Below are positions 1-64,000 of a DNA stretch of 64,000 nt, in pieces. Under the pieces are notes generated by a model. The model had not been told where the DNA came from and searched no databases. It worked only from the letters and a program-made list of their open reading frames with translations. Source of the stretch: Brachyspira pilosicoli (GTDB lineage Bacteria > Spirochaetota > Brachyspiria > Brachyspirales > Brachyspiraceae); NCBI RefSeq assembly GCF_036997485.1, contig NZ_JAWLPU010000002.1, positions 372,001 to 436,000 on the forward strand, in the 5' to 3' direction. The position numbers and the translations under genes are program-made. The first letter of the stretch is position 1. Each line of letters starts with the position of its first letter.

Positions 1-1
1 C

Positions 2-199
2 AGTTTGGGAGATAGATTAAGTTATTCTATAGTATTAGCTTCATTAATCATTTCAAGCGGACTCATAATAGCTACAAAAATGCCGCCTCTAATACATGGT
101 ATATCATTAGTTGGGCTTGTTGGTTTTTTATTATCTGGAATCATGGGGTTTATTATGATTATAAGCAGATTTATAAGAAAGTATGTAAAGAAAAAATAA
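2..199 (+). CDS. C-terminal end of a UbiB/AarF-type (ABC1) kinase-like protein, cut by the window edge
   Basis: The open frame enters from the left edge and reads about 65 residues to a stop. The tail shows the two hydrophobic segments that end UbiB/AarF-family atypical kinases, preceded by a GDRLSYSIVLASLIISSG stretch resembling the family's usual (G/A)NRLAFSIVLAALIIGSS. The kinase domain lies outside the window, so activity cannot be judged. In other bacteria the family supports isoprenoid quinone or lipid metabolism; the role here is unknown. The gene converges on batE with no bases between the two stops. An apparent TTG start at position 5 is just an internal leucine codon. Confidence 0.7.
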   Translation, partial: SLGDRLSYSIVLASLIISSGLIIATKMPPLIHGISLVGLVGFLLSGIMGFIMIISRFIRKYVKKK

Positions 200-877
200 T
201 TATATCTTCTCCAAATACTCTTTGTTAATCCAGCCCTTTGATATGCCGTTAACATAATACCAATTAGATGATTCTTTTATCACTTTAAATTTTTCACCTT
301 CATACACACTCGAAACAATATCAGACTTTACACTGCTTCCGCTATATATGTTAGTGTTTTTAACAATTATAATATAATCTGATATTATGATGTTATATGA
401 ATATATGGAAAAAATAAGAAAAATAATAGAGCTAATCAATAATAACCAATTTATGTTTTTATTTTTAATGAATAATACAAATAAAAATGCACTAAAAAAC
501 ACAAATAAAACTAAAGCTATATAAAATCCAATTATATAAAAAGAATCATAATCTTTTCTTTCTGTTATTTTATTTATATTGTTTTTAATCTCTTTATCAA
601 AAGGCTCTATATTCAAAGCCCTCTCATACCATAATACTGCATAACCATTACTATTAATCTCATAATATGAAGAAGCTAAATTATAATACAAATCTTTAGA
701 CACCACATTAGAGCTTATTAAATTAAGATACAAATTATTAGCTTCTATATATTGCCCTTGATTATATAAATCATTTGCACTTTTAAATATATTATTAATA
801 CTTTCCAAATCATTTTGAGCAAAAAGGAAATTGCATCCAAAAAGTAAAAACATTATAATAATTTTTTTTATACACAT
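200..877 (-). CDS. batE: BatE-like TPR and SH3 domain membrane protein
   Basis: This 225-residue protein has an N-terminal signal sequence (to about residue 20, ending FLFAQ), tetratricopeptide helices at about 25-95, two hydrophobic segments at about 115-165, and a C-terminal bacterial SH3-like domain at about 170-222 containing a ...SNWYYVNGISKGWI... core. That order matches BatE of the Bacteroides aerotolerance (bat) clusters, also found in spirochaetes. It is last in a batB-batC-batD-batE run, 14 bases after the batD stop. Bat proteins are thought to form an envelope complex used in stress tolerance; the molecular function is not settled. Confidence 0.82.
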   Translation of the reverse strand: MCIKKIIIMFLLFGCNFLFAQNDLESINNIFKSANDLYNQGQYIEANNLYLNLISSNVVSKDLYYNLASSYYEINSNGYAVLWYERALNIEPFDKEIKNNINKITERKDYDSFYIIGFYIALVLFVFFSAFLFVLFIKNKNINWLLLISSIIFLIFSIYSYNIIISDYIIIVKNTNIYSGSSVKSDIVSSVYEGEKFKVIKESSNWYYVNGISKGWINKEYLEKI

Positions 878-891
878 AAATAAAAGTCCAA

Positions 892-2574
892 TTACTTCTT
901 TTTGTTAATATTAGTAATTATCTCAATAGCCTTACTATGATAATCTATATTTTCAATTTGTTTATTTCCAGAATAAAGCTCTCTCTCACAAGAATCTATT
1001 ATAGACTTTATCTCTTTTATTTTTTCTTCTTCTACTCTGCCCTTTAAGTCTAAATAAATATCTTTGGAGTTTGTATTTGATTTCTTTTTAATCTCTTTTT
1101 CTATATACGAAATAACACTTTTACAATACTCTTCTCTATTTCCTTCATTATAATTTGAAATCATTATACTAATACCAGACTCTTTATTATTATTTGAATG
1201 TGCCAAAGATAATGTTTTAATCTTTTTTGAAAATACTATAATAAAAGAAAATATTATCAAAATAAGAATATATATATAAATAATATTGATGTTTAACAAA
1301 TTAAAATATTTTTCATTTTTTTTAATGTAAGTATCTCTAATATTAATAACATTAGGCTGATTATTATTATCAATAAAAGAAGAAGAGTCAATATTGCCGC
1401 CCATCATATTAAAAGATATATTTTCTGAATAAACATTACTATAACTTTTAGCCTCTGGAGAAAAATAACAAAAAGCGATATTTGACAAGCTAAACTCTCC
1501 GCTATTAGTAGCCACCATCACATATTGTTTTGTCTTTTTAGCCATCATTCTATCATCTTCAAACCAATTAGTTTCATAAGTTTTAGGCTGATAAACAGAA
1601 AAATATTTATTGATGTTTGTATCAATACTAGGCATATTTATAATAGAAGTATTTCCCTCTCCAGAAACCTCTAAACTAACAACAACCTCTTCGCCTATTT
1701 TTAAATTAGTTTTATTAGCCTTAACAGTAAAATCAAACTCACCAACCCCGCCGGAAAAGTTTTTGTATCCAGTATTATCAGGAAGAGGCAGTACCTTTAT
1801 ATTATACTCTTCTTCTCCATAAAGCACTCTATCAAAAAACATATTATTCTTTTCAAAAACAAATTCAGTAGTGATAATACTTTTATCTCCCTCTTTTAAA
1901 GCGTATAATACTTCTTTTTTTAATGGTATAACACTCACTCTCTTGCCGTCAATTATCTCTGTAAAAGAGTTGTATTCAGAAGAATCTGTATAAGAAATAA
2001 AATCTGTTCTGTCAGCTATTTTAGATATGCCGACTACATTAACAGGAACATGAGTATATGCTTTTTGTGTGATATATATAGGCTCATACAAATATACTTC
2101 TTTTTTATTTATTGTATTTTCAACATGTATATCTTCAGAATAATTCATAAAGCTATCAAAAGAATCAGAATCAGGAGCATCATTTTGTTTTGTTCTAACA
2201 GGATCATCTACAACCTCTAAAACAACCGGATTTGCCTTATAAGTTGTATTATCTATTTTTACAGTGATATTATCTATTTTATATACTCCAACCCTATTTG
2301 CCACATAAGTATAGCTATAGGTTTGAATAGATTTAAAAGTTCCCCCGCTTAACGTCATATTTCTTGTTTGCGAAGTTCCTCTTAATAGTAAACCGTCTAT
2401 GTTTGGTATAGTAACTTTTCCTTTTGTATTATTAATAGTTACGGATAAACTAAAAAGCTCACCCACACCTATTTTTTCATCGGAGAGTTTAGCCGTAATT
2501 GTAGTTTGAGAAAATAAGACAGAAACATTTAATAAAAATAATACAATAGTTATTACTTTACCAGTCTTTATCAA
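892..2574 (-). CDS. batD: BatD-like oxygen-tolerance membrane protein
   Basis: About 560 residues: a signal sequence (KVITIVLFLLNVSVLFSQ), a long extracytoplasmic beta-rich region typical of the BatD family, one transmembrane helix near residue 430 (YIYILILIIFSFIIVF) and a charged cytoplasmic tail. I start it at a TTG codon at 2574 rather than the longer frame to 2604. A GGAGGA ribosome site lies about 4-5 bases upstream of that TTG, and the resulting N terminus is a normal signal peptide. The start overlaps the end of batC by 17 bases, which suggests translational coupling. It probably works with BatB, BatC and BatE in one envelope complex (inference from family and operon). Confidence 0.83.
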   Translation of the reverse strand: MIKTGKVITIVLFLLNVSVLFSQTTITAKLSDEKIGVGELFSLSVTINNTKGKVTIPNIDGLLLRGTSQTRNMTLSGGTFKSIQTYSYTYVANRVGVYKIDNITVKIDNTTYKANPVVLEVVDDPVRTKQNDAPDSDSFDSFMNYSEDIHVENTINKKEVYLYEPIYITQKAYTHVPVNVVGISKIADRTDFISYTDSSEYNSFTEIIDGKRVSVIPLKKEVLYALKEGDKSIITTEFVFEKNNMFFDRVLYGEEEYNIKVLPLPDNTGYKNFSGGVGEFDFTVKANKTNLKIGEEVVVSLEVSGEGNTSIINMPSIDTNINKYFSVYQPKTYETNWFEDDRMMAKKTKQYVMVATNSGEFSLSNIAFCYFSPEAKSYSNVYSENISFNMMGGNIDSSSFIDNNNQPNVINIRDTYIKKNEKYFNLLNINIIYIYILILIIFSFIIVFSKKIKTLSLAHSNNNKESGISIMISNYNEGNREEYCKSVISYIEKEIKKKSNTNSKDIYLDLKGRVEEEKIKEIKSIIDSCERELYSGNKQIENIDYHSKAIEIITNINKKK

Positions 2575-3430
2575 TTCTTCCTCCGCCATAATATTGGTCA
2601 TCATTTTCTTTATCTTTTCTATATTGTCTCAAAGAATCTAACAGTCTATCAATATCAGTTTGTGCATTTTGCTCTTCATCATTTTGGTTGTTGTTTCCAT
2701 TATTATTATCTTGATTATTCTCATTATTGTCTTGGTTGTCATTTTGGTTATTATTTTGATTATTATTTTCTTGATTATCATTGTTCTGATTATTATTTTG
2801 ATTATCCTGATTTTCTTGATTATCTTGATTATTGCCATTATTACTATTTTGATTATCCTGATTATTTTGATTATCATTATTATCTTGGCTATTTTGATTA
2901 GAGTTGGCATTATCTTGATTATCATTATTGTTATTTTGGGCAGACTCTCCGCTATTTTTTTTCTGCTCTTCTAATTTCTTTTTGGCATATTCTAAAGCAC
3001 TTTTTGCATTATTATCATTAGGATTATTAACCAAAGCTTCTATTAATTCTTCTATAGCGCCAGCATAATCTTCCATTTCTATTTTGCTTATACCGGCATT
3101 ATAATAAGTTGAGTTTTTTATATCTTTAGGAGTTTTTTCTGTAAAATTTTTTTTAGCCATATCAAATGCTTGAACTGCTGACTCCATATCTCCCATAGAA
3201 GATAAAGTAGTAGCCATATTATAATATATTTCAGGGGATTTCGGCAACTTACTTAAAGCCTTCTCATACAAGCTTATGGCATTATCATAATCTCCTTTTC
3301 TTAATAATCTATTAGCTCTATCAACATCAATCTTCGCTGTAAACTCATTTAAAGATAAAGCATAAGAGCTTGAAAATAATATTAAAAATAGAAGTAATAC
3401 TTTTATTCTAAACAACACAATGCAAATCAC
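2558..3430 (-). CDS. batC: BatC-like TPR protein with a long Asn/Gln/Asp tract
   Basis: The 290-residue protein has a signal peptide (to about residue 25, FSSSYALS), about three tetratricopeptide repeats at 35-150 (for example GDYDNAISLYEKALSKLP), then an extreme low-complexity stretch at about 160-255 made almost entirely of N, Q and D with some E, G and S. It ends in a short charged tail. TPR plus signal sequence between batB and batD identifies BatC. The poly-N/Q/D tract is far longer than a linker needs to be, and its DNA is a near-repeat of TTATTATTTTGATTATC-type units. Long antisense frames over this tract are shadows of the repeat. Confidence 0.82.
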   Translation of the reverse strand: MICIVLFRIKVLLLFLILFSSSYALSLNEFTAKIDVDRANRLLRKGDYDNAISLYEKALSKLPKSPEIYYNMATTLSSMGDMESAVQAFDMAKKNFTEKTPKDIKNSTYYNAGISKIEMEDYAGAIEELIEALVNNPNDNNAKSALEYAKKKLEEQKKNSGESAQNNNNDNQDNANSNQNSQDNNDNQNNQDNQNSNNGNNQDNQENQDNQNNNQNNDNQENNNQNNNQNDNQDNNENNQDNNNGNNNQNDEEQNAQTDIDRLLDSLRQYRKDKENDDQYYGGGRIDKDW

Positions 3431-3434
3431 CTAT

Positions 3435-4451
3435 TTATTTGGTATCTTTAATGATACTACTTTTATTATTTTTGTAAAGAACTCTTTTTTGAGTCAATAT
3501 ATTTAATATACTAGCAATTATAATTAAAATAGTAGAAGCAAGCAAAAATATTTGAAATCTATCTTTATAGCTTCTATTATTTTTTATTGTTGAAACGCTA
3601 TCCATATTATTTTTTATATCATCAAATATAGCTTTTAAAGATACATTATCAGAAATATAGGATTTACCGCCTGTAGAATCTGCTATTAATTTTAATGTTT
3701 TATCATCTCTTTTTGATATAACAGTTTTTTCAGAATATCCAATATCGCTTTTTATAGCAGCTCCAAGTTCAGAACCAACCCCAACAGTATAAACACTAAT
3801 ATCATTATCTTTTAACTCTTTTAATATATTATCAAAATACCCCGCATGGTCTTCACCGTCTGTTATAAGTATAATTGACTTCTTGCCTGGAATATTAACA
3901 TTAAAAGTGTTTTTTGCAGTAACCAAAGCATCAGCAATTCTAGTGCCCTGCAAAGTTACAGATTTAGTATTCAATTCATTTAATATATAAGAAAAAGTTT
4001 CCATATCTTGAGTGAAAGGCGAAGCAACAAAACTAGTGCCCGCAAACCCAACTAAAGCTACAGAAAGATTATCAGTATTCTTTACAAAATCTTCTATTTC
4101 CAATTTAGCCCTTTCTAATCTTGAAGGCCATACATCATCAGCCTCCATAGAACGAGATAAATCTAATAATATAGTTATCATATAATTATCAGTTTTAATT
4201 TTTTGCTCTATTATACCCCATTTAGGCTGCATTAATGCAAATATTGATAATGATAATGCAAGTATTAAAAATGAAGCAGAAAATATTCTCAGCTTTGATA
4301 TTCTTTTATAATTTTTATCGTTTTTAAAATTAGTGTTCTTAGTAAATACAGATAATACTTTATTTACTTTAAAACGAGAAGTAACTAAAAAAAATATTAG
4401 CACAGGTACAACTACAAAAAGAAATACAAACTTAAAATCTTCTATAAACAT
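3435..4451 (-). CDS. batB: BatA/BatB-like von Willebrand factor A membrane protein
   Basis: A 338-residue protein with two N-terminal transmembrane helices (about 8-27 and 52-73), a VWA domain at about 85-275 and a C-terminal helix (about 305-325). The metal-ion-dependent adhesion motif is intact: DLSRS after strand 1, the threonine region LQGTRIADAL, and ITDGEDHAG later. The architecture is that of BatA/BatB (aerotolerance) proteins. It is first in the bat run, 4 bases before batC. Many bat clusters carry two VWA genes and a MoxR ATPase; only one VWA gene and no MoxR gene is present here. BatA versus BatB is uncertain from sequence alone. Confidence 0.82.
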   Translation of the reverse strand: MFIEDFKFVFLFVVVPVLIFFLVTSRFKVNKVLSVFTKNTNFKNDKNYKRISKLRIFSASFLILALSLSIFALMQPKWGIIEQKIKTDNYMITILLDLSRSMEADDVWPSRLERAKLEIEDFVKNTDNLSVALVGFAGTSFVASPFTQDMETFSYILNELNTKSVTLQGTRIADALVTAKNTFNVNIPGKKSIILITDGEDHAGYFDNILKELKDNDISVYTVGVGSELGAAIKSDIGYSEKTVISKRDDKTLKLIADSTGGKSYISDNVSLKAIFDDIKNNMDSVSTIKNNRSYKDRFQIFLLASTILIIIASILNILTQKRVLYKNNKSSIIKDTK

Positions 4452-4496
4452 AATATAATAATCATATACTAATTTATTATTTAATCAATAAGAAAA

Positions 4497-6083
4497 TCAA
4501 TTATCACTGCTATATACAATATCCCCATCAATGATAGTTTTTAATACTTTAATATCTTTTATTTCTTTTTTATCAACTTCAAAAATATCTCTATCTAATA
4601 CAATGAAATCTGCTAATTTATCTTCTTTTATACTTCCTTTAAGTTTATCTTCAGAAGACAAATAGGCACTTCCCATAGTATATAAATAAACAGCCTCTTT
4701 AACAGTAAGTTTCTCTTCAGGCATCCAACCGCCTTCTGGCCAACCATTTAAATCTTCTCTATTAACAGCACAGTGAATACCTTCCATTATATTAATTCCG
4801 CCAGCAGGACCAGCAGTACCAAAACCTATATTAATCCCCATATCCATAGCGGTTTTGTAAGCATAACTTGTTTTAGCCCTCTCCTCGCCAACACGCTCTT
4901 CAACTATATGCATATCATAATTCAAAAATATAGGATGATAATATATACAAACATTTAACTCTTTTATTCTCTCTAATAATTTTTTATCTGTTATCTGACA
5001 ATTTATTAAACCGTTTCTTCTATATTTAAAATCTTTAGTATCTTTAATTTTCTCTATTGAGTTTAATGCCATCTCTATAGCACCGTCCCCAGTGGCCTGT
5101 ATAATAACAGAATAATCTAAACTATTTGCATATCTTACCAACTCATCAAGCTCATCTTGTTTGTACTGGCTCACCCCTCTAACACCTTGAGCATCATTAT
5201 AATCTTCTCTAAGTAAAGCGGTTCTTGAACCTATACCGCCATCTATAACAAGTTTTATACGTGCTACTTTAAATCTGTTATCATTAATATATTGGTAGTA
5301 ATAGTATTGCCTAAAATCATCTATATCTTCTTTGTTAATAAACTCTGCCTGTTCACATACTCTTATCTTTAATTTTTTTTCTCTATGAAGTTTTTGATAA
5401 GCATCTATTACCTTTTTATAATCAAAATCAGTAAGCCCCCTTAAATCATCAGCCTGTACAGATGTAATACCCATCTTAAAAAACTCTTCTTGTGTATCTA
5501 ATATTATCTCTTTTAATTGATCCATCTCAAGAGATTTTATTTTTGACAATATTAAACTCATAGATTTAGAAGAGATAAGACCATTCTCAAAATCTATAGT
5601 ATCAGATTGCATACTCTCTGTAATTCCGCAAATTTCAAGAGCCTTACTATTTGCCACTATCATCTCTCCGCAGCATCTTCTAAAAGCAACAGGATATTCG
5701 TTGGATATTTCATCTAAGTCATGTTTATTAAGCATTCTCTTCTCTTCAAAATAATCCTGATTCCAGCCTCTTCCTATAAGCCAATTATCATACTTCTCAG
5801 CCTTCTTAGCAATCTCAATAACCTCTTTTATAGATTTGCAATTACCTAAATCTAACATAGTATTAAAACGTGCATAAATTACAAAATTAACATTACTATC
5901 ATTAAATCCAGGTATCACTGTTTTTCCTTCTAAATCTATTATATCAGTGGCATCTTTATATTTTTTTAATACCTCTTCATTGCTTCCTGCAAAAACTATA
6001 ACTCCATTATCAACAGCAACAGCTTCATAAATGCTATCATTTTTATCCATAGAATATATTTTAGCATTTTTAAAAATTCTCAT
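4497..6083 (-). CDS. YtcJ-type amidohydrolase homologue lacking its metal-ligand residues
   Basis: A 528-residue cytosolic protein, counted from the ATG at 6083, which has GGAGG nine bases upstream; the frame stays open to 6104 without a site. The whole length matches the amidohydrolase-3/YtcJ family, with the N-terminal sandwich, TIM barrel (KLVIDGGIGSRTALLREDY) and C-terminal KLADFIVLDRD. However, the usual HxH of strand 1 reads N64-V-N66, the barrel histidine of HAxGD is Q329, the next (EHxQ) is N361, and the GSDAP aspartate is A424. The lysine of the carboxylate site (K277) remains. The frame is intact, so this looks like a maintained non-metal pseudoenzyme, or an enzyme with other chemistry, rather than a decaying gene. 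Confidence 0.8.
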   Translation of the reverse strand: MRIFKNAKIYSMDKNDSIYEAVAVDNGVIVFAGSNEEVLKKYKDATDIIDLEGKTVIPGFNDSNVNFVIYARFNTMLDLGNCKSIKEVIEIAKKAEKYDNWLIGRGWNQDYFEEKRMLNKHDLDEISNEYPVAFRRCCGEMIVANSKALEICGITESMQSDTIDFENGLISSKSMSLILSKIKSLEMDQLKEIILDTQEEFFKMGITSVQADDLRGLTDFDYKKVIDAYQKLHREKKLKIRVCEQAEFINKEDIDDFRQYYYYQYINDNRFKVARIKLVIDGGIGSRTALLREDYNDAQGVRGVSQYKQDELDELVRYANSLDYSVIIQATGDGAIEMALNSIEKIKDTKDFKYRRNGLINCQITDKKLLERIKELNVCIYYHPIFLNYDMHIVEERVGEERAKTSYAYKTAMDMGINIGFGTAGPAGGINIMEGIHCAVNREDLNGWPEGGWMPEEKLTVKEAVYLYTMGSAYLSSEDKLKGSIKEDKLADFIVLDRDIFEVDKKEIKDIKVLKTIIDGDIVYSSDN

Positions 6084-6126
6084 TATTTTAATCCTCCAAT
6101 ACACCTATTTTTATATTTTATTATTT

Positions 6127-7938
6127 TTATTCCAACATAGCCTTTATACTATCAATCTCTTCATTGATTAAAAGCCAATCATTTTCTTTTTCTTCTATTA
6201 ATTTTTTAACCTCTAATAACCTTTTGCTCTTATCATCATTATAATCTTTTTCAAAAAACTTTAATATATCAATTTCTTCTTTCTTATAATCTTCTATTTC
6301 CTTCTCATATTTTTTTAACATAGATTCAGCCTTAGAAAGCCTATTTCTAATCTTTTTTCGCTCTTCGTAATTGCTATTATTTTTTTCTGCAATATTTGCT
6401 TCTTTACTGTTATTAGCTTCTTGATATTCTAACTCTCTCTCTTCTTCTTCCAATGCCTCCAAACGAACCTTATAAACATAAGCCTCATAATCGCCATTAT
6501 ATAGAGAAAGTTTTTTGTCTTTAACTTCTATTATGGTATCAGCAAGAAGACTTGCAAAAGTTCTATCGTGCGAAGTAAAAAATATAGTGCCGCCATAATC
6601 ACGCAAAGAATTAGCAAGTGCCTCAACAGTTTCAAAATCTAAATGGTTAGTAGGCTCATCTAATATAAGTACATCTGCACATTGTGTAATAGCACAAAGC
6701 AAAGACAACCTTGCCATCTCGCCTCCGCTTAACACCTTAACATCTTTATTAACATCTTCTCCAGAAAATAAAAAACTTCCTAAAAGTGTTAAAAGCTCTT
6801 GAGTTAGAAGTCCTTGTTTAGCATTCTTTTTTAAATAGGAAAGTACATTATCATTTGCAGTGATGTTTTTGTAAGTATCCTCTCCAAAATAAGCGAGCTT
6901 TATACCATAAGAATAATTATAGCTTCCAGATACAGGCTTAAGCCTTCCTGCTATAGTTCTTAAAAAAGTGGTTTTACCTTCTCCGTTCTCTCCAAGCACA
7001 GCAACTCTGCTTCCTCTCGGTATCTCCATTCTCCTGCTTGTAGCTACCACCTTTTCACCATAGCCCACAGATAAATCATCAGATATAATGGCAAATCCTT
7101 TTTTAGATTCAACTTCAGGCAGCCTTATTCTTACACTCTTTGCTGGGTGATTAATCTCTATAGTTTTTAATTTCTCTATTTGTTTTATACGAGATTGAAC
7201 TGCTTTTGCTTTTGATGCCTTATATCTAAACCTTTCAACAAATCTCTCTAAATGTGCCTTTCTCTCTTCTACATTCTTATTATATTTTTTTATTGTATAT
7301 TCTTTCTCTTCTTTATATTCAAAATAATCTTCTATATTGCCTGGAAAATAAGTAAGTTTGCCTTTTTCTATTTCAACAGTCTTATCGCAAGTTGTTTTTA
7401 AAAACTCCCTATCGTGAGAAACTATTAAAAAACCTCCGTTATAATCCATTAAAAAATTTTCTAAATCTATTAATGTATTTAAATCTAAAAAGTTTGATGG
7501 TTCATCAAGTATTAAAAAATTAGGCTCCTCAAGCATCATTTCAGCAAGCTTCACTCTCATTCTATAACCGCTCGATAAACTTCCTATATTATAATTTACT
7601 TTTATATGGTCAATTCCAAATCTGCTCGCTATCTTAGAACATTTCCAAGATTCCTTACCGCTAACCCTTACAAGATAATCTATAACCTTTTCGCTCTCAT
7701 CAAAATCCCCCTGCTGACGAAGATAACCAATCCTCACATCATCTGAAAATATTATTTCTCCATCATCTGCCTCTTCAATACCCATAAGAATTTTTAAAAG
7801 AGTGGTCTTGCCTGCTCCATTTCTGCCTATCATACCTATTTTAGATTTCTCTTCTATAAGCAAATTAACATCATCAAGCAAAACTCTGTCTATAAATCTT
7901 TTTGATATATTAACTATATTTATAATACTCTTAGCCAT
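6127..7938 (-). CDS. ABC-F family ATPase (Uup/YdiF-like)
   Basis: 603 residues with two ABC ATPase domains on one chain and no membrane segment. The first has Walker A GRNGAGKTT, signature LSSGYRM and Walker B LILDEPSN; the second has GENGEGKTT, LSGGEMARL and LILDEPTNH. The linker between them carries the charged helical hairpin (RFRYKASKAKAVQSRIKQ) characteristic of ABC-F proteins, and the C terminus (about 505-603) is a predicted coiled coil as in Uup and YdiF. ABC-F proteins act on the ribosome during translation or antibiotic protection; which subtype this is cannot be decided here. It lies 44 bases upstream of the amidohydrolase homologue on the same strand. Confidence 0.88.
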   Translation of the reverse strand: MAKSIINIVNISKRFIDRVLLDDVNLLIEEKSKIGMIGRNGAGKTTLLKILMGIEEADDGEIIFSDDVRIGYLRQQGDFDESEKVIDYLVRVSGKESWKCSKIASRFGIDHIKVNYNIGSLSSGYRMRVKLAEMMLEEPNFLILDEPSNFLDLNTLIDLENFLMDYNGGFLIVSHDREFLKTTCDKTVEIEKGKLTYFPGNIEDYFEYKEEKEYTIKKYNKNVEERKAHLERFVERFRYKASKAKAVQSRIKQIEKLKTIEINHPAKSVRIRLPEVESKKGFAIISDDLSVGYGEKVVATSRRMEIPRGSRVAVLGENGEGKTTFLRTIAGRLKPVSGSYNYSYGIKLAYFGEDTYKNITANDNVLSYLKKNAKQGLLTQELLTLLGSFLFSGEDVNKDVKVLSGGEMARLSLLCAITQCADVLILDEPTNHLDFETVEALANSLRDYGGTIFFTSHDRTFASLLADTIIEVKDKKLSLYNGDYEAYVYKVRLEALEEEERELEYQEANNSKEANIAEKNNSNYEERKKIRNRLSKAESMLKKYEKEIEDYKKEEIDILKFFEKDYNDDKSKRLLEVKKLIEEKENDWLLINEEIDSIKAMLE

Positions 7939-8119
7939 TTCTCTATTTAGTTAAACAATTTATTTTAATTTTATTAGTAATTTAGTAAACAATTCTATAA
8001 CAGTTTTAAAAATTATTCAATAACATAAAAATTATATTTATAGGGCTATAACTTTTTTATATATCTTTTATTGTGAAAAATACTATATATCTGTAAAAAA
8101 CAATAAGTTTTGTAGCAGC

Positions 8120-8890
8120 TTAAAGTTTATCTACATCTATTTCAGCTACAGAATTAAACACATAATTTGGCTTATAAGGAAACTCTTTTAACATATCAAT
8201 TTTTGTAACTCCAGACAACACTAGGCAAGTTCTCATTCCAGCACCAAGCCCCCCAAGTATATCTGTATCCATTCTATCGCCTATCATCACAGTATTTTCG
8301 CTGTGTGCATTAATTTTATTTTTGGCAATAGACATCATAACAGGATTTGGCTTACCAACTATATACGGCTTTTTTCCAGTGGCAGTTTCTATAGCAGCAA
8401 GTATTGGTCCAACTGCTGGTATAAGTTCGCCGTCTGGAGCAGGGTCCGTTATATCTGGATTACAGCCTATAAACCTTGCACCTTTATTTATAAGTGAAAC
8501 AGCTTTTTTAAGCATATCATAATTAAAAGCACTTGTCTTACCAACTACAACATAATCAGGATTAACATCATTTATACTATAGCCTATATTATAAAGCTCG
8601 CTTACTAATCCGCCTGTACCTATAACATAAGCGCTTCCATTTTCTTGTTGGGTCTTTATAAACTTTGCTGTTGCCTGCGCAGCCGTAAAAAAATGTTTCT
8701 CCTCCAAACCGTCTATACCAAGAGATTCTAATTTTCTTTTTAAATCAATTGGTGTCTGCTCTGCATTATTTGTTAGAAATAAAAAAGATACATTTTTCTC
8801 TAAAAGCATATTAATAAAATCTTTAGCACCATCTATTAAATTATTTCCTCTGTATATTACTCCATCCATATCTGATATTATACTAACCAT
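8120..8890 (-). CDS. HAD-IIA family phosphatase (NagD/AraL-like)
   Basis: A 256-residue haloacid-dehalogenase hydrolase. Motif I is DMDGVIYRG near the N terminus, motif II is FLTNNA, the motif III lysine lies in KPNPVM and motif IV is GDRMDTDILGG. The large C2 cap between motifs II and III and the length place it in the HAD-IIA (NagD-like) group, which dephosphorylates small sugar or nucleotide phosphates. The substrate is unknown. It ends 181 bases before the ABC-F gene and starts 30 bases after the neighbouring amidohydrolase, all on the reverse strand. Confidence 0.87.
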   Translation of the reverse strand: MVSIISDMDGVIYRGNNLIDGAKDFINMLLEKNVSFLFLTNNAEQTPIDLKRKLESLGIDGLEEKHFFTAAQATAKFIKTQQENGSAYVIGTGGLVSELYNIGYSINDVNPDYVVVGKTSAFNYDMLKKAVSLINKGARFIGCNPDITDPAPDGELIPAVGPILAAIETATGKKPYIVGKPNPVMMSIAKNKINAHSENTVMIGDRMDTDILGGLGAGMRTCLVLSGVTKIDMLKEFPYKPNYVFNSVAEIDVDKL

Positions 8891-8920
8891 ATTATTTTCA
8901 CCTCTTTATCTATGCAAATA

Positions 8921-10603
8921 TTATTTTTTATATAAGGTTTTTCCTTCTTTTATTGTCTCTAAAACTTCTATATTGTTAATTTCTTTTGCATCTATTTTTA
9001 ATGGGTCATCAGAAAGTATTACTAAATCTGCCAATTTCCCCTCTTTCAAACTTCCCTTTATATCCTCTTCTCCATTTTGATAAGCAGCATTTATTGTAAT
9101 AGCTTTAAAAGCATTTAGAGCATCTATCTTTTGATTTTCTCCAAGTAATACTCCATCTTTTGTAGTTCTATTTAAAGCACAGCTTATAGTCTCTATCATA
9201 TTAGGTTTTATAACAGGTGTATCTTGATGATATGTAAAAGGCAAGTTATTATCTAATGCAGTTTTGCTTACACTTATTTGAGAAGCTCTCTCCATTCCCA
9301 AATTTGCTATATGAGTGTCTCCCCAATAATATATATGAGCCACAAATAAAGAAGGTATTATATTAAACTCACTCATTCTTTTATATTCATTCTCTTTTAC
9401 TATTTGACTATGAACCAACACAGCCCTATAATTGTTTGTAGTGCCTCTCTCAGTCATAACTTCTGATATTGCATCAACATATTGTTCAGCAGCAGCATCT
9501 CCATTACAATGAGCCTGTAATTGCATTTTATCATCAAAAGATTTTCTTACATATTCCTTTACAGTGTTATAATCATGTATAGGATATCCTCTATAGCCTT
9601 TCTCCCCTGTTATATAAGGCTCTTTTAACCAAGCAGTTTTAGCCTGAGGCGAACCATCTAAAAATATTTTGTAGCCTGATATTTTAAATCTATTGCTATA
9701 CTTACCAATTAAATCTTTATGTTCATCAAAAATATTAGGAGCATTCTTTAAATCTATAAAACCTATTATATCTATTTTAAATCTATTATTTGTTATCATA
9801 TTCTCTATTAAAGGCAAATCACCATTTACTATTAAAGAGTTTTGAGCAGTTGTAATACCATAACTTAAATAAACATCTTCTGCCTGATTAACAAAGTTCA
9901 TCATGTCTTCATCAGTAACTTTAAAATCAACCTCTCTTGCATATTTCATAAAAGCAGCCTCTTCCATATAACCAGTAGGCTTTCTGCTATTAGGATATCT
10001 TTCTATAACTCCGCCTTCTATATCTGGAGTATTTTCATCTACACCAAAATATTCTAATGCTTTAGAGTTCATGCTTCCAACATGTCCAGATGCATGCGTA
10101 ATAAATATAGCTAAGTTTGTAGAAACTTTATCTAAATCATCTCTTGTAGGATTTTTTTTGCCTGGAAGCAAATTATTATCATAACCAAAACCTATAACCC
10201 AAGCACCGTTTGTAAGCTTATTATTTTTTATATAGTCTTCTAATCTTGAATCAATCTCTGCTATGTTTGTACAGCCTGATAAATCTACAGTTGTGAGGGC
10301 TTGAGCAAAACTTATTATATGGCTATGCGGGTCTATAAAGGCAGGCATTAAAGTTTTACCTTTTAAGTCTATTACTGATTTATTTTTAATTAAATTATTT
10401 GCTTCTTCATCAGTGTATACTACTTTTGTGATTACTCCGTTGCTTACTTCTAAAGCCTTAGCATATAGAGTCTCTTCTGTGTTTCCTTCCATAGTGATAA
10501 TATTACCGTTATAATACACTTGTAAATTATTATCTTTTTTATTTGCACAAGAAACACAAATAAACAAAATAAACAAAACTTGTAAATATAATAATTTCTT
10601 CAT
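8921..10603 (-). CDS. YtcJ-type amidohydrolase, lipoprotein form
   Basis: About 560 residues beginning with a lipoprotein signal peptide (hydrophobic FILFICVSC, lipid-attachment Cys near residue 19). I use the ATG at 10603 because GAGGA sits six bases before it; an ATG four codons upstream overlaps that site. Metal ligands of the amidohydrolase-3 family are present: DPHSH on strand 1, lysine in YKIFLDG, QAHCNGD, VHSQ and HQDTP. It therefore looks like an active, membrane-anchored metal hydrolase acting on amide-type substrates outside the cytoplasm. It is a paralogue of the ligand-less protein at 4497-6083, which makes the contrast informative. Substrate unknown. Confidence 0.86.
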   Translation of the reverse strand: MKKLLYLQVLFILFICVSCANKKDNNLQVYYNGNIITMEGNTEETLYAKALEVSNGVITKVVYTDEEANNLIKNKSVIDLKGKTLMPAFIDPHSHIISFAQALTTVDLSGCTNIAEIDSRLEDYIKNNKLTNGAWVIGFGYDNNLLPGKKNPTRDDLDKVSTNLAIFITHASGHVGSMNSKALEYFGVDENTPDIEGGVIERYPNSRKPTGYMEEAAFMKYAREVDFKVTDEDMMNFVNQAEDVYLSYGITTAQNSLIVNGDLPLIENMITNNRFKIDIIGFIDLKNAPNIFDEHKDLIGKYSNRFKISGYKIFLDGSPQAKTAWLKEPYITGEKGYRGYPIHDYNTVKEYVRKSFDDKMQLQAHCNGDAAAEQYVDAISEVMTERGTTNNYRAVLVHSQIVKENEYKRMSEFNIIPSLFVAHIYYWGDTHIANLGMERASQISVSKTALDNNLPFTYHQDTPVIKPNMIETISCALNRTTKDGVLLGENQKIDALNAFKAITINAAYQNGEEDIKGSLKEGKLADLVILSDDPLKIDAKEINNIEVLETIKEGKTLYKK

Positions 10604-10726
10604 AATATTCCTCATTATTATTTATTGATAACAAAATTATATATTATAAAGTAAAAATTACATAACACTTTTTATTTTGTTAAATATCTAAAAACTATAT
10701 TTTGTACATTTTTATTAGTATATTAT

Positions 10727-10806
10727 CAACTTTTTCCCGCCTTCGTACCACAGGCACTTCCTACGGTCGCGGTGCGGACTTCGTCAAAGTTGCAAAAAGT
10801 GCAAAT
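10727..10806. repeat. Palindromic module A
   Basis: Outer arms CAACTTT (10727-10733) and AAAGTTG (10786-10792) are perfect inverted repeats. Inside them the core starts TTCCCGCC and ends GACTTCGTC, with CCGC and GCGG able to pair. The block is markedly GC-rich compared with its surroundings and ends in AAGTGCAAAT. Module C shares the core start, core end and tail but has different, still complementary, arms. Confidence 0.75.
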
Positions 10807-10876
10807 GTTTTAATTTTATATATTATAAATATCTATAATAATGTAAAAGAGTATTTCTATTTTTAACTAAAAAATA

Positions 10877-10990
10877 CAGTTCTTTTGGTTCTTTTATACC
10901 AATACCGAAAGGTACCTACTTGGTAAAAGAACTGGGGGCGTGTACCCCTATGGGCACGCTTCGCAGGAGGCAAAGCCACCACAAATAAAA
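10877..10990. repeat. Palindromic module B, RNA-like nested hairpins
   Basis: CAGTTCTTTT (10877-10886) pairs perfectly with AAAAGAACTG (10925-10934). Directly inside the right arm TTGGT (10920-10924) pairs with ACCAA (10898-10902), and within that TACC-GAAA-GGTA (10903-10914) forms a hairpin with a GNRA-type loop. A second hairpin follows: GCGTG (10938-10942) with CACGC (10955-10959) plus CCC/GGG inside it. GGC-AAA-GCC follows at 10969-10977. The tail is ACAAATAAAA. Confidence 0.72.
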
Positions 10991-11045
10991 ACTTAAAAAA
11001 GATTTTTAACATACATTAATTTTTTTATACTATAAAAATTATATT

Positions 11046-11130
11046 GTTCTTTTTCCCGCCGCACACGGTGTGGACTTCGTCAAAGAACCTTATATCACTT
11101 CGGATACGCTTCGCGAAAGTGCAAATAAAA
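11046..11130. repeat. Palindromic module C
   Basis: Arms GTTCTTT (11046-11052) and AAAGAAC (11082-11088) are perfectly complementary and enclose TTCCCGCC...GACTTCGTC, the same core edges as module A. CACAC and GTGTG pair inside. A second hairpin follows: CACTTCG (11096-11102) with CGAAAGTG (11114-11121). The module ends GCAAATAAAA. Confidence 0.75.
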
Positions 11131-11183
11131 AATAATACTAAATTTTACTAATGATGTTTTTTATTTAAGATAAATTAAATATA

Positions 11184-11684
11184 TTAAAAATTTTTAGTAT
11201 ATTCTACAATGCTAACATCTACATTATCATAAACAAAGTTCTTTAATGTTTTTGAAGAAAATAATTTATTATCTACTTCTGGAAAAAATCTGTCGCAATT
11301 ATAATTTTTATTTATATGAGTAAGATATATTTTATCTGCATAATCCATTGCTCTTTTATAAATTGACTCCCCTCCTATAATAAATATTTGATTATGCTTT
11401 TCTAATAATAACTTAGAAATAGCATTTTCAAAATTGTCATCATAAAAAAGGTTATCGTATTTATCTGAAAGCTCATTTTTATTAGATGATATAACAATAT
11501 TTTTTCTATTTGGAAGAGGCTTTAAACCTAAAGACTCAAAAGTAACTCTCCCCATAACAACAGCATATCCTGTGGTGGTGCTTCTAAAAAACTGCATATC
11601 CTCTTTAATGTGTCCCCAAGGCATTAAACCATTTAAGCCTATGCCGTTTTTTGAATCAACAGCAGCGATTAATGAAACTATCAA
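11184..11684 (-). CDS. folA: Dihydrofolate reductase
   Basis: 166 residues, normal length for DHFR. The N-terminal strand SLIAAVDSKNGIGLNG, the substrate-binding PWGHIKEDMQFFR (with the acidic residue of the folate site), the NADPH-binding MGRVTFESL and the IIGGESIYKRAM motif are all in place. It reduces dihydrofolate to tetrahydrofolate. Its start overlaps the thyA stop by four bases (ATGA), so translation is probably coupled. ThyA produces the dihydrofolate that FolA recycles. Confidence 0.95.
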   Translation of the reverse strand: MIVSLIAAVDSKNGIGLNGLMPWGHIKEDMQFFRSTTTGYAVVMGRVTFESLGLKPLPNRKNIVISSNKNELSDKYDNLFYDDNFENAISKLLLEKHNQIFIIGGESIYKRAMDYADKIYLTHINKNYNCDRFFPEVDNKLFSSKTLKNFVYDNVDVSIVEYTKNF

Positions 11685-12481
11685 ACTGCCACCTCCGCTT
11701 TTATAGTTGGATGATATTTATAGCCTTCTAATCTAAAATCCTCATAAACATGACTAAATATATTTGGACGCTCTTCTATAAATAATTCTGTAGTCTGTTC
11801 ATAAGGCTCTCTTGAAAGCTGAAGTTTAACTTGTTCCATATGATTATTATAAATATGAGCATCACCAAATGTCATTATTAATTCTGAAGCTTTAAGTCCG
11901 CTATGCATAGCTAAAAGTCTTGTAAGTATGGCATAAGAGCTTATATTAAAAGGAACTCCCAAAAACAAGTCTGCAGAACGCTGATATAAATGCGTTATTA
12001 TACCGCCTTCATTATTAACAAAAAATTGACACATCATGTGACAAGGAGGTAAATGCATCTTATCAATCTCTCCCACATTCCAAGCACTCAAAATATTTCT
12101 TCTGCTTGTAGGGTTATTTCTTAATGTATTAACAACATTAGAAATTTGGTCTATTTTGTTTCCTTCTTTAGTTTCCCAAGCTCTCCACTGCTTTCCGTAT
12201 ACTGGTCCAAGTTCTCCCATATCATCAGCCCACTCGTCCCATATATGAACATTATTCTCAAGCAAAAATTTTATGTTTGTTGAGCCTTGCAAAAACCATA
12301 ATAATTCTATAATAACACCTTTCATAAATACTCTTTTTGTAGTTATAATAGGTATTTTATTGCCTTCAAATTTAAATCTTAACTGCGGAGCAAATATTCT
12401 TCTCGTACCAACTCCAGTTCTGTCTTTATTGTCTTCACCCTCTTCCAAAACTTTTTTTAATAATTCCAAATAGTTCTTCAT
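11681..12481 (-). CDS. thyA: Thymidylate synthase
   Basis: 266 residues of the classical ThyA family. The catalytic cysteine is in LPPCHMMCQFFV, the dUMP phosphate-binding arginines are in the DRTGVGTRR and TSRRNILSAWN regions, and QRSADLFLGVPFNI follows. It methylates dUMP using methylene-tetrahydrofolate and yields dihydrofolate. I start at the ATG at 12481; the open frame extends two codons to a TTG. It has its own promoter and is followed by folA with a four-base overlap. Confidence 0.95.
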   Translation of the reverse strand: MKNYLELLKKVLEEGEDNKDRTGVGTRRIFAPQLRFKFEGNKIPIITTKRVFMKGVIIELLWFLQGSTNIKFLLENNVHIWDEWADDMGELGPVYGKQWRAWETKEGNKIDQISNVVNTLRNNPTSRRNILSAWNVGEIDKMHLPPCHMMCQFFVNNEGGIITHLYQRSADLFLGVPFNISSYAILTRLLAMHSGLKASELIMTFGDAHIYNNHMEQVKLQLSREPYEQTTELFIEERPNIFSHVYEDFRLEGYKYHPTIKAEVAV

Positions 12482-12510
12482 AATCAAAATCCCTAATTTT
12501 TTTGGAACTA

Positions 12511-12538
12511 ATTATACATGTTTAATTATTTTTAGCAA
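12511..12538 (-). promoter_or_regulatory. Predicted sigma-70 promoter for thyA-folA
   Basis: On the reverse strand, TTGCTA (12538-12533) and TATAAT (12516-12511) are separated by 16 bases, about 30 bases before the thyA start. The same TTGCTA -35 form recurs before the ferredoxin and GltD-like genes in this window. Confidence 0.6.
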
Positions 12539-12589
12539 TTATGTATTTTATATAATTAAAAAACACTAACAAAAATAGCTCTTGTAATT

Positions 12590-12625
12590 TTTCCTATATA
12601 TTATAAAATATTAATATATAGGAAA
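12590..12625. repeat. Perfect 14-bp inverted repeat between divergent genes
   Basis: TTTCCTATATATTA (12590-12603) and TAATATATAGGAAA (12612-12625) are exact inverted copies separated by eight bases. It lies between thyA (reverse) and the CNNM gene (forward). There is no T-run after it, so it reads more like an operator or structured leader than a terminator. Function unknown. Confidence 0.6.
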
Positions 12626-12720
12626 TTATTAACAAATATGCCGCTGAGTAATAACATATTCAAAATCAATCTTATTTTTTTCATTAATAAAAATCTACTG
12701 CTTGTAAGGAAATATAATAA

Positions 12721-14001
12721 ATGGACATAATTATTGTAATAATACTTATACTTTTAAATGGAATATTTGCTATGTCTGAAATAGCTATAATATCAGCAAG
12801 AAAAAGCTCTTTAACCAAAGATATTAAAGAGGGAAATAAAAAAGCACAAATAGCTTTAGATTTAGCTAATGAACCAGATAAGTTTTTATCAACCATACAA
12901 ATAGGTATAACATTAATAGGTATACTAACAGGTATATACTCTGGAGACACTATATCAAAAGATTTATCAAACATTTTAATAAAAATAAATATACCCGCAG
13001 CATATTCTTATGTAATATCTCAAGTGATAATAGTAGCATTAGTTACTTACCTCACATTAATATTTGGAGAATTAGTACCAAAAAGATTAGGTATGGTTAT
13101 GCCGGAAAAAATAGCAAAAGCAGTAGCAAGCCCTATGACTATATTATCAAAAATAGGAGCTCCATTTGTGTGGATATTGTCAAACAGTGCTATTATAGTT
13201 TCCAGAACTTTAGGAATAAAAGACGAAAAAACTCCTGTTACAGAAGAAGAAATAAAATCTATGATAGAAGAAGGCAAACAAGGCGGAGAAGTAAAAGAAG
13301 TAGAACAAGATATTATAGAAAGAGCATTCTTCTTGGGAGACAGAAAAATAGAATCAATCATGACTCATAGAGCTGATATAGTGTATTTGGATATAAATAT
13401 GACTAATGATGAAATAAAAAAAACAATATCCAAAAATCCTTATACTGTATACCCCCTAATAGACAAAACTTTAGATAATATAATTGGTGTTATAAAAATA
13501 AATGAAATATTTGATAAGTTAAATAACAGCAAGTCAAAAATTGAAAAATATGCACAAAAGGCCACATACTTTCACAACAATATGGAAGTTTATTTAGTAT
13601 TAGAAGAGATGAAAAAAAATAATACAAAAATAGGCTTTATATCAGATGAGTTTGGAAATATAGACGGTATGATTACACAGCATGATATATTTTCTGCTTT
13701 GGTTGGTTCTATTAGCGAAACAAATAAAAATATGGACATAAGAAAAAGAAAAAATGGCGGATATTTTGTTGACGGACAATGCCCTATTTATGACTTTTTA
13801 GAATATTTTGAAATAGAAGATGAAAACATCTCAAACAACTATAACACTATAAGCGGACTAATACTAGAATTATTACAGCATGTTCCAAAAGAAGGAGAAT
13901 CTATAACATGGAAAAATTTGTCTTTAGAGATAGTTGATATGGATGGAGCTAGAATAGATAAAGTTATAGTTGAAAAATTAGAGGATAGTAAAGAGAATTA
14001 A
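12721..14001 (+). CDS. CNNM/CorC-type membrane protein with CBS domains (hemolysin-like, DUF21)
   Basis: 426 residues. An N-terminal DUF21 region (about 1-190) contains several membrane helices and the family's GE(L)VPKRLG segment (LIFGELVPKRLGMVMPEK). A CBS pair follows at about 200-330 (MTHRADIVYLD, IDKTLDNIIGVI, IGFISDEFGNIDGMIT), then a CorC/HlyC C-terminal domain (about 340-420). Such proteins are linked to magnesium or other cation handling; the old hemolysin label is not evidence of toxin activity. It appears to be a single gene, starting after an AAGGA site. Confidence 0.85.
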   Translation: MDIIIVIILILLNGIFAMSEIAIISARKSSLTKDIKEGNKKAQIALDLANEPDKFLSTIQIGITLIGILTGIYSGDTISKDLSNILIKINIPAAYSYVISQVIIVALVTYLTLIFGELVPKRLGMVMPEKIAKAVASPMTILSKIGAPFVWILSNSAIIVSRTLGIKDEKTPVTEEEIKSMIEEGKQGGEVKEVEQDIIERAFFLGDRKIESIMTHRADIVYLDINMTNDEIKKTISKNPYTVYPLIDKTLDNIIGVIKINEIFDKLNNSKSKIEKYAQKATYFHNNMEVYLVLEEMKKNNTKIGFISDEFGNIDGMITQHDIFSALVGSISETNKNMDIRKRKNGGYFVDGQCPIYDFLEYFEIEDENISNNYNTISGLILELLQHVPKEGESITWKNLSLEIVDMDGARIDKVIVEKLEDSKEN

Positions 14002-14031
14002 ATATATTGTATATTTGTATAATATGTAATA

Positions 14032-14060
14032 TTGCTATAATTTTTTAGTTATGTTATAAT
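14032..14060 (+). promoter_or_regulatory. Predicted sigma-70 promoter for the ferredoxin gene
   Basis: TTGCTA (14032-14037), a 17-base spacer and a perfect TATAAT (14055-14060), ending 35 bases before the ferredoxin ATG. Confidence 0.7.
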
Positions 14061-14095
14061 GCTCGTACAGTTTAATTTTTTTATGGAGGTAAATT

Positions 14096-14263
14096 ATGCC
14101 ACGTGTTATAAATAACGATTGTGTAGCTTGCGGATCATGTCTTCCTGAGTGTGCTTTCGATGCAATTAGCGAAGGAGATATTTACAAAATAGATCCAGAC
14201 AAATGTACTGATTGCGGAGCTTGTGAAGCTGTTTGTCCTAGCAACGCTATACATCAAGCTTAA
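14096..14263 (+). CDS. Small 2[4Fe-4S] ferredoxin
   Basis: A 55-residue protein preceded by GGAGG. Two clusters of cysteines, CVACGSCLPEC and CTDCGACEAVC each followed by a proline- or alanine-containing continuation (CPSNAI for the second), are the signature of clostridial-type ferredoxins carrying two [4Fe-4S] clusters. It probably carries low-potential electrons in the cytoplasm for anaerobic metabolism. It has its own strong promoter and is closed by a hairpin terminator, so it is a single-gene transcript, and strong expression is likely. Confidence 0.93.
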   Translation: MPRVINNDCVACGSCLPECAFDAISEGDIYKIDPDKCTDCGACEAVCPSNAIHQA

Positions 14264-14284
14264 TGCTTAAGTAGGCATAAGTTG

Positions 14285-14318
14285 GGGCGGGTCATTTATG
14301 ATCTGCCCTTTAATTTTT
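14285..14318 (+). terminator. Rho-independent terminator after ferredoxin
   Basis: An 11-base-pair stem, GGGCGGGTCAT (14285-14295) with ATGATCTGCCC (14298-14308) including two G-T pairs, followed by TTTAATTTTT. The 3' arm contains an ATG in the recO frame, which probably explains an artificially long recO reading frame. Confidence 0.85.
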
Positions 14319-14333
14319 AAAAAGGAATTTAAT

Positions 14334-15119
14334 TTGATAAAAAATTATGAGGCTTTTATATTATCATACAATAATTATAAAAACTCATCTATTATAGCTT
14401 CTTTTCTCACAAAAAAAAATATAATATCTTCTATCTGCTACCAGGCTAAAAAAAACTCTAAAGCTTTCGGCTCTGATTTAGAAAGCATATCAAAACTAAA
14501 CATAAACATATACGAAAAAAAATCTGACAGCCTCTCAATATTAAAAGAATCAAATATAATAAAAAATTATAATATCTTAGAAAAATCTATTTATTCATCA
14601 TTGGCAGTATTTTATATAAGAGAATTATTACTCTATTTTGCAAAAGATTTTGATGAAAGATATTTTATTTTAATGGATAAAACATTATATGCATTAGAAG
14701 GAAATGAAAAAGAAAATCAAAATAATTTAAAATATTATATAAATATTTTATTAAGAGCCTTTGAAATAAAATTGCTTTATATAGCAGGACTCTCTCCTTT
14801 GTTAGATAATTGTGTATTGTGCGAAAAAGAAAATGCAAATTATTATTCCATTAATGAAGGAGGCTTGGTTTGTAGCAATTGCAAAATAAATATAAAAGAT
14901 GCTATAGAATTAGATTATAATGATATAACATTCATGAAACTAATAAAACATTCTTCTATGCTCGATATAGTAAACAACAATGATATAATAAAGTTTTATC
15001 ATAATTCAATAACAACAATAAAAGATATATTACAAAAATCAATATACAATCATATACATAGAGAATTAAAAAGCTTAAAAGTATTAGAAGAAATTTTATT
15101 TAGTGATAATAATATCTAA
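14334..15119 (+). CDS. recO: DNA repair protein RecO
   Basis: 261 residues. The N-terminal OB-fold (YEAFILSYNNYKNSSIIASFLT) and the later helical region with a zinc-type CVLC...CSNC pair (within the C-terminal third) match RecO, which loads RecA with RecR during recombinational repair. I start at TTG 14334, after an AAGGAA site, because the upstream ATG at 14298 lies in the terminator hairpin of the ferredoxin gene and RecO proteins begin near this point. The last 24 bases overlap the convergent HAD gene. Confidence 0.85.
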   Translation: MIKNYEAFILSYNNYKNSSIIASFLTKKNIISSICYQAKKNSKAFGSDLESISKLNINIYEKKSDSLSILKESNIIKNYNILEKSIYSSLAVFYIRELLLYFAKDFDERYFILMDKTLYALEGNEKENQNNLKYYINILLRAFEIKLLYIAGLSPLLDNCVLCEKENANYYSINEGGLVCSNCKINIKDAIELDYNDITFMKLIKHSSMLDIVNNNDIIKFYHNSITTIKDILQKSIYNHIHRELKSLKVLEEILFSDNNI

Positions 15120-15770
15120 AATCTCTTTAGTATTATTTACTATATATGTAGCATCTCTAAACTCTTCATCATTACCAAAACCATATCTCACAGCAATAGA
15201 ATCAAACCCCATATTTTTAGAAGCTTCTATATCATCTATTCTGTCGCCAATCATAATAGTTTCATTTTTATTAAAGTTTTCTTTAAGAGAAGCCTCTTTT
15301 AAAACATCAAGTTTATTTTTTATAGCTCCTCCCAAAATAGCTCCATACATATTAGTAAAATATTTATCCAAATCAAAATGCTTTATTATTCTAACAGCTG
15401 ATTCTAAAGGTTTCGCAGTTGCTAAATAAGTATTAAAATTATTATTATACAAAGTTTTTATTAAATCATATATGCCGTCATAAAGTGTGCAATTAAAAAG
15501 ACCATTATTACCATTATAATCTTCTCTGTAATACTTTATAAACTCCATTGCTTTATCTTGATTATCATAAATATATTTCTTAAAGCTAATATCAAGAGGA
15601 GGTCCAATAAACTTTCTTAAAATATTATCTTCAGGTAAAACAATATTTAAATCAGGATAAATCTCAGACATTTTTTTTATGCCGTATTTAACAGCATTTG
15701 TGATACCATTAGCAGAATCTGTAATAGTACCATCTAAATCAAACAAAATATTTTTATATTTACTTTTCAT
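15096..15770 (-). CDS. HAD-superfamily phosphatase (Gph/PgmB-like)
   Basis: 224 residues. HAD motif I is FDLDGTITDS, motif II lies in TYLATAKP, and motif IV is GDRIDDIEASKNMG. A helical cap (about 20-95) follows motif I, as in phosphoglycolate phosphatase and beta-phosphoglucomutase relatives. The substrate cannot be assigned. Its first base is the last base of the nif3-like stop, so it is probably co-transcribed with nif3 and the flagellar operon. The 3' end overlaps recO by 24 bases. Confidence 0.85.
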   Translation of the reverse strand: MKSKYKNILFDLDGTITDSANGITNAVKYGIKKMSEIYPDLNIVLPEDNILRKFIGPPLDISFKKYIYDNQDKAMEFIKYYREDYNGNNGLFNCTLYDGIYDLIKTLYNNNFNTYLATAKPLESAVRIIKHFDLDKYFTNMYGAILGGAIKNKLDVLKEASLKENFNKNETIMIGDRIDDIEASKNMGFDSIAVRYGFGNDEEFRDATYIVNNTKEILDIIITK

Positions 15771-16747
15771 TATCTTTCCACAAATGTATATCCAGAAGCA
15801 GGAAGTATTTCAAAACTTTTTTTAGCTTTTTCTTTCATAGCTTTAAAAAGCAAATTAAGCCCCAAACTATCACTAGCCATATGCCCAGCACAAACAATAT
15901 TAATATTATATTTTTTGCACTCTTCTATATGATTATCAGATAAATGCATCACAACCAAAGTACCAACACCCGCATTAGCTAAAGCAGAAATCATTCCAAT
16001 ATCAAAAGAAGCTCCTCCAGTCATATCTACAACAATTTTACCAGCTCTGTTTTTTTCACTTCCATTAAAAAGTTTAGGAGGATTATTATTTTTTGATGAT
16101 ATTTTATATTCTTCAATATCATTAAGTAAATCTAATATATCAGAAAGTTTATAAGGATTCTTTTCTTTTACAAGATTAGTTAAAAAAGTTTCAACATGAT
16201 TATCTGCTAATGTATGCATACACATATAATTAAGATTAAGAAGCTTAGCAGCTGTAACATCTCTATTATGATTGGAAGGAGAAACAGAACGCTCCACTCC
16301 ATACATTCTTTTATTAGTGAGCGCCTCGGATACATTTATATTAACACCATTAAGATAGTTTTTATCAGCTTGCATAGCTATTACTTCATAAAACTTAGCA
16401 TAAGCATAACCATTAGGATGGTGAGTAACAATCAAATCAATTTTTGCATTTTTTTCATTTAATCTGTCAGCAAGCAAAAGCTCAGAAGTTTGCATATCAA
16501 TACCGCAAAATATTTTTTTTATTTCTTTATCTTCTGCAATATTTAATATTCTGCTATCAGAGTATGGATTAAACAAATTATCTTTATCAAAGCACTCTTT
16601 TTTTCTTTTGTCTTTTATAGCCTCATAATCTTTTTTTACTATATCAAGTTCTTTTTCTACAATATCTCTTCCTCTAGGGTCAGCATCTATTGCACATTCT
16701 ATAGCAGTCTTATAAAAATCGCTTATATTAAAATATTTATTAGCCAA
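15770..16747 (-). CDS. Nif3-like dinuclear-metal-centre protein
   Basis: 325 residues of the NIF3/YbgI family. Metal-ligand motifs are visible: VTHHPNGYA near residue 110, the CAGHMASDSLG segment near 290, and an acidic/His helix (HLSDNHIEECKK). The family forms hexameric rings with a bimetal site; it has been linked to GTP cyclohydrolase-type or other hydrolase chemistry, but the cellular role is unclear. It lies 16 bases after fapA, at the end of the flagellar operon, and is followed by a HAD phosphatase gene with a one-base overlap. Confidence 0.85.
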   Translation of the reverse strand: MANKYFNISDFYKTAIECAIDADPRGRDIVEKELDIVKKDYEAIKDKRKKECFDKDNLFNPYSDSRILNIAEDKEIKKIFCGIDMQTSELLLADRLNEKNAKIDLIVTHHPNGYAYAKFYEVIAMQADKNYLNGVNINVSEALTNKRMYGVERSVSPSNHNRDVTAAKLLNLNYMCMHTLADNHVETFLTNLVKEKNPYKLSDILDLLNDIEEYKISSKNNNPPKLFNGSEKNRAGKIVVDMTGGASFDIGMISALANAGVGTLVVMHLSDNHIEECKKYNINIVCAGHMASDSLGLNLLFKAMKEKAKKSFEILPASGYTFVER

Positions 16748-16762
16748 AATTAAAACTCCAAA

Positions 16763-18733
16763 TTAAATATCATTCTTCTTATTATCGTTTTTAGGCTCAC
16801 CTCTATATTTATCAATTTGTATTAAGCCCTTATCCTCATAAAAAGTAACAGCTTTATAGGTTTGTCTAATATCAAATTCAGCACTTCCTATAATGAGTTT
16901 AACTCCAGCCAATGCTTCCTTACCGGCACTTATTGTAGACTCTACTTTCTCTATTTCCATTTGCTGCAATAAAGCCTCTCTTTCTAAAACAATCTCTTCT
17001 CTTCTGCTATTAGCCTGCTCAAGCTGTTCTTTCAAACTTTGCAACTGCTCAGTCTTCTCATCATCTAATTTTCTCACCTTAGCGGCCTGTTCTAATGATT
17101 TAATATTTCTTTCTATCTCTTCTATGGAAACATCAAGCTCTTCTTTTTCTTTGTCCATAGCAGCAATATTTCTTCTCTTGGCGGGACTCACTCCTGTTTC
17201 TATAACAGTCTTGGTTCCGGAAGGAGAACCTAATACCTTCCCATTAACTTCATATAAAGCTCTTAATACTCCTCCGCTCGCAGAAGCCCTCTTACCTGTA
17301 AGTATTATTCTATTATCTGAATCTATATTAGAATTAAGTATAGCCTCAGTAACTATAACATTATTAGCTGATTCCACATTTGAGAACTGTATAAACTTAG
17401 CAATAACATCTCCTCCCGCTCTAACAAAACTATTCTCATTACCTTGAATACCGAGTTTTACTATAATATCTCCCTTAGCCTCAAGGTCGCATTTGCCAAC
17501 CGTACCATTAACTTCTATATTGCCTTCAGCTTTTATAGAGAAATTATCGCTAACACTTCCCTTAACAAGTACACTTCCTATAAAATTAATATTACCAGTC
17601 TCAGGTCCTACATCTCCAGAAACCTCAAATACAGGCTCAACACTTAATAACTTGCCCTTTAATAAAACCTGTCCATTTATACCAGCAACTATATAATCTC
17701 CATCTATAACAACATTATCTCCAAGTATATCTTTTAAATCTAAATCTTTACCGTCTTTAGCCTCTATCTTTGTTCCTAAAACATTAATACCATGCTCTCC
17801 CTCTGTAGCAGGAATCTTATGCGCTAATTTTTGTCCCTCAGATACATTTTCAACTATACTCAAATCCTTATAATCTATAGATTCATCTTCATCTATATAT
17901 TTTGGTATAACATCTTTATTAACTTTAACTAAATATTCTATCTTAGCATTCTGACCAATCTTTGGGTAAAGACCTTCAGCAGCAAGTATTGGAACATTAA
18001 AAGTACCCTCTTCTAAAAGCTTTGAAATATTATCTTCTTTTACACCAAATACAATTCCGCTATTTTCTAATAACTCTTTAGCATCTTGCAAGTCAATCTC
18101 TCTTCCGCCATTATTAGGCTTACTCACAGTAATATAGGCTTGCATATTATCTTCTGTAATAGTATATGTAATCTTAGCATTGTATACGGATTTTGAAGGG
18201 TCCCAATCGGCTATTTTTACATATTCACCTTTTTGTTCATGTAAAATCTCTTTAGCTAAATTGGAATCATAATGTTTAAGACCAGCTTCTATTAATTTTT
18301 TCTCTAAAGCCTTCATGTCTTCAATTCTAGTTCCGTCTGCAGTAGGAGGAGAAACCTTTAAAAATACTCCATCTCTTTTTACTCTCACTACTATGCTTGT
18401 ATCTTTATCTATAACAACGCTGTCATCTTTACCCAAATGTGAAGCAGTAGAATAATCAACAGTATGTCCATAAGTTATGCTTGATTTATCATATTTTATA
18501 TGTGTGTATCTTATTAAATAAGGAGTAAAATGAAGCTTTTTAAAAATACCAGTGCTTCTATCTCTAATAATTTTATAAGATAACTCATATACTGGGCATT
18601 GAAATATGGCAGCAGCCTGATGCATACCATCTTCCAAATTCTCAACTTCCAATTCTATAGAACGCGAATTCTGATTATTATAAATATCTTTGTAAAAATC
18701 ACTTTGTAAAATTTTTCTTTTTAATTCATTCAT
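16763..18733 (-). CDS. fapA: FapA/DUF342 family protein of the flagellar operon
   Basis: 656 residues. The N-terminal third resembles the nucleotide/KH-like leader of FapA proteins; the middle (about 370-530) is a repetitive beta-helix rich in G-V/I-E-V-x-G-x-V units (for example GNIEVNGTVGKCDLEAKGDI), the hallmark of DUF342. A coiled coil follows (about 535-610, EELDVSIEEIERNIKSLEQ...). DUF342 proteins are common beside spirochaete flagellar genes and have been called flagellar assembly protein A. It follows fliA/whiG by 13 bases. A role in assembly or positioning is inference from context. Confidence 0.85.
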   Translation of the reverse strand: MNELKRKILQSDFYKDIYNNQNSRSIELEVENLEDGMHQAAAIFQCPVYELSYKIIRDRSTGIFKKLHFTPYLIRYTHIKYDKSSITYGHTVDYSTASHLGKDDSVVIDKDTSIVVRVKRDGVFLKVSPPTADGTRIEDMKALEKKLIEAGLKHYDSNLAKEILHEQKGEYVKIADWDPSKSVYNAKITYTITEDNMQAYITVSKPNNGGREIDLQDAKELLENSGIVFGVKEDNISKLLEEGTFNVPILAAEGLYPKIGQNAKIEYLVKVNKDVIPKYIDEDESIDYKDLSIVENVSEGQKLAHKIPATEGEHGINVLGTKIEAKDGKDLDLKDILGDNVVIDGDYIVAGINGQVLLKGKLLSVEPVFEVSGDVGPETGNINFIGSVLVKGSVSDNFSIKAEGNIEVNGTVGKCDLEAKGDIIVKLGIQGNENSFVRAGGDVIAKFIQFSNVESANNVIVTEAILNSNIDSDNRIILTGKRASASGGVLRALYEVNGKVLGSPSGTKTVIETGVSPAKRRNIAAMDKEKEELDVSIEEIERNIKSLEQAAKVRKLDDEKTEQLQSLKEQLEQANSRREEIVLEREALLQQMEIEKVESTISAGKEALAGVKLIIGSAEFDIRQTYKAVTFYEDKGLIQIDKYRGEPKNDNKKNDI

Positions 18734-18746
18734 AAAAAACCACCTA

Positions 18747-19559
18747 CTATAGTAATTGTTTTTTTATCTCTGAAAGGCTGTATCTTAATTGCTGCACAGC
18801 CTTTGTATGAAGCTGAGATACTCTGCTCTCTGATACATCTAATACTTTGCCAATCTCTTTTAAAGTTAACTCTTCATAATAATATAATATAAGAACACTT
18901 CTCTCTTTTTCAGGTAATTTATCTAAAGCCTCTACAATCTTTTTCTGAACATCTTTTCTCTCTGCAAGATATTCAGGATTATTTTTATCGCTTGCCTTTA
19001 AAGTATCCATTATAGATATTTCATCAGAATCATCGCCATGATACCAAACTTCGCTTAAAGAAGTAGTAGAAGCTTCTATAGAATATCTCATAGTCTCATT
19101 AATTTTACTTAAAGGCACTCCCATAGTATCTGCTATCTCTTGAGAGTTAACATTGCGTCCTAATTTGCTTTCTAAAAACTCTCTTGCAATTTCTATATCT
19201 TTTATTTCTCTTCTTATAGACCTTGGAAGCTTATCTATTTTTCTAAGCTCATCATAAATAGAGCCTTTTATTCTTGTTGTAGCATAGGTTTTGAATTTAA
19301 CCTCTTTATTTGGGTCATACTTCTCTATAGCATCTATTAAACCTATAGCACCATAACCTACTAAATCATCAAATTCTATATCACGTGTAGATTTCATGTT
19401 AAAATTTATTTGATTAGCAACATATTTAACCAAATTAGAATATTTTATTACTAATGCTTCTTTTATATGTGGAGATAGTGTTTTTTTATACTCAATCCAA
19501 TACTCCTGCTCATTATCATCTGTAATATTTGGTATTATGCCTTTCTTATTCTTTTTCAT
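18747..19559 (-). CDS. fliA: Flagellar sigma factor (sigma-28, FliA/WhiG)
   Basis: 270 residues with sigma-70 regions 2 (LVGYGAIGLIDAIEKYDP, then FKTYATTRIKGSIYDELRK), 3 and 4 (LTLKEIGKVLDVSESRVSQLHTKA as helix-turn-helix). The spacing is that of FliA/WhiG rather than the housekeeping factor: region 1 is lacking. It directs RNA polymerase to late flagellar genes such as flagellins. It is in the flagellar operon, 24 bases from the upstream membrane-protein gene. FliA and WhiG are alternative names for this group. Confidence 0.93.
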   Translation of the reverse strand: MKKNKKGIIPNITDDNEQEYWIEYKKTLSPHIKEALVIKYSNLVKYVANQINFNMKSTRDIEFDDLVGYGAIGLIDAIEKYDPNKEVKFKTYATTRIKGSIYDELRKIDKLPRSIRREIKDIEIAREFLESKLGRNVNSQEIADTMGVPLSKINETMRYSIEASTTSLSEVWYHGDDSDEISIMDTLKASDKNNPEYLAERKDVQKKIVEALDKLPEKERSVLILYYYEELTLKEIGKVLDVSESRVSQLHTKAVQQLRYSLSEIKKQLL

Positions 19560-19583
19560 AATGATACTCTACTTTTTATTTTT

Positions 19584-20273
19584 TTATTTACTTTCTTTTT
19601 TCTCTTCTTTAGAAAGCATAGTTCTCACCGCTTTAGCAACCTTTTCTGGGTCTTCCTTTACCTCCCTCTCTAAACTAACCGCATCTGCACTTTCTTTTCT
19701 GAGAGGAAAATAATCGCTTGATTCTCCAACATTTGAATTATCAGTAACGGAAGATATTATGTCGCCTATATCACCCATATTATGATAATCTACTTTTTTA
19801 TTTTTATCAACATTTATATTATCAATACTAGGAACTATATTATTATCTGCCGCATTATTATCTTCCATTTTTAAGTCTTCAGCTGCATTAATATCTGCAG
19901 AAGAAGATTCAAAAGTTTTGTTTTCATCATTTGTATTTTCTGTAGGAGTATTAGCAATATCATTTGTATTTTCTTTAATTTCCCCAATTCCTTCATTATT
20001 TCCAGCTTGATTATTATTTGTATTACTGTCAAAAACTCCAGAAGATTCTATAGCATCAGATAAAAACTTTTTGAGTACAATAGCTAAAATATATAATATA
20101 ATACCAGTAATTACCGTAGATATAAAAGCTCTTATAATAGATACATCTATTCTATTTCTAAACAAAGTAGAAAATAAAAAAGTAAATATAAAAGATAACC
20201 CCATTATAATAAGTGATAATTTACCAAAATTACTGGAAAAATAATTTTTTACTTTAGCCATAAAATCATTCAT
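19584..20273 (-). CDS. Unrecognised membrane protein in the flagellar operon
   Basis: 229 residues. The N-terminal 85 carry two membrane helices (about 18-36, LSLIIMGLSFIFTFLFSTLF, and 48-68, AFISTVITGIILYILAIVL), followed by a long, acidic, Asn-rich and probably disordered cytoplasmic region (about 85-200), with a short conserved-looking end (EKVAKAVRTMLSKEEKKE). No known family recognised. It sits between flhG and fliA/whiG, 28 and 24 bases from each. In other spirochaetes uncharacterised genes occur near this place, so a flagellar accessory role is likely but unproved. Confidence 0.7.
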   Translation of the reverse strand: MNDFMAKVKNYFSSNFGKLSLIIMGLSFIFTFLFSTLFRNRIDVSIIRAFISTVITGIILYILAIVLKKFLSDAIESSGVFDSNTNNNQAGNNEGIGEIKENTNDIANTPTENTNDENKTFESSSADINAAEDLKMEDNNAADNNIVPSIDNINVDKNKKVDYHNMGDIGDIISSVTDNSNVGESSDYFPLRKESADAVSLEREVKEDPEKVAKAVRTMLSKEEKKESK

Positions 20274-20301
20274 AAATAAAAACCCTCTATAATTTCAATA
20301 T

Positions 20302-21180
20302 TTAATAAATCCTATTTTCTCTTCTACTAACAAAAGCAAATAATGATTCCATAAATCCAGACAATCCTTTAGTATCTCTTTCTTCATCATATTCCATATC
20401 AATAATTCTCTTAGCTATATTGTATATAGAAATAGAAGCATGACATTTATTATCATATTGATAAAAAGGCAGCTGCTGTGATACAGAATAGGCTATAGTT
20501 TTATCCTCAAGCACATAACCTAAATACTTAATATCCATATCTAAATATCTCTTACTCACCTCTATAATTTTATCCCCTACTTCCTTACCTTCTGATGCTT
20601 TAGTTACTCTATTAACTAAAATTTTAATATCAGATTTAGGATCCTCCGGAGCTATAGATTTTATCACACCATAAGCATCAAGTATAGCTGTAGGCTCTGG
20701 TATAGTAACCACAATGTTCTCATCTGAAGAAAGCAAAAAATATAAAACATTATCAGATATACCAGCCCCCGTATCAATTATAATAATATCAGCATCATTT
20801 AAAGAGTCCATACTATTTATTAATTTAGTTAAACCTCTGCTTGACAAGTTTGCCAAAGATGAAAACCCAGAAGCTCCGGCAATATATCTAATTCCATAAT
20901 CCGTTTCAAGCACAACCTCATGTATCTTTTTAGTACCCTTTATAACATGATATAAATTATATTCAGGTATAGTTCCTAATATAACATTAACATTTCCAAG
21001 TCCAAGATCCGCATCTATTAGAAGTACATTTTTTCCTAATTGCTGTAATGCTATAGCTAAATTAATAGCAATATTAGTTTTACCAACACCGCCTTTGCCG
21101 CTAGTTACACTAATTATACGCTGAGGACGTTTATCTTTTACTTCCATCATCTTTCTTAATTCATCTGCTTGATCTTTCAT
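20302..21180 (-). CDS. flhG: Flagellar number/placement ATPase FlhG (MinD/ParA family)
   Basis: 292 residues. The ParA-type P-loop SGKGGVGKTNIAIN, the switch region DADLGLGNVNV and the membrane/dimer region are present. The N terminus contains KDQADELRKMM, which fits the DQAxxLR motif known from Bacillus FlhG/YlxH as the element that stimulates the FlhF GTPase. FlhG controls the number and site of flagella with FlhF. It lies 33 bases downstream of flhF, so the pair is expressed together. Confidence 0.92.
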   Translation of the reverse strand: MKDQADELRKMMEVKDKRPQRIISVTSGKGGVGKTNIAINLAIALQQLGKNVLLIDADLGLGNVNVILGTIPEYNLYHVIKGTKKIHEVVLETDYGIRYIAGASGFSSLANLSSRGLTKLINSMDSLNDADIIIIDTGAGISDNVLYFLLSSDENIVVTIPEPTAILDAYGVIKSIAPEDPKSDIKILVNRVTKASEGKEVGDKIIEVSKRYLDMDIKYLGYVLEDKTIAYSVSQQLPFYQYDNKCHASISIYNIAKRIIDMEYDEERDTKGLSGFMESLFAFVSRRENRIY

Positions 21181-21212
21181 AATATTTTATAATTCCTATA
21201 TAAATTAATTTT

Positions 21213-23015
21213 TTATCTATCATTTCCAAATAAACCTTCTATCATCTTATGAGCATATCTTTTAGCAGGAGCAATATCTTTAGGTACTCCCTGTCCATAA
21301 GTTACATAAGTAATAGGAACCTTGCTTTTTGATATAGCACATAAAGATGAAGCTAAATAATCAGTTTCATCTACTTTAGTTAAAATAATACCTTTATAGT
21401 TTGCAGGTTTAAATGCATTCATAATCTTTAGAGCATCTTTGTATTTAGCAGTAGAGCTCATTACAAGCTGCACGTCCATATCGAATCTTCCAACAGTATT
21501 AAAATATTTAGACATAGATACTATCTCCTCAACACTCTTAGGAGAACGTCCCATAGTATCTATAAAGAGTAAAGATGAACTGTCTAATTTTCTTATCTCT
21601 GCTCTCAAAGCTTCAGGAGTACTAGCACTTGTAAAAGGAACTTTCATTATACTTGCATATCTTTGAAGCTGATCAACAGCTGCTATTCTATAATTATCTA
21701 TTGTTACAAAAGATACCCTCCTACCTGACCTCATATACTGAGCTGCTATTTTAGGTATTGTGGTAGTTTTACCAACACCAGTAGGTCCAACAAATACCAC
21801 TATCTTCTTTTTAGAACCTATATCTATTCCATTTGCAAGGAGCAATCTGCTTGAAAAATATCTCTCTATCTCCTCTTTTATCACGTCTTTAGATTGAAAG
21901 AATCTGGCATTGCTTGATGTAAGTAAATATTCTCTTAATTCAAGCAAAACTTCTTCTGGAAACTCTCTATGTCTTAAGAAATTAAAACTTTCTTCCATAC
22001 TATCTGTAACGGAAGAATCTTTATTAGTAATAATATTTCTATCAGAATATGAATCTTCATCATCAAAATCATCTTGATAAAAATTATTATTATTTAAATT
22101 ATTTTTATTAACAGAAGTGTTTAAATGGTTATCCTCTCTTCTATAGTTTTTTATTTCTTCTATAGTGTTTTTTAAACTTCTCTCTTCATTTTGAAATATA
22201 CTATCATAATCATTGTTTTGATAAAAACCATTATTGCTTTTTTCTTTTCTATTATAATTCTTGGAGTTAAAATTATTTCTATCTATGTTTGGAATATTAT
22301 TTTCTAAATATTCTTTAACTATATCTTTTAGTTGATCTTGAACAATTCTTTTTACATTTGCTTCTATGCTGTCTACATTATTTTTTTGTTGATATTGAGA
22401 ATCGTATAATGAATAATCATCTTCCTTTTGAATATTTCTAGAATATGAAGTATCAGAATCACTCAATAAAGCACTACCCATCATACCAAAATTATTATTA
22501 AAATCATTTAAATTATTATTTACTACTTTTCTTTCCTCAAATCTTTCTTCAAATTGCATAGGTTTAAAAGGTTTATTTTTATTTGTAATTTCAGTGTTTT
22601 CTAATTCACTAATATTAACTGCAGGAGTATCTTTTTTATTAATTAAACTCTCATTTCTTTCACGAGCAGATTTTTTTAAAGCATTATTTATACTAATAAT
22701 TCTATTAGCCATCTCACTAGCATCTAATACTTCAGTAGTTTTATGCTTATTCATTTCTATTCTATCACTATTCAATTTATTTGAATACTCCTCATCTTCT
22801 TCTCTGTTATCTGTCCTTTCAGTATTTCTTCTTTCATATATAGAATTATTAAGCATTATTCTAAGCTCATGCTCAGTCTTTTTTCCAAAGCCCAAAAAAC
22901 CGCCAACTTGAATATCTTTACTTGATAATATTAAAAAATTGCTGCCATATTCAACTCTTGCCTTAGCAAATGCATCATTTCTGTCTTTTCCATTGATTAC
23001 TTTTATGTCAACCAT
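21213..23015 (-). CDS. flhF: Flagellar SRP-type GTPase FlhF
   Basis: 600 residues. The N-terminal B domain starts VDIKVINGKDRNDAFAKA; a long Asn- and charge-rich linker (about 75-340) with little sequence conservation follows, then the NG GTPase domain: FVGPTGVGKTTTIPKIA (G1, near 405), DTMGRS (G3) and LTKVDETD (G4). FlhF is related to Ffh and FtsY and places the flagellar export apparatus at the cell pole. The linker is unusually long and polar. It follows the small FlhF-like gene with a 17-base gap and uses a GGAG site. Confidence 0.92.
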   Translation of the reverse strand: MVDIKVINGKDRNDAFAKARVEYGSNFLILSSKDIQVGGFLGFGKKTEHELRIMLNNSIYERRNTERTDNREEDEEYSNKLNSDRIEMNKHKTTEVLDASEMANRIISINNALKKSARERNESLINKKDTPAVNISELENTEITNKNKPFKPMQFEERFEERKVVNNNLNDFNNNFGMMGSALLSDSDTSYSRNIQKEDDYSLYDSQYQQKNNVDSIEANVKRIVQDQLKDIVKEYLENNIPNIDRNNFNSKNYNRKEKSNNGFYQNNDYDSIFQNEERSLKNTIEEIKNYRREDNHLNTSVNKNNLNNNNFYQDDFDDEDSYSDRNIITNKDSSVTDSMEESFNFLRHREFPEEVLLELREYLLTSSNARFFQSKDVIKEEIERYFSSRLLLANGIDIGSKKKIVVFVGPTGVGKTTTIPKIAAQYMRSGRRVSFVTIDNYRIAAVDQLQRYASIMKVPFTSASTPEALRAEIRKLDSSSLLFIDTMGRSPKSVEEIVSMSKYFNTVGRFDMDVQLVMSSTAKYKDALKIMNAFKPANYKGIILTKVDETDYLASSLCAISKSKVPITYVTYGQGVPKDIAPAKRYAHKMIEGLFGNDR

Positions 23016-23032
23016 TTTAATAACTCCAAAAA

Positions 23033-23206
23033 TTAATACTGCTCTAAAACGCCGATAGATACTTCAAATTCTTTTTTTATAACACCAAATATATTTTTTC
23101 TGCTTAATTCTCTTATGCTAATAATAAAATAATTTTCACCATATTTATCCCTAGCCTGTTTTTCAATTTCTTCTCTGTTTTTTCCAAAGATTTTTATAGT
23201 TTTCAT
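23033..23206 (-). CDS. 57-residue stand-alone homologue of the FlhF N-terminal domain
   Basis: An intact short frame between flhA and flhF, with GGAG eight bases before its ATG (another in-frame ATG lies two codons upstream). The peptide lines up with the first 57 residues of FlhF from the same operon: IKI-GKNREEIEKQARDKYG against IKVINGKDRNDAFAKARVEYG, then ENYFIIS against SNFLILS, and FGVIKKEFE against LGFGKKTEHE. Roughly a third of positions are identical. It carries no GTPase domain. I infer a duplicated, separately encoded B-domain that could bind FlhF partners or interfere with FlhF pairing; no function is proved. Confidence 0.8.
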   Translation of the reverse strand: MKTIKIFGKNREEIEKQARDKYGENYFIISIRELSRKNIFGVIKKEFEVSIGVLEQY

Positions 23207-23242
23207 AATCATAACTCCAATAATATTTTATTAAAAAATTAT

Positions 23243-25363
23243 TTATTTTATGCTAGCAACACCCTTTACATTGTACCCCTGTGCTATCTCAGTTGTTGCC
23301 ACTACTTTATACTTACCAATATTCTTAGCAATAAACTGATACAAAGGTCTTCTTATTAGCGGTGAAACTAAGAATACTATTTCATCAACTCCAGACTCTT
23401 GAACTAATTTTACTGCCTCTTTTATATTTCTTATAAGAGCCTGCATACTTTCAAAACTCATAGCTATCATTTGAGAGCCTTGTATATTTCCGCTGTCAGC
23501 TAAATTTTGAGCTATATTATTTTGAAGCTGCTGACTTAATGTAATAACTCTTATATTTCTTTGATCATCAGCTATAAGCTGCGATATTTGAGGAGCCAAT
23601 CTGCTTCTTACCAATTCAGTAGCCTGTTCGCTTCCCATAATTGTTATAGCATCAGCAATACCTTCTAATATAGCAACACTGTTTCTGATAGGTATTTCCT
23701 CTTGAAGCAAATTCTGCAATACTTTTTGTATATATCCAAGAGGGCTTTCATTATGAGGTTTAGAAGCAAGTATTTCTGATACAAGAGCTTTATTATCATC
23801 TTTAATACGATCAAGCATATTCTGTACTTCTTCACGTCCGATAAGAAGATTAGCATTTCTTTTAATTGTTTCAGTAAAATGTGTAGCTATAACAGCAGTA
23901 GGATCAAACAACATAAAACCTTTTCTATCAGCAACGTCTCTATCAGCAACTCTAATCCAATAAGCTGGAAGCCCAAAAGCTGGGTCTTTAACGCTCTCAC
24001 AATCAGCAGTAGGACCTTCATTAGAATTAGCATTCAAAGCAAGAAGCATATTAGGACGAACAAAACCCCTAGCCATTTCTGTATTATTTATGCTAATGAT
24101 ATATTCATCTGGCTCTATAGTCTGGTTGTCTACTATACGAACAGGAGGTACAGATAAGCCAATCTCTAAAGCAAGCTCTCTACGAACCTGAGTTACTCTG
24201 TGTATTAAATCCCCTCCCTCATTTTCCATTGCTAAAGGTACTAATGATACACCAATAGATAATTCTATTTTTTCGATTTTTAATAACGGACTAACATCTA
24301 AAGGACCATTTTGAGGCTGTTCTTGAACTTCTGCTTTAGTACCATCTTCATTAAGACCAAGCTCCTGCTGTTCTTTTCTTAGAGCATAACCTGCTAAAAA
24401 TAATGCTAATGCTATAACAAATAATGCTATCTTTGGAAAACCTGGTAAGAACATTAAGAAGAATGCAAAACCTGCACCAATAAATAAATTCTTTGGTTTA
24501 GCAAAAACCTGTACAGCAATCTGTGTAGACAAATTATCCTCACTGCTGCTTCTAGTAACAAGCAAACCAGTAGCAAAACTCATAAAGAAAGAAGGTATCT
24601 GGCTTACCAAACCATCGCCCACAGTAAAGCGAGTATAAGCGTCAGCAGCCTGAGCAAAAGGCTCTCCCCTCATTGTCATGCCAATTATGAGTCCGCCAAC
24701 TATATTTATGATAGTGATTATGATACCCGCTATAACGTCACCTTGAACGAACTTTGAAGCACCGTCCATAGTACCATAAAAATCACTCTCGCCTCTTATC
24801 TTTTTTCTCTTCTCTTCTGCTTCTTTATCTGTAATAGCTCCAGCTTGAAGTTCGCTTTCAACAGCCATCATCTTTGAAGGCATACTGTCTAATGCAAATC
24901 TTGCAGCTACTTCTGATACTCTTGTAGCACCTTTAGTAATTACTACAAACTGAACTATTATAAGTATGATAAATATTACAACACCAACAACTATATTATT
25001 ACCAACTACAAACTCAGCAAATGAAGTGATAACCTTACCATTAAAATTAGCACCTTGCGTAAGTATTGCTCTTGTTGTAGAAACGTTTAATGCAAGCCTA
25101 AATGCTGTCATCACCAAAAGCACAGAAGGAAATACGCTAAACTCACTTGCACTCTTTATACTCAAAACCATAAGAAGTATAAGCAAAGATATAACTATAT
25201 TTATGATAAGAAGAAAATCCAAAATCATAGAAGGAAGCGGTATAATAAGCATCATTATTACCATAACCGCACCTATAGCAAACATTATATCACTGTGTCT
25301 GCTAAGATTTGTAGGTAATTTTATCGAATCTAAAAGTGATTTAGCATTATTAATAGTTGCCAC
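23243..25363 (-). CDS. flhA: Flagellar export-gate protein FlhA
   Basis: 706 residues. Eight N-terminal membrane helices (to about residue 335) are followed by the cytoplasmic export-substrate domain. Family motifs are visible, such as MTAFRLALNVSTTRAIL and the FHIPEP region AARFALDSMPSKMMAVESEL...AEEKRKKIRGESDFYGTMDGASKFVQGD. FlhA forms the nonameric ring of the type III export gate. It lies between flhB and the small FlhF-like gene and is transcribed with fliPQR. Confidence 0.96.
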   Translation of the reverse strand: MATINNAKSLLDSIKLPTNLSRHSDIMFAIGAVMVIMMLIIPLPSMILDFLLIINIVISLLILLMVLSIKSASEFSVFPSVLLVMTAFRLALNVSTTRAILTQGANFNGKVITSFAEFVVGNNIVVGVVIFIILIIVQFVVITKGATRVSEVAARFALDSMPSKMMAVESELQAGAITDKEAEEKRKKIRGESDFYGTMDGASKFVQGDVIAGIIITIINIVGGLIIGMTMRGEPFAQAADAYTRFTVGDGLVSQIPSFFMSFATGLLVTRSSSEDNLSTQIAVQVFAKPKNLFIGAGFAFFLMFLPGFPKIALFVIALALFLAGYALRKEQQELGLNEDGTKAEVQEQPQNGPLDVSPLLKIEKIELSIGVSLVPLAMENEGGDLIHRVTQVRRELALEIGLSVPPVRIVDNQTIEPDEYIISINNTEMARGFVRPNMLLALNANSNEGPTADCESVKDPAFGLPAYWIRVADRDVADRKGFMLFDPTAVIATHFTETIKRNANLLIGREEVQNMLDRIKDDNKALVSEILASKPHNESPLGYIQKVLQNLLQEEIPIRNSVAILEGIADAITIMGSEQATELVRSRLAPQISQLIADDQRNIRVITLSQQLQNNIAQNLADSGNIQGSQMIAMSFESMQALIRNIKEAVKLVQESGVDEIVFLVSPLIRRPLYQFIAKNIGKYKVVATTEIAQGYNVKGVASIK

Positions 25364-25376
25364 TTTTCATTTCCTC

Positions 25377-26591
25377 CTATATAGCCCTTGCCATTTTTTC
25401 ATTACGTATTCTATATACCTCGCCAAGTATTCTTGACACAACATGAAACAACTTCTCAGGTATATACTGCCCTATATCAACATTATAATAAAGCTCACGG
25501 GCTAAAGGTTTATTTTCTACTATTTCTACTTCATGTTCTTTTGCTATCTCTTTTATTTTTAAAGCAATATTATCAACCCCTTTTGCAGTTACTATTGGTG
25601 CATAATCACCGCTTTGATATTTTAAAGCAACGGCAAAGTGCGTTGGGTTTGTGATTATTACATCTGCCTCTGGTACTGATTTGAGCATTGTTCTGCTTAC
25701 AATCTTTCTTGCCATTTCTTGAAGCTGATTCTTTACTAAAGGGTCTCCTTCCATTTCTTTGAACTCTTCTTTCATCTCATGCTTTGTCATCTTTAAACTA
25801 TTGATATATTGCTTTCTTTGAAAATAATAGTCCACAACAGCAACTATTATCATAAATATCATTACCTTTCCAATCATCTCTAAAACTATAAAGAAAAATA
25901 CATTCATAGCCTGCGCTAATTCCATATGAACCATATTAAATAAATCATTACGCCTGCCGTTTATTGTTGTAAATGTCAATACTGCTATAACAAGCATTTT
26001 AAAAAGTATTTTAGCTAAGTTCATTAAGTTTTGAGAAGATATAAAAACTCTCTCTTTAAAATTTGACCATGTAGGTGCTATTCTTTTGAAATTTGGTTTT
26101 AATTTCTTGGTAGTAAATAAGAATTGTGTTTGCGCTAAATTTACTCCAACACCAATAATCAATGCAGCAAGCAAAATTATACCAGCTGTTTTTGCTATTA
26201 ATAAAACTATTTCTATAAATATATCAGGCAAACCGTCCATAGTCATTGTTGTATCAGCATTTGCAATTCTATTTAAAATATCAATAAAAAACTGTGATAA
26301 TGTGTGAGTAAGATAACCTATAAGTAAAGCTATTAAAACAGTGGTAACACCCAATACCAAAGTTTGATTAATTTCAACAGAGTTTACAACACGTCCCTCT
26401 TCTTCTCTTGCTCTTCTCTTTTTTCTCTCTGTAGGAAGTTCTGTTCTTCCTTCATCTTCAGCAGATGCAAATAAAGTTAGTGCAAAACCTCTGCCTGTTA
26501 AACGCAAATATTTTCTATAAAGTTTAGCTCTTATAGAAATGAACAAATCTTTTACTTGTAAATATTTCATCAAAGAAGCAAGCATTATCAT
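25377..26591 (-). CDS. flhB: Flagellar export-gate protein FlhB, with N-terminal extension
   Basis: 404 residues. The FlhB core starts at ASAEDEGRTELPTERKKRRA, has four membrane helices, and includes the autocleavage site NPTH (IITNPTHFAVAL), which switches export from hook to filament proteins. The first about 42 residues (MIMLASLMKYLQV...RGFALTLF) have no counterpart in FlhB of enteric bacteria. The long start is supported by a GGAGG site six bases before it and by the ATGA overlap with the fliR stop. Confidence 0.93.
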   Translation of the reverse strand: MIMLASLMKYLQVKDLFISIRAKLYRKYLRLTGRGFALTLFASAEDEGRTELPTERKKRRAREEEGRVVNSVEINQTLVLGVTTVLIALLIGYLTHTLSQFFIDILNRIANADTTMTMDGLPDIFIEIVLLIAKTAGIILLAALIIGVGVNLAQTQFLFTTKKLKPNFKRIAPTWSNFKERVFISSQNLMNLAKILFKMLVIAVLTFTTINGRRNDLFNMVHMELAQAMNVFFFIVLEMIGKVMIFMIIVAVVDYYFQRKQYINSLKMTKHEMKEEFKEMEGDPLVKNQLQEMARKIVSRTMLKSVPEADVIITNPTHFAVALKYQSGDYAPIVTAKGVDNIALKIKEIAKEHEVEIVENKPLARELYYNVDIGQYIPEKLFHVVSRILGEVYRIRNEKMARAI

Positions 26592-27391
26592 ATTGTGCCT
26601 CCTGACAAAAAAACAAACAAATTATTAATATCTGCAATTGTGTTTTGCATTATCTTCATAAAATTAGTAATTAATACAGGAATAAGTATATAGTATGCTA
26701 CAATCCCAACAGCTATTTGCATAGGAAAACCAAGCATTAATACATTCATTTGAGGAGCAGCTTTTGCCAACAACCCTAAGCTCAATGAAAGTAAAAATAA
26801 AGTAAGCATTATAGGCAAAGCAAGTGATAAGGCAATAGAGAACATAGAACTCATATAATAAATCATTCTGTCTATTACACCTTGAAAAGAACCTAAAAAT
26901 ACAGCCTTTGAAGCATCGCTCAACACTGGCATAGCTTTAAAACTATTATATAAAGTTCTTATTACCCAATTCTGACCATCTATAGCTATAAATATAAGTA
27001 TTACAACTAAAGCCTGAAGCTGACCTAATACAGGAACAGTAATTTGACTTATAGGGTCAACTGCCTCAGATATACCAAAACCCATTTGTATTTCAAAGAA
27101 GTTAGTTGTAACCTGAAAAGCTAAAAATATCATAGACATTAAAAAACCTATTAGTAAACCTATCAATGCTTCATTTAACAAACTTAAAAAATATTCCAAA
27201 AAAGTAGGAGCTGCCTGAACTGATGTGTTTGCTACTAGTGGAAAAATTGTTGCTGTTGCTATAAATGCTAATCCTGCTTTTATAGTATTAGGAATAACAT
27301 TAGAAGAAAATAAAGGAGCTACTATGAGTATAGCCAAAAATCTTACCATTATGAGAAGGTAAATCTGAAAGAAATTAACAAAATTATCCAT
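26588..27391 (-). CDS. fliR: Flagellar export-gate protein FliR
   Basis: 267 residues, strongly hydrophobic with about six membrane helices, typical of FliR (FEIQMGFGISEAVDPISQITVPVLGQL). FliR joins FliP and FliQ in the export-gate core. Its stop overlaps the flhB start by four bases, and it is 26 bases after fliQ. Confidence 0.95.
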   Translation of the reverse strand: MDNFVNFFQIYLLIMVRFLAILIVAPLFSSNVIPNTIKAGLAFIATATIFPLVANTSVQAAPTFLEYFLSLLNEALIGLLIGFLMSMIFLAFQVTTNFFEIQMGFGISEAVDPISQITVPVLGQLQALVVILIFIAIDGQNWVIRTLYNSFKAMPVLSDASKAVFLGSFQGVIDRMIYYMSSMFSIALSLALPIMLTLFLLSLSLGLLAKAAPQMNVLMLGFPMQIAVGIVAYYILIPVLITNFMKIMQNTIADINNLFVFLSGGTI

Positions 27392-27417
27392 CTTCTAACT
27401 ATTCCATTTTTATTTAT

Positions 27418-27687
27418 TTATCTTGCTATAGTAGGCAATATATTAAAAAGTCTAACCGTAAAACCGCTTATATAATTAATCATCCAAGAGGCTAAAAAAT
27501 ATATAACTGCAAGCATAGCTATCATTTTTGGTACAAAAGTCAAAGTTTGCTCTTGAATACTTGTAGTAGCCTGTATAATAGATATAATAAGACCAACTAT
27601 TATAGAAACTCCTAAAACAGGAGCTGAAAGAAGCATAAAAGTCCATAATGTTTCTTGAACTAAAACAATAATAGAAGTATCATTCAT
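27418..27687 (-). CDS. fliQ: Flagellar export-gate protein FliQ
   Basis: 89 residues with two membrane helices. The conserved middle IQATTSIQEQTLTFVPK is the FliQ signature. It completes the fliP-fliQ-fliR trio and lies 22 bases after fliP. Confidence 0.95.
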   Translation of the reverse strand: MNDTSIIVLVQETLWTFMLLSAPVLGVSIIVGLIISIIQATTSIQEQTLTFVPKMIAMLAVIYFLASWMINYISGFTVRLFNILPTIAR

Positions 27688-27709
27688 AATTCACCCTCTT
27701 ATTAATTCT

Positions 27710-28492
27710 CTAATTAAAACTTTGCACAAGCTGCAATATTAATAGCTTCCAACCATCGACAGCCACAAACAATATTATTTTTAAAGGCAACGATATCATA
27801 ATTGGAGGAAGCATTATCATACCCATAGCCATTAATATTGAAGCTACAACCAAATCAATAACTATAAAAGGAACAAACAAATATATCCCCATCTTGAATG
27901 CTATAGTAAGCTCATTAATAATAAATGCAGGCACAACAACTATAGTTGGAATCTTTGCTAAATCTTCTACAGACTGAATATCTCTTAATCTAACATTGCT
28001 ATCGCTGATACTTAAAAATAAATCCAAACTCTTCATACCGTTTTCACCTCTCAAAGAGTTGAACATAAACATTCTTATAGGCTGTATTCCTCTGCTATAT
28101 AAATCATTAACTCCTATAGTACCGTTTAAATAAGGCTGAAGAGCTTCATTGTTTATTTGAGTTAATGTTGGCATCATTATAAAAAATGTTAAAAACAAAG
28201 AAAGCCCCATTATTAATGCTCTTGGAGGTGTTTCTTGTAAAGACAATGCCCTTTGAACAAAACTTAAAACTATAGAAACTCTCACAAAACTTGTAGTCAT
28301 TATTATAATAGACGGAGAAAGTGAAAGTATAGTAAGCAAGAATAATATTTGAAGACCTAAGCTAACTTGCTGAGGTGTTTGAGCTTGCGTAACATTTAAA
28401 CCTATTGTCGGTATAGGAATTTGTGTTTGAGCAAAAAGAGTAATCGGAGCAAATAAGCACAATATAACAATAACAGCAAGAAACTTTTTCAT
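27710..28492 (-). CDS. fliP: Flagellar export-gate protein FliP
   Basis: 260 residues with a cleavable signal peptide (LFAPITLFAQTQ). FliP motifs include IMTTSFVRVSIVLSFVQRAL, TFFIMMPT and the C-terminal MGMIMLPPIMISLPLKIILFV. It is the first gene of the operon in this window, with no fliO or fliN ahead of it. A TATAAT (28540-28535) about 45 bases upstream has only a poor -35, and TTGACT (28575-28580 region) has no well-spaced partner, so the operon promoter is unclear. Confidence 0.95.
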   Translation of the reverse strand: MKKFLAVIVILCLFAPITLFAQTQIPIPTIGLNVTQAQTPQQVSLGLQILFLLTILSLSPSIIIMTTSFVRVSIVLSFVQRALSLQETPPRALIMGLSLFLTFFIMMPTLTQINNEALQPYLNGTIGVNDLYSRGIQPIRMFMFNSLRGENGMKSLDLFLSISDSNVRLRDIQSVEDLAKIPTIVVVPAFIINELTIAFKMGIYLFVPFIVIDLVVASILMAMGMIMLPPIMISLPLKIILFVAVDGWKLLILQLVQSFN

Positions 28493-28626
28493 TTTTTTAT
28501 CCTACTCCAATTTTTTTTATTAAATAAAATCAAAATTATACCGTTGATATATAAGGTAACATATTACTATAAAAAGTCAAGTATTATGTTAACTATTTTT
28601 AGCTAAAACTATATAAAAAATATCAC

Positions 28627-29124
28627 TCATAGTAAAAGCCCAAACAAATAGCAGTTGTAGTAAATTCCATTCAAATAAAAAAAATTTCTTATCTCTCCCT
28701 CTATTTCAAAGCCAAATTTCTTATATAAACTTATTGCTCTATTATTATCAACTCTTACATTCAACTCTATCTTTTTTAAATCATTAGCCTTGCAATAATT
28801 TATTGTATACTCAAGCAGCTTTGAAGCTATTCCAAGTCCCCAATATTCTTTTAAAACACTTATACCTAAACTTACCCTATGCTTTACCCTTTTTTTATTA
28901 ACACCTCTAATACTGCATATTCCAACTATCTTTTCATCAATCTCACACAAAAACATTTTCTCTAATACAGATTTTTCTATCGCCTGTATAAACTCACTTT
29001 CTTTCTCTACACTCATCTCTCTCTCATCAGATGCACATATTAAAAAATCACTCTCATCTGATACTTTTTTTATAAAATCAACAACATTTTTAGCATCTGT
29101 TATATGCACTTCTTTTATAATCAT
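28627..29124 (-). CDS. GNAT-family acetyltransferase
   Basis: 165 residues. The acetyl-CoA-binding segment SLGISVLKEYWGLGIASKLLEYTI (motif A, with the Q/RxxGxG/A-like GLGIAS) and ELNVRVDNNRAISLYKKFGFEIEGE (motif B) identify a RimI/RimJ-like GNAT enzyme. The substrate is unknown. I prefer the ATG at 29124 over the TTG at 29136, since the protein body starts IIKEVHITD. Confidence 0.82.
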   Translation of the reverse strand: MIIKEVHITDAKNVVDFIKKVSDESDFLICASDEREMSVEKESEFIQAIEKSVLEKMFLCEIDEKIVGICSIRGVNKKRVKHRVSLGISVLKEYWGLGIASKLLEYTINYCKANDLKKIELNVRVDNNRAISLYKKFGFEIEGEIRNFFYLNGIYYNCYLFGLLL

Positions 29125-29136
29125 ATCAAGCTTCAA

Positions 29137-29539
29137 ATTTATTATGTAAACTGTAATATGATAACTCTTTTTTTGTTTTTGTAAATACCATTAAATATTT
29201 TTTAAATAAAAAACATAAAAAATATAAAACATAGAAAAAGTTGTTTCATTAATTTGTTTATATTTTAATATTATGTTTAATTTACATAATTAAAACTTAT
29301 GTTTACTTGAAAAGTACTATATAATAATATGAAAAATAAGTCAATAATTATTTATTAAACATTATTTACTGATACATTGGGAATATAAAATATTTTATTA
29401 TTACTTATAAAGAATATTTATAAGATTATCATATATAAACAAATCCACATTATATTTATAACAATCATTTGACAAAAAATCATCATAGATATAATATCTT
29501 TCGTTAATAAAAATAAAAAAATTATTGGTATTATTTATC
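29137..29539. other. A+T-rich spacer without recognised gene
   Basis: About 400 bases of very A+T-rich DNA between the divergent acetyltransferase and TauE-like genes. No RNA gene, repeat array or clear terminator was seen. A reverse frame of about 46 codons ends at 29401 but has no supporting feature. Confidence 0.6.
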
Positions 29540-30307
29540 ATGCTTAGTATAGAAAATTTAATTATAGTGATTATAGGCTGTTCTATAGCAGGTTTCGTTG
29601 ATGCGGCTGCAGGAGGCGGAGGACTTATAAGTTTGCCTGCATATTTAATAGCCGGCATTCCTCCACACACTGCCTTAGCCACAAACAAACTCACTTCTAC
29701 ATCAGGAGCTGTAGTTTCTGCTTTTACATTCTTCAAAAACGGAAAACTAACAACCAAACTAATAAAATTTTTGATACCAATGACAATATTAGGCTCTATT
29801 GCAGGTGTTCAGATTATTGTACTTATAGATGCTAAAGTATTACAGCCTTTAATAATGATACTTATTTTATTAGTAGGGCTTTATACATTATTCTCAAAAA
29901 CTTTCGGCTCTGAAAACTTATTTGACGAAAATAAGCTCAAAACAAAAAATTATATAATAGGAATGTTTTTTGCTTTTCTTTTGGGTTTTTATGATGCAGT
30001 ATTTGGACCAGGTACAGGAAGCTTTTTAATAATGTTTTTTGTACTTTATTATAAAATGGATTTTCTCCTTGCCTCTGGTAATGCTAAGGCTTTAAACCTT
30101 ACAAGCAATTTATGTTCATTAATAATATTCGCAATAGAAGGAAAAGTTAACTATATGGCTGGGATATTTGTAATACCGTTTATAATGACATCAACATATT
30201 TCGGTGCTAAATTTGCAATCAAAAAAGGAATAAAAGTTATAAAACCAATATTTGTAACTATATCTTTATTAACTACATTAAAAATCTTAATTGAGATAAT
30301 AAAATAA
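29540..30307 (+). CDS. TauE/SafE-family membrane protein
   Basis: 255 residues with seven to eight membrane helices. Both halves carry the family's glycine-rich repeats: GFVDAAAGGGGLISLPA near the N terminus and GFYDAVFGPGTGSFLI in the second half. TauE/SafE (DUF81) proteins are thought to export sulfite or sulfonate-related anions; the substrate here is unknown. I use the ATG at 29540 rather than the in-frame TTG at 29525; neither has a good ribosome site. Confidence 0.85.
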   Translation: MLSIENLIIVIIGCSIAGFVDAAAGGGGLISLPAYLIAGIPPHTALATNKLTSTSGAVVSAFTFFKNGKLTTKLIKFLIPMTILGSIAGVQIIVLIDAKVLQPLIMILILLVGLYTLFSKTFGSENLFDENKLKTKNYIIGMFFAFLLGFYDAVFGPGTGSFLIMFFVLYYKMDFLLASGNAKALNLTSNLCSLIIFAIEGKVNYMAGIFVIPFIMTSTYFGAKFAIKKGIKVIKPIFVTISLLTTLKILIEIIK

Positions 30308-30404
30308 TTTTTTGGTGTTTTAATAAATTAGAAATATATTTTTACTGATGTTGATTAACTTTATAAAACTAAAAAGTATTTATTCTTCTCAAACAACAAA
30401 AATA

Positions 30405-30432
30405 TTGAGAAAAATGAATATTTTGTTATACT
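30405..30432 (+). promoter_or_regulatory. Predicted sigma-70 promoter for the ankyrin gene
   Basis: TTGAGA (30405-30410), a 16-base spacer and TATACT (30427-30432), about 20 bases before the ATG. A GAGG ribosome site follows. Confidence 0.55.
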
Positions 30433-30454
30433 TATATATTATTGAGGTTATAAA

Positions 30455-31018
30455 ATGAGAAATACTTTATTACTATTAATATTTTTTACATTAATTCAAT
30501 CGAATTTATATAATATAACTGCCGATGAACAAGGTTTTTTATTTTGGGGCAGTTATGGTCATATAGGTAAAGTAGAAGACTATGTATATAATAAAAAAGT
30601 TCATATAAATGTACAAGATAATGAAGGCAATACTGTTCTTATGAGAATAGCGTCTCTAAAAGCAATCACTAAAGAAAATATGCAAGTAGCAGAGTTTCTT
30701 ATAGAGAGAAAAGCAGACCTTAATGTGGTAAATAATGATAGACATACTGCTTTAGTTTTAGCAATTAATAACAATAATACAGAAATAGCTAAACTTTTTG
30801 TAGAGAAAGGTGCTAAACTTGATATAGCTGACAGAAATGGATATACTGCTTTGATGTGGGCGATAGAAAAAGAAAATGCTGAAATGGTAAAACTTCTTAT
30901 AAACAAGAGAGCAAATATTTATCTTAAAACCAAAGACGGAGAGACAGCTTACAGTATAGCAAAAAAGACAGGAAATAATCTTATAATAAGAATGCTTGAG
31001 ATTGCTGAAGCTTATTAA
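30455..31018 (+). CDS. Secreted ankyrin-repeat protein
   Basis: 187 residues. A hydrophobic N terminus (to about residue 23) looks like a signal peptide. About four ankyrin repeats follow (for example NEGNTVLMRIAS, DRHTALVLAI, NGYTALMWAIEKENAEMVKLL and DGETAYSIAKKTGN). Ankyrin repeats bind proteins; the partner is unknown. Brachyspira genomes carry many such genes (general knowledge). The end overlaps the downstream long frame by 23 bases, but the downstream gene probably starts later. Confidence 0.82.
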   Translation: MRNTLLLLIFFTLIQSNLYNITADEQGFLFWGSYGHIGKVEDYVYNKKVHINVQDNEGNTVLMRIASLKAITKENMQVAEFLIERKADLNVVNNDRHTALVLAINNNNTEIAKLFVEKGAKLDIADRNGYTALMWAIEKENAEMVKLLINKRANIYLKTKDGETAYSIAKKTGNNLIIRMLEIAEAY

Positions 31019-31070
31019 TATATTTCAATATAAATTTCGTAAATATTTTTTTCCAAAAATAGAGGTTCTT

Positions 31071-31382
31071 ATGACTGAATATACAAATAAACCTGCCAAA
31101 TCTGGTATAAAACCTTGGATACCTTTAATATTAGCCGTTATATATACAGTTTCACCTGTAGATTTAGTTCCTGATACTTTGCCTATTGCAGGTTGGTTAG
31201 AAGATATATTGTTTTTGATAGTAGGCGGACTTAATGGAATAGAAAATGGTGTCTTAGATGATAGTAGTTCAGTTAAAAAAATAATTAAATTCTTAAAATG
31301 GGGACTTTTAATTATTGGAATAATAGGTATATTGATAATTATTCTTTTGGTTGTTTTAGTTTTTAAAGTAGCAACAAACTAA
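31071..31382 (+). CDS. YkvA-type (DUF1232) small membrane protein
   Basis: 103 residues from the ATG at 31071, which follows AGAGGT by four bases; an ATG at 30996 opens the same frame inside the ankyrin gene but has no site and adds a basic segment. The core PWIPLILAVIYTVSPVDLVPD is the DUF1232 signature, with DTLPIAGWLEDILFLIVGGL after it, then one C-terminal membrane helix. The biochemical role is unknown. Confidence 0.82.
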   Translation: MTEYTNKPAKSGIKPWIPLILAVIYTVSPVDLVPDTLPIAGWLEDILFLIVGGLNGIENGVLDDSSSVKKIIKFLKWGLLIIGIIGILIIILLVVLVFKVATN

Positions 31383-31415
31383 AAAACAATATTAAATATA
31401 TATCGTTTTTTTATA

Positions 31416-32714
31416 TTATTTTATTCTTTTATGTTTAAAACTTGCTCTATGGCTAACATAATCGTCCACTATCTGGTAATTACCAAAAAGCTTATATTTG
31501 TATATAGTTAAACCTTCCAAACCAACAGGACCTCTTGCATGAGTTTTGTTTGTAGAAATGCCAACTTCTGCACCAAAACCATATCTAAACCCGTCAGAAA
31601 ATCTTGTTGAAGTATTGCAGTATACATTAGCAGAATCTACATAAGTCATAAACTTTTCTATGTTGTCTTTATTTGATGATATTATAGAATCTGTATGATG
31701 AGAGCCGTATTTGTTTATATGATTATATGCCTCTTCTGTGTTTTCTACTATTTTTAATGATACTTCTTTGTCGCCATATTCAAAATGCCATTCTTTTACT
31801 TCGCCTATATCTGATTGATTAAGTATTTTTATTACTTCTTCACAGCCATTCATATTTATATTATTTTCTTTAAATAAATTATAAAGCTTTGGCAAATATT
31901 CATTAGCTATGTTTTTGTTTATTAGTATAGTTTCAACAGCATTGCATGCACTTGGATATTGAGCCTTTGAATCCAAACATATTTTTAATGCTTTTTCTTG
32001 ATTAGCTGATTCATCTATATATAAATGGCATATACCGTCAGCATGTCCAAGTACAGGTATATTAGTGTTTGACTTTATATATTGTACTAAACTGTTGCCT
32101 CCTCTTGGTATTATTAAATCAACATATTTATCCATTGATAATAATTCTTTTATATCCTCTCTTGTAAATACCAAATTAACAGAGTTCTTTGGAAACTCTT
32201 CAATATTTTCTAATGTTTCGTTAATGATATTAAATATTGCCTTGTTTGTGTTCTCTCCTTCAGCACCGCCTTTAAGTATAACGGCATTTGAAGATTTTAT
32301 ACATAATGAAGATATTTGAGATATGACATCAGGACGAGCTTCAAATATTACAGCAATTAACCCAATAGGGCATGATATTTTTTTTAGTAGCAAATTATCA
32401 TCAAGCTCTGTTTCTAATAATACTTTATTAATAGGGTCTTCCAATTTTACAACATCTTTTATACCAGAAATAATATCTATCATTTTGTTTTCGTCCAATT
32501 TCAAACGATTAAACATTGAAAGAGATATTTTATTTTCATCAAGAAGTTTTTTGGCATATTCCAAATCTTTTTTATTAGCTTCAAATATAATATTTTTATT
32601 TTGTTCTAATTTATCAGCAATTTCTAATAATGCTTTGTTTTTTATATCAGTACTCAATGATTGTAATTTATATGTAGAGTCTTTTGCATTTTTTACCAAG
32701 TCTATTAATTGCAT
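31416..32714 (-). CDS. proA: Gamma-glutamyl phosphate reductase
   Basis: 432 residues of the ProA family. The NADPH-binding region (VILKGGAEGENTNKAI) and the catalytic cysteine region QYPSACNAVETILIN are intact, as is the C-terminal TRFSDGFRYGFGAEVGIST. It makes glutamate semialdehyde for proline synthesis. The partner proB is not in the window. I chose the ATG at 32714, which has GGAG nine bases upstream; a second ATG three codons earlier abuts that site. It lies downstream of the TusA-like gene. Confidence 0.94.
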   Translation of the reverse strand: MQLIDLVKNAKDSTYKLQSLSTDIKNKALLEIADKLEQNKNIIFEANKKDLEYAKKLLDENKISLSMFNRLKLDENKMIDIISGIKDVVKLEDPINKVLLETELDDNLLLKKISCPIGLIAVIFEARPDVISQISSLCIKSSNAVILKGGAEGENTNKAIFNIINETLENIEEFPKNSVNLVFTREDIKELLSMDKYVDLIIPRGGNSLVQYIKSNTNIPVLGHADGICHLYIDESANQEKALKICLDSKAQYPSACNAVETILINKNIANEYLPKLYNLFKENNINMNGCEEVIKILNQSDIGEVKEWHFEYGDKEVSLKIVENTEEAYNHINKYGSHHTDSIISSNKDNIEKFMTYVDSANVYCNTSTRFSDGFRYGFGAEVGISTNKTHARGPVGLEGLTIYKYKLFGNYQIVDDYVSHRASFKHKRIK

Positions 32715-32788
32715 TATATTCATCTCCGAAAAAATTTATTGAACATTATTATAATAGCTAATAATTAAATTGTCAAAAAAGTTTATTA

Positions 32789-33022
32789 TTATTTCTTTTT
32801 TATTAAAGTAACTAATATATCTTCATTTTCTATATGCTCAAAACTTCCTTCATATCCGTATTTGATGCATCCTCGAATCACACTTTCACAGCTTGAATGT
32901 CCGCTCACTAAAACTTCTATAACTGTATTTAATTCTGTATTGTTTATAGCAGCACATTTAGCCTGAAAAGATGCCTGAGAACATGACATTCCTCTTGTAT
33001 CTATTTTTATAATCTCTTGCAT
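32789..33022 (-). CDS. TusA/SirA-like sulfur-carrier-type protein
   Basis: 77 residues with the TusA fold pattern: IDTRGMSCSQASFQAKCAA at the N terminus, then VIEVLVSGHSSCESVIRGC. Classic TusA has C-P after the glycine; here the cysteine is kept but the proline is replaced by serine. Similar small genes accompany YedE-type transporters in selenium-linked clusters of other bacteria. Location downstream of yedE supports that pairing. A sulfur or selenium delivery role is inference. Confidence 0.75.
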   Translation of the reverse strand: MQEIIKIDTRGMSCSQASFQAKCAAINNTELNTVIEVLVSGHSSCESVIRGCIKYGYEGSFEHIENEDILVTLIKKK

Positions 33023-33095
33023 AAAAAATCCTTTTACACTTTTTGATATTTTTTAAGATTAATATCATCATAATATCAGGATATCAAACTATTAT

Positions 33096-33235
33096 AATCA
33101 ACTTATTAATTAAGTTATTATAACCTCTACCGCCACTTTATATTACTATAATATATATTCTAATAATATAACGTAGCGGTAGAGTTCATTATATAATCCT
33201 TATTATATGGTATATTTCTTATTATATAATGACAA
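33096..33235. repeat. Structured spacer between yedE and the TusA-like gene
   Basis: The 239-base gap contains AACTTA-TTAAT-TAAGTT (about 33100-33116), then CTCTACCGC (33124-33132) and GCGGTAGAG (33176-33184), exact inverted copies with TATATTA/TAATATA nested inside, and then repeated CTTATTATAT units (33190-33230). The inverted repeat could act as an attenuator, processing site or protein site on the yedE transcript; no long T-run follows it on the transcribed strand. Confidence 0.65.
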
Positions 33236-33261
33236 CAACCTGCTGCACAGTAAGAAACATA

Positions 33262-34347
33262 TCATTGATTTTCTTTCATAGTAAATCCTATAATAACACA
33301 GAATACTAAACCTAAAATAACAGCAAACATACCATATACTGTAGGACCAGCAGTAGAACTTGCCAAATTAAAATTATGAGCAAATCCAGCACCAACAAGC
33401 ATCCCTATAACAAATATAAAACTATCCATATTTCCTTCAGCAGATTGTATAAACTGTCTTCCAGGACAACCAGCACCCAAAGTAAATGCTAAACCTGTAA
33501 GAATCATTGATACAGTGTTCCATAATATGTTAGTATGAGCTATAGGCTGATTTTCCATAGAAATATTAAATCTGTTTGTTATTATGTTAACTACTAAAGC
33601 AGCAACAATAAAAGCTATAACACCTTTAGTCATGTGGAAATCTTTCATAAATATTCCATCTCTCACACCGCCAACAGTACAAAATCTAGATTTTTGAGCT
33701 ATGAAACCTATTATAATAGAAACTATTAAAGCTACAATTAAAGGAGCTTTCATGCTTCCTGGTCCTGATTCAGAGAAAAATATCGCTCCGCCTTCAGAGA
33801 ATTTTGTTTGTTTTAATAATAGTATTAATAGTATTATTGATATTACTAAAGGTATAAAACCTACTAATTTATTATTATATGCTTTTGGCTGACCCAAAGA
33901 AAAATTTTGTTTCCAGAAGAAAACACCAATTCCTCCGCCTATAATAATACCTATTAAGCCAAATATAGCATTAATATCTCCTCCAGCTATTCTTAATAAT
34001 GTTCTCCAAGGACAGCCCAAGAAAACTAAAGCACCAATCATAGCAAAGAACCCTAAAATAAATCTTATAATAGGAGAACTTCCGCCTTTAGGAGAATATT
34101 CTTTAGAGATTAAAGCAGATACTGTAGCACCAATAATAAGCCCTATAAGTTCAGGTCTTATATACTGCACAGCAGCAGCCCTATGTAATCCCAAAGCCCC
34201 AGCTAAATCCCTCGTGAAACATGCAACGCATATTCCCATGTTGGCAGGGTTTCCCATCACAGAAAGCCAAGCCGCTAAAGCTCCGATAATGGCACCAGAT
34301 ACTATAATGCCAATGGAGCTTGTGAAAATGTTTTTTTTCATTTTCAA
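33262..34347 (-). CDS. yedE: YedE-type transporter (putative selenium/sulfur uptake)
   Basis: 361 residues with about ten membrane helices. The paired cysteine motifs of the YeeE/YedE family are present: FLGCPWRTLLR in the first half, AQKSRFCTVGGVRDG, and GAGCPGRQ in the second half. YeeE was shown to take up thiosulfate; the YedE form next to TusA-like genes is proposed for selenium. The start ATG follows AAGGAG by six bases. It has its own promoter, divergent from panD. Confidence 0.85.
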   Translation of the reverse strand: MKMKKNIFTSSIGIIVSGAIIGALAAWLSVMGNPANMGICVACFTRDLAGALGLHRAAAVQYIRPELIGLIIGATVSALISKEYSPKGGSSPIIRFILGFFAMIGALVFLGCPWRTLLRIAGGDINAIFGLIGIIIGGGIGVFFWKQNFSLGQPKAYNNKLVGFIPLVISIILLILLLKQTKFSEGGAIFFSESGPGSMKAPLIVALIVSIIIGFIAQKSRFCTVGGVRDGIFMKDFHMTKGVIAFIVAALVVNIITNRFNISMENQPIAHTNILWNTVSMILTGLAFTLGAGCPGRQFIQSAEGNMDSFIFVIGMLVGAGFAHNFNLASSTAGPTVYGMFAVILGLVFCVIIGFTMKENQ

Positions 34348-34411
34348 CTCCTTTTTAATAATTTTTTTTATACTATTTTGTTAAAATATAAATAGTATTT
34401 TTATGTAATCA

Positions 34412-34439
34412 ATTATAAAAAATTTTATATCTTTTTCAA
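34412..34439 (-). promoter_or_regulatory. Predicted sigma-70 promoter for yedE
   Basis: On the reverse strand, TTGAAA (34439-34434), a 16-base spacer and TATAAT (34417-34412), about 64 bases before the yedE ATG. Confidence 0.6.
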
Positions 34440-34542
34440 TAGTTATGTTTATTAAAACATAATATGTATTAAATGTATAAAAATATACAAAAATACAATA
34501 GTGTATAATAACTATTATAACTGAATAGTACCAAAGATTATA

Positions 34543-34570
34543 TTGACTTTTTTTCCTATAAAAGTACAAT
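34543..34570 (+). promoter_or_regulatory. Predicted sigma-70 promoter for the panD-like gene
   Basis: TTGACT (34543-34548), a 16-base spacer and TACAAT (34565-34570), about 37 bases before the ATG. No strong ribosome site precedes the ATG. Confidence 0.6.
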
Positions 34571-34607
34571 ATTTTTAAAGTTTTATTTATGGAAAATTGT
34601 TTTTATT

Positions 34608-34958
34608 ATGATGCATGAAGTAATAAAATCTAAAATAAATAGATTAACTGTAACTAGAACTGATCTTAATTTCAAAGATTCAATTACCATAGATGAAACA
34701 TTAATGGATAAATCTGATATACTTGAGGGGGATATAGTATCTGTAATAAACCTTAGTAATAATAATAGATTTGAAGCTGAGGTTATAAAGGGAATAGCAA
34801 ATACTGGTATAATAAGCATAAATGGTAAGCATGTTCATTTAGCTAAAAAAGATGACGTAATAGTTGTGTTATCTTACAGCAATATACCAGAAGAACATAT
34901 AAAAAAACATATTACAAATATTATTCAGGTAAATATGCATAATATGGTTATAGACTAA
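34608..34958 (+). CDS. panD: Divergent aspartate 1-decarboxylase (PanD) homologue
   Basis: 116 residues, usual PanD length. It aligns without gaps with E. coli PanD through at least residue 78. K9, S25 (the self-cleaved residue that becomes pyruvoyl), R54, N72 and G73 are kept. But G24 is D, Y22 is F, T57 is A, Y58 is E, and the A74-A75 pair is K-H. Several of these positions are needed for self-processing or decarboxylation in the known enzymes. It is followed by the dehydratase activase gene 55 bases downstream. It could be a PanD with altered chemistry, a non-processed homologue, or still active; the first two are inference. Confidence 0.75.
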   Translation: MMHEVIKSKINRLTVTRTDLNFKDSITIDETLMDKSDILEGDIVSVINLSNNNRFEAEVIKGIANTGIISINGKHVHLAKKDDVIVVLSYSNIPEEHIKKHITNIIQVNMHNMVID

Positions 34959-35013
34959 AAAAGTTTATGGCTTTTATATATAGATATTTAATTTTTGTTT
35001 ATGGAGAAAATAT

Positions 35014-38000
35014 ATGAAAATTATTTATAAAGCTGGTATTGATATTGGTTCAACTACCGCAAAAATGGTTGTATATGATAATAAAAACAATATGATATTT
35101 AAAACTTATACTAGACACAATGCTGATGTCAAAGAAACATTACTTTCTATATTAAGAGATTTAAAAACTAATCATGGAGATTTAGAGTTATTAGTATCTA
35201 TGACAGGTACTGCTGGTATGGGTATTAGTGAAAAGACAGGCATTAGCTTTGTACAAGAGGTAATTGCTTCTTCAACAGCTATTAGAAAGATTTATCCTTA
35301 TGGAAGGACATTGATTGACATAGGCGGAGAGGATGCAAAAATCATAGTATTTGATGACAACTTCAAAGCTGATATAAGAATGAATGGTAACTGTGCGGGT
35401 GGAACCGGTGCTTTTATAGACCAAATGGCTACACTTTTAAATGTTCATCCATCAGAGCTTTCAACACTTGCAGAAGAATCTACTTCTATTTACCCAATGG
35501 CAAGCAGATGCGGTGTATTTGCCAAAACAGATGTACAAACTCTTATTAGCCGTGATATACCAAAAACTGATATTGCTAAAAGTATATTCCAAGCAGTAGC
35601 TGTTCAAACAATTAATACGCTTGCTAAAGGTTTTGAAATCAAGCCTAAAATATTATTTACAGGCGGACCTTTAACATTCCTTCCAGAATTAAGAAGAACA
35701 TTTTTAACACTCTTAAATGCTACAGAAGATGATATGTATACAGTTGATCACCCTGAATTAACTGCTGCAATAGGAGCTGCTTTTGGTGAAGATGAAGAGC
35801 AAACAGAAATAAAACTTTCTGATTTTATAAACTTGGTAGAAAATATTTCTTCTGATGTAAAAATAACTAATTCTAAGCATAGAGAAGCATTATTCAGCGG
35901 TCAGGAAGAATATGAAAAGTGGGTAGATGAACATAGCAAAGACAAAGTAAAATCTGCTGATGTAGAAACTGTTAATAATAAAAATACATTCCTTGGTATA
36001 GACTCTGGCTCTACTACTACAAAAATAGTTATTATTGATGATAAAGGACAAGTGGTATTAAGACATTATAGAAACAATAATGGAAACCCAGTAGGTGCTG
36101 TTACAGAAGGACTTACAGAGATTAAAAAAGAATTAGATGAAAAAAATATTAAAATAAATATAGCAAGAACTGCCGTTACAGGTTATGGAGAAGATTTAAT
36201 AAAAGCAGCTTTCAATATGGACGAAGGCATTGTTGAAACTATGGCTCATTATAGAGGTGCTAAGGCTTTTGATAAAGATGTAAGCTTCATTCTTGATATA
36301 GGCGGTCAGGATATGAAGGCTATATTTATTAAAGACGGAATTATAGAAAACATTGAAATTAACGAGGCTTGTTCATCAGGCTGCGGTTCATTTATAGAAA
36401 CATTTGCACGAGGTATGGGCTATAAAGTAGCTGACTTTGCTAATATTGCATGCGAATCTCAAAGTCCTTGTGATTTAGGAAGCCGCTGTACAGTGTTTAT
36501 GAATAGTAAAGTAAAACAGTCTTTAAGAGAAGGCTCTTCTGTTGCTGATATTTCTGCTGGTCTTGCTAAGAGTGTTACTTTAAACTGTTTCACTAAAGTA
36601 TTAAAAATTACAGACACTTCTATTTTAGGCGAACATATAGTTGTTCAAGGTGGTACTTTTAAGAATGCTGCAGTGCTTCGTTCTGTAGAAAAATTCTTAA
36701 ACAAAAAAGTTATTCGCCCTGATATATCAGAGCTTATGGGAGCTTATGGATGTGCATTGCTTGCTTTGGATACCTACAATAAAGAAAAAGAAGATACAAC
36801 ATTTATTGGTTTAGATAATTTACAAGAAGCTAATGATTATGAAAGAAAACAGCTTACTTGTAAAGGCTGTGAAAACCTTTGTACTGTTACAAGATTAAAA
36901 TTCAAAGACGGTAAATCATTCTATACAGGCAATAAATGTGAAAGAATATTCACTAATAAAGGCTCTAAAGAAAGAAATTATGGAATGGATATCACTCAGA
37001 AAAAACTTTCTTTACTATTTGACAGACCTTTAGCACCTGTTTCAGATGATATAAAAGGTGTGATAGGAATACCTCGTGTACTTAATATGTATCAAAACTT
37101 CCCATTCTGGGCTACTATACTTGTAGAATGCGGATATAGAGTACAATTATCATCTCCATCAAGCATGGCTGTTGCTGAGAAAGGCTCTGGTACTGTTATG
37201 AGCGATAATATATGTTTCCCTGCTAAAATAGCTAATGGACATATATATGATTTAATAGAATCTAATGTAGACAGAATATTCTATCCTTCTGTTGTTTTAG
37301 AGAAAAAAGAAAATGATAATAGCGACAATAGCTATAACTGCCCTGTTGTAACTGGTTATCCTGATGTAATTGACAGTTCTATAAGTCCATTAACTAAATA
37401 CGGCATAGCTTTTGATGCTCCAACAATCTCTTTCTTAAACGAAGATTTACTTTATAAAGGCTGTAAAGCTTATTTTGTAAAAACACTCGGCATAGATAAA
37501 AAAGATTTTGACAGAGCATTCAAATTAGCTTTAAAAGAACAAGAGAGAGTAAAAGCAGAATTAAAAGAAGAAGGCAAAAAAATAATAGAACATGCTAAAG
37601 AAACGCAAACACCTATTATACTTATAGTAAGCAGACCTTATCATATAGACCCACTAATTAACCATAAAATACCAGAAACTATTGCTTCATTTGGTATTAA
37701 TGTGCTTACAGAAGATGGTCTTGATATTGATGAGTCTCTCGCTGATGTTCAAGTATTAACTCAATGGTCTTATCCTAACAAAATGTTTAAAGCTGTTTTA
37801 TGGGCAGCTAAGCAAAAAGACTTAAAACTTGAAGTTGTTCAAATTAATAGTTTCGGCTGCGGTCCTGATGCTACTACTTCTGATGAAATAAAATCAATAC
37901 TTAATGCTTATGGAAAGAGTCCTACTTTGGTAAAAGTTGATGAGATTTCGAGTCCTGGAAGCATAAGACTTAGAATACGTTCTATGATAGAAAGTATGAA

Positions 38001-39318
38001 GATGAAAGGCGATTTTATTCCAAAAGAAAAAGCAGAAAGAACTATTATTAAAAGATATGAGAAAAATGATAAGCGTGCAATACTTGTACCAAAATTCGGA
38101 CATTTCTATGACCCTATGATTTTAACTTTACTTCAAAGAAGCGGATATGATACAATACCTCTACCAGAGCCAGATATTGACTCTGTAGAAACAGGTTTAA
38201 GATATGCTAACCAAGATATATGTTATCCAGCTACAATAATAGTAGGAGATATTGTAAAAGCTGTAAAAAGCGGTAAATATGACCCTGACAAAATAGCTGC
38301 TGGTATCACTCAAACAGGTGGACAATGCCGTGCTAGTAATTATGCTTCACTTATTAAAAGAGGTTTGATTAATGCTGGTTATCCTAATGTACCTGTTATT
38401 ACTGTGGGGTTAACTGTTATTAATGATCAGCCTGGATTTAAGCTTTCTAAGATTGATATGATGAAAGAAGGTATAGTTGCTATGCCTTATGCTGACGCTA
38501 TATCTGCAATGTATTATTATACTGCTGTGCGCGAGGTTAATAGAGGCGAATCTTTAGCTCTTGCTAATAAATATATAGCTTTACATCCGAAAGATTTTAG
38601 CCTCAATGATACTGATAAATTATTAAAGCAGGCAGTTAAAGAGTTTAACGCTATTGAAACTAAAGACTTATTATTACCTAAAGCAGGACTTGTTGGTGAG
38701 ATATATGTAAAATATAATAACTTTGCTAATGGTGATGTTTGTGATTGGCTTATGGCTAAGGGAATAGAAGTTATAGTTCCTCCTGTGTTTGACTTCTTTG
38801 TACAGAAAATTATAAGTGCTCAGGTTAATAAAGAAACTAATGCGAGAGAGGTTTCATCTCTCAAATATTATGGTTCTAAATTATCTGAGAAAGTTATAGA
38901 TATGAGAATAGATTCTATAAACCAAATAATGTCTAAGTTCAAAGGATTTAGACCTGTACACCATATAAGACAGATTGCTGAAAATGCTGCTAAGGTTACT
39001 GCTATGACAAATCAATTCGGTGAAGCTTGGCTGCTTCCTGGAGAGATAGCTACTTTTGCTGAAGAGAATATTAATAACGTGCTTTGTTTACAGCCTTTTG
39101 GTTGTATTGCTAACCATATTATAGCCCGCGGTATTGAAACTAGACTTAAAACTATATATCCTAATCTCAATCTTCTTTATTTGGATATGGATGCTGGTGC
39201 TAGTGAAGTTAATACTGTAAATAGATTAGAATTCTTTGCTCGTTCTGCTAAAGATAGTATGAACTCTATTATGGTTGATGACGATATAAAAGAAGCTGTT
39301 GGAGCATATCATAAATAA
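35014..39318 (+). CDS. Large 2-hydroxyacyl-CoA dehydratase activase-type protein
   Basis: 1434 residues. Two BadF/HgdC-like ASKHA ATPase domains come first, from about residue 3 (GIDIGSTTAKMV) and residue 328 (GIDSGSTTTKIV). Their iron-sulfur cysteine regions are NCAGGTGAFIDQ with SRCGVFAKTD, and EACSSGCGSFIE with GSRCTVFMNS. A DUF2229-like region (GIPRVLNMYQNFPFW) and an HgdB-like C-terminal portion follow. Related proteins drive ATP-dependent electron injection into hydroxyacyl-CoA dehydratases; fused large forms are widespread in anaerobes and of uncertain substrate. No separate dehydratase subunit genes are nearby. It follows the panD-like gene and ends at a strong terminator. Confidence 0.88.
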   Translation: MKIIYKAGIDIGSTTAKMVVYDNKNNMIFKTYTRHNADVKETLLSILRDLKTNHGDLELLVSMTGTAGMGISEKTGISFVQEVIASSTAIRKIYPYGRTLIDIGGEDAKIIVFDDNFKADIRMNGNCAGGTGAFIDQMATLLNVHPSELSTLAEESTSIYPMASRCGVFAKTDVQTLISRDIPKTDIAKSIFQAVAVQTINTLAKGFEIKPKILFTGGPLTFLPELRRTFLTLLNATEDDMYTVDHPELTAAIGAAFGEDEEQTEIKLSDFINLVENISSDVKITNSKHREALFSGQEEYEKWVDEHSKDKVKSADVETVNNKNTFLGIDSGSTTTKIVIIDDKGQVVLRHYRNNNGNPVGAVTEGLTEIKKELDEKNIKINIARTAVTGYGEDLIKAAFNMDEGIVETMAHYRGAKAFDKDVSFILDIGGQDMKAIFIKDGIIENIEINEACSSGCGSFIETFARGMGYKVADFANIACESQSPCDLGSRCTVFMNSKVKQSLREGSSVADISAGLAKSVTLNCFTKVLKITDTSILGEHIVVQGGTFKNAAVLRSVEKFLNKKVIRPDISELMGAYGCALLALDTYNKEKEDTTFIGLDNLQEANDYERKQLTCKGCENLCTVTRLKFKDGKSFYTGNKCERIFTNKGSKERNYGMDITQKKLSLLFDRPLAPVSDDIKGVIGIPRVLNMYQNFPFWATILVECGYRVQLSSPSSMAVAEKGSGTVMSDNICFPAKIANGHIYDLIESNVDRIFYPSVVLEKKENDNSDNSYNCPVVTGYPDVIDSSISPLTKYGIAFDAPTISFLNEDLLYKGCKAYFVKTLGIDKKDFDRAFKLALKEQERVKAELKEEGKKIIEHAKETQTPIILIVSRPYHIDPLINHKIPETIASFGINVLTEDGLDIDESLADVQVLTQWSYPNKMFKAVLWAAKQKDLKLEVVQINSFGCGPDATTSDEIKSILNAYGKSPTLVKVDEISSPGSIRLRIRSMIESMKMKGDFIPKEKAERTIIKRYEKNDKRAILVPKFGHFYDPMILTLLQRSGYDTIPLPEPDIDSVETGLRYANQDICYPATIIVGDIVKAVKSGKYDPDKIAAGITQTGGQCRASNYASLIKRGLINAGYPNVPVITVGLTVINDQPGFKLSKIDMMKEGIVAMPYADAISAMYYYTAVREVNRGESLALANKYIALHPKDFSLNDTDKLLKQAVKEFNAIETKDLLLPKAGLVGEIYVKYNNFANGDVCDWLMAKGIEVIVPPVFDFFVQKIISAQVNKETNAREVSSLKYYGSKLSEKVIDMRIDSINQIMSKFKGFRPVHHIRQIAENAAKVTAMTNQFGEAWLLPGEIATFAEENINNVLCLQPFGCIANHIIARGIETRLKTIYPNLNLLYLDMDAGASEVNTVNRLEFFARSAKDSMNSIMVDDDIKEAVGAYHK

Positions 39319-39343
39319 TTTAGTAAAATAATAATGTAAATAT

Positions 39344-39382
39344 AAAAAGGTTTGCAAATATTAATTTGTAAACCTTTTTTAT
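39344..39382 (+). terminator. Rho-independent terminator after the activase gene
   Basis: A 16-base-pair stem, AAAAAGGTTTGCAAAT (39344-39359) with ATTTGTAAACCTTTTT (39364-39379), followed by T-rich sequence. Confidence 0.88.
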
Positions 39383-39470
39383 TATATATAAGCAAAATGT
39401 AAAATTTTATCTAAATTTCTTAAAAAATAGCAAAAAAATGTAAATTTTTTAATGTTTTTTGTAAAATAAA

Positions 39471-39499
39471 TTGACATTACTGCAAAATTATACTATAAT
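39471..39499 (+). promoter_or_regulatory. Consensus sigma-70 promoter for the PepSY-like gene
   Basis: A perfect TTGACA (39471-39476), a 17-base spacer and a perfect TATAAT (39494-39499). It is the best promoter match I found in the window. Confidence 0.8.
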
Positions 39500-39545
39500 A
39501 TAATTATAAGATAATTTAATATATTAGAAATAAAAAGGAGTATTT

Positions 39546-39788
39546 ATGAAGAAATTATTTTGTTTATTATTTGCTTTTTCTATAATTGGAAGTTCTTCTC
39601 TTTTTGCTGATTGGATTATACCTATAAGTCAAGTTCCTGCGGCAGTTAAAAATGCCGTGAAAAGACGTTTTCCAAGAGCAAGAATTTGGAAAGTAGAGAT
39701 GGACGATGGTTTGTATCATGTAGAACTTAACAATGGTGTAGAACTTGAAGTAACTAGAAGAGGAAGAATAGTTGATATAGATTATTAA
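39546..39788 (+). CDS. Secreted single-domain PepSY-like (DUF2874) protein
   Basis: 80 residues with a signal peptide (to about residue 21, SSSLFA) and one PepSY-like/BLIP-fold unit: PISQVPAAVKNAVKRRFP, then IWKVEMDDGLYHVELNNG, then a basic VTRRGRIVDIDY. The family, also called DUF2874, is common in anaerobes; its role in periplasmic protein or ligand binding is unknown. An AAGGAG site lies five bases before the ATG. It has a consensus promoter and its own terminator, so strong expression is likely. Confidence 0.82.
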   Translation: MKKLFCLLFAFSIIGSSSLFADWIIPISQVPAAVKNAVKRRFPRARIWKVEMDDGLYHVELNNGVELEVTRRGRIVDIDY

Positions 39789-39797
39789 TTTTCTAAT

Positions 39798-39838
39798 AAT
39801 AAGGCTTGCAAAATAATATAGTTTCTGCAAGCCTTATT
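39798..39838. terminator. Bidirectional terminator between the PepSY-like gene and glnN
   Basis: A perfect 13-base inverted repeat: AATAAGGCTTGCA (39798-39810) and TGCAAGCCTTATT (39826-39838), located between two convergent stops. Confidence 0.78.
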
Positions 39839-39860
39839 TATACCAAGATTATATTCTTCT

Positions 39861-41948
39861 TTAAGCTAAACTGTATAACATATCTCCATAAGTTGGAAGT
39901 TTCCAATGTTTTTTAGAAACGGTTCTTTCTAATTCATCAATTATAGGACGCATTTCTTCTATACAAGCAAACACTTTATCTCTGAAAAATATGCTAGACT
40001 TTGATATATCTTTTATCTTTTTTACTTCTGATAAATAATCTTCTAAAGTTCTTAGTTTCTTATAAAGATTATTAGTTAAATTACTTAATCTATCTAATAA
40101 ATCTTTTTCTATATCATATTTTATTTTCAAAGTTTTCTTTTTATCGCATATATTAACAAGCTCTTCAATATAATCTAAAGAAAATGGAATAATATATTTA
40201 TTAATCATATCTATTAAAGTAAGCGCTTCAATATTAATTACTTTAGTATATTCTTCCAAGCTTATTTCATATCTTGAAAGAACTTCAGCTTTTGTTAAAA
40301 CATTATGTTTTGTAAACAAGTCTATATTTTTTTGTGATATAAATGTTTCAAGTGCTTCAGGAGTTGTTTTTAGATTGCATAAACCTCTCTTATGAGCTTC
40401 TTTTACCCATTCATCAGAATAGTTATTTCCATTATAAATTATTCTTTTATGTTTTTTTATGTTTTCTTTTAATAACTCTTCTAAATCTTTATCAAAATCC
40501 GAAGACTTTTCTAATATATCAGCAAATTGAGATAATGCCTCAGCGACTATTGTGTTTAATACAATATTAGGACCAGATACAGATAAGCTAGAACCTACCA
40601 TTCTAAACTCAAATTTATTACCAGTAAAAGCAAGAGGAGAAGTTCTATTTCTATCGGTTGAATCTTTTGTAAATCTTGCAAGAGCAGCTACCCCCATCTC
40701 CATTTCTACAGCTTCTCTTTTTTTGTATTTTTTAGAGTTTTCCATAGATTCTATTATTTCAGTAAGTTCATCTCCAAGAAATATTGATATTATAGCAGGA
40801 GGTGCCTCAGATGCTCCAAGGCGATGGTCGTTACTTGCGCTTGCTGTAGTTGCTCTAAGTAAATCCTGATATTCATCAACAGCTTTCATTACAGCAACTA
40901 TAAATAATAAAAATTGTTTATTTTCTGAAGGTGTTTTACCTGGTTCAAATAGGTTAAGTCCTGTATCTGTAGCTATAGACCAGTTATTATGTTTTCCGCT
41001 GCCATTAACTCCAGAGAAAGGTTTTTCATGCAAAATACAAGCTAAATTATGTTTTTCTGCTATTACCTTCATAAGCTCCATTGTAATTTGGTTTTGGTCT
41101 GTTGCCATATTTGTTATAGTAAACTCTGGAGCAAGTTCATATTGACCAGGGGCTACTTCATTATGTTCTGTTTTTGCAATAATGCCAAGCTTCCAAAGCT
41201 CATTATCCAACTCTTTCATAAACTCTAAAACTCTTGGTTTTATGGCGCCAAAATAATGGTCTTCTAATTCCTGCCCCTTTGGCGGACAAGCTCCGAATAA
41301 TGTTCTCTTACAATATCTTAAATCTGGTCTTTGTAAATATAAATCTCTATCTATCAAAAAATACTCCTGTTCTGCTCCAACAGTTGTATATACTCTATTA
41401 ATGTCATTATGTCCAAACAATTTTAATATTCTTTTTGCTTCCCTTTCTATAACTTGCATAGAGCGAAGTAATGGTGTTTTTTTATCTAAAGATTCTCCGC
41501 TGTAAGAACAAAAAGCACTTGGTATACATAAAGTATTATCTTTAATAAAAGCATAAGAAGTAGGATCCCAAGCAGTATATCCTCTTGCCTCAAAAGTACT
41601 TCTTAATCCGCCGGATGGAAAACTTGAAGCATCAGGCTCTCCTTGAACAAGCTCTTTACCTGTAAACTCCATACGAACTTTACCGTCTTTAGTTTGAGTT
41701 ATAAAACAAGTATGTTTTTCTGCTGTTACGCCTGTCATAGGCTGAAACCAGTGTGTGAAATGTGTTGCTCCTTTTTCTATTGCCCATTCTTTCATGGCAT
41801 GTGCCACAACATTTGCTAATTCTAAATCTAATCTCTCACCATTCTTTATTGTTTTTATTAATTTTTTGTAAATGTCTTTAGGAAGTTTTTCCTGCATTAC
41901 ATCATCATTAAATACATAGCTTTCAAATATGTGAGGTAATTTATCCAT
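39861..41948 (-). CDS. glnN: Type III glutamine synthetase
   Basis: 695 residues, the size of GSIII rather than the 450-residue GSI. Family motifs include [12 protein letters not shown], the active-site [22 protein letters not shown], and [11 protein letters not shown]. It condenses ammonia with glutamate. It is preceded by GGGAGGAAGG and a good promoter. GSIII is usual in Bacteroidetes, cyanobacteria and several anaerobes including Brachyspira-type spirochaetes. Confidence 0.94.
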
Positions 41949-41992
41949 ATCCTTCCTCCCAAAAAAAATTTATATATTTATTTAAAAAAAAT

Positions 41993-42020
41993 ATTATAAC
42001 ACTATTACAAATAATTTCAA
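41993..42020 (-). promoter_or_regulatory. Predicted sigma-70 promoter for glnN
   Basis: On the reverse strand, TTGAAA (42020-42015), a 16-base spacer and TATAAT (41998-41993), about 45 bases before the glnN ATG. Confidence 0.65.
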
Positions 42021-42057
42021 TATTACTATATACGATTATTTGTTTAGGAGTAATAGA

Positions 42058-43065
42058 TATTGCACACTTTTTAGTTTAAAAAAAGTAGGTATTCCTTATA
42101 ATTTAATTAGCCAAAATAAACAAAAATAAATACATGTAAAACAATATAATTCAAATCAGAAAAAAAGATAGTATTAATAATTAATAAAGTAAAAAATAAA
42201 AAAGTACAAGTTTTGAAATTTGATATTAGTATTAGAAATTATTATTGGAAGAAGCAATTATAAGAAATAGAAAAAATAGAAAATAAAAGCAGAAAATCTA
42301 AAACTAGCCCTAATAAATATAAAAATAAAAAAATTATTAATAAAGTTATTAAAATACTAAATAAATATAAATACGATAAAACTAAAATAAAAAAACTTTT
42401 AGAAAGAGAAAAGATAAAGATAGGTACTAGTGCCATTGAAACAATTTTAAAAGAGCATAATTTATATAACAAAAAAAAGAAGAAAGTAAGGAAAAAACAT
42501 AAATGAAAGCATGCTATTTATATCAAGGAAGCAGGCGAAAAAGTACAGATAGATGTTAAATATGCTTTTTTTGGTGAAATACGTTATTATCAATTTACTG
42601 CTGTAGATGTAGCTACTAGAATGAGCTTTAGATATTTATATGATGAAAAAAGTCCTAACAGTACTGTTGATTTTCTAAAACGAATGTTAGATTATTTTCC
42701 TTTTAGAATACATTGTATTCAAACATACAATGGTACGGAATTTACTTATCGAAAACATTTATTTGATACAGAACACCTATTAGATATATTTTGTAAGAAG
42801 AACTGTATTAAGAGAGTTTATAATCCAGTTGCCTCACCTTGGTATAATGGCGTAGTAGAAAGTACACATAAACTAGACCAAAAAGAATTTTATGATTTTT
42901 GTACTCAAGAATTAAATTTAGAGAAAGCAAATCTAAAATTAAGAAAATATAATAATTTTTCAATTATAAACAAATACACTCTGCTAAAAATTTATGATAC
43001 TCCTATGTTATACTTTAAGAAATTAAGGAATTCCTAAATGCAATATGTTTATCTCCTGTGCAATA
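42058..43065. mobile_element. Degraded insertion sequence with terminal inverted repeats
   Basis: About 1 kb between outer repeats TATTGCACA (42058-42066) and TGTGCAATA (43057-43065), which are exact inverted copies. An inner pair, TAGGTATTCCTT (42086-42097) and AAGGAATTCCTA (43025-43036), matches at 11 of 12 positions at nearly the same distance from the ends. The interior holds a broken transposase frame. No target duplication is evident. Two-block ends and the DDE-type enzyme suggest an IS3/IS481-like element. Confidence 0.7.
42264..43037 (+). pseudogene. Transposase pseudogene (integrase-core DDE family)
   Basis: A single forward frame is interrupted by a TAA at 42261 and a TGA at 42504. 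The upstream part is lysine-rich with a helix-turn-helix-like segment; after the TGA it resumes as the integrase core: VQIDVKYAFFGEIRYYQFT (first acidic residue), QTYNGTEF (where the second aspartate of the normal QTDNGTEF has become tyrosine) and WYNGVVESTHKLDQKEFY (the glutamate). The two in-frame stops and the lost aspartate mean no active enzyme. The last codons overlap the inner right-end repeat. Confidence 0.8.
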
Positions 43066-43082
43066 ACTCTACATTATAATAA

Positions 43083-43111
43083 TTGATATTTATTGTTCAA
43101 TGTTATATAAT
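43083..43111 (+). promoter_or_regulatory. Predicted sigma-70 promoter for the rseC-like gene
   Basis: TTGATA (43083-43088), a 17-base spacer and TATAAT (43106-43111), 30 bases before the ATG. Confidence 0.65.
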
Positions 43112-43141
43112 AATATTCACTTAGTATAAGGAAAACTATAT

Positions 43142-43546
43142 ATGAGAAGAGAATTAGCCGTTGTTTTAGAAACATATAATAACAATATTGCTAAAGTGCA
43201 ATTGCAAAGAAGCTCAAGCTGTGATGGATGCAAAATATGTTCTACCGGAAAGCCAATCATATTAAGAGCTAATAATAATATAAATGCTTCCAATGGAGAC
43301 AATGTTATTATAGAAGTAGAAGAACTTAAAAAAGGTACTAATTTCTTTGTATATATAATACCGTTAGTATGTCTTATAATAGGATATTTTGTTGGTAATT
43401 ACATATCTAAAATCGCTAATATTAATCATGACTTAGGACCTATAATTTCTTTTGTATTCTTTTTTGTTTATATATTTTTTGGCATACTACAATTAAAAAA
43501 AAATAACAAGATTATAGCTAATATAATAGCAAAAAATAAATTATGA
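43142..43546 (+). CDS. RseC/MucC-family membrane protein
   Basis: 134 residues. An N-terminal cytoplasmic beta-type domain carries the cysteine cluster CDGCKIC followed by another near residue 20-35, and the C-terminal half has two membrane helices (FVYIIPLVCLIIGYFVG and FVFFFVYIFFGIL). The family includes RseC and the SoxR-reducing RsxC partner-type proteins; in many bacteria the Cys motif binds iron-sulfur. The function in spirochaetes is not known. Its stop overlaps the downstream lipoprotein gene by four bases. Confidence 0.82.
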   Translation: MRRELAVVLETYNNNIAKVQLQRSSSCDGCKICSTGKPIILRANNNINASNGDNVIIEVEELKKGTNFFVYIIPLVCLIIGYFVGNYISKIANINHDLGPIISFVFFFVYIFFGILQLKKNNKIIANIIAKNKL

Positions 43547-43971
43547 AAATAAAATATATTATAATTTCTTTAATACTTTTTTTATTTGCATCTTGCAAAA
43601 CTAATTATGAAACTTTTTACAAGATAGGAAATGATACAGTGTCTTCTGTTTATAAAATTACATCTTTAGAAATAAAACCAAAAGTAGAAAAGTTTGAAGA
43701 CAATTATATATATACTTTTAAAAATGATACTAATGCATTATATAATAGTGTAAAGTATGCTAATTATTTATGGAAAAACGAAGGATATTATATAACTGAG
43801 CATAATGATTTTGGTAAAGAAAATGGAAGTGTAGAATTAGCAAAAAGTTCAATATCTCCTAACAAAGTAATAAGAATTAATATTCATTCTTATACCAACA
43901 ATTCTTTTGATGTTGCTATATCATTAGTAAATGGAACACTAAAACTAAAAAATAATATAAGTAATAAATAA
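43543..43971 (+). CDS. Hypothetical lipoprotein
   Basis: 142 residues. The signal peptide ends in a lipobox (LFASC, with cysteine near residue 19). The mature part has no family I recognise; it contains aromatic/charged segments such as YTFKNDTNALYNSVKYANYLW. Its start overlaps the rseC-like stop by four bases, so the two are translated together. Its stop abuts the GH57 stop from the other strand. Function unknown. Confidence 0.7.
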   Translation: MKIKYIIISLILFLFASCKTNYETFYKIGNDTVSSVYKITSLEIKPKVEKFEDNYIYTFKNDTNALYNSVKYANYLWKNEGYYITEHNDFGKENGSVELAKSSISPNKVIRINIHSYTNNSFDVAISLVNGTLKLKNNISNK

Positions 43972-46266
43972 TTAAATATTATCCATATTAAAATTAAGCC
44001 AATAACCAAGTTCTACAAATAATTTTTTCTCTTCTTCGTCAAAACTTATGAGAATCCCTTTATATTTTAGAAGTATCTTATAAAAAATATTTTCATAAGT
44101 ATTCCTATCTATAGGCATATCATTATTAGATAAAAACTTAATATCTCTTAATAAATCAAATATGATTTTTCCATTTCCTGTTTCATAAAGTTCATTTAAT
44201 GCATTTTTGATATTCTCGCCAACAACTTCTGATATACCGCTATTAGAAATAAATATACCAGCATTTCTTGCATCTTTTAATTCTTTAGACACCCCATCAT
44301 AAGCTTCTCTTCCTTTTGACACTATAGTCTCTCTTAATATAGGAGAATACATAGCTCCCATTAATCTTCTATAGTCATAATCTGGTGTAACATCGTTTGT
44401 ATTAAAATATTTAAATAGTTTCTCATATTCAGGATATATTTTATGCATTATATCATCTAATTTAGAAATATCTTCTTTAAATAAAGAGTCTGCAAACCTA
44501 TTTCTAATATCAGAGCTTAAATCTTTTAGACGCATAGTATATACTAAATTATCATTACAATTTTTATCTTCAGAAAGTATTATATCATTTTTTAACTCAT
44601 AATTTTCTTTTATTGTATCAACTTTAAAATATAAATCTGCTGTTATATTATCAGTCATTACTCCTTCAATATGATTGTTATCTATTAGAACAGCTTTAAT
44701 ATTATGCTTAAAAATATTTATATCTTTTTCTTTATAATCACTGGCAATTAAATTAAATATAAACTGATTGATAATATAAAGTTTAGTAAATAAATCTATC
44801 TTAGCATTTTTCTCATAGAAGTATCTTGCAGTATGATGTTCTTTTTTATTACTAATTGAAGTTTCTAATGCTTTTAAAAATTCCTGATAAGCCTCTTCTA
44901 CAAAAGGAGCATTTTTATCTTTAACAAGCATTCTTGCATAATGAAATGACCTCTCAGCATATTGCATGTTTTTAATAGGCTCTATCCTAGAAACATCTTC
45001 AAAAAACCACCCGCAAGAAGTATAAGCAAATAATGAATATTTATAAGACTCCATTAAAAATATAAACTCTTTAAAAGATATATGTTTGGAGCATATTTCA
45101 TATAAGTCTTTAGCATCAGAATCATTATATATAGCCCTAACATACTCTTCTCTAAGAGAGTTTCTAGATTCATTTGTAAAGTTTAAAAATAACGAAAACA
45201 ATTTATCTTGCATATTTCTAAGTATATCAAAAGCATCTCTAAGCCCCTTTCTCCAAGATAAGTCAATAACACCATCACCGCCGCATCCGCAATTACTTCT
45301 CCACCTCTCAACACCATGCGAGCAGCTCCAAGAAGTACCTCTTTTACCTTCCCCTTCATGCAATATCACCTCTTCAATAGGAGGACATATACTTAAATAA
45401 TGTTCATAATTTGTAGGAGTAATATTATCATAGTGAATATTATCCTGAAAATACCTTGCCAAACACATATCCCCAAAAGGCTCATGATGCCCATAGCTCT
45501 CACCGTCTGTAGCAATATTAACAAGCTTCCTATCCCCATAAGCATTTCTTATTCTCTCGGCTAATTTCTCAGCAGAACAAAGTAAATGCTCAAAAGCTAT
45601 AGCATTAGATATATAAGGGTCATAAAAAAATACAGCAATCCTCTTACCATTATGCCCATAAAGCCAATAAGGTTTTGATGTGTCTATCCTCGCTCCAGAT
45701 ACATCAGTCTGAGTAATACCCTTAACATAATGTGCCTGATATGGAGAGAGTATTGTAAACTTAACCCCACAATCACATAAAGCATCAACAACATCTAAAT
45801 TTATAGCAGTCTCAGAAAGCCATATACCCTTTGATTTCCTTTTGAAATATTTTTCAAAGTTATAAAGTCCCCATTTAATCTGCACCATCATATCTTCTTT
45901 TTTGGCAAGCGGTAAAATTATATGATTATAAACTTGGGCAATAGCATTACCATATCCTAATCTTTCTATACTAAGTTTATCTGCTTCTAATATTCTCTGT
46001 AGTAAATCAGGCTTCTTATCAGCAATATAATCCAATAATGTAGGTCCAAAATTAAAACTTATATACTGATAATTATTAGACATATCTGTAATTCTTCCAT
46101 AACCGTCTAATATTCTTGAATAGGCATTTGGACTATAACATTCATTGGTTATTCTTTCATTCCAATCGTGAGCGGGTGATGCACTTATCTCTTTTTCTAT
46201 CTCTCCTAAAAATGGATTTTCTCTTGGAGGCTGATAAAAATGTCCATGCAATATTAAATATTTCAT
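43972..46266 (-). CDS. Glycoside hydrolase family 57 protein with DUF3536
   Basis: 764 residues. The first half shows GH57 motifs: HGHFYQPPRENP at the N terminus, GIWLSETAINLDVVDAL (holding the expected nucleophile glutamate), and IATDGESYGHHEPFGD (acid/base region). The second half (about 390-760) matches the DUF3536 domain often fused behind GH57. GH57 enzymes act on alpha-glucans such as glycogen; which activity this has is unknown. No signal peptide, so a cytosolic enzyme. It stands alone on the reverse strand. Confidence 0.87.
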   Translation of the reverse strand: MKYLILHGHFYQPPRENPFLGEIEKEISASPAHDWNERITNECYSPNAYSRILDGYGRITDMSNNYQYISFNFGPTLLDYIADKKPDLLQRILEADKLSIERLGYGNAIAQVYNHIILPLAKKEDMMVQIKWGLYNFEKYFKRKSKGIWLSETAINLDVVDALCDCGVKFTILSPYQAHYVKGITQTDVSGARIDTSKPYWLYGHNGKRIAVFFYDPYISNAIAFEHLLCSAEKLAERIRNAYGDRKLVNIATDGESYGHHEPFGDMCLARYFQDNIHYDNITPTNYEHYLSICPPIEEVILHEGEGKRGTSWSCSHGVERWRSNCGCGGDGVIDLSWRKGLRDAFDILRNMQDKLFSLFLNFTNESRNSLREEYVRAIYNDSDAKDLYEICSKHISFKEFIFLMESYKYSLFAYTSCGWFFEDVSRIEPIKNMQYAERSFHYARMLVKDKNAPFVEEAYQEFLKALETSISNKKEHHTARYFYEKNAKIDLFTKLYIINQFIFNLIASDYKEKDINIFKHNIKAVLIDNNHIEGVMTDNITADLYFKVDTIKENYELKNDIILSEDKNCNDNLVYTMRLKDLSSDIRNRFADSLFKEDISKLDDIMHKIYPEYEKLFKYFNTNDVTPDYDYRRLMGAMYSPILRETIVSKGREAYDGVSKELKDARNAGIFISNSGISEVVGENIKNALNELYETGNGKIIFDLLRDIKFLSNNDMPIDRNTYENIFYKILLKYKGILISFDEEEKKLFVELGYWLNFNMDNI

Positions 46267-46424
46267 AATAAGAATCCTAATATAAAAAGATTATTTCAAG
46301 TATAATCAAACTTACATATATTTGCAAGCAAATAATTTTTATTTTAATTATCGAAATAAAGGTTTGTTTTTTAAATATAAAAAAGTTTCATATTATAGTA
46401 TTATGTTATTATTTGTATAATAAA

Positions 46425-46464
46425 AAACTAGCCATTTAGTTTTAAGAAAATGACTAGTTTTTTT
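46425..46464. terminator. Bidirectional hairpin terminator after the aldolase gene
   Basis: AACTAG-CATTT and AAATG-CTAGTT arms (about 46427-46437 and 46448-46458) with T-runs on both strands. It lies 33 bases after the aldolase stop and ends the sugar operon on the reverse strand. Confidence 0.75.
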
Positions 46465-46497
46465 ATATAATAATCTCTAAATTTCAGATTAAATATA

Positions 46498-47415
46498 TTA
46501 CTTTATGCTATTTACAGCCTCGTCTATCATTTTTGCACATTTTTCTATTTTTGGTTTATCATTGTCTATTATATTGCTTAATGGTTTCCTTACACCGCCT
46601 AATTCTAAGCCTTCTCTTAGTTTAATAATAGCTTTCATTACTGCATATAAATTACCATGGCATTCACACATAGCATATATGATTCTGTCTATTTTATACT
46701 GTATATTTCTTGCTTTATCAAACTCGCATTTATTAACAGCATCATTAGCAGCTAAGAACAATTCAGGCATTACCGCATAAGTACCGCCTATTCCAGCATC
46801 AGCCCCTATTAATCTTCCAGCTACAAATTGTTCATCTGGTCCGTTAAATATAATACTATTATCCCCACCAACATCTTTAAACATTTGTATGTCTTGTACA
46901 GGCATAGATGAGTTTTTAACTCCTATAACTCTTGGATTTTCTCTCATCTTTTTATAAAGATTAACGTTTAAGGCCACGCCTGCAAGCTGAGGTATATTAT
47001 AAATAATAAAATCTGTATTTGGAGCAGCAGCACTTATATCATTCCAATATTCTGCTATAGAATAGTCAGGAAGGTGGAAATATATTGGTGGTATAGAAGC
47101 TATGGCATCTACACCCAATTTTTCAGCATGAGTGGCTAATTCTGCACTGTCTGCAGTATTGTTGCAGCCTACATGTGCTATTATAGTAATTTTACCTTTT
47201 GCCACTTCCATAACATTCTCTAATACCACTTTTCTTTCTTCCTTACTCTGATAAATACATTCTCCAGAAGAACCTCCTACATATAATCCGTTTACACCTT
47301 TATCTATTAAATGTTGTGTAAACTTCTTAACTCTTTCAGGGCTTATAGCACCTTTCTCATCATAACAAGCATAAAAAGCAGGAATAATTCCTTTATATTT
47401 ATCTAATGTTCCCAT
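46498..47415 (-). CDS. NanA/DapA-family aldolase
   Basis: 305 residues of the DHDPS/N-acetylneuraminate lyase family. The Schiff-base lysine lies in GVKNSS, the tyrosine in IIYNIPQLAG, and the carboxylate-binding loop is GGSSGECIY. The family cleaves or joins pyruvate with an aldehyde: sialic acid, 2-keto-3-deoxy sugar acids or dihydrodipicolinate. Because it ends an operon for sugar uptake, a sugar-acid or sialic-acid lyase is more likely than lysine synthesis. It lies 3 bases downstream of the oxidoreductase gene. Confidence 0.85.
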   Translation of the reverse strand: MGTLDKYKGIIPAFYACYDEKGAISPERVKKFTQHLIDKGVNGLYVGGSSGECIYQSKEERKVVLENVMEVAKGKITIIAHVGCNNTADSAELATHAEKLGVDAIASIPPIYFHLPDYSIAEYWNDISAAAPNTDFIIYNIPQLAGVALNVNLYKKMRENPRVIGVKNSSMPVQDIQMFKDVGGDNSIIFNGPDEQFVAGRLIGADAGIGGTYAVMPELFLAANDAVNKCEFDKARNIQYKIDRIIYAMCECHGNLYAVMKAIIKLREGLELGGVRKPLSNIIDNDKPKIEKCAKMIDEAVNSIK

Positions 47416-47418
47416 ATT

Positions 47419-48531
47419 TTACTCTCCTATAATTTCTTTTAATTTTACTTTTTTATCCTCAAATCTTGATTTTGTCAAGGCATCAGCAGTTGCTATTGCT
47501 GCCCTTGCTGCTGCACCATTAAGAAGAGGTTTAAACTCTTCATCTGGCTCTTTACCATGCATTATTTCATTAAAATAATGCATCTCTTTTTTCATAATAC
47601 TATGAAGCCACATAGGCGGTTTTTTACCAGGCTTACCATACATGATAGCACCATCCATTTCAGTACCATGATAAATTTTAGTTCTATCATCATCTTCTTC
47701 CTGAGTTTCATGTATAAGAAAATGCGTATCTTTTCCATCTAATTTTAAAGTCCCGCCGCAATCACACATATCTAATTTAATAGCACCTTTAGTTCCTTGA
47801 ATTAGCACATAATGCTCAGGCCAATGAAAAGCAGATCCCCATTCACAAACAGCATATCTATTATTAGGAAATTCTAAATTGACAAAAAGCATATCGTCTT
47901 CATCTCCAAATCCCTCTCCATTATGCATTACATTTCCTCCTGTCATTGTAACAGTAGTAGGCATTCCGCCCATTAAAAATTGTATGCAATCTAATTCATG
48001 AATATGATGATATAAATGTCCCCCTGATTTACTTCTAATTTTTTTCCAAGATATAGTAGGCTGCTGTTCTTCCCAACCATTTCTTGCAGAATGACAATAC
48101 AATACTTCCCCTATTACACCATCATTAATAAGTTTTTTGGCATGACGAACTCCATTAAAAAAATTCATAACATGCCCAGCCATAAATATTACACCATTCT
48201 CCTGACAAGTATTTACCATCTCATCACAATCTTTATAATTTAATGCTATTGGCTTTTCGCAAAAAACATTAACTTTATTTTTTGCCGCTTTTATTACAGG
48301 TTCTTTATGTAAATAATTTGGAGTTGCAACTATAACAGCATTTACATCTTCTCTTTTAAAAAGAGTATCTAAATCTGTTTCAATATCACATTCTAATTCT
48401 TTAGATATAGTTTCGGCATTTTCTGGATCAAGTATAGCTGATATTTTAGCTCCTTCTTCCTCTTTCATTATTCTTCCAAGTTCAGCTCCAAAATAACCAG
48501 TGCCTACAATAGCATAACCTATTGTTTTCAT
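47419..48531 (-). CDS. Gfo/Idh/MocA-family oxidoreductase
   Basis: 370 residues. The NAD(P)-binding Rossmann region starts GYAIVGTGYFGAELGRI; the family's CEKPIALN segment and the catalytic-type HIHELDCIQFL (with His and Asp) follow. Enzymes of this family oxidise or dehydrate sugars such as inositol, glucose-fructose or sialic-acid derivatives. It is the central enzyme of the sugar operon, immediately upstream of the aldolase. Substrate unknown. Confidence 0.86.
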   Translation of the reverse strand: MKTIGYAIVGTGYFGAELGRIMKEEEGAKISAILDPENAETISKELECDIETDLDTLFKREDVNAVIVATPNYLHKEPVIKAAKNKVNVFCEKPIALNYKDCDEMVNTCQENGVIFMAGHVMNFFNGVRHAKKLINDGVIGEVLYCHSARNGWEEQQPTISWKKIRSKSGGHLYHHIHELDCIQFLMGGMPTTVTMTGGNVMHNGEGFGDEDDMLFVNLEFPNNRYAVCEWGSAFHWPEHYVLIQGTKGAIKLDMCDCGGTLKLDGKDTHFLIHETQEEDDDRTKIYHGTEMDGAIMYGKPGKKPPMWLHSIMKKEMHYFNEIMHGKEPDEEFKPLLNGAAARAAIATADALTKSRFEDKKVKLKEIIGE

Positions 48532-48571
48532 TTTTTATCCTCCTAAATATAATTTTTTATTTTATAATTTT

Positions 48572-49408
48572 TTATTTTACTGCTCCGTCTGCCATTCCCC
48601 TTGCTATTTTCTTTTGTATAATCATAAAGAAAATAACCGAAGGTATAACAACTAAAGCAGATGCTGCCATCATATCTCCCCAATTCAATATTTCTGCCCC
48701 CTGAAGCGATCTAAACTTTACAGATACTGTCATCATATCTGTGCTATTTATTAATATTAATGCATATAAAAATTCATTCCATGCATTTATAAAAGTATAA
48801 ATAGCCGTAGCCACTATACCCGGTGCCACTAAAGGCAATACAATTTTTACAAATGTTTGCAATTTATTAGCTCCATCAACTCTCGCCGCCTCCTCAATAC
48901 CAATAGGTACAGTCTTGAAAAAACCAACTAACATCCATACCGCATAAGGTACACTAAATGATAAATACACTATTATAAGACCGACTCTAGTATTAGTTAA
49001 TCCAAATTTAGCCATTACAAGAGAATAAGGAATTGCAAGAAGTATAGGAGGAAATAAATATGTTGTAACTAATATTTTAGACATTATACTTCCTAATTTA
49101 GGAAAAAATCTCACTATTCCGTATGCTGCCATACTTGATATAATTATTGCTATTATAGTTGTTAATAATGCAATAATAATACTGTTTCCTATGTTTCTTG
49201 CAAAATCCAAATCTTTAATTACATGAATAAAATTATTCAATGTAAAATTTTTTGGAATAAAGTTAGTAGGATATGAAGTAAGTTCTGTATTAGTTTTTAC
49301 AGAAGATATTAATATCCATAGTAAAGGGAATACAGATATTATAGATAATATTATAAGATATATATGGCATAAAAGGTTTCCTATAATCTCTTTTGATTTA
49401 AACATCAT
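48572..49408 (-). CDS. ABC sugar-transporter permease (MalG-type)
   Basis: 278 residues with six membrane helices. The cytoplasmic loop EAARVDGANKLQTFVKIVLPLVAPG is the EAA motif that docks the ATPase. It partners the preceding permease, whose stop it overlaps by four bases. It belongs to the CUT1 carbohydrate-uptake family. Confidence 0.9.
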   Translation of the reverse strand: MMFKSKEIIGNLLCHIYLIILSIISVFPLLWILISSVKTNTELTSYPTNFIPKNFTLNNFIHVIKDLDFARNIGNSIIIALLTTIIAIIISSMAAYGIVRFFPKLGSIMSKILVTTYLFPPILLAIPYSLVMAKFGLTNTRVGLIIVYLSFSVPYAVWMLVGFFKTVPIGIEEAARVDGANKLQTFVKIVLPLVAPGIVATAIYTFINAWNEFLYALILINSTDMMTVSVKFRSLQGAEILNWGDMMAASALVVIPSVIFFMIIQKKIARGMADGAVK

Positions 49409-50295
49409 TTATTCTCCTTTTCCCATTTAGCAATTACCATGAAATATATAAAGCATATAATAAGCAAGAACAATAAAAGCAAAATAGTAACAGCAGATGA
49501 TTTTCCTAATAACTTTGTACCCCACCCCATTTTATAAGCATAAATTGGAATTGTGCTGGTTTTATTAGCAGGTCCTCCTCCTGTAAGAAGATATATAATA
49601 TCAAAATTATTAAATATCCATATAGTACGAAGAACCACCAATAACCCAACTACTATTTTTATATGCGGAAAAGTAATATACCAAAACTGCTGATACTTTT
49701 TTGCTCCATCTATTTGAGCAGCTTCATATTGATCTTGAGGTATAGTTTGCAATGCAGATAATATATTTACCATAATCATAGCTGAGCCAAACCAAACATT
49801 TATAAAAATTAAAGTTGGAAATACCATATTACTATCGCTTAAGAATTGAGGTAATTCATTAGTCAATCCAATCTGAACCATTAAATTAGGTAAAAATCCT
49901 GATACCCCATTTAATATCCACTTCCATGAAAGAGCTATAACGATTGAAGGGAAAGCCCATGGTATAATCATTAATGTTCTATATACATTTTGCAAATGTT
50001 TTACTCTATTTAAACATAATGCTGCTGTAAATCCTATCATTATCTGACCTAATAAAGAAAAAATTGTCCACAAAATAGATGTTAAAAAAGCTTTGAAAAA
50101 TAAAGGGTCCATTAAAACATCTATATAATTTTTCATTCCTATAAAGTCATATACAGGCCTTATTAAATGTTTTGTTGTAAAGCTGTAATAAAGGCTTGAA
50201 AAGATAGGATATATTAACAAAGCTATTACAATGATCATAGCAGGGAGAACAAATATCCATCTTGCATAATCAATAGTATTCAGCCATTTTTTCAT
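49405..50295 (-). CDS. ABC sugar-transporter permease (MalF/UgpA-type)
   Basis: 296 residues with six membrane helices. The EAA loop is YEAAQIDGAKKYQQFWYITFPHI. It pairs with the downstream MalG-type permease and follows the binding-protein gene by 23 bases. No ATPase gene is in the operon, so a shared sugar ATPase from elsewhere is required (as with MsmX-type ATPases in other bacteria). Confidence 0.9.
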   Translation of the reverse strand: MKKWLNTIDYARWIFVLPAMIIVIALLIYPIFSSLYYSFTTKHLIRPVYDFIGMKNYIDVLMDPLFFKAFLTSILWTIFSLLGQIMIGFTAALCLNRVKHLQNVYRTLMIIPWAFPSIVIALSWKWILNGVSGFLPNLMVQIGLTNELPQFLSDSNMVFPTLIFINVWFGSAMIMVNILSALQTIPQDQYEAAQIDGAKKYQQFWYITFPHIKIVVGLLVVLRTIWIFNNFDIIYLLTGGGPANKTSTIPIYAYKMGWGTKLLGKSSAVTILLLLFLLIICFIYFMVIAKWEKENK

Positions 50296-50318
50296 AAATA
50301 CACCCTCATACTAACAAT

Positions 50319-51653
50319 TTATTGTACACTGCTGAATAAGTCATTTAATCTGTTTTCAGCATCTTTAGCAGCTTGATTTATATCTTTTCCATTAACAAGA
50401 ATTTCTTGGAACATATCTTCAATAACGCTTTGAGAAGTTAATAAACTTCCTTGAACATTAGGTCCATTTTCAAATCCTATAGATGTTCCCATATCCATTG
50501 TTTTTCTTATAATTTGCTCAGCATTAGAGAACTTTTTAACTATTTCATTTTCCTGATATTTTGGATTATCTGATATACCAGCTATAGAAGGAAGCATACC
50601 TACAGGAGTTGCTTGTAAAAATTCTATATATGTATCAGGTTCATATAATTTTTTTATAAATGCCTTACATATTTCAGGGTGTTTAGAATTTGCCCAAATA
50701 ACCATTGGTATATGAGCAGTTTCAGCACCATAATCAGGATCATCAGCATTTATTTTTGGAAGAGGTGCACAGTCTATTTGGTCAATCAAATGAGGAGAAT
50801 TGATTTCTACTCCGCTTATTTGGAAGCCTGAGTTAAAATCAAAAGCTGTTTTTCCCTGATAATATAAATTTGCTTGATCTAATGTTATATAGTTAACAGA
50901 ATCTTTAGGAGAACAATTTTTATATATGTCAACCCAAAACTTTATTCCGTCAATTGCAGCTTTACTTGTTAAATTTGCTTTCAAATCATCAGTTAATAGA
51001 CTATCTCCCGCACTTTTTACATAATAATTTAAAAATCTTGTTGCCATAAAATCACCTGAACCGCAAGGGAAAGAACAGCCATATACTCCATCTTTTGTTA
51101 AAGCTTTAGCAGCCTTAGCAAATTCATCCCAAGTTTTTGGAACTTCTAATCCGGCATTCTTTAATAAATCTTTTCTATACCACATTACCTGAGCATGAGA
51201 ATATAATGGTATTGAATAGCATTGTCCGTCCTTTTCTCCTTCCAATAAAGATAATTCAGAAAATTTATCTCTGCCTATATCATCAATTAAATCATCAATA
51301 GGTATTATTGCACCTGCATCCATCATTTCCACTACCTGCATTGGTAACGCCGTACTCATATCAGGAACATTACCTGAAGCTAATCCAGTTGTCCATTTCG
51401 TATAAAAATCTGCCCAAGAGAATGTTTCTATCTTGATTTTTACTTTTGGATTATCTTTCATAAATTGCTCTGCAACTTTTTGTATAACATCTAATCTTTG
51501 ACCTTGAGTAAATGAGTGCCAAAAGGTTATTTCACCCTCAAGTTCTCCATTAGAAGATACAGAAGAAGATGTTTTCTTACCGCATCCTATTAAACTAATT
51601 GTTAATAATGATAATGCAATAAATAAAATATACAATTTGTTTTTTATACTCAT
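50319..51653 (-). CDS. Sugar ABC-transporter binding lipoprotein
   Basis: 444 residues. Lipoprotein signal peptide with SLIGC lipobox (cysteine near residue 24), then an extracellular solute-binding family 1 fold (EITFWHSFTQGQRLDVIQKV, later AHIPMVIWANSKHPEICKAF). It captures a carbohydrate outside the membrane for the two permeases. It follows the AraC gene by 165 bases, which hold the likely operator and promoter. Confidence 0.9.
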   Translation of the reverse strand: MSIKNKLYILFIALSLLTISLIGCGKKTSSSVSSNGELEGEITFWHSFTQGQRLDVIQKVAEQFMKDNPKVKIKIETFSWADFYTKWTTGLASGNVPDMSTALPMQVVEMMDAGAIIPIDDLIDDIGRDKFSELSLLEGEKDGQCYSIPLYSHAQVMWYRKDLLKNAGLEVPKTWDEFAKAAKALTKDGVYGCSFPCGSGDFMATRFLNYYVKSAGDSLLTDDLKANLTSKAAIDGIKFWVDIYKNCSPKDSVNYITLDQANLYYQGKTAFDFNSGFQISGVEINSPHLIDQIDCAPLPKINADDPDYGAETAHIPMVIWANSKHPEICKAFIKKLYEPDTYIEFLQATPVGMLPSIAGISDNPKYQENEIVKKFSNAEQIIRKTMDMGTSIGFENGPNVQGSLLTSQSVIEDMFQEILVNGKDINQAAKDAENRLNDLFSSVQ

Positions 51654-51820
51654 AACATTCTCCTTAATTAATTTTGATTTTTTAGATTTAAGATATTATC
51701 TTATACTTATAAGTCTATAATTTTTTTTACTGACTTCTACTAACTTAACGCTCAAAAATAGCACTACAATCTTTTTTGTTTATTAAATATGAAATTATAA
51801 AAATAAAATTGAAATTGTTT

Positions 51821-52699
51821 TTATCCGTCTCTATTAACTTTGCGATATTTATTCGGAGTAACACCGAAAGCAGATTTAAATTCTCTTATGAAATAATTAG
51901 GGTCTTTATATCCTACATCGTATGCTATATCACTAATACTTTTATTTCCAATCAACAAAAATCTGGCAGCAGTTGTTAGCCTGATTTCTCTTAAATATTC
52001 CATAGGAGGCTTGCCCATACTCTTCTTAAATAAACTGCTGAATCTCTGTTTGCTTAAGCCAACCATACTTGCCATCTTTTCTGGAGTATAATTGTCTGTA
52101 GGATTTGAAATAATATGATATGATACAAATCTTATTCTTGGATCTATATTTTGTTTATTTAAACTTACTTCCATTTCTTTAATTATATCCATATTATCCA
52201 TATTTGCTTTTGCATTTTCTAAACTTAATGGATATTCTAATTTATTATTTTCAGCTCTAATAGATAAAGAACCTATTAAAAGATTTAAATTTCCTTCTAT
52301 AAAACATTTTTTTGCAGCTATTTTTTCATGCAGCCATTTATACATCTCCCTAAAATAAATATCTTCTCCATGATTATCCAAAATCCTAGGAATACCATAA
52401 ACTTTTCCTAAAACATCATAAATTTCAGATGAAACTAAAGTAGTAAACCTTACACTGAAAAATTCAAAAGTATCAGAAACAGATTTACATGACATGTTGC
52501 ACCCTTTAGGTATATATACTATTTGATTTTCTTTTACTTTAACTATCTCATCATTAATATAAAATAAAGCTTCGCCTTTTACTATATATCTTAAAATATT
52601 ATATGGTATCATTGATTGAGGAAACTCCCAATTTTTACCCATAGAATATAATTCTATATATAAAAATGAAAATTTTATGTTATCTATTAATGACATCAT
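51821..52699 (-). CDS. AraC-family transcription regulator
   Basis: 292 residues. An N-terminal cupin-type sensing region (about 20-130) is followed by the two helix-turn-helix motifs of AraC: YTPEKMASMVGLSKQRFSSLF and KSISDIAYDVGYKDPNYFIREF, with FGVTPNKYRK at the end. It probably controls the downstream sugar operon when its ligand is present. The GGAGC site precedes the ATG. Confidence 0.9.
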   Translation of the reverse strand: MMSLIDNIKFSFLYIELYSMGKNWEFPQSMIPYNILRYIVKGEALFYINDEIVKVKENQIVYIPKGCNMSCKSVSDTFEFFSVRFTTLVSSEIYDVLGKVYGIPRILDNHGEDIYFREMYKWLHEKIAAKKCFIEGNLNLLIGSLSIRAENNKLEYPLSLENAKANMDNMDIIKEMEVSLNKQNIDPRIRFVSYHIISNPTDNYTPEKMASMVGLSKQRFSSLFKKSMGKPPMEYLREIRLTTAARFLLIGNKSISDIAYDVGYKDPNYFIREFKSAFGVTPNKYRKVNRDG

Positions 52700-53025
52700 A
52701 ATATTGCTCCATTTATTGGTCTCTCTCTATATATATTAAGTATTATATGCATAATTCATCATTGTACAAATAAATTTTTAATAATTTTTAATAAATCATT
52801 TGGCAAAATGTTTTTTTAATGTATAACTATGAAATTTAAGAAAAAATAACAAGAATATATTAAATATACACGAAAATAAAAGAAATACTCATAGACTAAA
52901 ATATTATAATTATTTTAAAATTATTCATGCAAATAGATATGCTTATATGATATTTAAATAATTAAAGATATATAAAAAAGCCCAATACAATAGTATTGAG
53001 CTTTATTTTTATAATATAAATATTT
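52700..53025. other. A+T-rich spacer with gltD-like terminator
   Basis: Upstream region of the araC gene. No gene seen; the recognised content is the terminator at its right end. Confidence 0.6.
52975..53010 (-). terminator. Terminator after the GltD-like gene
   Basis: On the reverse strand, GCTCAATAC (53001-52993 region) and GTATTGGGC (52988-52980) form a stem with a four-base loop, followed by TTTTTTATA. Confidence 0.75.
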
Positions 53026-54423
53026 TTACTTAGATAAGTATTTATGTATACCAGCTGCAGCTCTTTTACCGTCACCAATAGCAAGTATAACAGTAGCAGC
53101 TCCACGAGCAGCATCGCCGCCAGCAAATACACCCTCTACAGAAGTAGCACCAGTCTCTTCATCTATTACATAAGTACCTTTTTTAGTAGTTTGTAATTCA
53201 GGTACTTTTCTAGATATAAGAGGATTAGGAGTAGTACCTATAGCAACAATAACAGCATCTACTTCTATATCTTCAGTTTTTCCTTCTACAGGAACAGGTT
53301 TTCTTCTTCCATCGGCATCAGCCTCACCAAGTTCCATAACTTGAGTTCTAACTGCTTTTACATTATCATTCTCATCAGCAATAATTTCTAAAGGAGCTCT
53401 TAAAAATCTAAAATCAACACCCTCTTCCATAGCGTGATGAACCTCTTCAACTCTTGCAGGAAGTTCTTTTTCTGTTCTTCTATAAACTATATATACCTTT
53501 TCAGCACCAAGCCTTACAGCAGTTCTGCAAGCATCCATAGCCACGTTACCGCCGCCTAATACAGCAACTCTTTTATGTCTTATAACAGGAGTATCTACTT
53601 CTGGGAATTTATATGCTCCCATTAAATTTACACGAGTTAAATATTCATTAGCAGAATAAACTCCGCAGTAATTTTCACCAGGTATATTTAAAAAAGCAGG
53701 AAGCCCAGCACCAGTACCCAAGAATATAGCATCATATTCTTTTCTTAATTCATTGAAATCCAAAGATATACCAGCAACTTCATTTATTTTAAAATTAACT
53801 CCATCTTTTTTAAGGTTTTCTACTTCATGAGCAACCAACTCTTTAGGCAAACGGAACTCTGGAATACCATACATAAGTACTCCGCCTATAGTATGCAACG
53901 CTTCAAGCACTGTAACATCATAACCTAATTTTATTAAGTCTCCAGCACAAGCCAACCCAGCAGGACCAGCACCTATAATACATACTTTTTTACCGTTTTT
54001 TTCTACTTTTAAGCCATCATACTTAGCATGTTTTCTTTCATAGTCAGCAACAAACATCTCTAATTTACCAATAGCAACAGGCTCAAATTTCTTACCAACA
54101 ACACATCTTTGTTCACATTGAGTTTCTTGAGGACATACTCTTCCGCAAGCTGCTGGTAATGCATTAGTTTCTTTTATTTTTTTAGCTGCTTCTAAAAATT
54201 TCTTTTCAGCTATAAGCCCTATAAACTCAGGTATTTTTACCTTAGCAGGACAACCTTCCATACAATGTGGAACTTTACAATCTAAACATCTTAAAGATTC
54301 AGTATATGCTTGTTCTTCTGTATAACCTAAAGGTACTTCTTTGAAGTCCTTTTTACGCTCTTCAGCACTTCTTTGCGGCATTTCTTGCCTAGGTATTTCA
54401 CCCAATTTTGATCTTGGTGGCAT
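53026..54423 (-). CDS. GltD/NfnB-type NADPH-dependent flavoprotein
   Basis: 465 residues. The N-terminal region has two cysteine clusters (CLDCKVPHCMEGCP and CGRVCPQETQCEQRC) for iron-sulfur; FAD- and NAD(P)-binding loops GAGPAGLACAGDL and GGGNVAMDACRTA follow. This is the glutamate-synthase small subunit family, shared by NfnB and sulfide dehydrogenase. No large GltB subunit or NfnA neighbour is present, so glutamate synthase, transhydrogenase and other uses cannot be separated. Single-gene transcript with its own promoter and terminator. Confidence 0.88.
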   Translation of the reverse strand: MPPRSKLGEIPRQEMPQRSAEERKKDFKEVPLGYTEEQAYTESLRCLDCKVPHCMEGCPAKVKIPEFIGLIAEKKFLEAAKKIKETNALPAACGRVCPQETQCEQRCVVGKKFEPVAIGKLEMFVADYERKHAKYDGLKVEKNGKKVCIIGAGPAGLACAGDLIKLGYDVTVLEALHTIGGVLMYGIPEFRLPKELVAHEVENLKKDGVNFKINEVAGISLDFNELRKEYDAIFLGTGAGLPAFLNIPGENYCGVYSANEYLTRVNLMGAYKFPEVDTPVIRHKRVAVLGGGNVAMDACRTAVRLGAEKVYIVYRRTEKELPARVEEVHHAMEEGVDFRFLRAPLEIIADENDNVKAVRTQVMELGEADADGRRKPVPVEGKTEDIEVDAVIVAIGTTPNPLISRKVPELQTTKKGTYVIDEETGATSVEGVFAGGDAARGAATVILAIGDGKRAAAGIHKYLSK

Positions 54424-54470
54424 ATATATATTCTCCTATTTTTTAGAACAATATTAAATAACTTGGAAAT

Positions 54471-54498
54471 ATTATACAATAAAATAAAAATATAGCAA
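54471..54498 (-). promoter_or_regulatory. Predicted sigma-70 promoter for the GltD-like gene
   Basis: On the reverse strand, TTGCTA (54498-54493), a 16-base spacer and TATAAT (54476-54471), about 48 bases before the ATG. Confidence 0.6.
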
Positions 54499-54592
54499 TG
54501 ATATATTTTTATTTTTAATACTATCATACAAAAAATACTATATTAATGATAATATTCAATTATTTAATAACATTATACTAATAATTAATATA

Positions 54593-54610
54593 ATATTGTA
54601 AAATATTGTA
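54593..54610. repeat. Tandem 10-bp repeat upstream of the response-regulator gene
   Basis: TATTGTA occurs at 54594-54600 and again at 54604-54610, with a 10-base period, about 40 bases before the -35 of the response-regulator promoter. Direct half-sites of this kind are typical of OmpR/PhoB-family regulators, so self-regulation is possible. Such A+T-rich repeats also occur by chance. Confidence 0.4.
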
Positions 54611-54650
54611 AAAAACAAATAAAGTTTTTTTATTTTACATATTAAAGTAC

Positions 54651-54679
54651 TTGTATATTGAACAAAATAAATATATAAT
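54651..54679 (+). promoter_or_regulatory. Predicted sigma-70 promoter for the two-component operon
   Basis: TTGTAT (54651-54656), a 17-base spacer and TATAAT (54674-54679), 40 bases before the ATG. Confidence 0.6.
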
Positions 54680-54719
54680 ACAAAAAGATAAAAAATTATA
54701 ATAGAAGAGTGGAAATTTT

Positions 54720-55403
54720 ATGGAAAAAGAACTTATTTATTCTGTAGAAGATGATGATAACATAAGAGATTTAATAAAATACACTGTAGAAGAAGCTGGG
54801 TTTAACATAGAATGTTTTGCCAATGGTAAAGATATGCTTGAGGCTTTAAAAAACAATATACCTAGTTTAATACTTTTGGATATTATGCTTCCAGATATGG
54901 AAGGCACTGATATATTAAAAATAATTAGAACAGATTATGCCCATTTACCTATAAAAGTAATAATGCTTACTGCAAAATCTAGTGAAATTAATATAGTTAC
55001 AGGGCTTAATTTAGGGGCTGATGATTATATACCAAAGCCTTTCTCTGTATTAGAACTCATAGCAAGAATTAAAGCTAATTTGAGAAAAAAAGATGTGAGA
55101 GTGGATACAGAAGAATTGACATTTGGTGAGATTAAGCTAATAGTAAAAAAAAGAGTTGTATATGTTAATGATAGGCAGATTCCTCTTACACAAAAAGAGT
55201 TTGACTTATTAAAACTTCTTATGGAAAATGCTAATAATGTTGTAGATAGAGAAATGATGCTTGAAGAAGTGTGGGGAGTAGAGCATTCTATGGAAACAAG
55301 AACCATTGATATGCATATCAAATCTATTAGGCAAAAATTAGATTTAAAAAAGGAAAATATTATTACTATTAGGGGAATTGGTTATAAATTAATAGAAATA
55401 TAA
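54720..55403 (+). CDS. Response regulator, OmpR/PhoB type
   Basis: 227 residues. The receiver domain has the phosphorylated aspartate in LILLDIMLPD, the acidic pair near the N terminus (EDDDNIRD) and the switch lysine in DYIPKPFS. The C-terminal winged helix ends with TRTIDMHIKSIRQKL...IRGIGYKL. It is paired with the kinase gene nine bases downstream. A link to phosphate is suggested by the PhoB/PhoR architecture but no pst genes lie nearby. Confidence 0.9.
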   Translation: MEKELIYSVEDDDNIRDLIKYTVEEAGFNIECFANGKDMLEALKNNIPSLILLDIMLPDMEGTDILKIIRTDYAHLPIKVIMLTAKSSEINIVTGLNLGADDYIPKPFSVLELIARIKANLRKKDVRVDTEELTFGEIKLIVKKRVVYVNDRQIPLTQKEFDLLKLLMENANNVVDREMMLEEVWGVEHSMETRTIDMHIKSIRQKLDLKKENIITIRGIGYKLIEI

Positions 55404-55412
55404 TTACTCTTT

Positions 55413-57179
55413 ATGATTAGAAACATTTTTTTAAAATCGTTATTTATTCTTATATTATCAAGTGCTTTAATGTTTATAGGAATTCTTTTTACCGTGCAGT
55501 ATAATAATATTATGTACAGTAGAGTAATGATTGTTAATATCATAGACATGCTTCAAAGAGAGATTAATATATATGATATAAAAACTGAAGAAGATTTTAA
55601 AAATTTTGTATTGCAATCAGATAAAGAAGAATTAAGAATAAGTATAATATCTACAAACGGTATAGTTATTGCAGATACTCTAAGCGACACAGCAAAAACA
55701 ACTCTCGGAAACCATAATAATAGAAGCGATGTCATAGAAGCTTTACACAATACAAATGATGAACCGTCTTTTTCAATAAGCACTTCTATTAGCCAAAAAA
55801 CACCCTATATATATGCATCAAAAAAAATTAAATCTGATGACTTTGTTGATTACATATTAAGAGTGTCCATACCTATGGATTCTATTAATAAATATTTAAC
55901 TACATTTTTATTTACAGCTGTTATGGTGATAACTATTGTTGTAATACTCATGGCCTTTGTACTGCCTATAATGTCAAGAAATATTATGAATCCTTTTTAT
56001 ATTATTAAAGAGACATTAGATAATATATACAATAACCGCTCGCTTACTCCCAAAAATCTTACGGGGTTTAATGATATTAACAATATAATTTATGATATCA
56101 ATGAAGTTGCTGTTGATTTGAATAATAATATCATAGCGTATCAGACAGAAAAAGAAAAACTTAATTATGTATTAGAAAATATTGCACAAGGGATTATTGC
56201 GGTCAATAAGAAAAAGGAGATATTTTTTATTAATCAATTTGCTATAGATTTCTTAGATATTGAAGAGAAAACAGTTAATAATTTAAATGAGATAATAAAA
56301 GATGAAAATGTAATAAAAAAGATAGATAATGCTATAGAATTAGGAAGGTTTTCAAAGTTTGATTCAAAAGAACATAATATGGATATAGAAATCACAATTA
56401 TACCAATACGCAATAATGAAAATATATCCGCTTTAATAAAATTTGAAGATGTTACAGATATTAGAAAATTAGAGATAGAAAAACAGGACTTTTTTATTAA
56501 TGCCTCTCATGAATTAAAAACACCTTTAACTTCTATTTTGGGATACTCTGAACTTTTATTAGCTACTGGCGGTGGAAAAAAATTAAATGATTTTGTAAAT
56601 AGAATAAATACAGAAGCATTGAGAATGAAAGAGTTAGTTATGGATATGCTTACATTAAGCAGAATAGAGGCTAATTGGCAAGAGACTATAGATGAAAAGA
56701 TGGATATAAAAGAGATAATACTTAATGTTTATGACAGCAATAAGTTAAAAGCTCAAAAAAGAGATATTACAATAGACTTAAATATAGAATCTGCTTTCAT
56801 AATGGCTAATAAAGAAAAAATAACAGAAGTTGTTAATAACCTTGTGGATAACGCTATTAAATATACAGATGACGGCGGAAATGTAAAAATTATTTTAAGC
56901 ACAGATAAAGATAAAGCAATTTTTACAGTAAAAGATACAGGCTGCGGAATAGCCCCGCAGTATTTAAATAGAATATTTGAAAGATTCTTTAGGGTAAAAA
57001 ACAATAAATACCTTAAAGTCAATGGAACGGGGCTTGGACTAACAATAGTAAAAAATATATGCAATAATTATAACGCTGATATACATGTAAAAAGTGAAGA
57101 AAATGTTGGAACAGAGATAAGCGTTGTATTTAAATTATATGATGAAGAAAAAGAAAAAACTATAAAGAAAGCTGTTTAA
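55413..57179 (+). CDS. PhoR/WalK-like sensor histidine kinase
   Basis: 588 residues. Two membrane helices (about 7-27 and 163-187) enclose an extracytoplasmic sensor region; a HAMP-like and a PAS-like domain (about 245-350) follow. The phosphorylated histidine lies in NASHELKTPLTSILGYSEL; the ATP-binding N, G1 and G2 boxes are NLVDNAIKYT, DTGCGIAP and GTGLGLTIVK. It is co-transcribed with the upstream response regulator. Its stop overlaps trmL by four bases. Confidence 0.9.
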   Translation: MIRNIFLKSLFILILSSALMFIGILFTVQYNNIMYSRVMIVNIIDMLQREINIYDIKTEEDFKNFVLQSDKEELRISIISTNGIVIADTLSDTAKTTLGNHNNRSDVIEALHNTNDEPSFSISTSISQKTPYIYASKKIKSDDFVDYILRVSIPMDSINKYLTTFLFTAVMVITIVVILMAFVLPIMSRNIMNPFYIIKETLDNIYNNRSLTPKNLTGFNDINNIIYDINEVAVDLNNNIIAYQTEKEKLNYVLENIAQGIIAVNKKKEIFFINQFAIDFLDIEEKTVNNLNEIIKDENVIKKIDNAIELGRFSKFDSKEHNMDIEITIIPIRNNENISALIKFEDVTDIRKLEIEKQDFFINASHELKTPLTSILGYSELLLATGGGKKLNDFVNRINTEALRMKELVMDMLTLSRIEANWQETIDEKMDIKEIILNVYDSNKLKAQKRDITIDLNIESAFIMANKEKITEVVNNLVDNAIKYTDDGGNVKIILSTDKDKAIFTVKDTGCGIAPQYLNRIFERFFRVKNNKYLKVNGTGLGLTIVKNICNNYNADIHVKSEENVGTEISVVFKLYDEEKEKTIKKAV

Positions 57180-57679
57180 ATATTTTTATTTAAGCATAAT
57201 TGTCTAAATGCCTCATAAGAAACTATAGCAGCAGTATTTGATACATTTATAGAGCGTATATTATCACTCATAGGTAAATACACAGAATTAGCGGCATCAT
57301 TCTCCCATATAGATTCTCTTAAGCCCGTGCTTTCCCTTCCAAACAAAAGTATATCATTATCACTATAATTAAACTCATCATAACGAATAGCACCAAACTT
57401 TGATATAGGCACTATTCTTTTATTGTTCTCTTTACAATATTCTAAAAATGTGTGTTCATTTTCATGTTTTATTAGGCTCAATTTTTCCCAATAATCAAGC
57501 CCTGCCCTTCTAATCTCTTTAGCACTTAGTATAAATGATGGTTTTGAGACTATGTGAAGCGATATGTTTAACCCAACACAAAGCCTTCCAATATTACCCG
57601 TATTAGAAGGAATCTCTGGTCTGTATAATGCTATTGATACATTAAAGTTTTCATTACTTATATTAATTTTATCTTTCAT
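57176..57679 (-). CDS. trmL: tRNA (wobble) 2'-O-methyltransferase TrmL-like
   Basis: 167 residues of the SPOUT (SpoU) family. Motifs are PEIPSNTGNIGRLC, LLFGRESTGL and LPMSDNIRSINVSNTAAIV; the short length without an N-terminal domain fits TrmL, which methylates the wobble base of certain leucine tRNAs. It is convergent with the kinase gene (four-base overlap). Confidence 0.9.
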   Translation of the reverse strand: MKDKINISNENFNVSIALYRPEIPSNTGNIGRLCVGLNISLHIVSKPSFILSAKEIRRAGLDYWEKLSLIKHENEHTFLEYCKENNKRIVPISKFGAIRYDEFNYSDNDILLFGRESTGLRESIWENDAANSVYLPMSDNIRSINVSNTAAIVSYEAFRQLCLNKNI

Positions 57680-57740
57680 ATTTCATAAATAAAAAAGTAA
57701 ACTTTTACTAACGTCCTTTTAATAATTTTATATTAAACCT

Positions 57741-58214
57741 TTACTCTGCTTGCTTAATAAAAACACCTTTTATAGCTGTATTTACATTATTATTTTCTTC
57801 AACAGTATAAGTTACATTTGCTGCATAAGAAAATGTCATATCATTATTATTTATCTCTTCAAAACTCATCTCAAGCAAATGTTCTTTTGATACTATAGTA
57901 CCATTATTATCATATATTTCATTATATACAGCTATATAACCATTTTTAACTTTTAATATTTGGCCTGAAGAAAAACTAAAGGTTTTGTTTGCTTTTCCAA
58001 AATAGAAATCCATAGCCCCATCTTCTTTTATTATAATATAAGAACCTGAAAAATTAATATCACTTACATTTGGAGTTTCATCAACATTCCAAATACCTGC
58101 ATAAGTTTTATCTATTCCTATAATATTTTCTTCTATCGTATCTTTCAAATCTTTACAGCTTATAGTAAATAAAGATATTAATAATAAAGATGAAACTAAC
58201 AGCATTTTTAACAT
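57741..58214 (-). CDS. Hypothetical lipoprotein
   Basis: 157 residues. Signal peptide ending in a lipobox (LFTISC, cysteine near residue 20). The mature part has a beta-rich pattern (YAGIWNVDETPNVSDI, then GAMDFYFGKANKTFSFSSG) reminiscent of lipocalin-like stress proteins, but no family is recognised. It has its own promoter. Function unknown. Confidence 0.7.
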   Translation of the reverse strand: MLKMLLVSSLLLISLFTISCKDLKDTIEENIIGIDKTYAGIWNVDETPNVSDINFSGSYIIIKEDGAMDFYFGKANKTFSFSSGQILKVKNGYIAVYNEIYDNNGTIVSKEHLLEMSFEEINNNDMTFSYAANVTYTVEENNNVNTAIKGVFIKQAE

Positions 58215-58241
58215 ATTTGAATTCCTTTTTTGAATTGTTTT

Positions 58242-58270
58242 ATATTAGTTATAAATTTATTTTTTGTCAA
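58242..58270 (-). promoter_or_regulatory. Predicted sigma-70 promoter for the lipoprotein gene
   Basis: On the reverse strand, a perfect TTGACA (58270-58265), a 17-base spacer and TAATAT (58247-58242), about 27 bases before the ATG. Confidence 0.55.
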
Positions 58271-58401
58271 TAGAATTAAAATTATAAAATTATTATTAAA
58301 TATTAAAGAAGTTTTGAAACAAGTATAATATATTAAACTATAAAATTAATAACAATATTCAAAAACACAAAATTGAAAAAATATAATCATTTAGTATAAA
58401 T

Positions 58402-58432
58402 AAAAAAGGAGCCTTTAAAAAGACTCCTTTAA
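58402..58432 (-). terminator. Terminator after the 763-residue protein gene
   Basis: AAAGGAG (58430-58424 on the reverse strand) and CTCCTTT (58411-58405) pair, with further pairs in the loop, followed by TTT and A+T-rich sequence. Confidence 0.72.
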
Positions 58433-58443
58433 TTATGTTTTAA

Positions 58444-60735
58444 TTAATTATCATTTACCGATTTTTCGTTATTGCTTTCTTCGCCCTTAGCTACAATAGC
58501 AGGCTTTTCTTCCACTACTTCTTCATTCTTAGGTTCAACAACTCTAAGCGAATTAAGAAGAGTATAAGCAACAGCAACATTTTCTTCACCAGACTCTGCC
58601 ATAACTCTAAAAGACATAAGTGAAGAATATCTGCTTCTGCCATAAGAATATTTAAATCCTATCTCTACAGTAGCTCCGGCATCTATTGTAACAACTTCAC
58701 TATCAAGAACAATAGCAGCTAATGCCTGAGATAAATCAGTTTTAATTCTAACATTATTTAGTCTTCTTGAAGTTCTATTAACTATAGTAAGTACTCCTGT
58801 TCTGTTTCTCTCATCAAGTTTCACAGTAACATTAAATGGGTTTTCAGAATATTTTTCTTCTATCCTTGAAACTATAGAAGCATTAATATTAGCCCATTCT
58901 TTTATAGTATTAGGACCTCTAAACTTAGACCATAACATTCTTGATACGTCATGGAAGAATATTCCTCTTATTCTGCTGCTTCTATTGAATTTAGCTTCAG
59001 ATTCATAAACCCTTCTCATATATTCAAGCTCAGGTCTCAAACTGCCGTCTTGAAGCCTATTATCAATCATATTACCAACTAAAACATTGTACTCTCCAGA
59101 CAAATATCTAGGCCAAGCAGCAAGCATACCAACATGCTGAGGACGGCTAGCCTCATATATCATAACAGCATCATAATCAATACCAGCATCAAAGAACATA
59201 TAAGGGTCTTGTCCATGTTCCTGTCCGTGATTCCAACCCAAAGTAAAAGCCCATAATTTTTTCTTTATTCCAGATTCTTTTATAGCCTTTATAATAAGTG
59301 ATTCTTTATGAGCCCTATACCATCTCCATTTCATTCCTATTTCTTTTCTGCCTCTATTAACAGCAAGCCAACGCATACGAGCAGCCTTATTCATAGTAGA
59401 CCAATTAGCAGGAGTATAAACTCCAGTAAGCTCTACCATCTCATCAACTAACTCATAACCATCAACTTCACCAGTTCTAATAAAGTCCAAACCAATATAT
59501 GATATATTAGGATTAGCATCATATCTTTTTAATATATCTATAATATCCTGTACTCTTTTAGGGTCTCCCAAAGATATGTGTCTGCTTTCTACTAAGCTTT
59601 TAGTGCTTGAATTATAACCAATAGAAACTTCATATCCGCCCTTTCTATGTCCGCCGCCAGCTGCAAAATAACTCATAACATAAGCACCAAGCTCAACATT
59701 ACCCTTAGATTTTGAAGCAGCTAAATTCTCAACATTCTTAATCATAGCAGGTGCCCAAGGTTTTTCAGGAGTAATACCGCCAGTCCAACCAGTAGTCTGA
59801 CCTCCTATTACCCATAAAGTATCACATTTCATATAACGAACCCAATCGTATATGGCATTATAATCTTCTGTGAGAGCGCCTGTTTCTAAATTAGGAATTT
59901 TTTTAGTAGTTAAATCTATAGCATATTCTAATGTTGTTATCTTTTTAGTCTCTTTAGCAGGCGGTGATTGTCTTCCTTTTACAGTAAAATCTTTTGTATA
60001 GCCATAAACTCCGCTCTTAGTTTGTACAAGCACAACCGCCTGGTATTCACCCAAATCCCCTCCAAATGGATGTAAATAAGTTGCCTTATACTCTGCATTT
60101 TGTATTTTAAATACATTAATAGGATATCTATCATCAACATTTTTTCTTACACTTTTATCTTTTTTATATCTCACATAAACACTTAAATTTTCTACTTTAT
60201 CTTCTGTATATATAGAAGCATTTATAACTACAGGTTCATACCTAAATACTGATATCTTAGATAAATCTATAGAAACACGAGGAGCTTCCCTTTTCTTAGA
60301 ATTAATAATAGCACTTTCTATAGCCTTACTCAATTTATCTGAAGTTTTATCTGTAGTATTTCCAGAAAAAACCATAGCTGGAAGTACATTAGGATTAGGC
60401 ATATCACTGCTCATCTCCTCATCGCTTAATAATAACTCCTGACTAAAAAGTTCTATATCTTCTCTTACACTTATATCTTCATCTACATAAAAATCATCCA
60501 AATCTACAGCCAAATTATATTCATCAAATATAGGTTTGCTATGAACTAAAGTAAGAGAATCTGGATTATACATATCTATTCTATGCGTCTTTCTATTATT
60601 ATCTTCTTCTATCGCATATTGTAAATTATTATTATAATTAATTATTGTAAGCCTCTCTCCTATACCAAAAGTAAGAAGGATAAGAGAAGTTGCTATAAGT
60701 AACAATATTGTAGTTGCTATAATGCTTTTTTTCAT
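58444..60735 (-). CDS. Large unrecognised protein with a barrel-like central domain
   Basis: 763 residues. The N terminus has a membrane anchor (IIATTILLLIATSLILLTFGIG). A beta-type region at about 150-260 resembles an Ig-like module (VSIDLSKISVFRYEPVVINASI). The centre (about 285-620) has an alternating strand/helix pattern like a TIM-barrel hydrolase: CDTLWVIGGQTTGWTGG, VELGAYVMSYFAAGGG, ISYIGLDFIRTGEVDGYEL, WAFTLGWNHGQEHGQDPY and RIRGIFFHDVSRMLW. A beta domain (about 640-715) and acidic tail close it. I could not assign a family; a carbohydrate-active enzyme on the envelope is a guess. It is co-oriented with and 31 bases after the Xer gene. Confidence 0.75.
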   Translation of the reverse strand: MKKSIIATTILLLIATSLILLTFGIGERLTIINYNNNLQYAIEEDNNRKTHRIDMYNPDSLTLVHSKPIFDEYNLAVDLDDFYVDEDISVREDIELFSQELLLSDEEMSSDMPNPNVLPAMVFSGNTTDKTSDKLSKAIESAIINSKKREAPRVSIDLSKISVFRYEPVVINASIYTEDKVENLSVYVRYKKDKSVRKNVDDRYPINVFKIQNAEYKATYLHPFGGDLGEYQAVVLVQTKSGVYGYTKDFTVKGRQSPPAKETKKITTLEYAIDLTTKKIPNLETGALTEDYNAIYDWVRYMKCDTLWVIGGQTTGWTGGITPEKPWAPAMIKNVENLAASKSKGNVELGAYVMSYFAAGGGHRKGGYEVSIGYNSSTKSLVESRHISLGDPKRVQDIIDILKRYDANPNISYIGLDFIRTGEVDGYELVDEMVELTGVYTPANWSTMNKAARMRWLAVNRGRKEIGMKWRWYRAHKESLIIKAIKESGIKKKLWAFTLGWNHGQEHGQDPYMFFDAGIDYDAVMIYEASRPQHVGMLAAWPRYLSGEYNVLVGNMIDNRLQDGSLRPELEYMRRVYESEAKFNRSSRIRGIFFHDVSRMLWSKFRGPNTIKEWANINASIVSRIEEKYSENPFNVTVKLDERNRTGVLTIVNRTSRRLNNVRIKTDLSQALAAIVLDSEVVTIDAGATVEIGFKYSYGRSRYSSLMSFRVMAESGEENVAVAYTLLNSLRVVEPKNEEVVEEKPAIVAKGEESNNEKSVNDN

Positions 60736-60766
60736 ATAAAGTAGTTTCCAATTATTATTTTATTTT

Positions 60767-61693
60767 TTAGCTGTTTTGTCTAGTATGTTTTGTATATTTA
60801 GGGTGTTTGGTAATCTGTTTTTTTAAATGTGTAGAATCCACATGTGTATATATTTCAGTTGTAGTAATATCAGAATGTCCCAACATTCTTTGAACAGACC
60901 TTAAATCGGCACCATGCTGAATAAGATGTGTAGCAAAACTATGTCTTAAAGTATGAGGATAAATATTCTTTTCTATACCGCTTTTTTTCATAGCCTCTTT
61001 TACTATCTTCCAAATACCTACCCTAGAAATTTTATCTCCTCTAAAGTTTAAAAATAACTCGCCTGTCTTTTTACCTTTTACCATCACTACCCTGCTCGTT
61101 TGGATATATCTCTTTAAAATATCCAAAGCTTTATCATTAATAGGAACTATTCTCTCTCTTTTACCCTTACCGCAAATTTTTAAATACTTCTCGTCAAAAA
61201 ATATATCTTCTATTTTTAATGAACAAATTTCACTAACCCTGAGTCCTGAAGAATACATAAGCTCAAATATAGCCTTGTCTCGCAAGCCTTTATCTGTTTT
61301 CTCATTATGCACAGACAATAAATCATCAACTTCTTCTGTAGTTAAAGATTCTGGTAATACTCTCTTTAAACGTATAACTTCTAAATTATCAGTAGGATTC
61401 TTAGAAATATAATTTTCCATTACTAAAAATTTATATAAATTAACTATGCTTACCTTATTTCTTGCAACTGTTCTAGATTTAGAACCCTTATCCTTTCTTT
61501 CACTCAAGAACTTTTCTATATCTTTTCTGGTAGCTTTTAAAATCGTTTTTTTGTTTCTGCTTAGAAAATCTAAATATATCACTATGTCTCTTCTATAAGA
61601 CTCTAACGTATTTAGTGATAACCCTTTCTCCATTGACTCGTAATTTAAATACATTGATAATATTTCTTGATCTGAAATTTGCTTCACTGACAT
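60767..61693 (-). CDS. XerC/XerD-type tyrosine recombinase
   Basis: 308 residues. The N-terminal SAM-like DNA-binding domain precedes the catalytic domain with SSGLRVSEI (first Arg), the lysine-beta hairpin KGKRERIVPI, HTLRHSFATHL (HxxR) and LGHSDITTTEIYTHV (His and nucleophile Tyr). It resolves chromosome dimers at dif if it is the housekeeping XerC/D; an integrase of a mobile element is less likely since no other element genes surround it. Confidence 0.9.
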   Translation of the reverse strand: MSVKQISDQEILSMYLNYESMEKGLSLNTLESYRRDIVIYLDFLSRNKKTILKATRKDIEKFLSERKDKGSKSRTVARNKVSIVNLYKFLVMENYISKNPTDNLEVIRLKRVLPESLTTEEVDDLLSVHNEKTDKGLRDKAIFELMYSSGLRVSEICSLKIEDIFFDEKYLKICGKGKRERIVPINDKALDILKRYIQTSRVVMVKGKKTGELFLNFRGDKISRVGIWKIVKEAMKKSGIEKNIYPHTLRHSFATHLIQHGADLRSVQRMLGHSDITTTEIYTHVDSTHLKKQITKHPKYTKHTRQNS

Positions 61694-62030
61694 TTAATAT
61701 TGCCTCTTTCTTTAAGATATATATATACATAATTTAGTAAACATAAAAATTTTATAATATTCTGTTCACTTGCATATATTATCGGTAATATAAGCAATAT
61801 ATTTAAACATAATATATTGTTTATAATATTTTATTATGTTTAAATAATATTAAATATTTTTAAAATTAAATATTATTTTTTTATTTTTTAATAAAAAACA
61901 ATATTCTAAAAAGTAATAATTTTAATATTTTATTTATTTTTTTTATTTGAGATGAAAAAAATAAATAAAATATATATCTAAAATATATTGAATATGTTAA
62001 ATTATATATATAAAAATGGAGGCTAATTTT
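61694..62030. other. A+T-rich divergent spacer with a 15-bp inverted repeat
   Basis: Between xer (reverse) and sdaAB (forward). No gene. TATTTAAACATAATA (61800-61814) and TATTATGTTTAAATA (61832-61846) are exact inverted copies around a 17-base loop. It may be a regulator site for either gene. A GGAGG ribosome site at 62018-62022 belongs to sdaAB. Confidence 0.6.
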
Positions 62031-62705
62031 ATGGCAACTTTATTTGATATAATAGGACCTGTAATGATAGGACCTTCTAGTTCTCACACAGCTGGAGCTT
62101 GCCGAATAGGCAAACTAGCTAAAAAAATTTTAGGTGAAGATGTAAAAGAAGCTAAAATATATTTGCACGGCTCTTTTGCACTAACATGGAAAGGTCATGG
62201 CACAGATAAAGCTATTTTAGCTGGTCTTTTAGGTTTAGAGACTTATGATACTAAACTTAGAGACAGTTACAAATTGGCTGAGGAAAATAACCTTAAATAC
62301 GAGTTTATACCTACAACTTTAAGAGAAGCATTTCACCCTAATAGTGTTTACATAGAAGCAAAAGGAGAAAATAATGAAGCAAACATTTTAGCTTCATCTA
62401 TTGGCGGAGGACTTATTGTATTAGATAAAGTAAATGGCATAGAAGTGCATTACAAAGGTGACTTCCCTACTATAGCTATAGTTAATAAAGATGTACCGGG
62501 GATTATTGCTAAAGTTACTTCTATTATTTTTGAAAATGGAATCAACATAGAAAATATGAATGTTACTCCGCAATTTGAAGGACCTAATCAAGGATATGCT
62601 ATTATAGTTATTGGTATGACTGATGTTATATCAAAAGAAATAGAAGAAAAAATTAGAAAAATAGAAAATATAAGAGATTTTGTATTTTTAGATAAATTAT
62701 ATTAA
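62031..62705 (+). CDS. sdaAB: L-serine dehydratase, beta subunit
   Basis: 224 residues from the ATG at 62031, after GGAGG with eight bases' spacing; the open frame begins five codons earlier without a site. It starts with IIGPVMIGPSSSHTAGACRIG, the substrate-region signature of two-subunit iron-sulfur serine dehydratases, and ends with an ACT domain (IVNKDVPGIIAKVTSII). With SdaAA it deaminates serine to pyruvate and ammonia. The pair is 26 bases apart. Confidence 0.93.
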   Translation: MATLFDIIGPVMIGPSSSHTAGACRIGKLAKKILGEDVKEAKIYLHGSFALTWKGHGTDKAILAGLLGLETYDTKLRDSYKLAEENNLKYEFIPTTLREAFHPNSVYIEAKGENNEANILASSIGGGLIVLDKVNGIEVHYKGDFPTIAIVNKDVPGIIAKVTSIIFENGINIENMNVTPQFEGPNQGYAIIVIGMTDVISKEIEEKIRKIENIRDFVFLDKLY

Positions 62706-62731
62706 TAATATATAAAAAAGGAAAATAAATT

Positions 62732-63613
62732 ATGGATATAAAATCTATTGAATCATTAGTTACTACAGCTACAGAGCAAAATAAAAAAATTAGTGATATA
62801 GTTATAGATATAGAAGCTAATAGTCAAAAAGTTGATAGAAACAAAATAATAGAGCAGATGTCTAGCTATTATGATATTATGAGAGAATCTGTAATAAATG
62901 GCAAAAAAGATAAATTTAATTTTGTAACAGGACTTCAAGAGGACTGTGTTGAAATAGTAGAGAAATTTTATAAAAACAAAAAGAGCATATTAGGAGAGAC
63001 TATAGGAGAAGTTGTTACAGCAGCTATGGCAGTTAGCGGATATAATGCTTGCATGGGTAAAATTATAGCAGCACCCACTGCTGGAAGCTGCGGAATAATG
63101 CCTGCGGTGCTTACTGTATGCGAAAATAGAGGATACAAAAAAGAAGATATAGTTCATTCTATGTTTACTGCTGCGGGTCTTGCTGATATTATTGCTCAGC
63201 TTGCTACATTTGCAGGGGCGGGCGGAGGATGTCAGGCTGAATGCGGCAGTGCTTCTGCTATGGCTGCTTGTGCTTGTGCGGAAATTATGGGAGGAACTCC
63301 TGAAGAGTGTGCTCATGCTTTTGCTTTATCTTTATCTGCTATACTTGGGCTTGTTTGCGACCCTGTGGCTGGATTTGTTGAGGTGCCTTGTATGAGTAAA
63401 AATGTTTTAGGGGCTGTACATGCTATAGTTTGTGCGGAGATGGCTTGTGCTGGTTTTAAAAGTGTTATTCCTGCTGATGAGGTTGTTATGGCTATGAAAG
63501 AAGTTGCTGATGGTATGGATGAAAGATTTAGAGAAACTGCTCAGGGCGGGCTTGCTAACACTCCTACAGGACGTGCTATTGCTGAGAAGCTTTTAGGAAA
63601 AATTAACAAATAA
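62732..63613 (+). CDS. sdaAA: L-serine dehydratase, alpha subunit
   Basis: 293 residues. The [4Fe-4S] cysteine regions APTAGSCGIMPAV, AGGGCQAECGSASAM and VCDPVAGFVEVPC are intact, so the catalytic cluster should form. It pairs with the upstream beta subunit and ends at a terminator. A serine-fermenting role in an anaerobe is usual for this enzyme. Confidence 0.94.
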   Translation: MDIKSIESLVTTATEQNKKISDIVIDIEANSQKVDRNKIIEQMSSYYDIMRESVINGKKDKFNFVTGLQEDCVEIVEKFYKNKKSILGETIGEVVTAAMAVSGYNACMGKIIAAPTAGSCGIMPAVLTVCENRGYKKEDIVHSMFTAAGLADIIAQLATFAGAGGGCQAECGSASAMAACACAEIMGGTPEECAHAFALSLSAILGLVCDPVAGFVEVPCMSKNVLGAVHAIVCAEMACAGFKSVIPADEVVMAMKEVADGMDERFRETAQGGLANTPTGRAIAEKLLGKINK

Positions 63614-63634
63614 TTTTAAGATATTATAATTAAT

Positions 63635-63672
63635 AAGGGCTTGCAATATTATTGTATGCCCTTTTATTTTTA
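63635..63672 (+). terminator. Rho-independent terminator after sdaAA
   Basis: AAGGGC (63635-63640) and GCCCTT (63658-63663) with further partial pairing of TTGCAATA/TATTGTAT-type bases inside, followed by TTATTTTT. Confidence 0.75.
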
Positions 63673-63688
63673 ACTTTTATAAAAAAAT

Positions 63689-64000
63689 ATGATTACAACA
63701 GAAAGACTCATAATAAGAAAATTTAATATCAATGACACCGAAGCATTATTCAGCATTTTGTCAGATAAAGAAGTTAATAAATATCTTCCTTGGTTTGTTT
63801 TTACAAGCATAGAAGAAACTAAAAATCATTTACAAAAATTTTATTTAGATACAAATAATAATAACAATTTTTATAGATATGCCGTTTGCTTAAAAGAAAA
63901 TAATATTCCTATAGGCTATATACATTTTGAAAACAATAATGATAGTAATGATTTTGGATATGGACTTAAAAAAGAATATTGGAACAAAGGCATAATAACA
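63689..64000 (+). CDS. GNAT-family acetyltransferase (RimJ/RimL-like), truncated by the window edge
   Basis: An ATG at 63689 opens a frame that runs without a stop to the right edge (104 codons). The start TTERLIIRKFNINDTEALFSIL is the common beginning of RimJ/RimL-type GNAT enzymes, and DFGYGLKKEYWNKG approaches the acetyl-CoA loop. The remaining sequence is beyond the window. The substrate cannot be assigned. Confidence 0.82.
   Translation, partial: MITTERLIIRKFNINDTEALFSILSDKEVNKYLPWFVFTSIEETKNHLQKFYLDTNNNNNFYRYAVCLKENNIPIGYIHFENNNDSNDFGYGLKKEYWNKGIIT

Follow-up and report, generated by a model that had tools for sequence, protein, structure and literature searches.

FlhF and FlhG form a widespread switch for the place and number of flagella, and Brachyspira species differ in flagellar number. 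In the window analysed here (a 64,000-nt stretch of the Brachyspira pilosicoli genome), a short open frame lies between flhA and flhF, and the question it raises is whether this frame is a gene and, if so, what so small a protein would do beside FlhF. The initial annotation, made from the sequence alone, had proposed a mini-gene that copies the N-terminal domain of FlhF, now called the FliG-interaction domain (FID) (PMC11236974). Our literature search, which was not exhaustive, found no publication describing this mini-gene.

A conserved 57-codon gene between flhA and flhF

The frame (23033-23206, minus strand; 57 codons plus stop; MKTIKIFGKNREEIEKQARDKYGENYFIISIRELSRKNIFGVIKKEFEVSIGVLEQY) is intact and starts at the ATG at 23206, preceded at a spacing of 8 nt by a GGAG ribosome-binding site (23215-23218, minus strand), as had been annotated. 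Another in-frame ATG at 23212, two codons upstream, is too near the GGAG. The frame lies 36 nt after flhA (23243-25363, minus strand), which is directly upstream, and 17 nt before flhF (21213-23015, minus strand), whose 600-aa product consists of the N-terminal FID, a linker of about 340 residues and the NG GTPase domain. The order on the minus strand is flhB-flhA-mini-gene-flhF-flhG, followed by the genes for a 229-aa protein and sigma-28. The flhB frame upstream of flhA (25377-26591, minus strand), part of the same gene run, is named from its sequence, and its listed start may be too early. The product of flhG (20302-21180, minus strand), downstream of flhF, carries the DQAxxLR motif that the initial annotation had pointed out, in the form MKDQADELR. 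A promoter scan performed no better than chance, and the few terminator-like matches were all inside coding sequence. At its N-terminus the 229-aa protein (19584-20273, minus strand) is hydrophobic and resembles a membrane anchor, and it matches no NCBIfam family. Its gene lies between flhG and that for sigma-28, where the FlgV gene is placed (PMC11607428), so the protein is a candidate for the FlgV of Brachyspira.

An open frame of this kind arises by chance in 1.1% of gaps of the same composition, so that its length is weak proof and conservation has to decide. By the initial annotation, absence of the frame from close relatives, or equal rates of synonymous and non-synonymous change, would have spoken against it, and neither was found. 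The mini-gene is present, in every case between flhA and flhF, in all 31 genomes of the class: 26/26 of the genus (75-100% identity) and 5/5 others, namely three from other genera of the family (53-70%) and two from the sister family (33-35%). GGAG or a close variant precedes it across the whole genus. Among 300 pairs within the genus, pS was 0.58 and pN 0.047 (pN/pS 0.08), the non-synonymous rate thus being far below the synonymous one. FlhF's own FID had a pN of 0.103 at the same pS (pN/pS 0.18), which indicates roughly twofold tighter constraint on the mini-protein; for the C-terminal part of FlhA, pN was 0.062 and pS 0.47 (pairs without gap alignment). The only broken mini-gene (G015, Brachyspira sp. 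G79; L027:1501-1671) carries two single-base losses in A-runs, which are probably sequencing errors, not gene loss. A chance open frame is therefore rejected by the conservation and the pN/pS of 0.08: positions 23033-23206 of the minus strand are a real 57-codon gene under strong purifying selection.

The mini-protein might still be a vestigial or neutral by-product, without function, of a tandem duplication of the 5′ end of flhF. Duplicates of this kind are indeed seen at the locus: in three genomes an extra, fast-evolving 84-codon copy of the FlhF FID (L013:1716-1970; L017:1715-1969; L016 1707-1958, reverse-complement coordinates) with a pN/pS of 0.5-0.8 stands between the mini-gene and flhF, and in G019 a second, divergent 56-codon mini-gene directly follows the first (L026:1693-1863). 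Judged from their sequences, the 84-codon copies are younger, loosely constrained duplicates, in contrast to the mini-gene, which shows a pN/pS of 0.08, is lost from none of the 31 genomes and keeps its ribosome-binding site, with the lone broken copy looking like sequencing errors. The by-product reading is already contradicted by these selection data, and we give it hardly any credence.

Relation to the FlhF N-terminal domain

The resemblance of the peptide to the N-terminus of the adjacent FlhF, on which the initial annotation was built, held in every sequence comparison. BLASTP aligned the mini-protein with its neighbour at 17/47 identical residues (E=3e-5). Its sole NCBIfam match was TIGR03499 (FlhF), over model positions 1-52 (E=3.2e-5), and 8/10 mini-protein orthologues matched the same model (best 8.6e-8). 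A profile of the mini-proteins aligned by hhalign to one of spirochaete FlhF N-termini with a probability of 98.1 (E=1.1e-13). No Pfam family scored above its cut-off, and family scans of the 57-aa protein gave no match to a GTPase domain. The mini-protein thus corresponds to the beginning of the SRP-type GTPase FlhF, its adjacent paralogue, but does not have the SRP54-type NG domain, and hence no GTP binding, dimerization, stimulation by FlhG or NG-mediated polar tethering is expected of it.

The predicted structure agrees with this assignment. The AlphaFold2 model of the mini-protein (pLDDT 88.6) has the order strand-helix-strand-strand, the same as that predicted for residues 1-60 of the window's FlhF (pLDDT 84.3), and shows the three antiparallel strands and one helix by which the FID is recognized in 9EN1, the structure of the FID of Shewanella putrefaciens FlhF (PMC11236974). 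Indeed, 9EN1 was the best match of the model among 350,542 PDB chains searched with Foldseek (TM 0.71/0.82), with an E-value of 0.065 that is weak because the domain is tiny; VIA-align superposed the two with a Z of 7.3 and 1.6 Å over 48 residues. Sequence searches of the PDB alone did not recover 9EN1. The likeness to the FlhF domain that the initial annotation had expected of a structural prediction is therefore borne out.

Other proteins share this beta-alpha-beta-beta arrangement and score close in VIA-align: dodecins (Z up to 6.9), the Jag-like 3GKU (5.8) and Alba (about 5). The fold is common, and it is sequence and location, rather than fold alone, that decide. A nucleic-acid-binding protein of the Alba or Jag-N (KhpB) type, regulating flagellar mRNAs and resembling the FID by fold only, could be read from the presence of Alba and of the RNA-binding 3GKU among these neighbours, and from the predicted pI of 9.35. 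However, the FID of FlhF is similarly basic (pI 9.16), the NCBIfam profiles match FlhF alone, and neither Pfam nor NCBIfam gave a match to a Jag/KhpB family; the likeness found to these proteins, which have other functions, is one of fold. We consider such a nucleic-acid binder very unlikely. The beta-alpha-beta-beta arrangement and a GFLG-type turn are common to the FlhF FID (22836-23015 in the window, and the FIDs of spirochaetes) and Jag-N (KhpB) domains, and the two may be distantly related.

The FID-coding part of flhF (residues 1-60; 22836-23015, minus strand) specifies the paralogous domain. With the FID of Shewanella FlhF the mini-protein has size, fold and flagellar operon context in common, and its homology to this domain of spirochaete FlhF is detectable in sequence. 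The mini-protein differs in being encoded by a separate gene, without linker or GTPase domain, and in one residue: a near-invariant glycine (G39 of the window's FlhF, after strand 2), which we defined ourselves from 19 spirochaete FIDs, is replaced by N, T, C or H in the mini-proteins. For this reason we speak of an FID paralogue and not of a canonical FID. The mini-gene is very probably a stand-alone paralogue of the FlhF FID.

Origin and distribution

A tree built on 61 columns placed the mini-proteins of both sampled families in one branch (support 95/92), which also held the second mini-protein of G019, and the FIDs of the class in a separate branch (95/92). The mini-protein branch has a long stem, and a monophyletic group of mini-proteins and class FIDs was neither supported nor rejected (p-AU 0.52); because the columns are few and the branches long, the precise placement of the duplication's root is uncertain. 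What the comparison of sequences strongly supports is one duplication from flhF that predates the split of the two families, its product having been kept in the flhA-flhF run. The description of the mini-gene as copying the FlhF domain thus stands in so far as a separate, conserved gene encodes the free domain; a recent copy of flhF is rejected by the tree and by the moderate similarity to FlhF (about 30-36%), which is old.

Outside the class, a profile search of 393 genomes of the phylum found mostly FlhF frames, alongside a handful of matches that were weak, short or broken, and 20 flhA-flhF gaps of non-Brachyspira spirochaetes, the widest included, held no short FID frame. When 84,980 species genomes were scanned with strict peptide patterns, which distant copies would escape, matches came from Brachyspira and its relatives only. 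A duplicated FliG was considered as the cause of the second FID and rejected: TIGR00207 finds one full FliG per class genome, except for an incomplete one where it finds none, and very divergent copies could escape it.

Possible partners and role in flagellar assembly

FliG is the first candidate partner, since the N-terminal domain of FlhF is the FliG-interaction domain. In Shewanella, FlhF requires its residues 1-60 to bind FliG, chiefly the middle and C-terminal domains of FliG, and these residues are enough for binding; FliG so bound can bind FliF and cannot bind FliM/FliN, and HubP, a polar landmark, is bound by the NG domain of FlhF (PMC11236974). The Pseudomonas FlhF forms a stable complex with FliG in the presence of a GTP analogue but not after preloading with GDP; when it lacks the B-domain it stays at the pole, yet the cells have no flagella (PMC12713375).

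By analogy, the mini-protein would bind the middle and C-terminal region of FliG. Since both the linker and the NG GTPase domain are missing, its complex with FliG would be soluble, able to join FliF and unable to join FliM/FliN, which would keep FliG out of the C-ring; alternatively, the mini-protein and FlhF would be competitors for FliG. Extrapolating from the Shewanella and Pseudomonas FlhF, a free domain of this kind would capture FliG with neither polar tethering nor control by GTP, and either holding FliG or competing for it would tune the timing and number of C-rings assembled at the cell ends. The initial annotation had suggested that the free domain could titrate partners or regulate FlhF dimers. 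Titration is plausible; direct regulation of dimers is less likely and finds no support, because FlhF dimerizes through its GTPase/NG domain (PMC12713375, PMC12826062). Accessory factors of FlhF such as FipA (PMC11620751) offer an analogy of function only, as proteins that act beside FlhF in flagellar placement; FipA works together with HubP (PMC11620751).

The loss of the near-invariant glycine means that the surface of the mini-protein may have changed partner. It could then be an adaptor derived from the FID that serves as a small regulatory or structural subunit, with FlhF itself (its linker or NG domain), FlhG, FlhA, FliF or a motor part specific to spirochaetes as candidate partners. Besides the glycine, this agrees with the distinct and strongly conserved sequence of the mini-proteins, with an ending of their own (SIGVLEQ in most of family f1), with their separate, long-stemmed branch, and with the position of the gene near flhA as well as flhF. 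Against it, the predicted fold and overall length are still those of an FID, and FliG is the sole documented partner of an isolated FID in the literature examined. We regard such re-targeting as a serious though less likely alternative, and judge binding of FliG, predicted by analogy, somewhat more probable than not as the function of the mini-protein. Taken together, a stand-alone FID paralogue that was duplicated before the families split, would bind FliG and would tune C-ring assembly is the best joint explanation, one we favour by a narrow measure. More tentatively, and with a little less than even confidence, a dedicated GTPase-free FID protein may hold FliG and gate C-ring assembly or set flagellar number, as a third component of the FlhF/FlhG system.

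These results suggest that the mini-gene encodes a previously undescribed assembly factor for the internal flagella of Brachyspira and its relatives. A natural GTPase-free FliG-binding part would separate the capture of FliG from polar tethering, making the effect of FliG capture alone directly testable, and the mini-gene points to a part of the Brachyspira periplasmic flagella that is specific to this lineage.
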